Positions 1 to 36,943 of a stretch of DNA of 36,943 nucleotides are shown in pieces. A program made the position numbers and the translations under genes. This DNA is from an uncultured Duodenibacillus sp. GTDB lineage: Bacteria; Pseudomonadota; Gammaproteobacteria; Burkholderiales; Burkholderiaceae_F. Numbering within the stretch: the first letter of the stretch is position 1; every line of letters begins with the position of its first letter. The DNA lies in contig CALXKM010000006.1 of the NCBI GenBank assembly GCA_944388865.1, forward strand, positions 1 through 36,943, read 5' to 3'. The notes beneath the pieces were generated by a model. That model saw only the letters and a list, made by a program, of their open reading frames with translations. It had not been told where the DNA came from and did no database searches.

Positions 1-84
1 ACTGAGTGAAATCGCGGAATCTGGACACAATTTCCCCTTGCCCCGAGAAGTACAGCGCGGCGAGTCGGGGACGCTCAGGCTGAT

Positions 85-1491
85 TTATATTCGTATTGAG
101 AAGAGAGCTTCAAAAGCTTGCCGGTCATGCAGATATTCCGGCAATGTCAGGCGTAACTCCTGATTCATTTCCCTGACCGCAGCAGTTACGCAGAGTACAT
201 CGCGGCGGAATGTGCGCACCGTCTTCTGCACTGCCTTTTTGTTGTTCTTGCGCACTCCGAAATACTGAAGGCGGCGCACGACTTTTAAAAGCATCTGGCA
301 GTAAGCCGACAAAATCATGCGATAGCAGTTGGTGTGGAATTTCGTAGCGCTGGCACGATCGCCGAAGCACTCTGTTTTGAATTCACCAATCCACTGTTCC
401 ATGCGGCCTCGGCCGCAGTAGACCTGCTCGTACATGTCCTCGGTAGAGGCCAGAGAAAGTTCTCCGGCATAGCCATTGTGCTGAGGATCCATCGTGTTGA
501 CGATGCTGGTTTGAATCAGACGCAGATCAAGCTGGCAGGTAATCGAATCAAAGCGTTTACGTGCAATCACCCGACGTTTCTGTTTCCAGCTTTTGGCATT
601 CCAGTCTGTCTCACCAATGGTCTGCTCAGCAGTGCCTGTGGTGGTGTAACGCTTGACTTTCTTGCGCCTGGCGTGTTTAAGGCCCTTTTCATAGATAGCC
701 TTCTGGGCCGCCTTGATCGGAGGAAAGCCCATGATGTAATGCACACCATTGGCAAGGCAAGTATCAATCAGTCGGTTTGAATTAAACCCAGAATCTGCTC
801 GTAGAACAATGATGTAATCAGGAAACAGTTCCCGGATGCGTCTTAGCAATCGAGGCAGATAGTGCTCAAGCACCTTTCGGGCATCGGTGGTACCGGCTGC
901 ACCGAATACGGCAATGGGATAACCATGCAGATAGCAGAGCACGGGTGCCAGACAACAGCACTGGTAATGCCCGTTGTATGATTTGTTTTCCTGATTCCCG
1001 TAAAGCTCCACATAAGTCGAGTCCACATCCAGAAAGATGCAGCGGTAACCCTTGCGGCGAATCTTCGGTAAAAGTCCTACTGCTTTGTCAGCCTGAGCAA
1101 ATGTAGTCAGCAGTGTCTCGTTGAGCTGATTAATCGAACGGCGATCAAAGCTGTTTTCAAAGCGGCATAACGTGGCACTACCGGCAATGTCTGCGGTACC
1201 AAGCGCAGACGAAAAACCCGGATCATGAGACAAATGATCGTGGTCGTTAAGATCTTCGTAGCCTGCCGCCAACGCAAGAATGCGTTGCTCAAACATTACC
1301 TCGGCTGAATACTGTGTGTTGCGTTTACTTGGAACAGCTTCTGAAATGACCTCCCTGGCGTTCTTGAAAAGATCCAGACTGCGCGCAATATGGGCAACTG
1401 GCAGAAGGCCGGCCATGGAGGTGGCGAAGAATTTTTTGTCGGAAAACGTGACAGCACGCCCTGTGGCGTCGAAGCATGTGGTAATCTGCAT
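85..1491 (-). CDS. IS1380-family DDE transposase
   Basis: A 468-residue transposase that would cut and join the ends of its own element. The order of motifs fits the IS1380 family (DDE_Tnp_1-type RNase H fold). The first acidic site is FLDVDSTYVEL near residue 155, the second is RADSGF near 230, and the third is the glutamate in GRGRMEQWIGEFK near 370. The C-terminal third is rich in Arg/Lys, as expected for DNA contact. The length is full for the family and no frameshift is visible, so the element may still be active. The ATG has no strong Shine-Dalgarno sequence. The upstream side carries an imperfect inverted repeat and a terminator facing the other way, both of which may limit expression by outside transcripts. 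Confidence 0.93.
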   Translation of the reverse strand: MQITTCFDATGRAVTFSDKKFFATSMAGLLPVAHIARSLDLFKNAREVISEAVPSKRNTQYSAEVMFEQRILALAAGYEDLNDHDHLSHDPGFSSALGTADIAGSATLCRFENSFDRRSINQLNETLLTTFAQADKAVGLLPKIRRKGYRCIFLDVDSTYVELYGNQENKSYNGHYQCCCLAPVLCYLHGYPIAVFGAAGTTDARKVLEHYLPRLLRRIRELFPDYIIVLRADSGFNSNRLIDTCLANGVHYIMGFPPIKAAQKAIYEKGLKHARRKKVKRYTTTGTAEQTIGETDWNAKSWKQKRRVIARKRFDSITCQLDLRLIQTSIVNTMDPQHNGYAGELSLASTEDMYEQVYCGRGRMEQWIGEFKTECFGDRASATKFHTNCYRMILSAYCQMLLKVVRRLQYFGVRKNNKKAVQKTVRTFRRDVLCVTAAVREMNQELRLTLPEYLHDRQAFEALFSIRI

Positions 1492-1493
1492 AT

Positions 1494-1555
1494 CGGAAGC
1501 GGGGTTGGTTAGTTTTTGTGTGCAAACTGAACTTTACCAAACCCCAGCGCTTCCG
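1494..1555. repeat. Imperfect inverted repeat just upstream of the transposase
   Basis: The arm CGGAAGCGGGGTTGGT (1494-1509) is matched in inverted orientation, with small bulges, by 1536-1555. It sits immediately 5' of the transposase start. In the transcript it would fold over the leader and could hide the start site, a known way for insertion sequences to block read-through expression. The function is inferred. Confidence 0.45.
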
Positions 1556-1561
1556 CTCGCC

Positions 1562-1588
1562 AATCCGCCGCACATCGCGGATTTTTTT
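1562..1588 (+). terminator. Rho-independent terminator facing right
   Basis: The 7-bp stem AATCCGC/GCGGATT has an 8-base loop and is followed by seven T residues. It reads on the plus strand, away from the transposase, and no plus-strand gene lies before it in the window. It may stop antisense transcription out of the element. Confidence 0.6.
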
Positions 1589-2130
1589 ATATCTGCTCCT
1601 TTCTGCAGTTTTTTGAACTTGCAAAATTCAGGCTAGGGCGGGATCGCCGCACTGGCTGTAGTTTATTATCGTCTTTTTTCGTCAGTGCGGCGGTAGCCGC
1701 CAAAGAGAAAAAAAGAGGCGCTGCATCAGCTTTGAGGCTTTGCATTTTGGCATAGTCAGATGACAAGAAACGCAGCAAAAGAAAGAATTTTTGCCGTACG
1801 AATCAAACGCCGAGAAAAGCCTATGAGAATACGCGCACACGGCTTCATTTTCTCGTGCGCGTATATGTGCTTGGGTGCTGACGGCTCTGAGTTTGACTCA
1901 GGCGACGCTCTTTTTTTTGTAACTTCCTTGGCCTTGAATGCGCATCTCATTTTGCGAATCTTTGCCGCTAAACCCATTCTGACGAAGGTACTTTGTCAAT
2001 AGGCAAAAATGCCTGTGTTTTCCTCTGTATTTCCGAGCGGGTTGCTCGGATAATGAACTTAAGGCACGAAGAGTGCCGCTCAAAGACGGCTTCTTCGGCT
2101 GCAGATTCTGGATATTGAGGAGGAAACGTC
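1589..2130. other. Intergenic region upstream of the Tat flavoprotein
   Basis: I see no convincing gene here. It holds several inverted repeats: ATACGCGCAC (1829-1838) paired with GTGCGCGTAT (1855-1864), a perfect 10-bp stem with a 16-base loop; CTGAGT/ACTCAG followed 9 bases later by a run of T; and CCGAG/CTCGG directly before GATAAT (2049-2054), a possible -10 element for the next gene. A strong Shine-Dalgarno AGGAGGAAA lies just before 2131. Promoter assignment is tentative. Confidence 0.4.
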
Positions 2131-3606
2131 ATGACAATTTCTCGTCGCAGCTTCATTTCGGGCATTGTTGCAGGTTCGGCCGCTGCAGGAGCGGCGTTTG
2201 CTTCCGATCGTGCGAATGCTGCCGGGCTTTGCTCAATTCCGACCAAGTGGGATCAAACGTGGGACGTCATCGTCATCGGCGCGGGCGGCGCAGGCTTTGC
2301 TGCCGGCATCACGGCCAAGGAGGCGGGTGCAAAGACAGTTGTTTTGGAAAAAATGCCGTTTCCCGGCGGCAATACGATGGTCTCGGGCGGCGGCCTCAAT
2401 GCTGCGGTTGAGGCTGACTACAAGGCGGCGGGAGTTGAGGATTCTCCGCAGCTGCACGCCAAGCAGACGCTTGCTGCGGGCGACTATCGCGCCGATCCTG
2501 AACTTGTCCGGATGCTTGCCGAAGGAGCGCCCAAGAGCGTTGAATGGCTCAAGAAAATCGGCGTGCACTTCAGACCCGGCATCTATCAGATCTACGGCGG
2601 CCTCTGGCCGCGCTGCCGCAATCCTGAGGGACAAAGCGGAAGCGACTACATCAAGGCCTGCGTGCAGTACGCCAAGAAAATTTCGCTTGACGTCAAAACC
2701 GGGCACAAGGTGACGAGAATTATTCGCCAAGAGCCCAATGCCGGGCGCGTGCTTGGCGTTGAAGTCGAAATTGACGGCAAGAAGGAAAATTGGCGCGCAA
2801 TGAAGGGCGTTGTTGCCGCCGCAGGCGGCTATGCCGCCAATGCGCAGATGTGCGCGTTTTTTGATCCGCGCCTTGAAAAGCTCAACACGACCAATCAGCC
2901 TTGCTCAACGGGCGAGGTTTTGCGCTCCATTCAGGACATCAACGGACTTGCCGTTGGCATGGACTACATCCAGTGCATTCCGTGGACGGCGCCGGGCTAC
3001 AAGAACGTCGCCGACGTCTTTCAGGCAATCGAGTACACGATCTTTGTAAACAAAGAAGGCAAGCGCTACGTTGCTGAAGACAATCGCCGCGACGTCATTC
3101 GCGATGCCACGCTCGCGCAGACCGATCAGACGGTTTATCAGGTCACCGATGTGGTGGGCTTTGAAGAAAATAATAAGTTCTACAACGAGATGAACCACGC
3201 GGCGCTCAAAAACGGCACGCTCTTTGCGGCCGATACGATCGAAGAACTCGCCAAGAAGGTCAAGCTGCCGCCAGAGGTGCTCAAAAAGACCGTCGAAGAA
3301 TACAACGCCATGGTTGATTCGAAGAAGGATCCGCTGGGCAGAACGGCCAAGATGCTCTCGCACAAGATCGCCAAGGCGCCGTTTTACATCGGTCCCTTCG
3401 GCATGTGCCGGCATCACACGATGGGCGGCGCGCGCATTGATGCGAAGGCTCGCGTGCTTGACCGCGAAGGCAAGGTCATTGCCGGACTTTATGCAGCGGG
3501 CGAAGTCACAGGCGGCATTCACGGCACAAACCGCGTGGGCGGCAACGCCATTGCCGACATCTTTACTTTCGGCCGCATTGCGGGCAAGAGCGCTGCAGAG
3601 GGCTGA
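2131..3606 (+). CDS. Tat-exported FAD-dependent fumarate reductase-like flavoprotein
   Basis: A 491-residue flavoprotein of the fumarate reductase/urocanate reductase family, expected to pass electrons to an unsaturated acid in the periplasm. A twin-arginine signal is clear (SRRSFI at 4-9, then a small-residue hydrophobic stretch). The FAD-binding GAGGAG motif is at 50-55. The substrate-site residues of the family are kept: HHTMGG at 428-433 and the arginine of HGTNRVGGNA at 468. It has no CxxCH haem motif and no FMN-binding domain, so its electron donor must be a separate protein, not seen nearby. The start follows an AGGAGG site with good spacing. The actual substrate cannot be told from sequence. 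Confidence 0.9.
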   Translation: MTISRRSFISGIVAGSAAAGAAFASDRANAAGLCSIPTKWDQTWDVIVIGAGGAGFAAGITAKEAGAKTVVLEKMPFPGGNTMVSGGGLNAAVEADYKAAGVEDSPQLHAKQTLAAGDYRADPELVRMLAEGAPKSVEWLKKIGVHFRPGIYQIYGGLWPRCRNPEGQSGSDYIKACVQYAKKISLDVKTGHKVTRIIRQEPNAGRVLGVEVEIDGKKENWRAMKGVVAAAGGYAANAQMCAFFDPRLEKLNTTNQPCSTGEVLRSIQDINGLAVGMDYIQCIPWTAPGYKNVADVFQAIEYTIFVNKEGKRYVAEDNRRDVIRDATLAQTDQTVYQVTDVVGFEENNKFYNEMNHAALKNGTLFAADTIEELAKKVKLPPEVLKKTVEEYNAMVDSKKDPLGRTAKMLSHKIAKAPFYIGPFGMCRHHTMGGARIDAKARVLDREGKVIAGLYAAGEVTGGIHGTNRVGGNAIADIFTFGRIAGKSAAEG

Positions 3607-3701
3607 TTGTTCTAAGTCGGCTTGAACTGAGGCTGCCGGCGGATTGATCTTTTCGATGCGCCGACGGCTCGGTTCGCATTAGTCGGACGTTTTTTTCATC
3701 G

Positions 3702-3736
3702 TGGGCTCAGTGCTTTTTGCAGGACTGGGCCTTTTT
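3702..3736 (+). terminator. Terminator after the Tat flavoprotein
   Basis: GGCTCAGT pairs with ACTGGGCC (one G-U pair) around a 12-base loop and is followed by TTTTTC. A weaker stem (CCGAC/GTCGG, 3661-3686) followed by seven T lies just before it. Both read with the flavoprotein gene and separate it from rpmF. Confidence 0.6.
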
Positions 3737-3828
3737 CAACTGCAGTTGCTTTAGCCCAGTTAAGCTCAAAGCAGAGAAATTTTCTTGGACCACCTAAATG
3801 GGAGGCTTGGCAAGACTAAGTCAACCTA

Positions 3829-3856
3829 TTGAAATTAAAGGAAATTTGTGTAAAAT
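3829..3856 (+). promoter_or_regulatory. Probable sigma70 promoter of rpmF
   Basis: TTGAAA and TAAAAT are 16 bases apart, about 130 bases before rpmF, after the preceding terminator. A second -10-like TACAAT lies at 3947-3952 without a good -35 partner. Confidence 0.5.
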
Positions 3857-3989
3857 AGCGGCCCTATCTGCAGATGGCAGGCCAAAATCTAGGCCTAAAT
3901 CTAGTTTTTTGTGTGAGCGTACCCCCAAAATAAACGAAAATTCAGGTACAATCACGTGTTTTCAATTTCTACCCACGTGGGGTTAAAAA

Positions 3990-4175
3990 ATGGCTGTCCA
4001 GCAAAATAAGAAATCGACCAGCAAGCGCGGCAATCATCGCGCCCATGACTTCCTGACCAACCCGGCTCTGGCTGTTGAGCCCACGACCGGCGAGGCTCAT
4101 CGTCGTCATCACATCAGCCCGACGGGCTTTTACCGCGGCAAGAAGGTCATTGCGACCAAGCAGGACGCTGAATAA
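3990..4175 (+). CDS. rpmF: 50S ribosomal protein L32
   Basis: A 61-residue basic protein matching L32 of betaproteobacteria over its whole length: start MAVQQNKKS, then [19 protein letters not shown] and [14 protein letters not shown]. It is part of the large ribosomal subunit. In most relatives rpmF is preceded by yceD (DUF177) and followed by plsX. Here neither neighbour is present, and a terminator separates rpmF from fabH, so it appears to be a single-gene unit with its own promoter. Confidence 0.97.
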
Positions 4176-4349
4176 TTTCAGCCGCTTGTGAATTTCAGGC
4201 AGCTTCGAAGAAAGCCGACACCGTGAGCTGACGGATTTGGTATCGGTCAAGCCCCACGGATCAAGGAATCAACCGAACGCTGATCTGTCGCAAAAGCCTC
4301 GGCAGGCTTCCGAAAGAGCTGCCGGCCTTTGAAAAAGGCTCAAAAACAA

Positions 4350-4386
4350 AAAAGGAGGTAGTCCGAAGAGACGAGCCTCCTTTTTT
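4350..4386 (+). terminator. Terminator between rpmF and fabH
   Basis: The stem AAGGAGG/CCTCCTT has a loop of about 17 bases and is followed by a T run. It reads with rpmF. Confidence 0.65.
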
Positions 4387-4523
4387 GTCGCCCGGCGTTT
4401 GCTAATATGCCTTCGATAAAGATGTCCGGGCTTTTTCGCGCGGCTTTGGTGAGGACGGCTTTTTGTGCCGGCCGGCGGCGCTGATTTCAAAAATATTAAA
4501 ACGGACGACACGAACAACAACTT

Positions 4524-5510
4524 ATGCCAATTGATCGAATTTATACGCGCGTCGTCGGAACGGGCTCGGCTCTGCCGCCCAAAGCGGTCACCAACGACGA
4601 GCTCGCGCGCGAGCTTGCCCTGCGCGGCGTGCAGACAAGCGACGAGTGGATACGCTCGCGCACCGGCATCTGCCAGCGCTACATTGCCAAGAACATGACC
4701 ACTCTGGATCTGGCGCTTGCCGCAAGCCGTCAGGCGCTGCAAAGAGCGGGACTTGCGGCCGCCGATATTGACCTCATCATTGTGGCCACGACAACGCCCG
4801 ACGGCGTTTTTCCCTCCATGGCCTGCCGGCTGCAGGCCGCCCTTGGCATCAAGGGATGCGCGGCTTTTGATGTGCAGGCCGTTTGCGCGGGCTACGTCTA
4901 CGCCATGAGCGTTGCCGACGGCTTGGTGCGCACGGGCGGCTACAAGCGTGCGCTTGTGGTGGGCGCTGAAGTTCTCAGCAGACTTCTTGACTGGAATGAC
5001 CGCTCTACGTGCGTGCTCTTTGGCGACGGTGCGGGAGCCGTCGTCATTGAGGCGAGCTCCGAAGAGGGTATTCTGGCGCACCGCATGCACGCCGACGGCA
5101 ATTTCGGCGTCGAGACTCTTGCGTGCGATGCGCGCATTGAGGGCAATGCCGTCGTCGGCCGAGGCTTCATCAGCATGAACGGCCAGCAGGTCTTTAAGCT
5201 TGCCGTCTCATCGCTTACCGAAAGCTTCAACGAAGTCTGCGGCATGGCCGGCATTGCACCCTCGGACGTTGACGTCTGGGTGCCGCATCAGGCCAATATC
5301 CGCATCATTGAAATGATTGCCCACAAGTTGGGCCTGTCTAAGGAAAAGACGGTCGTCACCGTCAACCTGCACGGCAACACGTCGGCGGCTTCCGTGCCGT
5401 TGGCGCTTGACTATGCCGTTGCGACCGGACGCATTGCGCGCGGCAATACGGTGATGCTGCAGGGCGTGGGCGCCGGCATGGCCTGGGGCAGCGTGCTGCT
5501 GCGCTGGTAG
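4524..5510 (+). CDS. fabH: 3-oxoacyl-ACP synthase III (KAS III)
   Basis: Condenses acetyl-CoA with malonyl-ACP to start fatty-acid synthesis in the cytoplasm. The protein is 328 residues, normal for FabH. The catalytic triad is visible: Cys121 in VCAGYVYAMS, His255 in VPHQAN and Asn285 in LHGNTSAAS. The TRTGI-like segment RSRTGI at 45-50 and the GDGAGA turn at 168-172 are also conserved. The start ATG has no clear Shine-Dalgarno sequence but gives the standard N-terminus. It opens the fabH-fabD-fabG-acpP-fabF run. The plsX gene that normally sits before fabH is missing from this site. Confidence 0.97.
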   Translation: MPIDRIYTRVVGTGSALPPKAVTNDELARELALRGVQTSDEWIRSRTGICQRYIAKNMTTLDLALAASRQALQRAGLAAADIDLIIVATTTPDGVFPSMACRLQAALGIKGCAAFDVQAVCAGYVYAMSVADGLVRTGGYKRALVVGAEVLSRLLDWNDRSTCVLFGDGAGAVVIEASSEEGILAHRMHADGNFGVETLACDARIEGNAVVGRGFISMNGQQVFKLAVSSLTESFNEVCGMAGIAPSDVDVWVPHQANIRIIEMIAHKLGLSKEKTVVTVNLHGNTSAASVPLALDYAVATGRIARGNTVMLQGVGAGMAWGSVLLRW

Positions 5511-5566
5511 CCGGCGGCGAGTTCAAACAATAGACAAAACAATTTGGCTTTGAGGAGCACCAACAA

Positions 5567-6520
5567 GTGAAGTTAGCTTTCGTTTTTCCGGGGCAGGGCT
5601 CGCAGAAAGTGGGCATGCTTGAGGGCATGGCGGGAAACGCCGCGGCCGAAGACGTCATGCGCCGCGCCGATGCTGCGCTCGGACAGGATCTCACGGGTCT
5701 GATTGCAAACGGCCCCGAGGCCGATCTTAATCTTACTGTCAATACGCAGCCGGCGATGCTCGCGAGCTCCTACGCGATGTACGCGGCCTGGCTAGCTGAG
5801 GGCGGCATGAAGCCCGTGGTGATGGCCGGCCACAGCCTTGGCGAATATACGGCGCTCACCGCTGCCGGCGTTTTTTCGCTCGAAGAGGCCGTGAGACTTG
5901 TGCGTTTTCGCGCGCAGGCCATGCAGTCGGCCGTGCCTGTGGGCGTAGGCGCAATGGCAGCCGTGCTGGGCTTGACCGATGAGGTGGTCGCCGCGGTTTG
6001 CGAAGAAGCAAGCCAAGGCGGCAAATACGTCGTTGAGCCTGTGAACTTCAACTGCCCCGGGCAGGTCGTCATTGCCGGCCATAAGGAAGGCATCGAAAAG
6101 GCTTGCGCCGCTGCGCAGCAAAGGGGTGCGCGCCGCGCATTGATTTTGCCCGTCTCGGCGCCGTTTCACAGCTCGCTGCTCGCAGGCGCTGCCAAAGAGC
6201 TTTCGCTTGAGCTTGCACGCGTTGAAGTTCATGCGCCGGCAATTGAGGTTATTGCCAACGTTGACGTTGCCTGCCACAAGACGCCCGACGGAATTCGTGA
6301 AATCTTGGCGCTGCAGGCAGCACGTCCCGTGCAGTGGGTCAAAACCATCGAGAAGATGCGCGACGAGGGCGTCACGCACATCGTCGAGTGCGGTCCGGGC
6401 AAGGTGCTCACGGGCATGATTCGCCGCATTGCGCCTGATATAAAGACATTGAATATTTTCGATGCCGATTCGCTTGCCGCCGTGAAGTCCGAAATTGAGG
6501 CCGCCGCAGGCGCATCCTGA
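5567..6520 (+). CDS. fabD: Malonyl-CoA:ACP transacylase
   Basis: Moves the malonyl group from CoA to acyl carrier protein. The protein is 317 residues, typical for FabD. The nucleophile is Ser90 in GHSLGEY, with His201 in APFHSSLL and the opening FPGQGSQ motif at 7-13. The start codon is GTG with GAGGAG about ten bases upstream; no better ATG gives the conserved MKLAFVFPGQ start. It lies 56 bases after fabH and is probably cotranscribed with it. Confidence 0.97.
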   Translation: MKLAFVFPGQGSQKVGMLEGMAGNAAAEDVMRRADAALGQDLTGLIANGPEADLNLTVNTQPAMLASSYAMYAAWLAEGGMKPVVMAGHSLGEYTALTAAGVFSLEEAVRLVRFRAQAMQSAVPVGVGAMAAVLGLTDEVVAAVCEEASQGGKYVVEPVNFNCPGQVVIAGHKEGIEKACAAAQQRGARRALILPVSAPFHSSLLAGAAKELSLELARVEVHAPAIEVIANVDVACHKTPDGIREILALQAARPVQWVKTIEKMRDEGVTHIVECGPGKVLTGMIRRIAPDIKTLNIFDADSLAAVKSEIEAAAGAS

Positions 6521-6576
6521 TGCACCGGACGTCAGTGCCGACATCCAATTTGAAATCTTTTTTGTGAGTGAAAAAA

Positions 6577-7329
6577 ATGAATCTTCTTTGTGCAGACGCT
6601 CTGAAGGATCGCGTTGCCCTCGTCACCGGCGCCACGCGCGGCATTGGGCTGGCCATTGCCAAGACCCTGGCCGGTTCCGGTGCTTTCGTGGTGGGAACGG
6701 CAACCTCGGAAGAGGGCGCAATTAAAATTTCCGAAGCCTTGGGCGAGCAAGGCCGCGGCATCGTGCTCGACGTCACCAACGCCGAGGCTGCTGTTGCGGC
6801 TTTAAACGGCGTTGCAAGCGAATTTGGTCGTCTTGACATCCTCGTCAACAACGCGGGCATCACGCGCGATCAGATCTCGATGCGCATGAGCGACGAGGCC
6901 TGGGACGCGGTCATTGCCACCAATCTGACGGCTGCTTTCAGACTGTGCCGCGCTGCCATGCGTCCGATGATGAAGCAGCGCTTTGGGCGCATGATCAACA
7001 TCACAAGCGTCGTGGGCGCCATGGGCAACGCCGGTCAGGCCAACTATGCTGCAGCCAAGGCTGGGCTTGTCGGCATGAGCAAGTCGATGGCTCGCGAAGT
7101 CGCCTCCCGCGGCGTGACCATCAACTGCGTGGCCCCGGGCTTCATTGACACCGACATGACCAAGGATCTTCCTGAAGAGCACAAGAAGGCGCTCCTGTCG
7201 CAGATTCCTGCCCAGCGCCTCGGCAATACGGATGATATTGCCGCTGCCGTGGCTTTTCTCGCCTCAGAGCCCGCAGGCTACATCACCGGCACGGTTTTGC
7301 ATGTCAACGGCGGCATGTTCATGGGGTAG
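6577..7329 (+). CDS. fabG: 3-oxoacyl-ACP reductase
   Basis: NADPH-dependent reduction of 3-oxoacyl-ACP, the first reductive step of each elongation cycle. A classical short-chain dehydrogenase of 250 residues from the chosen ATG. The cofactor motif TGATRGIG is near the start, NNAG follows, and the catalytic Ser (INITSVVG) is followed by YAAAK. A GTG three codons upstream (6568) is in frame; I prefer the ATG at 6577 because GAGTG precedes it at normal spacing and the length then fits. It follows fabD by 56 bases. Confidence 0.96.
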   Translation: MNLLCADALKDRVALVTGATRGIGLAIAKTLAGSGAFVVGTATSEEGAIKISEALGEQGRGIVLDVTNAEAAVAALNGVASEFGRLDILVNNAGITRDQISMRMSDEAWDAVIATNLTAAFRLCRAAMRPMMKQRFGRMINITSVVGAMGNAGQANYAAAKAGLVGMSKSMAREVASRGVTINCVAPGFIDTDMTKDLPEEHKKALLSQIPAQRLGNTDDIAAAVAFLASEPAGYITGTVLHVNGGMFMG

Positions 7330-7388
7330 TGCGCAAACGCATCAACCCTGATAAAATCCACAAGATAAGTGAATTTTTTCCGTTGCTT

Positions 7389-7417
7389 TTGCGTGCGCAG
7401 GGGCAACAACGTTTAAT
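7389..7417 (+). promoter_or_regulatory. Possible promoter of acpP
   Basis: TTGCGT and TTTAAT are separated by 17 bases, about 25 bases before the acpP start. A separate promoter would fit the usual high expression of the carrier protein. The -35 match is weak. Confidence 0.35.
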
Positions 7418-7441
7418 CTAAGAAAATCCCCGGAGACGGAA

Positions 7442-7681
7442 ATGGACGAATTGGAACAAAAGGTCAAGAAGATCATCGCCGAACAGCTCGGCAAGAATGA
7501 ACTTGACATCAAGAACGAAGCTTCCTTCATCGAAGATCTCGGCGCCGACAGTCTCGACACCGTTGAACTCGTGATGGCTCTTGAGGACGCCTTCAAGGTT
7601 CAGATCCCCGATGAACAGCAGGAAAATCTGCGCACCGTTCAGCAGGCTATCGACTTCATCAAGGCCAACGTCAAGGCCTAA
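7442..7681 (+). CDS. acpP: Acyl carrier protein
   Basis: A 79-residue acidic carrier that holds growing acyl chains on a 4'-phosphopantetheine arm. The attachment serine is Ser37 in [12 protein letters not shown], the canonical DSL motif. Helical spacing and length are standard. GGAGA precedes the ATG. A strong terminator follows, so acpP can be made in excess over fabF. Confidence 0.98.
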
Positions 7682-7741
7682 GTCGGCTCAGCAGCCGAGG
7701 CCGCATCCGCTCGGTGCGGCGCGCGCTGAATGTGCGAAGAA

Positions 7742-7768
7742 AAAGGGGCCCGCTCGGCCCCTTTTTTT
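7742..7768 (+). terminator. Terminator between acpP and fabF
   Basis: The perfect 9-bp stem AAAGGGGCC/GGCCCCTTT has a 5-base loop and runs into seven T residues. Its position inside the fab cluster suggests partial termination that lowers fabF relative to acpP. Confidence 0.85.
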
Positions 7769-7830
7769 GGACCGTCAGAAATTTGTTCGTTGTCTCCCCA
7801 AAAAGAAAAGAATTTCAAAAAGGACTAAAG

Positions 7831-9060
7831 ATGCGCCGTGTTGTTATCACCGGTTTGGGTTTGGTGACTCCCCTGGGTCTTGATGTTGCTTCGAGCTGGA
7901 AGGCTCTCTTAGAAGGCAAATGCGGCATCGGCCCGATTACACAGTTTGATGCTTCGGCCTTTGGCTGCAAGATTGCCGGCGAAGTCAAGGATTTTGATCC
8001 GACGGTGGCTATGCCTGCTAAGGACGCTCGCCGCTACGATCGCTTCGTGCAGTTTGCCGCAGTGGCGGGCGCCGAGGCTCTCAAGGATGCTGGCCTTGTG
8101 TTTGATACGGATGAAAAGGCCAACCGCGCGGGCTGCCTCATCGGCTCGGGCATCGGCGGCCTGAATTTGATTTGCGAAAACTTCCAGAGCTATCTGGAGC
8201 GCGGGCCGCGCCGCATTTCGCCCTTCATGATTCCGGGCTCGATCATCAATATGGCTAGCGGCATGCTCTCGATTCAGCACAACATGCGCGGCCCCAACCT
8301 CACGACGGTGACGGCCTGCTCGACGGGTCTGCACGCCATCGGCGAGGCAAGCTGGATGATTCGCCGCGGCGACGCCGACGTGATGCTCGCGGGCGGCACC
8401 GAAGGCACCGTGTGCCCCGACGGCATCGGCGGCTTTGACAGCATGCACGCTCTCTCGCGCAGAAACGACGATCCCGAGCATGCATCGCGTCCCTTTGACA
8501 TCGATCGCGACGGCTTCGTGATGGGCGAGGGTGCTGGTCTCGTCGTGCTTGAAGACTACGATCACGCCGTGGCGCGCGGCGCCAAGATCTACTGCGAAAT
8601 CGCTGGCTACGGGCTTTCGGCCGACGCCTACCACATCACGACGCCTTCGACCGACGGTCCGGTGCGCAGCATGCGCGTGGCGCTCGAGCACGCCGGCATG
8701 AAGCCCGAGGACATTGACTATCTCAACGCGCACGGCACATCTACCTCTGTGGGCGACATCAACGAGTGCAAGGCCATTCGCGGCGTCTTCGGTGACCATA
8801 CCGACAAGCTCGTGGTGAGTTCCACCAAGGGCGCAACCGGCCATTTGCTCGGCGGCGCAGGCGGCATCGAGAGCATCTTTACGATTCTTGCGATTCGCGA
8901 TCAAGTGGCGCCGCCCACGATCAACGTCGTCAACCAGGATCCCGAGTGCTGCGTCAATCTGGTTAAGGGAAGTCCGGTTGAGATGCCGATCAATGCCGCC
9001 ATGAAGAACAACTTCGGCTTTGGCGGCACCAATGCCACGCTGATTTTCAAGAAGCTCTAG
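7831..9060 (+). CDS. fabF: 3-oxoacyl-ACP synthase II (KAS II)
   Basis: Elongating condensing enzyme of type II fatty-acid synthesis. The protein is 409 residues. The catalytic residues are Cys163 in TACSTG, His301 in NAHGTSTS and His338 in GATGHLLGG. The FGFGGTNA motif near the C-terminus is kept. The reading frame is open further upstream, but that part overlaps the acpP terminator; the ATG at 7831 with AAAGGAC before it gives the standard start MRRVVITGLG. Confidence 0.97.
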   Translation: MRRVVITGLGLVTPLGLDVASSWKALLEGKCGIGPITQFDASAFGCKIAGEVKDFDPTVAMPAKDARRYDRFVQFAAVAGAEALKDAGLVFDTDEKANRAGCLIGSGIGGLNLICENFQSYLERGPRRISPFMIPGSIINMASGMLSIQHNMRGPNLTTVTACSTGLHAIGEASWMIRRGDADVMLAGGTEGTVCPDGIGGFDSMHALSRRNDDPEHASRPFDIDRDGFVMGEGAGLVVLEDYDHAVARGAKIYCEIAGYGLSADAYHITTPSTDGPVRSMRVALEHAGMKPEDIDYLNAHGTSTSVGDINECKAIRGVFGDHTDKLVVSSTKGATGHLLGGAGGIESIFTILAIRDQVAPPTINVVNQDPECCVNLVKGSPVEMPINAAMKNNFGFGGTNATLIFKKL

Positions 9061-9088
9061 GCCGCTTAAAAAGAGCTTTGGCACTGAG

Positions 9089-9139
9089 AAAGCCCGCTTG
9101 CCACGAGCGCGATGATTGCGTTTGGTGCTGCGGGCTTTT
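9089..9139 (+). terminator. Terminator after fabF
   Basis: AAAGCCCGC (9089-9097) pairs with GCGGGCTTT (9130-9138), and the T run of the right arm extends past the stem. The loop is long and partly self-paired. Confidence 0.75.
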
Positions 9140-9176
9140 TTGCGGCCGCAAGCCGATGAAAATCGCTGAAGGATTT

Positions 9177-9220
9177 CCAACTGAACAATTTCACCAAATT
9201 CCGGAAAATTGTTCAGTTGG
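9177..9220. repeat. 15-bp perfect inverted repeat, left boundary of the ATPase cassette
   Basis: CCAACTGAACAATTT (9177-9191) and its exact reverse complement (9206-9220) surround 14 bases. A further single TGAACAATTT copy lies at 9297-9306. The same sequence returns upstream of the ATPase at about 10745-10758, so matching arms bound a segment of about 1.58 kb. The rest of 9221-9408 shows no gene. Confidence 0.8.
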
Positions 9221-9408
9221 CTCGCTTGAGGCTTCTCTTGCGTTGATGCAGATCGAACTGTCGATGTGCGAAGCAAGGCATGCGGCACGCAAAAGGTGAA
9301 CAATTTCTGCCCAATGGACATCAGATTGCGTCAGGAACAACAACCTGCTCGCTCAGTCAGCAGGTCCCCAAAGCAAGAAAAAAAGGATGCCCAATTGACG
9401 GAATTTTC

Positions 9409-9444
9409 ACGAAAAAAAGGTCAATTGGTTGACCTTTTTTTCGT
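9409..9444. terminator. Bidirectional terminator 3' of the ATPase gene
   Basis: A long stem with a TTGG loop: ACG, seven A and GGTCAA pair with TTGACC and eight T. It has A and T runs on both sides, so it can work in either direction. It lies just past the end of the minus-strand ATPase. Confidence 0.8.
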
Positions 9445-9485
9445 CTAGCCTCAAGCGCGGCTAATGGTTTCGCTTGCGCAACGGC

Positions 9486-10670
9486 CTACAAAAAATCATC
9501 CATCAGGAGAAAATCTTTGAGCCTGATGTGCCGCACGGTGCTTGTGGAATAGTCAACATCGTCGTTGGTGATCAGAATTTTGGCGCGCGACTGATCCAGT
9601 CTGTTGAAAAGAGCAAATTCCCGGTCGTATGCTTTTTCGTCAGCGACGCTGTAGGCAACTTGAATCAGGTATTGGCGATTGGGTTTTTCAGCTAAAAAAT
9701 CGATCTCCAAGTCGTCTTTTCTAAAGACGGAAAGCTCATAGCCTCGGTAAAGAAGTTCGTTGAAAACAACATTTTCAAGATTGTGCGTTATATCCCAGCG
9801 GCCATTTGTCTGACGAATGCTGTTGAGTCCGACATCGGCGTTGTAGATTTTCTGGGTGTACTTCAGCTCTCGCTTGGCTTTTGTTGAAAACAGGCGCACC
9901 GTCGAAACTACGTAAGCCTCTTCGAGATAGTCAACGTACTTGAGAATGGTGTTGATCGAGCAGTCAAGTCCTTCGCTTTTTAGCGCTCTCAGCACGGCCC
10001 GCGCGCTGAAAACTCGAGCGTTTGACAGCAAAAGAAAGTTGACCAGTCGCCGAAAGATCGCTGTCTTTTTGATGCTGTATCTGCTTAAGATGTCGTTGAT
10101 GACGATGGTCTCGTCAAGGTCATTGAGATAGGCGAGCACGGCATCTTTGGAATTGAGCTCCAAAATCTGCGGAAAGCCGCCGAAAATCAAATATTCGCCG
10201 AGGCTATACGAACGCCCGAGCTCTGCGGCGTATTCCGTGAGCTCTTTGTATACGAACGGCCGAACTTGAAAGGCGACATAGCGACCTGACAATTCCTTGG
10301 CAAATTCGCTTGAGAGCAGCTTTGAGTTGCTGCCCGTAATGAAAAGAGAAACATTTTCAAGGCGCAGCGACCGGCAGGCGAGGTGCCATTGATCAACCAT
10401 TTGAACCTCGTCAAGAAAGACAAAGAGCTTGTCTTTGCCGGTGTGCTTTTGTACTTCCGCAACAAGATCGTCGGCCTTGGCAATTCTTGAGGAAACATCG
10501 CGCCGCTCAAAGTTAAGCTTAAGCGTGCGTCGTCCTTGGCTTTTGAGCTCCTCTTCGATCTGATCCATGAGCACGGATTTGCCGCAGCGGCGAATGCCGG
10601 TGATGATCTTGATGAGGTTGGATTCAAAGAAAGGTCTGATTTTCGAGATGTAGTGCTCTCTGGCAATCAT
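9486..10670 (-). CDS. AAA_14/DUF4143 family ATPase
   Basis: A 394-residue ATP-binding protein of the AAA_14 plus DUF4143 architecture, whose cellular role is not established. Walker A is GIRRCGKS at 25-32, Walker B is LFVFLDEVQ at 82-90, and LFITGSNSKLL at 109-119 is the sensor-like strand. The DUF4143 half follows from about residue 200. The C-terminus has EIDFLAEK then YLIQVAYS, the place of a PD-(D/E)xK-like core, with QVA instead of ExK. The start used is the ATG giving MIAREHYISKIRPF, the usual start of this clade; an in-frame TTG 19 codons upstream lies inside a palindrome and is unlikely. It stands alone and is bounded by TGAACAATTT inverted repeats. Confidence 0.88.
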   Translation of the reverse strand: MIAREHYISKIRPFFESNLIKIITGIRRCGKSVLMDQIEEELKSQGRRTLKLNFERRDVSSRIAKADDLVAEVQKHTGKDKLFVFLDEVQMVDQWHLACRSLRLENVSLFITGSNSKLLSSEFAKELSGRYVAFQVRPFVYKELTEYAAELGRSYSLGEYLIFGGFPQILELNSKDAVLAYLNDLDETIVINDILSRYSIKKTAIFRRLVNFLLLSNARVFSARAVLRALKSEGLDCSINTILKYVDYLEEAYVVSTVRLFSTKAKRELKYTQKIYNADVGLNSIRQTNGRWDITHNLENVVFNELLYRGYELSVFRKDDLEIDFLAEKPNRQYLIQVAYSVADEKAYDREFALFNRLDQSRAKILITNDDVDYSTSTVRHIRLKDFLLMDDFL

Positions 10671-10679
10671 GGCATCAAA

Positions 10680-10758
10680 CTGAACAGTTTTTCTGAAAAG
10701 ATGAAAATCTTTCACTGTAGTGAACAATTTTACTAAACCTAGAAAAATTGTTCAGTTG
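10680..10758 (-). promoter_or_regulatory. Operator-like repeat cluster upstream of the DUF4143 ATPase
   Basis: Three related arms lie within 80 bases of the ATPase start: ACTGAACAGTTTTT near 10679-10692, TGAACAATTTT at 10721-10731 and its inverse AAAATTGTTCA at 10744-10754. They overlap a second palindrome, TTCACT-GT-AGTGAA (10711-10724). Such stacked dyads next to a start site suggest binding by a dimeric or oligomeric protein, possibly the ATPase itself. Confidence 0.6.
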
Positions 10759-10791
10759 AGCTTGGGGGAGCACTTTTTGTGCACAGCAAAT

Positions 10792-10824
10792 GGGCATCTG
10801 AAGCTTTTCTGCTTTCAGATGCCC
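10792..10824. terminator. Hairpin 3' of the FMN/FAD reductase gene
   Basis: GGGCATCTGA and TCAGATGCCC form a 10-bp stem, extended by AGC/GCT across a small bulge. On the minus strand it follows the reductase gene, but it has no U run. Confidence 0.4.
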
Positions 10825-10870
10825 GATTCTGCACAGAAAAAGAATCTGAACGAAATCTTCCTTTGAGGAC

Positions 10871-12664
10871 TTATTTTCGATTCAGTTCCTTGACGATGAC
10901 GTCGCTGACAGCCTTGCCGGACGTGATGCCCCAGCCGACATTAGCCCCGGGCGAGGAGTCATCTCCATGAACGGCGTTGGCGATTTCGCCGGCTGCATAG
11001 AGATTGGGAATCGGCTGACCATCTTTGCCCAGAACGTGCAGCGATGTGTCGACGACGACGGACCCCATTGTCGTAGCAAATCTCGGCTTTTGCTCAACAA
11101 GGTAGTAGGGACCTTGCGGGGAGATCTGCTTTTTCATGAACTTCACCGGGCGCCCAAAGTCTTCATCCCTGCCGTTTTTCACAAAACCGTTGTAGCGGGC
11201 AATGGTTTGCTTGAGTCCGTTGGCATCTACGCCTGCTGCGGCAGCAGCCTCTTCAATCGTTTTGCCGTGAGCAAAGACGGGAGCCATTTTTCCGTTGTTT
11301 TTAAGCCAGCGATCGACTTCCGTGTCCGAGATGCCGTTGTTGCCGATGATCTTTCGGAAAGCAGCAAAGCTCGGCTCATCCATGAGAAGGTAGAGCGTCG
11401 ATTTTTTCTGCTTGAGCAGCGTAGCGAGAATATCCTTTCCTGCTCCTTTTTCATTGGTCACGCGCTTTCCTGAGGCATCAACCAGAATACCGGAGTTGTC
11501 GTAGGCGGCGTTGTTTCCCTGAAGAGTTGACTTGGCGATGCCCGGAGAGCTCTCAATGCCTTGCGGGTATATCTTGCCGTAGTCCATGAGCTGCATGGCT
11601 GCGCCGGCTTTTTGAGCCATTTGGTGACCGTCGCCGGTAGACGATACCGGACCGTAGTAGAGGGCATTTTTTAAATCGCCCTTGAGCATGTTCTTATTCC
11701 AGCCGTAGCCTCCGGTAGCCAGGAGCACGGCTTTGGAAGAAATTTTGTAGCTTGTGCCGTCTTTGGACTTCGCTTGTACGCCGACAACTTTGCCGTCTTG
11801 CATGATGAGGCCGGTAGCGCGCGTGGAGAGCTTGACGTTGGTTTTTGTCTTGGCCAGAACTTCTCGCAGCGTTTGGGCATAACGGGGACATCCGCCGACA
11901 AAAGGAATGACGCGAGGCGTCTTGTGTTCAGCGCGATAGGCAAAGCCGGCCTTCATGTCGAGCTCAACGCCTTGTTTGACAGCCCAGTCAATGCTCTTGC
12001 CGACATTGAGCGCATAAAAGGTCAGGCCCGAGAGGTCGTTGAGCTGGTGGCCGTTGGCCAACAGGTCATAGGCCATCTTGGAAGGCGTGTCAGAGTTTTC
12101 CCCGAGCTGCTTTTGCGCCTGCGAGCCCTGCGTGACGACAATGCCGCCGCAAATGGCTGAAGCACCGCCTAGAAATTCCATTTTTTCGAGCAAGATGACG
12201 TTGAGTCCCAGCTGGGCAGCATTGATTGCGCCGATCATGCCGGCAGCGCCGCCGCCGATGACGACCAGATCGGTGGAAAGATTTTCCGTTTTATTGATCT
12301 GCGGATGCTTGTACGGAGCAAGCAGCTTGTCAATGTCTCCGCCGGCTTGCTTGATGCAGTCGCCGACAGCGCTCAAAATTGCCACGCTCGAGACCGTAGC
12401 GCCGGATACCATGTCAACGCCAAGCGACTGAGCTTTGACAACGCGCTCGGGCAGGTTTCTAACCGCTGTCTGGCCGACTCCGACGGTTTCAGCGTTTTTT
12501 CCGATTTGGATGGACTCGATGCGGTCTTTTGAGAATGTCACGGAGACGGGAACAGGACCATTTTGTCCCGGATAGGATGCCTGATAAGTACCGGGCTCGT
12601 AACCCATGGCTGCGGAAGCCGCAAGTGCAAGGACTGCGGGCAGCATCAAGTGCGAAGCTCTCAT
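10871..12664 (-). CDS. Secreted FMN-binding / FAD-binding reductase
   Basis: A 597-residue two-domain flavoprotein resembling urocanate-reductase-type enzymes. A Sec signal covers about residues 1-21. The FMN_bind domain follows, with SGATVSS at 87-93; Thr90 is the expected site of covalent FMN. The FAD domain begins near 131 with VVIGGGAAG. The domain order implies electrons pass from FMN to FAD to a periplasmic substrate. The two hallmark fumarate-site motifs are altered: the HH-TMGG position reads FATTMGS, and the NRxGG position reads HGDDSSPGANVGWG. Fumarate is thus an unlikely substrate. GAGGAG precedes the start. It is probably transcribed alone. Confidence 0.9.
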   Translation of the reverse strand: MRASHLMLPAVLALAASAAMGYEPGTYQASYPGQNGPVPVSVTFSKDRIESIQIGKNAETVGVGQTAVRNLPERVVKAQSLGVDMVSGATVSSVAILSAVGDCIKQAGGDIDKLLAPYKHPQINKTENLSTDLVVIGGGAAGMIGAINAAQLGLNVILLEKMEFLGGASAICGGIVVTQGSQAQKQLGENSDTPSKMAYDLLANGHQLNDLSGLTFYALNVGKSIDWAVKQGVELDMKAGFAYRAEHKTPRVIPFVGGCPRYAQTLREVLAKTKTNVKLSTRATGLIMQDGKVVGVQAKSKDGTSYKISSKAVLLATGGYGWNKNMLKGDLKNALYYGPVSSTGDGHQMAQKAGAAMQLMDYGKIYPQGIESSPGIAKSTLQGNNAAYDNSGILVDASGKRVTNEKGAGKDILATLLKQKKSTLYLLMDEPSFAAFRKIIGNNGISDTEVDRWLKNNGKMAPVFAHGKTIEEAAAAAGVDANGLKQTIARYNGFVKNGRDEDFGRPVKFMKKQISPQGPYYLVEQKPRFATTMGSVVVDTSLHVLGKDGQPIPNLYAAGEIANAVHGDDSSPGANVGWGITSGKAVSDVIVKELNRK

Positions 12665-12997
12665 AGGTTTGAACTCCTCTAAAACGAAAGGATCGATCAG
12701 TTAAGCGAGCAAATCGAGATGGCGGCGGAAACGATGTTGTTTTCCAAGAGCTGGAAAAAGGCGAAGATCGGCTTCGCCGTGCAACAACGTAGTACCTCCT
12801 TGCTCAATGCTCTATCCTATCCTATTTTTTTCGGCATGCGTCCGGAGGGCACAAAATGGTGTTCTTCGGGAAGACAAGCCGCAAAAAAAATGCTCCAGCG
12901 TAGCGCGCAACCGCAAATGCTCGAGCTCATGAATGAATTTTGGGCTTTGAGCTGATCTGCGGCTGCACTACGAGCCGCAAAGAGCCTATGGAAGGCC
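12665..12997. other. Intergenic region between reductase and lipoprotein genes
   Basis: I see no convincing gene in this 333-base stretch. It holds the Shine-Dalgarno of the reductase near 12672-12677. A perfect 6-bp hairpin GCGGCT/AGCCGC (12959-12978), just past the lipoprotein stop, may act as its terminator although a T run is lacking. Confidence 0.4.
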
Positions 12998-13351
12998 TCA
13001 GCGGCCGCCGCCGGAATGATCTTCAAAAGGCTGCGCGGGCGCAGGAAGGTACGTCACGCACCGAAAGACGAGCTTGGAGTCGATGCCGCCTTCTTTTCTG
13101 AAGTTGTTGGTGCCTTCCAGAGGCTGCGAACCCTTTGCCTGCTTGCGGCAGAATTCCACGGCCTGCTCAGCGGCATATTCACGTGCGCGATAAAGCCTTG
13201 TTTCGTAGGGAAGGTAGCCGGTATAGAGCCAGAGGTTGGCGTCAATGGGCTTGATCGACTCTTCGCGCTTATCGAAATCGGCTGCGCAGCCGACAAGTGC
13301 CGAGACCGCTGCAGCGGCTGCGGCGAAGGCAATGATTCTGCTGATCTTCAT
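12998..13351 (-). CDS. Small putative lipoprotein
   Basis: A 117-residue protein with a lipoprotein signal: MKISRII, an alanine-rich hydrophobic core and the lipobox LVGC, so it should be lipid-anchored after cleavage before that cysteine. The mature part is polar with several aromatic residues and three further cysteines. I do not recognise the family. The reading frame is open for 54 more codons upstream, but only the start at 13351 places the signal at the N-terminus. Its neighbour on the far side is the DUF4143-like gene; no operon is evident. Confidence 0.75.
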   Translation of the reverse strand: MKISRIIAFAAAAAAVSALVGCAADFDKREESIKPIDANLWLYTGYLPYETRLYRAREYAAEQAVEFCRKQAKGSQPLEGTNNFRKEGGIDSKLVFRCVTYLPAPAQPFEDHSGGGR

Positions 13352-13528
13352 TTTTTTGGTGTCAACTTGGGCTGCTAATGAAAGCGGGCCGCATCCAATG
13401 AATAAAGGAGCCTTCGAGCAAAAGAGCAGCATTGGATCTGAAGGAGGTGATGAAGAAGGCTCAAAGAGCCGATGATCCGCAACTACCCAGCTCGAAGGCT
13501 TCCCGATGAGCATTGTATCGGAAAAGGC

Positions 13529-14740
13529 TCAGGCGCAGAGCGTTTCCGTGCGCAAGACGCTTGAATCGGAATAATCCCAGAAGAGAACCTGCGCCTGAGG
13601 CGAGACGATTGCTGCCTTTGCCAGAGATTTAAGCGACTTTGCCGCATGCAGCCGCTCCTTTTCATCGCGCACGAGAAAAAAAGCTGTTTTAAGGCCCTCA
13701 TTTTCGACCACGATCGGCGCCGTGATGCCGTTGGTGTCGACAAAATGCAGAAACCTCGCGCGCGGCAGCGCATCCTTGAGCGCCAAATACAAAGCGTTTT
13801 CAACGAGGGCGGCGGCAAAGTCTTCGGTTGGGTGAAGCATTGAATCAGCTAGCCACAGCGCTAGTCCCGGCGTCGTCCAGTAGAGCTTGGGCCGCAGCTT
13901 TGCGCGCCGCGGGGCAGGGGCTCTCAGGGGTTCGATGAGTTCGCACAGACCAATTGACTCGAGGTGCTTGGTCCAGTCGCGTGCCGTCGGCGCGGAAATT
14001 GAAGCCGCCTCGCCCGTCTTTGCCCAATTGAGTCCTTTTGAGGTTTGTCTTGCCAGAGCCTTCATATAGGAAAAAAAGCTCGAGCGGTCTCTAAGGCGAA
14101 GAGTTGGCGCAAGATCCTCAAACCATAGCTGCCTGAAGAAGTTTGTCCAAGCCTGTGCGGAAAATCGTTGTGATTGACTGCTTGTGCTGCCTGGCCCCGC
14201 GCCGTAGATGTCGGCAATCGACCGAACGGCACTGCCTTCATCGGCACAGGGATGAGCAAAGGCGAGCTCGCGCAAAACGAGGCCTGAGGCAGGATTTAAA
14301 GACGTGTTGGCTGCCGATCTTTGCGTTTCAATGTGTGCGGCAAGAGCGCGAAGGCCGGCGCCTTCATGAACCTCAACGGAGATTGACTGGGCTTTGGCGG
14401 CGTCGATCGTCTCAAGGAGCTTGCGTCGAGAAAAGCGCCCGCGTAAGCATAGATGCGCTTGGGGCTCAGCGTGCAGAAAGTCGAGCGCCTGCTCGAAAAA
14501 AGAGGGCGCCAGATGCACGTCGGCAATAACGAAGTCGCCTGCGTACTGATGCAGAAAGTCCTGCGGAGCGGCCTCGAAAAAACGCCAGGCGCGAATGTCT
14601 GAGAGCTCAACAGTCATTCGCGAGCTGTCTGCGACAGCATCTTGCAAAGGGCGGGCTTGATCAGCCCCTGCTTCAAGCGCTTCGATGACAAGGCGCGAAG
14701 AGGTGCTTTGCGGTGTATGTGAAAACGTGCTCTCAGTCAT
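13529..14740 (-). CDS. DUF4143-like protein with lost ATPase motifs
   Basis: A 403-residue protein that I read as a divergent AAA_14/DUF4143 relative. There is no Walker A anywhere. The Walker B position reads FVIADVHLAP (70-79), where active relatives have an IIDEIQxxP pattern, so the catalytic Asp-Glu are gone. HLCLRGRFSRRKLL (96-109) occupies the sensor strand. From about 197 to 300 the DUF4143 pattern is recognisable: FFRQLWFEDLAP, a winged-helix-like SISAPTARDWTKHLESIGL, and RPKLYWTTPGLALWL. The C-terminal nuclease-like core is also degenerate. The gene is intact and shares the base composition of core genes, so it may be domesticated rather than decaying. Function unknown. Confidence 0.6.
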   Translation of the reverse strand: MTESTFSHTPQSTSSRLVIEALEAGADQARPLQDAVADSSRMTVELSDIRAWRFFEAAPQDFLHQYAGDFVIADVHLAPSFFEQALDFLHAEPQAHLCLRGRFSRRKLLETIDAAKAQSISVEVHEGAGLRALAAHIETQRSAANTSLNPASGLVLRELAFAHPCADEGSAVRSIADIYGAGPGSTSSQSQRFSAQAWTNFFRQLWFEDLAPTLRLRDRSSFFSYMKALARQTSKGLNWAKTGEAASISAPTARDWTKHLESIGLCELIEPLRAPAPRRAKLRPKLYWTTPGLALWLADSMLHPTEDFAAALVENALYLALKDALPRARFLHFVDTNGITAPIVVENEGLKTAFFLVRDEKERLHAAKSLKSLAKAAIVSPQAQVLFWDYSDSSVLRTETLCA

Positions 14741-14845
14741 AGGTTGTGAAACAAATGATGTTTCTCGATCAGTCTGGTCTTTTGCCGAGCGCTCAGAAAT
14801 TGAAGGAAAAACGCGGCCAGTCGAAAGCAGCTGCGCTGTCAGCCT

Positions 14846-17224
14846 TTAAGGGACGCTCCAACTTTCTCTCTGAGCCAAGAAGTCGTGCGCGCGGCGCAGA
14901 TAAAGCCAGTAGGCCAAAAGACCGTAGCCGGCAGCAAGGATACCTAAATGCAGCGCATCAGGCCAGACCGAGGCAAGGGAAGCGGCATTTTGCGCCGCCG
15001 CCACGAGCCCGTTGATGCCGGGCGTCGTCGGAATGAAAAGGCGCACGACTTGAGCGGGCCACGCAAAGTCAAAGGCCGGGAACACGGCTCCTGACAAAAA
15101 GACCGAAGGAGCGGAGATCACCACAAGCATCTGCGCGCTGTAGGCGTTGGAATTCATCGCAAAGACCGCAGCCAGCCCAAACGAGACGACCGCTGCGATG
15201 AAAAGCGCCATCAGCACAAGCGTTGCCAGCGGGTTTTGCATTGAGCTGAAGTCAAAGAAGACGAAGTCAATGCCCATGGCGTAACCGATCCAGAGCATGC
15301 CGAAGATCCAAAAGGCCCCATAAAGCGCCCAGAAATTGCGGCGCCTCTTGAAAATGGCGCGCATCAAGCCTCCTGCGGGGTTCTCGGCGAGCCAGCCGCC
15401 GACAGCCATCGTGATGCCCATTAAAAGCACGGCCTGCAGAATCACAGGGGTCACCACGGGCACGATGTAGCCCGCGTAGCCAGAAAGCACGTTGAATAGG
15501 TTCTGGTCAACGAGCGCAACGGGCGCCGTCTTTAGTTTGGCAAGCGTCTCGCTCGGGGCGCCCGCGCGCAGCATGTTGGCTGCGGCTGTCTGCATCGTTT
15601 GCTCAGCGGCAATCGACATCACAGCTGCCGATACCGCGCGGCTTTTAACCGGAAAGGCGCCGTTGGTTGTGACTCTCAGAGCCGTGTGTTTGCCCGCAAG
15701 CAGATGGGCTTCGTAATTTTCCGGAATGGTGATCACGGCGCTGACGACCTCTCTTTGGTAGAGATCTTTGGCCTGAGCCGGATCGGCAGTTGCCGAGATG
15801 ATGTTTAAGGCTGCGGCAGAGTCAAGCTTTCGCAGCATGTCTCGGGAGCTTGCCGTGCGGTCAAGGTCAACGACTGCCGCATCAATCGAAGTAATCGACT
15901 GATTGGCGTAGGGCCAAGCGTAAAAGACAAGATAAAAGGCCGTGGCAAAAAGAAAGATGGCAAAGGTGTCGCGCGAAAACGCTCCTTTGACGAGCACGCG
16001 CAATCCCGTTTCAAAGGCCGATTGCGGCTCGTGCATATCGCGTTTATTGGGGTGCATCTCGGCTTTGGCAAGACGCGAAGCTCTCCAGGGCAGCAGCGTG
16101 AGTCCCACGGCCAAAGGCACGACGGTAAAGGCCGAGAGCATGGCAAGAAGATAGAGCGTGTGCTCAAGGCCGCTTGCGAGCACCCATTGCGAAGACTGAA
16201 GCCGCAAAAACCAAGTGAGGGGAAAGATGCTGCTGAAGATTTGCGCCGAAGCGTCCATCGAGTCGATGGGGTAGGAAAAGCCTGTGAAGGGAAACGTGGG
16301 CGCAATCCAGCAGATGGCGGCCGACATGGCAAGAATCCAGCTTGGCGACAAGACCGTAAACATGAGCGCCGATGCAAACATGGCGCTCATTAAAAGAACG
16401 GCGCCCGTGCACCAGACCAATAGACTTCCTGCCGGCGCCCAGCCGCACCAGCCTGCAAACCAGCTCACGTAGGCTGCGGCATAAACGGCATAAAGGCACC
16501 ACCAGGGAAACATGCGCCCGAGCATGACGGCGCGCACCGAGCGAGAACTTGTCAGCAGGCGTCTTGTCGTTCGCCGCCGCATGTCGCGGCTCACGACCCC
16601 CACGGCCGTGAGAATGGCTGCAAGCGCCATGACGCCTGGCACGAGAGTGGCCGTCAGGTATCCTTCGAAGTTGATTGCCGGGTTGCCGGCGGCAAAGATG
16701 TCGGCGCCGACCGTCATGATCCGATAGGAGCTGCCGTGAAAGCCGCCTCCGGTGGCTGCGGCTGCATCAAGGAGCTTTTGCGAGGAAATCTGCATGAGCG
16801 CCGTTTTGAGGTCGCTTTCGATCGTGACCGCTATGGCGTAATAGCTCTTGTTGAAATACAGTTCAAGCGCCGAGTCTGAACGCGAGCCAGCACTTTTTTG
16901 CGCCCAGTTTTGCGGCACCACCAGCATGGCGTAGACCTCGGCCGTTGAGAGCGCCTCGCGTGCGGCCTGCGGGGAGTCGAAGTTTTTAAAGGCAATCGAG
17001 GGAATGGCTTCGAGCGTCTGAATGAGCTCTCGGCTCTCGGGCGAATTGTCGTTGTCAACGAGCGCCACAGGAAGCGAGCGCATGAGGCCTGCGGCAAAAA
17101 TCGCAGCAAGCATTACCCACCAGAAAAGAGGCGCGACGACGCCCGAGAGAAAAAGCCCCGGGCGGCTTGCCGCATGTCTGATTTCGTGCGCGGCCGAGCC
17201 AATGAATTCTTCAAAGATCGTCAT
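14846..17224 (-). CDS. Fused ABC-2 type permease
   Basis: A 792-residue inner-membrane protein made of two ABC-2 permease units in tandem. Each half starts with a membrane segment, then a periplasmic domain with a matching pattern (VALVDNDNSPESRELIQTLE in the first half, AAVVDLDRTASSRDMLRKL in the second), then a cluster of membrane helices. This resembles YhhJ/YbhR-type permeases of drug exporters joined head to tail. With the upstream hlyD- and tolC-like genes it should form an export path across both membranes. No ATP-binding partner lies in the window, and the protein has no Walker motifs. AGGA precedes the ATG. A 198-base gap after hlyD contains AT-rich -10-like sequence, so it may have its own promoter. 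Confidence 0.85.
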   Translation of the reverse strand: MTIFEEFIGSAAHEIRHAASRPGLFLSGVVAPLFWWVMLAAIFAAGLMRSLPVALVDNDNSPESRELIQTLEAIPSIAFKNFDSPQAAREALSTAEVYAMLVVPQNWAQKSAGSRSDSALELYFNKSYYAIAVTIESDLKTALMQISSQKLLDAAAATGGGFHGSSYRIMTVGADIFAAGNPAINFEGYLTATLVPGVMALAAILTAVGVVSRDMRRRTTRRLLTSSRSVRAVMLGRMFPWWCLYAVYAAAYVSWFAGWCGWAPAGSLLVWCTGAVLLMSAMFASALMFTVLSPSWILAMSAAICWIAPTFPFTGFSYPIDSMDASAQIFSSIFPLTWFLRLQSSQWVLASGLEHTLYLLAMLSAFTVVPLAVGLTLLPWRASRLAKAEMHPNKRDMHEPQSAFETGLRVLVKGAFSRDTFAIFLFATAFYLVFYAWPYANQSITSIDAAVVDLDRTASSRDMLRKLDSAAALNIISATADPAQAKDLYQREVVSAVITIPENYEAHLLAGKHTALRVTTNGAFPVKSRAVSAAVMSIAAEQTMQTAAANMLRAGAPSETLAKLKTAPVALVDQNLFNVLSGYAGYIVPVVTPVILQAVLLMGITMAVGGWLAENPAGGLMRAIFKRRRNFWALYGAFWIFGMLWIGYAMGIDFVFFDFSSMQNPLATLVLMALFIAAVVSFGLAAVFAMNSNAYSAQMLVVISAPSVFLSGAVFPAFDFAWPAQVVRLFIPTTPGINGLVAAAQNAASLASVWPDALHLGILAAGYGLLAYWLYLRRAHDFLAQRESWSVP

Positions 17225-17422
17225 GGCGCAAATCCTGGTGGGTAGAAAACCCCGCTGAGCCTCAAAGCGCGTCTCCTGCCGGGGAGTTGTCTTGCAGGCG
17301 GATGCGCCTTGAGGTTTGTTCGTTTTAGAAAACGTCTATCAAATCGGCCTTTATATAAACCTTTAAAGAGAACATAAAGACCGAATTTTTTTACAATCTA
17401 TCAAGCTTCTGGAATTTTTGGC

Positions 17423-18412
17423 TCATCTGGGCACGAGCACGCTCATGCCCGGGCGCAGGTCTTCGAGGGGTTTGACGGGACGTGCGCGAACTTCAAAAGT
17501 TCTGACGTCGTAGCCCGTTGACTGCCTTGTCGAGCGCCAGGTTGCGTAGTCGGCTCGCGGGCTGATCCAATAGACCGAAAGGTCGGCCTCCTTCATTCCC
17601 AAAGCCGGAATCTCTGCCTTGATCGTGGAGCCCACTTTGATGGAGGCAAGCTCGTCTTCGCGAATGTTGAAGACCACCCACTTATCGGCGTGATCGATGA
17701 GCGTGATCAAGGGAAAACCAGCGGGAGTCACTTCGCCTGCGTGCAGAACCACGCGCGAAACTTCGCCTGCTCGCGGGGCCTTCAAAAGGGCTTCATCGGC
17801 AAGCGACTTTACTTCTGCAACGCCTTCTGCAGCCTGCAGAGCCAGTGCCTGAGCGGCTTTCTTTTCATCCTTGCGCGCGCCCGTAACGGCCATTTCGTAC
17901 TGGCTCTTGGCGGCTTGCGCCAGGTTTGATGCGTTTTGCAGGGCTGCTCTTGCCTCATCGTGCTTTTGTGCGGAAACAAGGCCTTCCTTAAAAAGGGAAT
18001 CAACGCGCGCGTAGGTTTTCTGCGCAAGCGTCTGGCCGCTAAGGGCGCGATCGTACTGGGCCTTGGCGGCTTCGATTTGCTCGGAGCGAACGCCTTCTTC
18101 AACAAGGCGCGCCTTTGCGTCGGCCGCAGCCTGCTGGGCGCGGACCTGACCGAGCTTGGCTGAAAGCTCAGGGATTTCGATTTCAACGAGAACGTCTCCT
18201 GCCTTGACGCGATCGCCTTCTTTGACGAGCACCTTGCCGATGCGGCCTGGAATTTTCGGCGCGACTTCGATGACGCGCGCATCTGCCTGTCCCTGCAGGG
18301 GAGGCATCGGCGGATTGGCGGCCTTCCAAAGTCCCATGCCGATGGCCGCGGCGGCAATTAGGCCCACGACGAGGGCAGTAGTTTTGACGGGAAATTTTGC
18401 AGTATCAGACAT
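17423..18412 (-). CDS. HlyD-family membrane fusion protein
   Basis: A 329-residue periplasmic adaptor that bridges an inner-membrane transporter and an outer-membrane channel. It has one N-terminal membrane anchor (TTALVVGLIAAAAIGMGLW). Two lipoyl/barrel-sandwich halves follow: IPGRIGKVLVKEGDRVKAGD near 70 and LLKAPRAGEVSRVVLHAGE near 230. They surround an alanine-rich coiled-coil hairpin. I chose the ATG at 18412, four bases after the tolC-like stop. A longer frame starting inside tolC is possible but would add a non-conserved leader. The tight spacing implies one transcript with the tolC-like gene. Confidence 0.9.
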   Translation of the reverse strand: MSDTAKFPVKTTALVVGLIAAAAIGMGLWKAANPPMPPLQGQADARVIEVAPKIPGRIGKVLVKEGDRVKAGDVLVEIEIPELSAKLGQVRAQQAAADAKARLVEEGVRSEQIEAAKAQYDRALSGQTLAQKTYARVDSLFKEGLVSAQKHDEARAALQNASNLAQAAKSQYEMAVTGARKDEKKAAQALALQAAEGVAEVKSLADEALLKAPRAGEVSRVVLHAGEVTPAGFPLITLIDHADKWVVFNIREDELASIKVGSTIKAEIPALGMKEADLSVYWISPRADYATWRSTRQSTGYDVRTFEVRARPVKPLEDLRPGMSVLVPR

Positions 18413-18416
18413 GGCT

Positions 18417-19886
18417 TTACCGCTCAAAAATGTTGTCGCTTCGGTTTGCCGAAGACTCAAATTCATGCATGGTGCCGGCGATGCCGTTTAAAGCTGCCCA
18501 GGCGGCCACGAATCGATAGGCGGCTACGCGTCGGGCAATCTGCGCGCCCAAAAGCTTGGTGCGTGCGTCGTTGAGCTCGTCGGCCGTCGATAGCCCCTCA
18601 GAGAAGCTCTTTTGGCGCAGCCGCAGATTTTCTTGTGCCAGTTCCAGCGTGGAGTCCGTGAGCCGGTATTGCTCCCGGGCCTGTTCGCTTCTGAGGTAAG
18701 CCGTCTGCACGGCCGTCTCAAGGCGGCTGACCGCTTCAGATCTGGCTGCCTGAGCCTTGGTCACGAGGCTTCTGGCGGCCGCAATGTTTTCGTTGCGATC
18801 CTTGTTGTCCCACAGCGTAAATTTCACGCCGATGCCGGCGATCCAATCCGGCTCGGTAATCGATAGGTAGTGCTTGATGAGGTTGCCCGTGGCAAAGGCG
18901 TAGACCTGCGGATGCCAGGCCGCTTTGGCAGCAACGACGCCCTGATCGGCCTGACGGCGCTTGGCGTCGATTGTCTGAAGCAGAGGGCTGAAGGCCATGG
19001 CCTTGTCGACCCAGTCCTGAAGCGTGCCGAGGTTTCCCGTGAGCACAAAGAGGGGATTGGAGAGAGTTCCGACGTGGTTTTCTCTCAAAATGCCCGCCAG
19101 CTCGCGCTCGGCTACGGCGCAGTCGGTTTGCGAGGACAAAAGCTCGCGCTTTGCTGCATCGCGGTTGACTTCGACCGTCATGCGCTCAAGCTTGCTGATG
19201 GTGCCTGCTTTTTCGTACTTTCTGGCTTTGTTGAGTTCAAGTTCTTGCTGCGCGAGCATGTCTTGGCGCAGACTCACAACGGCGCGAGCGAGCTGCACGG
19301 CAAAGTATTTCTGCGCAAGCTCAGTGTCGATCTGATCGCGCACGAGCTGAGTCTGAGCCCGACTTTCTGAAACAGCCTCATCGGCAGCGCGCACCTTGGC
19401 GGTGATGGCTCCGCCCATGTAGATGGGCATCTCAAGACTTAAGGCTGCGCGCGGGCCGTCGAGGTCGTCGCGGTAGGAAAGGCTTGTTTCGCCCAGATTG
19501 CCGAGCATGGCGCCGATGCCGGGAATCTGTCCCAATTGGGGAGGCATCATGGAGCCTAAATTGATGGGGCCGATGTCGACCGACTTGCTGCCCCAGACTT
19601 GCTTGGCATCAAACGTCACCTTGGGGCCATGCAGGCTTCTGGCGCTTTTGGCTTCGTGCCGGCGCTTGGCGGTTTCGGCGTCTTCGGCCTTGATTTTGTC
19701 AGCTCGTGCGTGGGCAAGCGCGCGGGCCGAGGCAAAGTCTAGGGCCGCAAAAACCTCCGAGTTGCCCGAGACGGCGCCTTGCGCGGCGGAAGCTGTGATC
19801 GTCTGAGGCGCCCCGGGCAAAGACTGCGCCGAAGTGAGCCCCGAGGCCGCACAGATCAGAATTGTCGTCAGTGAGCGCTTGAACAT
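18417..19886 (-). CDS. TolC-family outer membrane efflux protein
   Basis: A 489-residue outer-membrane factor with a Sec signal (MFKRSLTTILICAASGLTSA). Two repeats of long amphipathic helices and short strands are typical of TolC: ALSLEMPIYMGGAITAKVRAA in the first half and GIGVKFTLWDNKDRNENIAA in the second, at equivalent positions. It should form the trimeric exit duct for the export set encoded by the two genes that follow on the minus strand. No lipobox is seen, so a TolC-like rather than an OprM/CusC-like protein is likely. The substrate is unknown. Confidence 0.9.
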   Translation of the reverse strand: MFKRSLTTILICAASGLTSAQSLPGAPQTITASAAQGAVSGNSEVFAALDFASARALAHARADKIKAEDAETAKRRHEAKSARSLHGPKVTFDAKQVWGSKSVDIGPINLGSMMPPQLGQIPGIGAMLGNLGETSLSYRDDLDGPRAALSLEMPIYMGGAITAKVRAADEAVSESRAQTQLVRDQIDTELAQKYFAVQLARAVVSLRQDMLAQQELELNKARKYEKAGTISKLERMTVEVNRDAAKRELLSSQTDCAVAERELAGILRENHVGTLSNPLFVLTGNLGTLQDWVDKAMAFSPLLQTIDAKRRQADQGVVAAKAAWHPQVYAFATGNLIKHYLSITEPDWIAGIGVKFTLWDNKDRNENIAAARSLVTKAQAARSEAVSRLETAVQTAYLRSEQAREQYRLTDSTLELAQENLRLRQKSFSEGLSTADELNDARTKLLGAQIARRVAAYRFVAAWAALNGIAGTMHEFESSANRSDNIFER

Positions 19887-20001
19887 ATGCGAGGCTTCTC
19901 ATGAAAATGGATGAGGCAGGATACCACGCTCTGTAGTGTCTTGAGGCCATCGCGGCCATGAAAATCTATTTTTCTTTCTGTACAATTCCCATCTTACGCG
20001 C

Positions 20002-20086
20002 GCCCGGGTGACGAAATTGGTAGACGTAGCGGACTTAAAATCCGCAGCCGCAAGGCGTACGGGTTCGATTCCCGTTCCGGGCACCA
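20002..20086 (+). tRNA. tRNA-Leu (anticodon UAA)
   Basis: An 85-base class II tRNA. The acceptor GCCCGGG (20002-20008) pairs with the 3' TCCGGGC, and CCA is encoded at the end. The anticodon stem GCGGA/TCCGC holds the loop CTTAAAA, giving anticodon TAA at 20036-20038. The variable arm AGCCGCAAGGCGT and the T-arm with GTTCGATTC are intact. A -10-like TACAAT sits at 19981-19986. The accessory patch starts directly downstream, but I found no second copy of the tRNA 3' end and no integrase in the window. Confidence 0.97.
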
Positions 20087-20120
20087 GAATGCATTGTCAG
20101 TTAAGTGCAGTGAAGTACAG

Positions 20121-20150
20121 AAAGTCCTGATTTTCCAGGGCTTTTCTTTT
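20121..20150 (+). terminator. Terminator of the tRNA-Leu transcript
   Basis: AGTCCTG (20123-20129) pairs with CAGGGCT (20136-20142) with one wobble pair, followed by a T-rich tail. Confidence 0.7.
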
Positions 20151-20197
20151 ATCCGCAGGTGTGAAGTGCAGTGAATATCCATAAAGCGCACCTCCGC

Positions 20198-20294
20198 ATG
20201 GTATACAACTCGGGCTTTGTATACCATCACTGAAAAATGCTGTATACCATGTTTGGCCGTCTGTATACCATGCTCCCGAAAATTTGTATACCAT
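20198..20294. repeat. TGTATACCAT repeat array
   Basis: Four exact direct copies of TGTATACCAT start at 20218, 20241, 20262 and 20285 (spacing 23, 21, 23). One inverted copy lies at 20198-20207. The bases between are unrelated. The copies lie on about the same face of the helix, about two turns apart, as expected for a protein-binding array. No gene clearly belongs to it: the Fic gene starts 324 bases further right, and the minus strand leads into the tRNA. A perfect 18-bp palindrome (20347-20364, GCCGCATGC-GCATGCGGC) lies between. I see no gene in 20295-20617. Confidence 0.85.
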
Positions 20295-20494
20295 GAAGCT
20301 CATCGCCCTGTTGTCTGCCATGGCGGTCAACACCATCACTTTCAGCGCCGCATGCGCATGCGGCAAAATGCCGGCAAGGACAATGAGCTCTGAGAAATCA
20401 GGGCTCGATTTGTTTTTGGGCTCGGAGTGCTTGACAAGTACTGGCGGCAGACCTCATCGTGCGTGCTTTGCAGCAATGCTTACTTGCGCATGCC

Positions 20495-20593
20495 TTGCGA
20501 AAAAAAATTGCGAGAAAAAAACTCATTTATGCAAAAATTGCGAGAAACGGAAAAATTTTGCGATCCAATTCCGTTTCTTTGCAAATTTTGCGA
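20495..20593 (+). promoter_or_regulatory. TTGCGA repeat cluster before the Fic gene
   Basis: TTGCGA occurs five times, starting at 20495, 20508, 20538, 20558 and 20588. The last four are spaced 30, 20 and 30 bases, multiples of a helical turn, and sit among A and T runs. The wider blocks at 20531 and 20581 also match each other (GCAAA...TTGCGA), exactly 50 bases apart. The cluster ends 24 bases before the Fic start, where an operator would be expected. Confidence 0.55.
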
Positions 20594-20617
20594 AATCGTT
20601 TTTTTGAGGTCTGAAAA

Positions 20618-22090
20618 ATGCTCTGCGGCTACGCTCGTCTTGCCGAAAAATTCGGCTTGCATACGTTGACGCTTATTCAGCCAGCACAAGCAAGTTCAAG
20701 CGTCAGCAAGCTCATTCGTACGCAAGGCCAAATCCTTGTTCCTGTGCGCATGGCTCCTCTCGAAGACGACGTCTTCGGGCACCTTTCGTTTGCGATTAAG
20801 CACGAAGGCACCAATCTCGAAATTCTCTCGCAAGCTTTGCCCAAGATTGAGGCCGCCGTTTTGCAAGCAGCTGTTGATGCCGCGCCCAGCAGCGCCATTG
20901 CCAGAAAGCTTGCTTGGTTGTGGGAAGAATTTACGGCTCGAAGGCTGCGCTATGATCGTCCCGCAGGTGCTTACAGCCGCCTTTTTGATCCCAAGCTGTA
21001 TTTCACCGGACCCGAAGTTCAAATTCCGCGTTGGCGTGTGATCTACAACGGACTTGGGCCAATCTCGTATTGTCCTGTCGTACGCCGAGTTCCCGGGTTG
21101 TCCGAAGAAGAAATTTACGAGACCTTTGAGAAGCTTCATAAGCAAATGGCCTCAATTTCGCCGACACTGCTCAAGCGAGCCGTCGATTGGGCCTATTTGA
21201 GCGAAACTCGCAGTTCGTTTGCAATCGAAAAGGAGCCGCCTTCCGGGAGCAAAGCCCAGCGCTTCATGCAGCTGCTAAAGAACGTTGAGCTCTTCGAGCA
21301 CCTTGATGAGGACAAGCTCTGCGAAATACAAAACCGCATCGTGTCTTCGCCATTTTCTCAGGCTATGACATATCGCAGCGAGCAAAATTGGCTTTCCAAT
21401 TCAGGCGCATTCGGCGTACGCCGAGTTGCCTACCTTCCGCCGCCGCCCGAAATGCTCGAAGACTTGATGCATGGCTGGCTTGAGCTTGCCAATACGAAGG
21501 GCACGCAAATCAATCCGCTCATTGCAGCCAGCGCAGCGTCTTTTGGTTTTGTGTATCTGCACCCATTTTTAGACGGCAATGGACGCCTGAGCCGATTCCT
21601 TGTGCACCATCAGCTGCACAAGGCCAGGGCTTTGCCCGAGAAGCACGTTTTGCCCGTGTCGGCCGCCATGCTCAAGCACGAACACGCCTACCTTGATGCC
21701 TTGGAAGTTTTTTCAGCGCCTAGCCGCGATCTTTGGGACGTTCTGCAAATCGATAGAGACGATTACGTATTCACCTTCAAGGCAACGAGCGCCGTTTATC
21801 GATACTGGGACGCCACCAAACAAACGGAATTTCTGTTTGCCATGATTCGTGAGGCAATCAACACCTTCTTGCCTGAAGAGATCAACTTTTTGCAGAAATA
21901 CGATCGCGTGTATCGAGCAATGAACGAGCGTTTCGACATCGTTCAAAAGGACCTCGATGTGCTGGTCGCTGCAGGCATCGGCGCCGGACGCATATCCCAA
22001 AATTTGAAAAAGAAATATCAGTACCGAGTGCCTGCTGACTTTTTCGAAGCACTGGAAAGCGAATTGTCTGCCGAGCAAAAAGGCGGGTGA
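20618..22090 (+). CDS. Fic-domain protein (probable AMP-transferase)
   Basis: A 490-residue Fic protein expected to transfer AMP, or another nucleotide-derived group, to a target hydroxyl. The catalytic loop is HPFLDGNGRLSR at 315-326, matching HPFxxGNGRxxR in full, with catalytic His315. An N-terminal domain of the type seen in long Fic proteins (residues 1-150) precedes it, and a C-terminal helical region with a possible winged helix follows. An upstream segment SSFAIEKE (199-206) resembles the inhibitory (S/T)xxxE(G/N) motif with Glu204 in place but Lys205 at the Gly/Asn position. GAGGTC precedes the ATG. No antitoxin-like small gene is adjacent. The flanking repeats suggest tight regulation. 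Confidence 0.88.
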   Translation: MLCGYARLAEKFGLHTLTLIQPAQASSSVSKLIRTQGQILVPVRMAPLEDDVFGHLSFAIKHEGTNLEILSQALPKIEAAVLQAAVDAAPSSAIARKLAWLWEEFTARRLRYDRPAGAYSRLFDPKLYFTGPEVQIPRWRVIYNGLGPISYCPVVRRVPGLSEEEIYETFEKLHKQMASISPTLLKRAVDWAYLSETRSSFAIEKEPPSGSKAQRFMQLLKNVELFEHLDEDKLCEIQNRIVSSPFSQAMTYRSEQNWLSNSGAFGVRRVAYLPPPPEMLEDLMHGWLELANTKGTQINPLIAASAASFGFVYLHPFLDGNGRLSRFLVHHQLHKARALPEKHVLPVSAAMLKHEHAYLDALEVFSAPSRDLWDVLQIDRDDYVFTFKATSAVYRYWDATKQTEFLFAMIREAINTFLPEEINFLQKYDRVYRAMNERFDIVQKDLDVLVAAGIGAGRISQNLKKKYQYRVPADFFEALESELSAEQKGG

Positions 22091-22292
22091 TTCTTTTGGC
22101 GGTTTTTGCGCTGCGTTTGGCTGACTGCATTATTTCCTTTGCAGCGTTCGTGGCATGAGTTCCTCTCGACCCGTATGACAGACTGCAGCCTTTTCATCGC
22201 CGGGCGCAGAGTGGACTTTATTGCGGTGTGCCTGCAGGAGCGGGCGTTGTGTTCGCGACTGAAAAAAGAGGTGCAGCTATTTCATTATTGAT

Positions 22293-22318
22293 AAAAGCGT
22301 TTTGGACAAAAGTGTTTT
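22293..22318 (+). promoter_or_regulatory. Paired repeat upstream of the DUF234 ATPase relic
   Basis: AAAAGCGTTTT (22293-22303) and AAAAGTGTTTT (22308-22318) are 15 bases apart, followed by TATAAC (22322-22327). This may be the promoter/operator of the broken ATPase downstream. Confidence 0.4.
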
Positions 22319-22362
22319 CACTATAACGGAATCGGGATTTTTTGTCTTCAGGAATTTTTGCC

Positions 22363-23713
22363 ATGGTTTTTCCGTTTTATGACCGGTGCGATGAGTCCGA
22401 GTGGCTTCGAGAAAATCTGTATCAAGTTCTCAGCGACTGCAGCCGAATGCTGGTCATCACCGGCCGCAGACGCATCGGGAAAACGACGCTTGTCAATCAC
22501 GTTTTTGACGGCGGCAGCGTGCCTTATCTTTTTTTGTACGTCAACAAGGAAATGTTGCCGCTGGGAAATCTGCGAGCTTTTTGGGAAGACAATGCCGAAG
22601 CTCTCAAGCTGAAGGGGCTTGAGGCCGGCGCCAATTCCTTTGCTGCTCTTTTTGAGTTCTTGATGCAGCGCGCGGAGACTGAGCCTATGGTGCTTGTGAT
22701 CGACGAATTCCAAAATCTCGAGTCGCTTGAGCCTTCGTTTTTCGGCCAATTGCAAAAGTTCTGGGATCGCAGCCGCAAAAAGACGAAGATGCTGCTCATT
22801 CTGACGGGGTCGGCGGCTTCCATTTTTGACGGTTTCTGAGTTTGTGCCTTCGTATTCTGCTGATGACGTTTTTCGCGGGTATGCCGCATTGGGCGGCATA
22901 CCGTACTTCTGGCAAGGCGTCAATCCTCATCGTTCAATGACGGAAAACCTCGCCGTCAATATTCTGCGCTCAAACGGTTTTCTCAATGATGAGGCCCAAT
23001 CCGTATTGAGGCAGGAATTTCGTGATCCAGCTACCTACAACGCAATCCTTCAGTCGATTGCCTTCGGAGCAACCTCAAGAAGCGAGATTGCGCAGAAGAG
23101 TTTGGTGGATTCGCGTACGCTCTCAAAATACTTGACGGTGCTCGAAGATATGGATTTTGTCGTCAAGGAGCATCCGATTTTCGCAGGTGTGGAAGACTTG
23201 GAAAATGCTTCAAGAGGACTCTATCGGATTGCTGATCCGTACGTGAAATTCTGGTTTCGGTTTTTGGCCAGCAATTCGACTCTCATCATGACTCAGCAGG
23301 AAGCCATTTCTGAATGGGCCGCTGCTGTAGAGCCTTTCTTTGCAGATTTTGCAGCTGGAACTTTTGAGCAAGTTTGTCGCCAATATCTTACTAGACTGCA
23401 TTTTTCTGGAAAACTTCCGTTTCATTTAACGACTCTTGGGCGTTGGTGGCGAAATGGCACCGAGATCGATTTGGTTGGTGCGGATCACGATAGAAGGCAT
23501 TGCATTGCAGCTGAGTGCAAGTACCAAAATCAAAAAGTTTCAATAAGGGTTCTGCGCTCGCTTCAGGCCAAGTGCGAACAACTGCCTGTGGCAGAGGATG
23601 CCGTTTTTCATTACTGGATTTTTTCGCGCGTGGGATTTGACGATGCGCTCATCGATTTAGCCGCAAAAGATCCGTATCTGCACCTTGTCGGGATGAAGCA
23701 GCTGCTTGATTGA
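22363..23713 (+). pseudogene. Broken archaeal-type ATPase with DUF234 C-terminus
   Basis: Two reading frames together make one AAA ATPase of the DUF234 type. The first (22363-22839) has Walker A GRRRIGKTT at 34-42, Walker B MVLVIDEFQNLE at 109-120 and the sensor LILTGSA, then stops after SIFDGF. The second frame resumes at about 22829 with VSEFVPSYSADDVFRGYAAL. It runs to the normal C-terminal end and includes a winged helix (ATSRSEIAQKSLVD) and the DUF234 nuclease-like core (GTEIDLVG, then AAECKYQN). Relatives have about 25-30 residues between these points, containing a PLYGR-like segment; here they are missing and the frame changes. A deletion is therefore more likely than a simple sequencing slip. 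ATG 22363 has AGGA upstream. Confidence 0.8.
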
Positions 23714-23826
23714 GACTGTTGCGCAGGGAAGCGAACAAATGCATGCAGGAATAAACGGCGAGAAGGCGCGATGCCGATAGGAATTATGCTAAATGCCTTT
23801 TGGACACGACCGAAAATTCCTTTTGC
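23636..23826 (+). repeat. 191-bp direct repeat, copy 1
   Basis: This copy covers the last 25 codons of the DUF234 ATPase frame and about 115 bases beyond it. It matches 25692-25882 over 191 bases with no gaps and about 16 mismatches counted by eye (about 92% identity). The two copies flank the DUF4143 ATPase and the IS66-like remains. Confidence 0.9.
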
Positions 23827-23849
23827 GTTCACTCAAGGCCGTTTCATCT

Positions 23850-23968
23850 ACCCAAATCCGAGCTGGGTTTCATCGCGAGATTCGACACCTGCTCTGGTGG
23901 AAAAGGTTCTGGACGAAAAGCTATTCGTGCAATTTCTGTTGGCGATGGAGCAACAACAGCCATCATAG
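23850..23968 (+). pseudogene. Possible IS66 transposase fragment
   Basis: One frame reads STPALVEKVLDEKLFVQF and then AMEQQQ. This resembles the segment of IS66 transposases that precedes the LPLYRQE motif (pattern xTPALLxxVxxxKyxxxLPLYRxE), with decay. A tail-like piece of the same family may lie at 25589-25669. Support is by pattern only. Confidence 0.35.
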
Positions 23969-24091
23969 AACGCTACATCCAAAGCCAGAAACGGCCGCAT
24001 TGACATGCGGCAGACCGCTATCCATCCCCACGCGTGAGGAATTCCGCGGCGTTTCGTTAAAGCTCGTAAGCTGCGAAAAAAAAACTGATGT

Positions 24092-24229
24092 GCCAAACCG
24101 TGTGACAAATGACGGCCAAACCACGTGATAAAACTATGCCAAATCACGTGATAAAACTAAGCCAAATCTTGTGACGAAATCGCGCCGAACCGTATGATAA
24201 AATTCAGCCAAACCGTGTGACGCGCTCGT
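24092..24229 (+). repeat. Six-unit 23-bp tandem array upstream of the DUF4143 ATPase
   Basis: Six units start at 24092, 24115, 24138, 24161, 24184 and 24207, exactly 23 bases apart. The conserved part is GCCAAAYCRYGTGAYNAAA (unit 5 has GCCGAA and TATGAT); the last 4-5 bases of each unit vary. The units are contiguous and end 51 bases before the ATPase start, with no Shine-Dalgarno sequence after them. The same unit in the same orientation relative to the gene occurs at 36718-36794. The 23-bp period is two helical turns, as in iterons or multi-copy operators. Confidence 0.92.
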
Positions 24230-24279
24230 TGATCTTCGAGTAAGTCGTCTTTTGGGTCAAAAATATCAGACATCGAACT

Positions 24280-25557
24280 ATGACAACTTATCAACCGCGA
24301 ATTGTCGACGATCTTCTTCAGCGCAAGCTGCGCTCCATCGGCGCCGTGCTGATTCAAGGCCCCAAAGCCTGCGGCAAAACTACGACGGCCAAGCAATTTG
24401 CCAAGAGCTCTTTGCTGTTGAGTTCCGCTCAAACTCGGGAAACCGTTGCTGCAACACTCGATATGGCTCCCGATTTGGTTCTCAGCGGAGAGGTTCCGCG
24501 GCTCATTGACGAGTGGCAGACTATTCCTCGACTTTGGGACGAAGTCCGCTCTGAGCTCGATGAACGAGGAGATGTCGGACAATTCATTTTGACCGGATCT
24601 GCGGTACCGGTAGATCGAACTGAAATCTTTCACACGGGAACAGGCCGATTTGCATGGATCACGATGCGTCCGATGAGCCTCTATGAATTGGGCAAATCCA
24701 GTGGTGCCGTGAGTTTGTCGGCTTTATTTTCCGGCGAGCAAAGCGTTTTCGCGCCCAATCCACTCGGTTTAAAAGACGTTGCAGCTCTTGTTTGCCGCGG
24801 CGGATGGCCGCAATCGATGTTTCTTGAGCAAGAAGATGCGCAAGAATATGTTCGCTCGTATCTGGAAGCAGTGGTCAACAACGACGTTTCCCGAGTCGAC
24901 GGCATTCGACGAGACCCAGAACGCGTGCAAGCCATTCTTCGCGCGTGCGCCCGCTCTATCGGCAGCCAAGCTCCGCTTGCCCAACTGGAAAAAGATATCG
25001 AAGCCAACGAAGGCGGCAGTAATGTCAAGCTCTTTTCGATATCTACATACACAAAGGCGCTGAAAGAAATTTTTGTTCTTGAGGATATGCCGGCATGGAA
25101 TCCGAACCTGCGTTCCAAAACAGCAATCCGCACGACATCGACTCGTTACTTTGCCGATCCGTCGGTAGCGGCGGCGGCTCTTCGTATTGGCCCTCAAGAC
25201 CTCATAAACGACCTAAAGTCATTCGGCTTTTTCTTCGAAAATCTGTGCGTTCGCGATTTGCGCGCATACGCCGATGCCCTGCAGGCCGATGTCTTCCACT
25301 ACCGCGACAAAAACAATCTCGAATGCGATGCTGTGCTTCATCGCCGCGACGGAAGCTTCGGGCTGATCGAAATTAAGCTCGGTGGAAAAGACAACATCGA
25401 ATACGGTGCGACAACACTCAAAGCACTAGCCGCAAAGCTCGAACAAGGCGCAGTGCAAAAGCCGGCCTTTCTTATGGTTCTGATCGGCGCAGGCCAATAT
25501 GCCTATCGACGCGACGACGGAGTATTTGTGGTTCCGATCGGGTGTCTGCGCCATTAA
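24280..25557 (+). CDS. AAA_14/DUF4143 family ATPase with PD-(D/E)xK-like C-terminus
   Basis: A 425-residue intact ATPase. Walker A is GPKACGKT at 27-34, Walker B is PRLIDEWQ at 73-80 (IDEWQ in place of IDEIQ), and the sensor strand is FILTGSA at 102-108. The DUF4143 domain covers about 190-330, with a winged-helix-like part before EDMPAWNPNLRS. The C-terminus holds ECD (348-350) and IEIK (363-366), matching the PD-(D/E)xK nuclease-like core (Asp350, Glu364, Lys366) more fully than the ATPase at 9.5 kb. It is preceded by the 23-bp array and is the closest match to the relic at 36.6 kb. It lies between pieces of an IS66-like gene and between 191-bp repeats, so it probably arrived by insertion. 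Cellular role unknown. Confidence 0.9.
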   Translation: MTTYQPRIVDDLLQRKLRSIGAVLIQGPKACGKTTTAKQFAKSSLLLSSAQTRETVAATLDMAPDLVLSGEVPRLIDEWQTIPRLWDEVRSELDERGDVGQFILTGSAVPVDRTEIFHTGTGRFAWITMRPMSLYELGKSSGAVSLSALFSGEQSVFAPNPLGLKDVAALVCRGGWPQSMFLEQEDAQEYVRSYLEAVVNNDVSRVDGIRRDPERVQAILRACARSIGSQAPLAQLEKDIEANEGGSNVKLFSISTYTKALKEIFVLEDMPAWNPNLRSKTAIRTTSTRYFADPSVAAAALRIGPQDLINDLKSFGFFFENLCVRDLRAYADALQADVFHYRDKNNLECDAVLHRRDGSFGLIEIKLGGKDNIEYGATTLKALAAKLEQGAVQKPAFLMVLIGAGQYAYRRDDGVFVVPIGCLRH

Positions 25558-25588
25558 TCGGCACGAACGACCAGCAATTCGGAAAGCG

Positions 25589-25669
25589 ATGAGCTTGACG
25601 CAAACAGCAAAGGCCAACGGCACCAACAACGTGATTGAATGGCTGACGGAATACTCAAAGGCATACTAA
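25589..25669 (+). pseudogene. Possible IS66 transposase C-terminal remnant
   Basis: The frame reads MSLTQTAKANG and then an EWLTEYSKAY ending before TAA. The TAKANG pattern followed by an aromatic-rich helix is a hallmark of IS66 transposase C-termini. Only this tail remains, between the intact ATPase and the second 191-bp repeat. Confidence 0.4.
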
Positions 25670-25691
25670 CTGCATCGGGCAAGCAACACGG

Positions 25692-25882
25692 TTTGACGAT
25701 GCGCTCATCGATTTAGCCGCAAAAGATCCTCATCTGCACCTTGTCGGGATGCAGCAGCTGCTTGATTGAGACTGTTGCGAAGGACAGCGAACAAATGCAT
25801 GCAGGAATAAACTGCGGGAAGGCGCGATGCCGATAGGAATTGTGAGAAATGCTTTTTTGACAAGATCGGAAATTCCTTTTGC
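25692..25882 (+). repeat. 191-bp direct repeat, copy 2
   Basis: The second copy of the segment at 23636-23826. It contains the last codons of a DUF234 ATPase, ending HLVGMQQLLD and stop, without the rest of the gene. It looks like the scar of a second ATPase copy or of a segmental duplication. Confidence 0.9.
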
Positions 25883-25996
25883 CGGCTACGCTTACAACCA
25901 AAATAAGACCGTATTCCTGATTTCGTATAGGAGGCGGATGCCGGCTTGCTGGGTTGTTGGATGCCGCAACGATGTTCTGACGAGCAGCGTTCTTGG

Positions 25997-26440
25997 TTAA
26001 GACAGGCGCATGTACAAAAGCGGATAAGGATGGCCTTGTTCATCAAGAGGCGTACGCTTGTAGGTCTTAAAGCCCATATGCGCATAAAAGCCCACGGCGC
26101 GGGGATTTTGTTCGTTGACGGTCACCTCGGTGATGTTTCCGCTTGCCGAAACGTACTGCAGGAGTGCTTTTCCGATGCCTTTTGAGCGCATCTCGGGAGC
26201 AACAAAGAGCATTTCGATGCGAGAGCCGCTTGTTCCGATAAAACCGACAGGAGTGCCGGAGTTGTCCGTTGCGACCGTAAGATGCGGCACCTGACGCAAA
26301 GCTTGCGGGACATATTTTTTGATTTCAGCGATTTCCTGCTCAGACAAAAAATCGTGCGTTGCGCGCACGCTTTGCTCCCAGAGGTTTGTGAGCTCGAAAA
26401 CGACAGCTTGAGTGCGGTCAGTGACGTCAATGATCTGCAT
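25997..26440 (-). CDS. yjaB: GNAT acetyltransferase, YjaB-like
   Basis: A 147-residue GNAT-fold enzyme that uses acetyl-CoA to acetylate an unknown amine. The cofactor loop is RSKGIG within FVAPEMRSKGIGKALL. The order of motifs agrees with E. coli YjaB as I recall it: WEQSVRATHDFL near the N-terminus, VNEQNPRAVGFYAHMGF, and a final GHPYPLL. Length is the same as YjaB. It is transcribed alone on the minus strand at the right edge of the accessory patch. The physiological substrate is not known. Confidence 0.85.
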   Translation of the reverse strand: MQIIDVTDRTQAVVFELTNLWEQSVRATHDFLSEQEIAEIKKYVPQALRQVPHLTVATDNSGTPVGFIGTSGSRIEMLFVAPEMRSKGIGKALLQYVSASGNITEVTVNEQNPRAVGFYAHMGFKTYKRTPLDEQGHPYPLLYMRLS

Positions 26441-26754
26441 GGAAAAAGGATGTTGTTGAAGTAATTTTTTGCGGGACGCAAGCGCGAAGCCTGATGCGAA
26501 AAATGAAGCCTGCTTAGTCTAACAGGCTGAATGCAGGGACAGATTTCGGCGGCCTTTCTCAACGCTAAAAACCTTTGTAGGATCTCGGGTTTTCTCCCAA
26601 GAGTTTGCGGAAAATGCGCGAGATAAACTTATCGGCAGGTGCGGCTGCCGTCTGTGACGTTGGCGCAGCAGCTGCAAAAGAAAGCCTGTTCATTTCGGCA
26701 AAAAGCGGCTGCAGGTTCCTGCGGCAGGCGTTTGCCGACCCAAAGGAGAAAACA
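26441..26754. other. Intergenic region between yjaB-like gene and third flavoprotein
   Basis: I see no convincing gene. An AGCCTG/CAGGCT hairpin lies near 26507-26529. The Shine-Dalgarno AGGAG (26744-26748) of the next gene ends six bases before its ATG. No clear promoter was found. Confidence 0.4.
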
Positions 26755-28166
26755 ATGAAATTCAAGTAAGCGCAGCAGCCGCTGCCGTATGCTTGAGTCT
26801 GACTTTCGGCGCATCCGCTGAAGGCTTTGACGTTGTTGTCGTGGGTTCGGGCGGCGCAGGTCTTTCGGCGGCCATTATGGCTAAGGAAGCCGGAGCCTCT
26901 GTGGTCGTTCTTGAGAAGATGCCCTATCTTGGCGGCAACACGAACTTTGCCTCGGGCGGCATGAATGCCGCAGGCACCAAGCAGCAGCTTGCTGCTGGCG
27001 TCACCGGCGACAGCCCCGAGCTCTTCTATAAAGACACGATGAAGGGCGGCCATAACCGCAACAATCCGGCTCTTTTGAAGACTATGACCGAAAACGCCAA
27101 GTATGCCGAAGAGTGGCTCGTCGACATCGGCGCCAAGTTCTGCTTCCGCAAGGGCCGCGGCGGCGGTCAGTCGATTGCAAGAAGCCATGGTCCGTGCGAC
27201 GGCTCGGCGGTTGGTCCCGAAGTGCTGCGCGTGCTTCAGAAAAAGGCTTCTGAAGACAAGATCGAAATTCGTCCGCAAAACCAGGTTGTCGACATCGCTC
27301 TCAAGGACGGTCGCGTAAGCTCGGTTAAGGTTAAGACGCCCGAGGGCGAAAAGGTAATTGACGCCAAGGCAGTGGTGCTTGCCACGGGCGGCTTTGGCGC
27401 CAATCTCGACATGGTTGTGAAGTATCGTCCCGAGCTCAAGGGCTTTGTGACGACCAACCACAAGGGTGCGCAGGGCGAAGGCATCGAGTTGGCTCAAAAG
27501 CTTGGCGCATCGCTCACCGACATGGATCAGATCCAGATTCATCCGACGGTCGTCAAAAAAGACGGTCATCTGATTTCTGAGTCCATGCGCAGCCGCGGCG
27601 GCATTCTCGTCAATCATGACGGCAAGCGCTTTTGCAATGAATTGCTCACCCGCGACGTTGTCTCGCAGCACGTGCTTGCGCAAAAAGGCGGCGAAGCTTA
27701 TTTGATTTATGACCAGAGCATTTTTGACTCCAACAAGCTCTCGCGCGGATACTATCAAAACGGCTACTCGGTCAAGGGCGAAACGCTCGATGAACTTGCG
27801 GCCAAGCTCAAGATGCCTGCTGAAAATCTGAAAGCCACCTTCAAGGCCTACTGGAAGGCTGCCGAAACCGGCAAGGATGAAGCGTTTGGTCGTCCCGAAA
27901 TGGTGATTGCGCTCAACAAGGCGCCGTTTTACGCTGCTTTGATTTCTCCGGGCATCCATCACTGCATGGGCGGCGTGACGATCAACACCAAGGCTGAAGT
28001 GCAAAATAAGCAGGGCAAGTCCATTCCCGGCTTTTATGCTGCCGGCGAAGTCACGGGCGGCGTGCACGGCGGCAACCGCATCGGCGGCAACGCCGTGGCC
28101 GACATCGTGACCTTTGGTCGCATTGCCGGCACGAATGCTGCGGCCTACGTCAAGACCGTTCGGTAA
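26755..28166 (+). pseudogene. Fumarate reductase-like flavoprotein, frameshifted in its signal peptide
   Basis: The long frame encodes a complete FAD domain: VVVVGSGGAG near its start, HHCMGG, HGGNRIGGNA and a C-terminal end like that of the flavoprotein at 2.1 kb. It lacks a proper start; only TTG at 26793 is available. The real start is the ATG at 26755 with AGGAG six bases upstream, which reads MKFK and then stops. Adding one base after codon 4 would give MKFK-x-SAAAAAVCLSLTFGASA, a normal Sec signal joined in frame to the enzyme. A single base has thus been lost at about 26764-26772. It could be a true inactivation or a sequence error. No haem or FMN domain is present. Confidence 0.85.
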
Positions 28167-28198
28167 CAAGCAAGACTTGCAAAAGTCTTTATAGATAA

Positions 28199-28229
28199 GC
28201 AGAAGGACCGCTTCGGGCGGTCCTTCTGC
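28199..28229. terminator. Strong hairpin after the third flavoprotein
   Basis: GCAGAAGGACCGC pairs perfectly with GCGGTCCTTCTGC around a 5-base loop containing TTCG. The stem is very stable, but the T run after it is short. Confidence 0.7.
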
Positions 28230-28437
28230 TTGACGACATCAGCGGGTTTTCAACAGCCGGTGAGACTTTTCTGGAAAGGCATTTGTTGGCAAAGTTTCCC
28301 TGAGCCTGATAGGCATATTTTTGTTGCATCATCGAAACTGCGTGCGTACATTGTTGTTTGTGTAGAATGACGCAACGGTTGAGAGGCGGGATTTTGATGT
28401 CTCTTGCCCAACCTCCAAACGCGGGGAGCCCTGCAGA

Positions 28438-28520
28438 ATTAGCGCTTTTGCGCTATGACAGTGCCGTGTGGCACTGCCAATAAAGGCAAAGGCCCAATCC
28501 GCTGCAACGGAAAGGGCCCT
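28438..28520 (+). ncRNA. Structured 5' leader of the small membrane protein
   Basis: Three hairpins follow one another. The first is AGCGC-TTTT-GCGCT (28441-28454). The second is CAGTGCC-GTGT-GGCACTG (28459-28476). The third is GGCCC-AA-TCCG-loop-CGGA-AA-GGGCC (28491-28518), with a symmetric AA/AA internal loop. A strong Shine-Dalgarno follows 14 bases later. A -10-like TAGAAT lies at 28363-28368 without a clear -35. The arrangement suggests an mRNA leader that controls translation or stability; it matches no riboswitch class I know. Confidence 0.5.
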
Positions 28521-28545
28521 AGTCTTATACTAAGGAGGAAAGGCG

Positions 28546-28686
28546 ATGAACACATCACAGCATTCGCCAATCTCCGTAGAAATACTAGCACAGTGCGGAA
28601 GAAAATTCCGCGTTCGGTTGCGATTCATCGCGCCAGTAGGCGTTGTCCTCGTGCTGATCTCGACGGTCATTGAGTGGCTCGGGTAA
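28546..28686 (+). CDS. 46-residue small membrane protein
   Basis: A short protein with a polar N-terminal half (MNTSQHSPISVEILAQ), a basic patch (GRKFRVRLRF) and one C-terminal membrane segment (IAPVGVVLVLISTVIEWLG). AAGGAGG precedes the ATG at seven bases, an optimal site, and a hairpin terminator follows the stop. The compact unit of leader hairpins, small hydrophobic protein and terminator resembles small-protein or type I toxin loci, but no antisense RNA gene was identified and I do not recognise the family. An overlapping frame beginning at 28455 lacks a good start site. Confidence 0.65.
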   Translation: MNTSQHSPISVEILAQCGRKFRVRLRFIAPVGVVLVLISTVIEWLG

Positions 28687-28698
28687 CTGAGTAGACGA

Positions 28699-28724
28699 AA
28701 AGGGGCGGCTGCGGCTGCCCCTTT
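28699..28724 (+). terminator. Hairpin after the small membrane protein
   Basis: AAGGGGCGGC pairs with GCTGCCCCTT (one G-U pair) around TGCG, with only a short T run. From here to 28917 I see no gene. Confidence 0.55.
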
Positions 28725-28917
28725 ACCGTTATGGGACTAAAACCATGCCCCAACCCCCAACGTGCCTACTTTGCTGCATCCATCCAAAAAAGGGAGGCGA
28801 CGGGAGACTTTAAGCGGTCAGAAAGCTTGGCAGGAATGCATTCATAGAGACGGAGCTGAAGAAACTGCCGACAAGTTTTCTGCGACTGCATATTGACGGC
28901 GATTGTTTTTGGGTTTG

Positions 28918-28965
28918 AAAAAGCACAGCGTGCGAACAAGAGTGTTCGCCAAGCTGTGCCTTTTC
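28918..28965. terminator. Terminator of the minus-strand autotransporter
   Basis: A long hairpin whose outer arms are GCACAGC (28923-28929) and GCTGTGC (28953-28959), with inner pairing GCGAAC/GTTCGC. A runs on the left and T on the right allow use in both directions. It lies 48 bases past the autotransporter stop. Confidence 0.7.
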
Positions 28966-29012
28966 CGCCGATCCAATGAGCAGATCAGTCACAAGAATGA
29001 CTGCGTCACTTA

Positions 29013-32000
29013 TTAGAAGTTGTAGCGGAACCCAACGTTAAAAAGGTAAGGATTATCTACTTCACCTCCGGACGTGCGTTCCAGTTCACCGTAGGCAAAG
29101 GCATTGTCGCCAAGGCGGAACTGCGCGCCAATGCCGTAGCTCACCCAGCTGCCGCCTAAATCCTCTCCGAGCGAGGTTTGAACACCGCGCTTTGAGGCGG
29201 TGCCGTCAGCGTCTCCTAAAAAGTCGTACGAGTACGAGAGCATTGCGTAGAACGTACCGGCATTTTCAGGGAAATCAAAACCGGTGCGAATGCCCAGACG
29301 GGTAATCAGGTTCTGATAGTCGTCCTGCTCAATGTGCACATCATTGGATGCCGTTGCAGCATCGCCGGCTACAAACCCATAAGTGAGCTCAATTTGGGGT
29401 TCAATGTATGCACGTTCCTCAAGAAAGCGGAATGTGTGACCGGTTTCCAACGATACGCTCAAGGCGTTGTTGTCTGTATTCAGATCCATGTTGCCGGCAC
29501 TAATGTCGTTTTTGAGGTAGCCGTAGCGAGCAATCAAGTCAAGATATGAGCCGCCTTCGGCCATATAAGTCGCATAAGCGGCCAAACTATAGCTTTCACC
29601 GTTGGCTTGACCGTTGACAAGATCCGCTTCCGAATCCGTGTAGGAGAACGCTGCGCCGATGATCCAGTTGGGGTTGATGCGATAGTCTCCGCCAACTTGA
29701 ATGGTTGTGTGAACCATTTCAACTTTTGCGTTGTCACCCCATTCGGAAGCTCCGCCGTAGACGCGGGCCCATGTGCCGACAGCAGACTGTGATGAACGGA
29801 TGTCGCCTAAGCGCTTTGTCAAATGATTGATCTCACTGCGCCACTGAACAAGGCCCATTGCGTTGACCGAACTGTAGTCGGCAAGCTTGGTATTTTCGCT
29901 GTAGGCCACAGTGCTAACACCTTCAGCAGTGGTCTTGCGCATCCAGGAGCCATTGATGTCGCCTTCCTCAACCGTTTCGATTGTTTCGAGTTTTGCTCCG
30001 TCGAGGCCTTCGCCAGCGAGGGCATTAAGTGCCTTCGTGTTTTCTGCCGACAAATCGTCGGAGGTGATGTTGGTGTAGTTGATTTGGATTGCTGCAGGAA
30101 CGTTGTCAGGCGTGCTCAAAAGCGAGTTGACCGAGAGGGTGGCCGATGAGATTGAACCATCGGCTTTGAGTGAGCTTGCAGCATCAATGATTGCACCGTC
30201 ATTGCCGATCTGCAAGTGGTCAACAGCGAGCGTTTGGGTTGATTTTGTCGTTCTGATGATGCCGCCATTTACCGAAAGGTCGTCAGCCGTGAAGCTTTGG
30301 GCTTTTTCCTGCAAAACCACGGCTCCGGCATCTTCCAGACTCATGGCATTGACAAAACTGTCGCCCGTTACTCTCCAAGCGCCGCCTTGAATCATTCTTA
30401 TGCTGAAGTTGTCGACATCTGATTTTTCAGCGGGTGGGTCGCCCGCACGCATGGACTGACCTTCTAGGTAAGAATTCTCGCCTGCAAGCGTGATGTCAAC
30501 GACTGCGTCAATGTCAGTGCCTGAGGTTGCCGCGTCGTAGGTAAACACGATGTCGCCGTTGATTTGCGTCGTATGCTGACCGTCTTTATTGATGACGACG
30601 TGTGCATCGCCTCTGGCTTGAATGGCATTGTCAGCTGTAATGACCGTGTTGCCAGTAATGAAGACGTTGCCCGCGCTCATGGCGGAGATGCCGGCAGTGC
30701 GCTTATTGGGATCTGTTGATTTGGCTTCAATGAAAATATTGTCCGCAGTAAGATTCAATTGCGATCGCGCAACAGGATTCAGGTCGTTGCTCGCAACATG
30801 AATGGCGCGCGTGTCATTTGCACCTTCGGCGTAGATTGAAACAGTCTTGCCTTTGATGTCGAGTTTGCCGCCGTTCTTCTCATACTCGGCAGTGTTGTCA
30901 ACCCATAATCCGTAGGCAAAAGAGGAATCTGTGCCTTGTTTGCTGATGGCGTTGATAACTACAGAATCGGATTCATTGGAGCCGATATTCAGGACGCTGT
31001 TTGTTCCCGAATAGATGCCGACGGCTTGGATGTTGGCGGTAGCTGTGGAAATGATGGACAGAGCGTTTATTGAGACTTCAGACAGATCATTCAATTCACT
31101 TTGGCCAACAATGCCGTAGGCCTTGAATGAAGTCTCTGATGTGCTGATTGTTTCTGTGCTTTCTGCTGTTATGGTCAGAGTACCGCCGTTGATGTGAATG
31201 TCGCCTCCATGTTCAGCATTTAATCCACGGGCTTCTTTTTTTGCTCTTGATAAGATGTCAATTCTTTTGCCTTTAACCTCAATAAGAGAGGTCGTACGGT
31301 CTGTATTGCCAACAGACCAGAGCCCATAAGTTTTCTTTGCCGAATATGCTGAAATTCTGATTTCTTCGGCATTGTCACTGCCAAGGAAAACGTTTCCCTT
31401 GCTCAGTGCTTTGATTCCAGCAGTCTCATTTGTGGAGGATGCAGAACTTTCTGTCTGCAAATAAATGTATTTTGCATGTTCACCAACGGTTACTACAGCT
31501 CCCGGGGCTGAGGTGGTTCCCGAAGAGAGTATGGAATTGAGAGACGAACTATTGTCAGACCCGATCGTTCCAATGTGAATTTCGTTGGACGAGTCTATGG
31601 TAATAGAACTTCCAGAATTGGCGCTTACGCCATTTTTATAGCCATTTAGATTGATGTAATTGGTATTGACAGAACCAATGGTTGTTGTGCTATCAGCTTT
31701 TTGAATCGAAATGGCTGAAATATTCTTGTTGTCTACAGTAATGCTCAAGCCATCAATGGTCAGATTGCCTGGACTGACATAGAAAGTGTTGCCCTCGTCG
31801 GTTTTGACTTCAACAATATCGCCTGCTTGGCCAATAGAAATTGAGTCTGACTTTGAAGGTACTTCAACAATTTCTCCATTTACGCTCGCTGTCCCTTTGA
31901 ACGCGACTGTTGCTTGAGCACTCGAGCCAACAAAGGCAAATAAGACGGCAGTAGCGATCAATGAAAGGTTTTTACAACGGAAACGGCGAATCAGAGATTC

Positions 32001-32060
32001 AGGGGGGGGGGTCATCGAGATCCCGTAGGAACATCTTTTACAGTTGTTTTGGTGATTCAT
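29013..32060 (-). CDS. Autotransporter with phase-variable start region
   Basis: A 1015-residue type V secreted protein. A long N-terminal leader (basic RRFRCK, then the hydrophobic LSLIATAVLFAFVG and SSAQA) resembles extended autotransporter signals. The passenger (about 52-730) is Ser/Thr/Ala/Asn-rich with repeated short strands (patterns like ITIDSSNEIHIG), consistent with a beta-helix. The C-terminal barrel spans about 761-1015 and ends GFRYNF with a terminal aromatic. A run of 10 C lies at codons 17-20 (MTPPPES); the frame is open with 10, and any change not divisible by three would close it. The ATG at 32060 has GGAG seven bases upstream. It is a paralogue of the divergent gene at 32535. 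Confidence 0.9.
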   Translation of the reverse strand: MNHQNNCKRCSYGISMTPPPESLIRRFRCKNLSLIATAVLFAFVGSSAQATVAFKGTASVNGEIVEVPSKSDSISIGQAGDIVEVKTDEGNTFYVSPGNLTIDGLSITVDNKNISAISIQKADSTTTIGSVNTNYINLNGYKNGVSANSGSSITIDSSNEIHIGTIGSDNSSSLNSILSSGTTSAPGAVVTVGEHAKYIYLQTESSASSTNETAGIKALSKGNVFLGSDNAEEIRISAYSAKKTYGLWSVGNTDRTTSLIEVKGKRIDILSRAKKEARGLNAEHGGDIHINGGTLTITAESTETISTSETSFKAYGIVGQSELNDLSEVSINALSIISTATANIQAVGIYSGTNSVLNIGSNESDSVVINAISKQGTDSSFAYGLWVDNTAEYEKNGGKLDIKGKTVSIYAEGANDTRAIHVASNDLNPVARSQLNLTADNIFIEAKSTDPNKRTAGISAMSAGNVFITGNTVITADNAIQARGDAHVVINKDGQHTTQINGDIVFTYDAATSGTDIDAVVDITLAGENSYLEGQSMRAGDPPAEKSDVDNFSIRMIQGGAWRVTGDSFVNAMSLEDAGAVVLQEKAQSFTADDLSVNGGIIRTTKSTQTLAVDHLQIGNDGAIIDAASSLKADGSISSATLSVNSLLSTPDNVPAAIQINYTNITSDDLSAENTKALNALAGEGLDGAKLETIETVEEGDINGSWMRKTTAEGVSTVAYSENTKLADYSSVNAMGLVQWRSEINHLTKRLGDIRSSQSAVGTWARVYGGASEWGDNAKVEMVHTTIQVGGDYRINPNWIIGAAFSYTDSEADLVNGQANGESYSLAAYATYMAEGGSYLDLIARYGYLKNDISAGNMDLNTDNNALSVSLETGHTFRFLEERAYIEPQIELTYGFVAGDAATASNDVHIEQDDYQNLITRLGIRTGFDFPENAGTFYAMLSYSYDFLGDADGTASKRGVQTSLGEDLGGSWVSYGIGAQFRLGDNAFAYGELERTSGGEVDNPYLFNVGFRYNF
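32002..32011 (-). repeat. Homopolymer C10 in the autotransporter coding start
   Basis: Ten G on the plus strand are read as ten C in the gene, just after the sixteenth codon. The tract is in the ON register here. A shorter G6 run also lies in the leader (32083-32088). Confidence 0.9.
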
Positions 32061-32105
32061 TGTAATCTCCGCACAAAAAGTAGGGGGGTGGTCAATTTAC
32101 GTGTC

Positions 32106-32134
32106 ATTATAGGAACTGAGCCTCAATGTCGCAA
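32106..32134 (-). promoter_or_regulatory. Promoter of the minus-strand autotransporter
   Basis: On the minus strand TTGCGA (32134-32129) and a perfect TATAAT (32111-32106) are 17 bases apart, 46 bases before the start codon. Confidence 0.65.
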
Positions 32135-32401
32135 CGATAATGCGTATTTGGTTTATATCGGTAAGCGTCTTCCTCAGGCAGTTTCAATCAACATAGAGTG
32201 ATTCAACTGCGCTGATGAAAAAAGGGTGCTTCGGCTGCTTCTCACCGTATTTCCAAACATGAAGCCAGAAGAAGAACTTGATTTTCACAAGGATTTGGTC
32301 GGCATCTAAAGCAAAACCCTAGGGAGGGTCGACAAACAATATAGAAAGAAGCGTGCAGTAAACACTTTCTTGTAAGTCAAATTTATCGGAATATGCAAAT
32401 T
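32135..32401. other. Divergent intergenic region between the autotransporters
   Basis: I see no real gene. A short open stretch ends MKPEEELDFHKDLVGI at about 32260-32310; it could be the tail of a lost gene but has no start site or family match. No other repeats beyond the homopolymer runs were noted. Confidence 0.35.
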
Positions 32402-32430
32402 TAGACTTCGCACAGAGAGGAAATGATAAT
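32402..32430 (+). promoter_or_regulatory. Probable promoter of the plus-strand autotransporter
   Basis: TAGACT and GATAAT are 17 bases apart. If this is used, transcription would start at or just inside the G11 run that follows. Confidence 0.4.
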
Positions 32431-32433
32431 TGC

Positions 32434-32444
32434 GGGGGGGGGGG
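32434..32444 (+). repeat. Homopolymer G11 upstream of the second autotransporter
   Basis: Eleven G residues lie 90 bases before the start codon, directly after a -10-like GATAAT. A run of this length usually varies by slippage and would alter promoter spacing or the first bases of the transcript. Confidence 0.9.
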
Positions 32445-32534
32445 TAGTTTTCTGTGAAATTTTGCCTACGCGAATTTTTGAGAATGACTCAGAGATTCGT
32501 GAATGAAGATTAAATAAGAACAGGAAATTTCACA

Positions 32535-34823
32535 GTGAAGTACATAATTACTCCCACTTTCGGTTGTTCACATCGCTTTCGCAAAGCCGCGTTGGCTTTC
32601 GCTGCAGCCGTTGCTTTGCAGAGTGCTTGTGCAGAAACCATTTACGTTGAGGAAGGCAAGTCTTATACGCAAGACATCAATGCTGTGGATGCGACGATGT
32701 CACTCGATAATAATGGCCTGATTCAAAACGGCACAATCATTCTCAAAGGCGGCAGCTTCAAGAATACCGGTACGATTGAAACAGAAGTCATCGACCTTCA
32801 GCTTGGCCAACCCCCAACCTCAACCATCGACGGCTTAATTACTGCTGGGAAGGAATTTATTTTCCGTGGCCTGACGAACGGTCCAACGGTGCGTGATGTA
32901 AAAGTCAATGCTGTCATACAAACTCCGAAGCTCTCCATCATCAGCACCGATACTGCACGTGCTGGTCTGGGATTCGATTCAAGTGCTTCGCTCAAGGGGG
33001 TGGATGAAATTTATATTGAATCGAATGGAGCCAGAACGGGGCTTTACTTGCTTCAGGGCGAAGAAAACGGCGTCCGTTATGACAATACTGTCCATTTAAA
33101 CTCTGCGGCACCCAAAGAGGAGGCTCGCATTGAAGTCGAGACAACAGCAGCCAATGATGCCGACGCATATTTTTATGTCAATGATGTCGTCAGCAGCAGT
33201 CTTATCGAATCGGGGCAGGGTTCAAAAAGCAAACTTCAGATCACGAATGCCAGCGGTCGAAACGTTGTTTTCGAACTTGGTCGCATCGACATTGAAAAAG
33301 GGTTTCTGAATTTGCAGACCTCGGGCGGGAATGATCAAGATCGCTCTTCTTACGAGGGAATTTTTATTCTTCATCATGTGTGTCTTGGTGAAGATGCCAG
33401 CCTGCGAGCTTCCGTTTATGGTTCTGCCAAAGCTAACAAAAATGGGGCATTCACTGCCGATACTCCCCCAATCCGAATTGAAGGAACAATTACCTTTGAC
33501 ATGGCCTCAGGATCTACGGTAGATCTCGGCGGATGGGGGGAAGCAGACAACAATGACTGGCTTCCGCAATTCATTACCCTTGCAGCTGATTCGGTAACCA
33601 TCAATGTCGAGGATTCCTCAAGCGGCAATCTCTTCATCGTGACGAAGAACAACCGCGAAACGAAAGCCTCCGATATACGCATCGTTGCGGCCAGCGCCAA
33701 CAACACCGGCAACGCCTCGGCCGACCTTGAAAAGCTCGCAGACGTCGTAAAGACGAACTACAAGGATGAGGACAAGAAAAATCATCTTGAATGCCTTCCC
33801 GGCGTTCAGCTCGAGCAGGCTGCCAGCGACATCTTTGACGGAGCTGTTGGTGAAGTGGGCGAAGGCGTGATCGATCCTGTTACGGGCGACTGCATCAACT
33901 GCGGAGTTGCGAATGTTAGAACAGTTGCCAATCCGAACGTTTACGGCATTGCCGAGATGACGGCGCTTGGCCTTCATGTCTGGCGCAATGAAATCGACGA
34001 GATGCACCGCCGCATGGGCGAGCTTCGCGACAGCTCCGGTCATGCAAACGGTCTTTGGACCCGCGTCTACAACGGCAAGGCGTCATTTGGGGGACAAGAC
34101 ATCACAAACAAATACACATCTTTTCAGTTTGGGTACGACCATCAGGTTTCACCCGACCTTTGGCTGGGCGGAGCATTTTCCTACACGTATGGCGGCAATG
34201 ACTTTGCCCACGGCGACGGCGATAGCAATCTTTTTGCCTTCACGGCATACGCAAGCCGCCTCTATGACAACGGCATTTACTTGGACTTCACAGGCAAGGT
34301 CGGCCGCATGAAGAACTCGTTTGACATTCGCGTGAGCGATCTTCAGTCTTCAGGCGACTATCACACCAATGCCGTGTCGCTTTCTGCCGAGGCCGGCTGG
34401 CGGTTCTATCCGATGGAAAATGTCTTTGTCGAGCCTCAGCTCGAAGTTTGGTACGGACACGTGTTCGACGCGCAATATCAAACATCAACGCAAGTCGATG
34501 TGGATCAGGCCTCAACCGATTCGCTTGTCGGCCGTGCCGGCGTGCGCTTAGGCATCAAGTGCCCGCAAGAGCGCGGCGCTGTCTTTGTCAAGGCCTCTAT
34601 TCTTCATGACTGGAAGGGCGAAGCCGACTTCCGCTTCAGCAAAGCCGGAGGCGCTATGCGTACGCTCTCTGAAGATTTGGGAGGAACGTGGTATGAGTAC
34701 GGCATCGGAGGCGACTTGAACGCAACCGACAACCTTCGCTTCTGGGCTGAACTGGAACGAGGCGAGGGCGGGGAGGTCGACACTGACTATCGAGCCACAA
34801 TCGGCATGCGCTATGTCTGGTAA
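32535..34823 (+). CDS. Autotransporter, paralogue of the divergent gene
   Basis: A 762-residue type V secreted protein. The start is GTG with AGGA nine bases upstream, giving a signal peptide with a basic part (HRFRKA) and cleavage expected near ACA-E at 33/34. The passenger (about 34-480) is short, with strand-like repeats and a Cys pair (GDCINCG) near its end. The linker ALGLHVWRNEIDEMHRRMG matches the equivalent segment of the first autotransporter (MGLVQWRSEINHLTKRLG). The barrel occupies about 507-762, with SEDLGGTWYEYGIG and ELERGEGGEVD closely matching the paralogue and a terminal YVW. It is probably a surface adhesin or similar; no protease motif was seen. Confidence 0.9.
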   Translation: MKYIITPTFGCSHRFRKAALAFAAAVALQSACAETIYVEEGKSYTQDINAVDATMSLDNNGLIQNGTIILKGGSFKNTGTIETEVIDLQLGQPPTSTIDGLITAGKEFIFRGLTNGPTVRDVKVNAVIQTPKLSIISTDTARAGLGFDSSASLKGVDEIYIESNGARTGLYLLQGEENGVRYDNTVHLNSAAPKEEARIEVETTAANDADAYFYVNDVVSSSLIESGQGSKSKLQITNASGRNVVFELGRIDIEKGFLNLQTSGGNDQDRSSYEGIFILHHVCLGEDASLRASVYGSAKANKNGAFTADTPPIRIEGTITFDMASGSTVDLGGWGEADNNDWLPQFITLAADSVTINVEDSSSGNLFIVTKNNRETKASDIRIVAASANNTGNASADLEKLADVVKTNYKDEDKKNHLECLPGVQLEQAASDIFDGAVGEVGEGVIDPVTGDCINCGVANVRTVANPNVYGIAEMTALGLHVWRNEIDEMHRRMGELRDSSGHANGLWTRVYNGKASFGGQDITNKYTSFQFGYDHQVSPDLWLGGAFSYTYGGNDFAHGDGDSNLFAFTAYASRLYDNGIYLDFTGKVGRMKNSFDIRVSDLQSSGDYHTNAVSLSAEAGWRFYPMENVFVEPQLEVWYGHVFDAQYQTSTQVDVDQASTDSLVGRAGVRLGIKCPQERGAVFVKASILHDWKGEADFRFSKAGGAMRTLSEDLGGTWYEYGIGGDLNATDNLRFWAELERGEGGEVDTDYRATIGMRYVW

Positions 34824-34849
34824 TTGATTGCAGAAAGCACCAGAGCGTT

Positions 34850-34874
34850 CGGTCCAGCATCATCAGCTGGACCG
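34850..34874 (+). terminator. Hairpin after the second autotransporter
   Basis: CGGTCCAGC pairs with GCTGGACCG around ATCATCA. There is no T run; it may stabilise the 3' end. Confidence 0.45.
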
Positions 34875-34917
34875 GAAAAGCACAAAAGATGGCACTAGTC
34901 GAATCCGACCTTTAAGT

Positions 34918-34950
34918 AGACGGCCTGCTAGATCAGAGAGCAGGCCGTCT
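34918..34950. terminator. Shared terminator between convergent genes
   Basis: A perfect 12-bp stem AGACGGCCTGCT/AGCAGGCCGTCT with a 9-base loop, placed between the ends of the autotransporter and the amidohydrolase. Confidence 0.65.
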
Positions 34951-34964
34951 GTTGTGAGTCGCAA

Positions 34965-36380
34965 TCAATTCTTGCAGACGAAGCGCTGCTTGAAGCTGTC
35001 AAGATTGATCGGCTGCTTGACGACATGCGAGATGCCGCGCTTGGCAAGCGCCGTAGCTCCGCGCTCATCGCATACGATCGTCGTGCCTTTGCCAAGGAGC
35101 TCGCCCTCATTCATGATCACCTTGCCGTTGGCCACTGTTGCCGCAGCCTTCTTGCGCTCGTAGTCAAGCACGGTGACGTCGCCTTCGGCGCCCACACTCA
35201 AATGTCCTTTATTGGGAAGCCCTAGAGCTCGCGCGCCGGCAAGACTTGCCTTGGTGACGAACTCGGCAAGCGTCAGTGCGCCGAACTGCACGAGCATCAA
35301 TCCGTTTTCAACGATGACGTTGCGCGGGTAGCTGCCGCCGTCGGTGGAGAAGGCGTCGACCACGAAGCTGCCGTCGTCGCGCTTAGCTTGCGCAAGCATG
35401 AAGCGGCTTACGGCCGGGTTTACGGCAAAGGAGCCTACCGTGACGCTTTCTTTTGACTTCCAGTAGGCAAGAGCCTCTTTGCCGTAGAGAAGCTCTCCGA
35501 TGAGTCCGTTGTCGGCCAAAACGCCGACTTTGCCGGCAAGAATGCAGGATTCAAGTCCCGCTTGGGTTGCTTCAAACCCCAGTCGGCGCAGGCACGTTTT
35601 GGTGACTTCGGTGGCTGGAACGCCGTTTTCGACTGTAAGCCGCGTGCCGTTTAGCGGCGAAAGATAGGACTCGGAAAAGATCTGCGGGTGAGTCTTTAAA
35701 AGGTCAATGGCTTCGAGCGCTTCATCGAGCACCGGGCGGATTTTCCCGCGACAGTAGCTGTTGATGTGCGCAACGTGCAGAAAATGTCCATTGGCGGCTT
35801 CAATCGCGTCGCGCATGCCTTCGATGTCTGAGCCGTGCACGGTGTTGCCGACATGCCAGGCAACCCAGGCGTTCTGGCGGGAAGCTTCCTCAATGAAGCT
35901 TGCGCTTATATCCAGATCCATCGGGAAGTGCCCGCCCAAGAGCTTGATGCCGATGCCGCCCGAAGCGAGCGTTTTTTCGATGAAGGAGCGCTGTTCGGCC
36001 AAATCGGGGCGCGAACTTGAAAGCGTCATGCCCGCGCGCGCAGCGTCAACGATGGCTATGCTGATCCCGGAGCCGCTTGTCGGAATCGATTCGAGGATGT
36101 TTTCCAAGGGGCCTGCCATGTCGACGACTGTTGTGACGCCCGCCAAAGCCACCATGCGCTGCGCATGCGGGTGGCCCAGCACGGTGCGCATGTGCGCGTG
36201 CATGTCGATGACGCCGGGCATCACGATTTTGCCCTTGGCATCGAGCACTTGAGCTCCTTGCGCGTCTTGCCCGGGAGCCACGCGAACAACTTTTCCGTCT
36301 TCAATGAGCACATCGGCCTGCGCGTCCAGGTGGTTGAGCGGATCAACCACGCGCCCGCCGACAATCAAAAGCTTTGTCAT
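34965..36380 (-). CDS. Metal-dependent amidohydrolase (dihydroorotase/hydantoinase type)
   Basis: A 471-residue cytoplasmic amidohydrolase that should cleave a cyclic or acyl amide. The metal motif is DMHAHM in VMPGVIDMHAHM near residue 60. A probable carboxylated lysine is in GIGIKLLGG, later histidines are in VAWHVGN and HVAHINSY, and an acidic site is in DAFSTDGG. The C-terminal beta domain ends with the usual VLDYERKKAAATVANGKVIM pattern. I chose the ATG at 36380 (MTKLLIVGG) because AAGGTG lies at normal spacing and this is the standard N-terminus; a frame open for 15 more codons lacks conservation. Exact substrate not inferable. No pathway partner lies next to it. Confidence 0.85.
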   Translation of the reverse strand: MTKLLIVGGRVVDPLNHLDAQADVLIEDGKVVRVAPGQDAQGAQVLDAKGKIVMPGVIDMHAHMRTVLGHPHAQRMVALAGVTTVVDMAGPLENILESIPTSGSGISIAIVDAARAGMTLSSSRPDLAEQRSFIEKTLASGGIGIKLLGGHFPMDLDISASFIEEASRQNAWVAWHVGNTVHGSDIEGMRDAIEAANGHFLHVAHINSYCRGKIRPVLDEALEAIDLLKTHPQIFSESYLSPLNGTRLTVENGVPATEVTKTCLRRLGFEATQAGLESCILAGKVGVLADNGLIGELLYGKEALAYWKSKESVTVGSFAVNPAVSRFMLAQAKRDDGSFVVDAFSTDGGSYPRNVIVENGLMLVQFGALTLAEFVTKASLAGARALGLPNKGHLSVGAEGDVTVLDYERKKAAATVANGKVIMNEGELLGKGTTIVCDERGATALAKRGISHVVKQPINLDSFKQRFVCKN

Positions 36381-36501
36381 GATAAGCACCTTGCCTTGTG
36401 TTGAAAAACGCATGCAATGCGTCAAAAAAAGAAAAACGCAACGCCTTTAGTGTAGGCCGATAGATCTTGGTGGTGGTGATTTTGTTGGGACGAATTGGTT
36501 C

Positions 36502-36708
36502 TTATTTGAGCACAACCGTGCCAAGCGATGCCTCTGCTGCAATGGATGGATCTCCTCAAAGCAGCGCGCAGCAGATGTAACGAATAGCCGTTTGGGATCG
36601 AAGATTCGGATTCCAAGCAGACAGATCTTCAATAACAAAAATTAGCCGAAGCGCATTGAGATGAGAAGCGACTGTCTTTTCGGTTGTCGGCTGTCCGATG
36701 TCCTTGGC
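36502..36708 (-). pseudogene. DUF4143 ATPase remnant
   Basis: On the minus strand one frame reads AKDIGQPTTEKTVASHLNAL, continuing RLIFVIEDL then SAWNPNLRSQTAIR. This matches the intact ATPase at 24.3 kb (IFVLEDM, PAWNPNLRSKTAIR) nearly residue for residue. After a frame change it continues with DPSIAAEASLGT (intact gene DPSVAAAALRIG) and stops. The ATPase half and the last third of the gene are gone. The remnant begins directly beside the 23-bp repeats found also before the intact copy. Confidence 0.8.
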
Positions 36709-36717
36709 TTAAACCCA

Positions 36718-36794
36718 AGTTTGGCGTGAATTCATTTTCTGATTCGGTTGAAATCTATTACCAGATTTGGCCGAAAAGGAAGACGTGATTTGGC
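36718..36794 (-). repeat. Four-unit 23-bp array, second locus
   Basis: Units begin (plus strand) at 36718, 36741, 36764 and 36787, exactly 23 bases apart. Their cores are AGTTTGGC, GATTCGGT, GATTTGGC and GATTTGGC. Read on the minus strand they give GCCAAATCACGT and variants, the same unit and orientation relative to the ATPase remnant as at 24092-24229. The space between units is more diverged than in the first array. Confidence 0.85.
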
Positions 36795-36832
36795 GTGCAA
36801 ACGTTTCTGTGTTTAACTATTAACGAGGCGGT

Positions 36833-36943
36833 TTAATAGTCGACACTTTCCGCAGCGTACCTGACGTGCGGGTTGTCAAAAATTTTTTGGATCCAACGCA
36901 CCTTCTTGGATACTTTTTCCATGAAGGAGCTCACGCGCTTTTT
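36833..36943 (-). CDS. C-terminal end of a possible gene cut by the window edge
   Basis: On the minus strand 36 codons are open from the window edge to a TAA. The product is basic then mixed (FMEKVSKKVRWIQKIFDNP, then HVRYAAESVDY). I do not recognise it. It could be the end of a real gene or a chance frame. Confidence 0.35.
   Translation of the reverse strand, partial: KKRVSSFMEKVSKKVRWIQKIFDNPHVRYAAESVDY

Follow-up and report, generated by a model that had tools for sequence, protein, structure and literature searches.

A 23-bp tandem array with a gene-specific centre precedes a DUF4143 ATPase gene and its close homologues: a candidate autoregulatory operator

A tandem array of six 23-bp units lies directly upstream of the gene for an AAA_14/DUF4143 ATPase in an uncultured Duodenibacillus sp., and comparable arrays precede nearly all close homologues of this gene. 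The array was analysed in a stretch of 36,943 nucleotides (contig CALXKM010000006.1), referred to here as the window. The array itself, its period, the privacy of its variable centre (the barcode), its phasing to predicted promoters and its covariation with the ATPase can be read directly from the compared sequences. The best reading of these features, and one that we hold to be probable, is that the ATPase is a PDC-S01 defence candidate that regulates its own gene by binding a private operator array.

A six-unit array precedes an intact AAA_14/DUF4143 ATPase gene

The array occupies positions 24092-24229 of the plus strand, ends 50 bp before the start codon of the ATPase gene and is read here as a putative operator. 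Its units start at 24092, 24115, 24138, 24161, 24184 and 24207, in exact 23-bp steps. The core GCCAAAYCRYGTGA is matched perfectly by four of the six units, with one mismatch in one of the remaining units and two in the other, and Tandem Repeats Finder called the array independently (period 23, 5.6 copies). A scan of the 2.49-Mb assembly found zero exact core sites outside the intact array and, with one mismatch allowed, eight scattered single sites. The exact core is confined to the intact array within the assembly and any action on it is therefore expected in cis. A promoter-like site, TTGTGA-18-TATGAT (24169-24198, plus strand), is weakly predicted within units 4-5; a second reading of its -35 box uses the same -10 box, which starts 32 bp downstream of the beginning of unit 4.

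The gene (24280-25557, plus strand) encodes a 425 aa protein that matches the Pfam families AAA_14 (54.2 bits, cut-off 27) and DUF4143 (106.8 bits, cut-off 28.1) and the PADLOC profile PDC-S01 (1.2e-64). The coordinates, steps and domains thus bear out the first-pass annotation, which had described six in-register 23-bp units before an intact ATPase of this type. An AAA domain (residues ~1-204) is followed by a winged helix (~205-292) and a PD-(D/E)XK-type domain (~305-425). Eleven residues (G27, K29, G32, K33, T34, D77, E78, E320, D350, E364 and K366), which we take to be Walker motifs and PD-(D/E)XK-type residues, are invariant in an alignment of 75 sequences. This alignment contains the window protein and the proteins of 74 of 80 homologous loci; two loci near contig ends (L137, L194) and one with a stop (L201) were left out, as were L144, L200 and L178. 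Fold matches of the window ATPase include Cdc6/Orc1 chains as well as the archaeal ATPases 2qen and 2fna (SSO1545), CED-4 and NLR proteins, and the resemblance to the latter group is limited to the N-terminal part. We know of no array of this kind for 2qen, 2fna, CED-4 or NLR proteins.

Three single-gene PADLOC candidates follow one another at 20618-25557: an intact Fic gene (20618-22090, PDC-S24), a DUF234/ATPase_2 gene broken into two frames (22342-23713, PDC-S27 on the second piece) and the ATPase gene. According to the available text of PMC12988326, PDC-S01 consists of an ATPase fused to a PD-(D/E)XK member and ranks fourth by frequency among prokaryotic defences, experimental validation still being pending for most such candidates. 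In one paper's table, the Thermus DUF4143 gene TT_P0211 is listed as differentially expressed in a plasmid-containing strain.

Periodic arrays accompany close homologues across phyla

To determine how widespread the array is, we scored upstream periodicity at homologous loci. Among 78 testable close-homologue loci (the best 80 of at least 584 relatives in named genomes, minus two with short upstream DNA), 76 carry a periodic array (score 14 or higher), 23 being the best lag in 73. The array-bearing homologues span Bacteroidota, Bacillota, Spirochaetota and others. A search for further paralogues in 34 of the same genomes added arrays in 28 of 29 new rows (62 of 64 rows score at least 14, 35 of the rows repeating earlier loci), and a later set of loci from other genomes, covering rows having a locus, gave 74 of 76 (80 rows, four of them too short upstream). 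Arrays with a period of 22 or 23 bp and motifs of their own were also present at every one of seven plasmid-borne relatives, chosen from 283 records at 27-54% identity, and two same-genus homologues (56-57% identity) have 23-bp arrays whose cores differ. The proposal that repeat and gene travel together holds throughout these sets.

In the family of the host the picture is more mixed. Among 95 DUF4143 matches listed, 94 ORFs were found and 91 had enough upstream DNA. The periodicity score reaches at least 18 in 33 of these 91 ORFs compared to 26 of 642 control ORFs on the same contigs, at least four of the 26 being neighbours that share score and lag with a case. Lag 23 accounts for 10 of the 33 hits and two of the 26 controls, and lags 30-33 for 18 and seven, respectively, revealing a second array period near 32 bp. 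An upstream repeat was therefore found for part of the host-family genes, the rest scoring below 18, and the array is common, not universal, among them at the sensitivity used. Array periods cluster on the DUF4143 protein tree. A DUF4143 protein encoded in the window at 13529-14740, in which no AAA_14 domain was detected, sits on a very long branch of this tree.

Rampant transfer between phyla, suggested by identities of 50-59% across phyla, was considered and rejected: the protein tree follows phyla, with 11 label changes versus 31.9 after shuffling. Scanning genome contigs for an exact two-unit pattern returned no match because the barcode used was too specific, and a scan of viral contigs with two peptides found no relative of the ATPase. 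Phage records contain eight relatives, every one of them in an unannotated human faecal record.

The variable centre of the unit is private to each gene

The profile of the 78 arrays reads approximately GCCAA, a variable stretch, C.GAA and an A-rich tail, the CCAA...GAA frame and the period being kept. Within arrays, columns 6-12 agree at 0.75-0.94. Between arrays, agreement falls to 0.26-0.51 in columns 6-9 and 11-12, with column 10 at 0.70. An identical seven-base centre occurs in none of 47 within-genome pairs and in 53 of 4706 between-genome pairs. The barcode is common to the units of one array and differs from array to array, also among the paralogues of a single genome. Active avoidance of similar barcodes within a genome was also considered; centres differing by at most one base make up two of 47 within-genome and 243 of 4706 between-genome pairs, and this idea was dropped. 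Privacy appears instead to arise by divergence. At one locus (L247, G102:C61:172200-176000) the arrays of two tandem ATPase genes differ, yet the early units of one are similar to a unit of the other, which looks as if a barcode had been caught while changing. Taken at face value, the barcodes resemble a naturally occurring collection of orthogonal operator-regulator pairs.

Arrays are helically phased to predicted promoters

For 71 of the 78 loci, a -10 box, or a -7 box in Bacteroidota, could be assigned on the downstream side of the last unit. In 59 of these 71 predicted promoters the distance from the last unit to the box falls into one of four classes, 21-22, 30-31, 41-43 or 51-55 bp. The distances are helically phased (resultant 0.69 at 10.5 bp) and their 24 distinct values are non-uniform (p 5e-5 versus a uniform null; 67 of the 71 distances entered this test and phylum labels were assigned by hand). 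Tandem sites thus lie at the gene's own predicted promoter, in an arrangement typical of direct-repeat operators. MalT-type STAND activators and iteron initiators are likewise ATPases or winged-helix proteins that act on tandem, helically arranged sites; to our knowledge, both are without a PD-(D/E)XK domain and without a barcode private to each gene copy.

The same geometry bears on two other readings of the array. Replication-type iterons, with the array and the AAA/winged-helix protein representing the initiator-origin pair of a former replicon, would agree with tandem 22-23 bp sites beside the protein's own gene, with the Cdc6/Orc1 chains among the fold matches and with the relatives in 283 plasmid records. 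However, the array is phased to a predicted promoter and a Pfam search of the window ATPase (P0001) found no Rep family, making such an origin highly improbable. An RNA-level element, either an attenuator or a small-RNA array, would likewise place tandem repeats before a gene, but wherever a promoter was called in the homologues, the units precede the predicted -10 or -7 box, the box having been sought downstream, and no Rfam match was found in 22200-26000. A CRISPR or RNA reading was rejected on the latter result, and we consider an RNA-level function scarcely credible.

The relative position of units and boxes also provides indications for the sign of the presumed regulation. A TTG-type -35 box overlaps the end of a unit in 14 of the 16 listed promoters with a spacing near 42, so that these promoters look intrinsically good. 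A -10-like hexamer is found inside the array in 22 of 27 period-32 arrays, a raw count without a chance expectation, and several of these hexamers sit in a palindromic unit as read by eye. The -35 overlap combined with the hexamers inside arrays would favour repression. In Bacteroidota, the last unit is located 51-55 bp before the -7 box in 22 of 40 predicted promoters, and sites 51-55 bp upstream are more usual for activators. This class fits activation as well, so that repression is no more than the sign to which we lean.

The barcode covaries with the ATPase

To identify the part of the protein that might read the array, we compared barcodes and protein sequences in 98 protein-array pairs. 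This set gained 23 of the 64 paralogue rows, 33 being repeats of proteins already included and eight having motifs too far from the profile. The partial correlation with barcode distance is 0.133 for the winged helix, -0.007 for the AAA domain and -0.055 for the nuclease domain; these correlations are small, and in 199 of 200 subsamples the winged helix gives the top value. It also holds nine of the 20 best columns against the whole barcode (p 0.017), columns 347, 383, 139 and 125 outside it ranking high as well. At the level of single base-residue pairs, however, no more than 16 of the top 50 fall in it, compared to a background of 23%.

Two residues stand out as predicted contacts. Residue 252 is the second residue of helix 251-263, the predicted recognition helix. 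D or E at this position occurs with G12 in 59 of 70 cases and other residues in five of 28. Independent pairs for residue 252 and base 12 are concordant in 6.8 and opposite in 0.02 cases (median sign-test p 0.016), the best of 219 columns. The strongest of all single base-residue couplings link base 2 and base 1 to residue 344, which belongs to the nuclease-like domain. K or R at 344 is found with C2 in 71 of 73 cases and other residues in three of 25; of five supported independent pairs, 4.0 are concordant and none opposed on average (median p 0.125).

Both associations recur in held-out loci with kinship ignored (58 of 76 loci, 18 having been dropped for weak profile matches): 252 with G12 in 12 of 16 versus 10 of 42 (p 6e-4) and 344 with C2 in 46 of 52 versus none of six (p 2e-5), the value for residue 344 and base 1 being p 0.057. 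Fourteen of the 58 held-out proteins share more than 80% identity with a training protein. When these near-relatives are removed, the association of 344 with C2 holds (36 of 40 versus none of four, p 5e-4) while that of 252 with G12 keeps its direction and loses significance (five of eight versus nine of 36, p 0.09), and the predicted residue-344 contact is therefore better supported than the residue-252 contact. The relatives G001 and G004 obey the residue-252 rule; G059, with K252 and G12, is an exception. Two further candidates were discarded. D versus E at residue 252 is associated with base 11 in the raw data, yet independent pairs split 1.3 versus 1.2, and residue 211, the top single column against the whole barcode, reaches 1.2 versus 0.2 of three independent pairs with base 7. 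Overall, the link between protein and array is well supported by sequence comparison, and the covariation strengthens the earlier suggestion that the ATPase itself may bind the array.

Direct repeats can also be read by a dedicated regulator. In the available text of PMC12255303, RptR, a small protein regulating a restriction-modification/DarTG2 defence island, represses that island by binding three direct repeats in its promoter, its site being a 6-bp palindrome. RptR may thus serve as an earlier example of a defence island controlled through direct repeats, though by a separate protein. The array studied here resembles this case in its direct repeats at the predicted promoter of a defence-candidate gene and differs in that regulator binding is predicted, the presumed effector is the reader, the period is fixed at 23 bp and each gene has its own barcode. 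If the array were similarly bound by another regulator, its link to the ATPase would be merely genetic. However, the barcode covaries with the ATPase and the barcodes of paralogues differ within a genome (zero of 47 pairs identical), which would demand one regulator for each paralogue. We judge a separate regulator unlikely.

A decayed second locus and the flanks of the array-ATPase cassette

A degenerate array of four units (36703-36794, minus strand; unit starts 36794, 36771, 36748 and 36725) was located by block score. It scores +36.3, compared to a mean of approximately -67 (sd 13.4) and to -14.9 (minus strand) and -10.9 (plus strand) for the best blocks clear of both arrays, and represents the top four-unit block of the window outside the intact array. 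Downstream of it lies the remnant of a related ATPase gene (36529-36690, minus strand), which corresponds to residues 248-300 of P0001 at 47% identity with one in-frame stop. The second locus described by the first-pass annotation thus exists, with four units at exact 23-bp steps, ~12.5 kb from the intact array and beside an ATPase remnant. The identity of 47% and the single stop point to a diverged relative as its source and not to a recent copy of the intact gene. The orientation, given as the same, is opposite within the window and the same relative to each array's own gene.

The array-ATPase cassette (23827-25691) is flanked by a 191-bp direct repeat (23636-23826 and 25692-25882, 92% identical) that holds the 3' end of the DUF234 ATPase gene. 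At the right junction of the cassette, a unit-like sequence with three mismatches is present in inverse orientation (25684-25697, minus strand). Repeat and junction unit represent either an insertion scar or chance.

These flanks are relevant to a mobile or homing module, in which a nuclease would recognise array-like sites and the array-gene cassette would move or copy itself there. Several observations are compatible with homing: the PD-(D/E)XK-type residues do not vary across 75 sequences, the genome contains decayed relatives, the duplicated end of the neighbouring DUF234 gene surrounds the cassette, and a single inverted unit-like sequence lies at its junction. Against it, arrays hold promoter-proximal, helically phased positions, the protein tree follows phyla, and a scan of the cassette for inverted repeats found short weak pairs only. 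In addition, at the three mismatches of the junction match the window has 31 hits compared to 36.9 in shuffles. Homing is consequently an unlikely explanation. Of the proposed functions as a defence, addiction or mobile module, the status of a defence candidate is backed by the PDC-S01 match, whereas mobility is hinted at by the flanking 191-bp duplication alone.

Other DUF4143 genes of the host show upstream elements of different kinds. One 38-bp palindrome-like element occurs at two sites in the window (9178-9219 and 10721-10758), at the start of another DUF4143 ATPase gene (9486-10727, minus strand) and near the start of the adjacent gene (7909-9321, minus strand), which has no Pfam family. 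The element is placed as if a single operator served both genes. By eye, four other DUF4143 genes of the host (L002, L004, L005 and L007) have a distal TGTCAAC/ATCAGG-type block in common and differ in their promoter-proximal elements; the distal block is possibly a second, common control layer.

A model for autoregulation by a private operator array

In autoregulation by a private array, the reading that we favour, the array would act as an operator and the ATPase itself would bind the 23-bp units. The winged helix would read the variable centre while a loop near residue 344, part of the nuclease-like domain, would touch the first bases of the unit. Several protomers would align on neighbouring units, roughly on one helix face, beside or across their own promoter, and would in this position set transcription of their own ATPase gene. 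The private barcode of each gene would change with its reader, allowing many ATPase paralogues to share one genome. We incline towards autorepression of a promoter that is good in itself; repression would be lifted once the ATPase is occupied at another site, for which invading DNA would be responsible in the case of a defence protein.

A literature search on DUF4143, COG1373, PDC-S01 and repeat-linked autoregulation found no such array, preprints and most subscription papers lying outside its coverage. PDC-S01 comprises the same protein family as the window ATPase (AAA_14-DUF4143), and the operator array and barcode described here are absent from the published descriptions found, as far as the available text of PMC12988326 extends.

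A bolder extension, which we put forward tentatively, views these proteins as self-addressed immune ATPases. The array might then serve as a platform for loading, on which an ATPase-nuclease oligomer, inactive or poised, is kept at its own promoter, and a legible protein-DNA code (winged-helix residue 252/base 12 and nuclease-domain residue 344/base 2) might let genomes stack many orthogonal copies. If this were true, a single protein would, on leaving the array, link the sensing of its target to nuclease activity and to induction. The conserved cis-element and the two predicted contact residues offer a direct handle on the target of the ATPase, on the place where it binds and on its possible switching. 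Should the effector regulate itself, promoter DNA alone could suffice to tell its copies apart.
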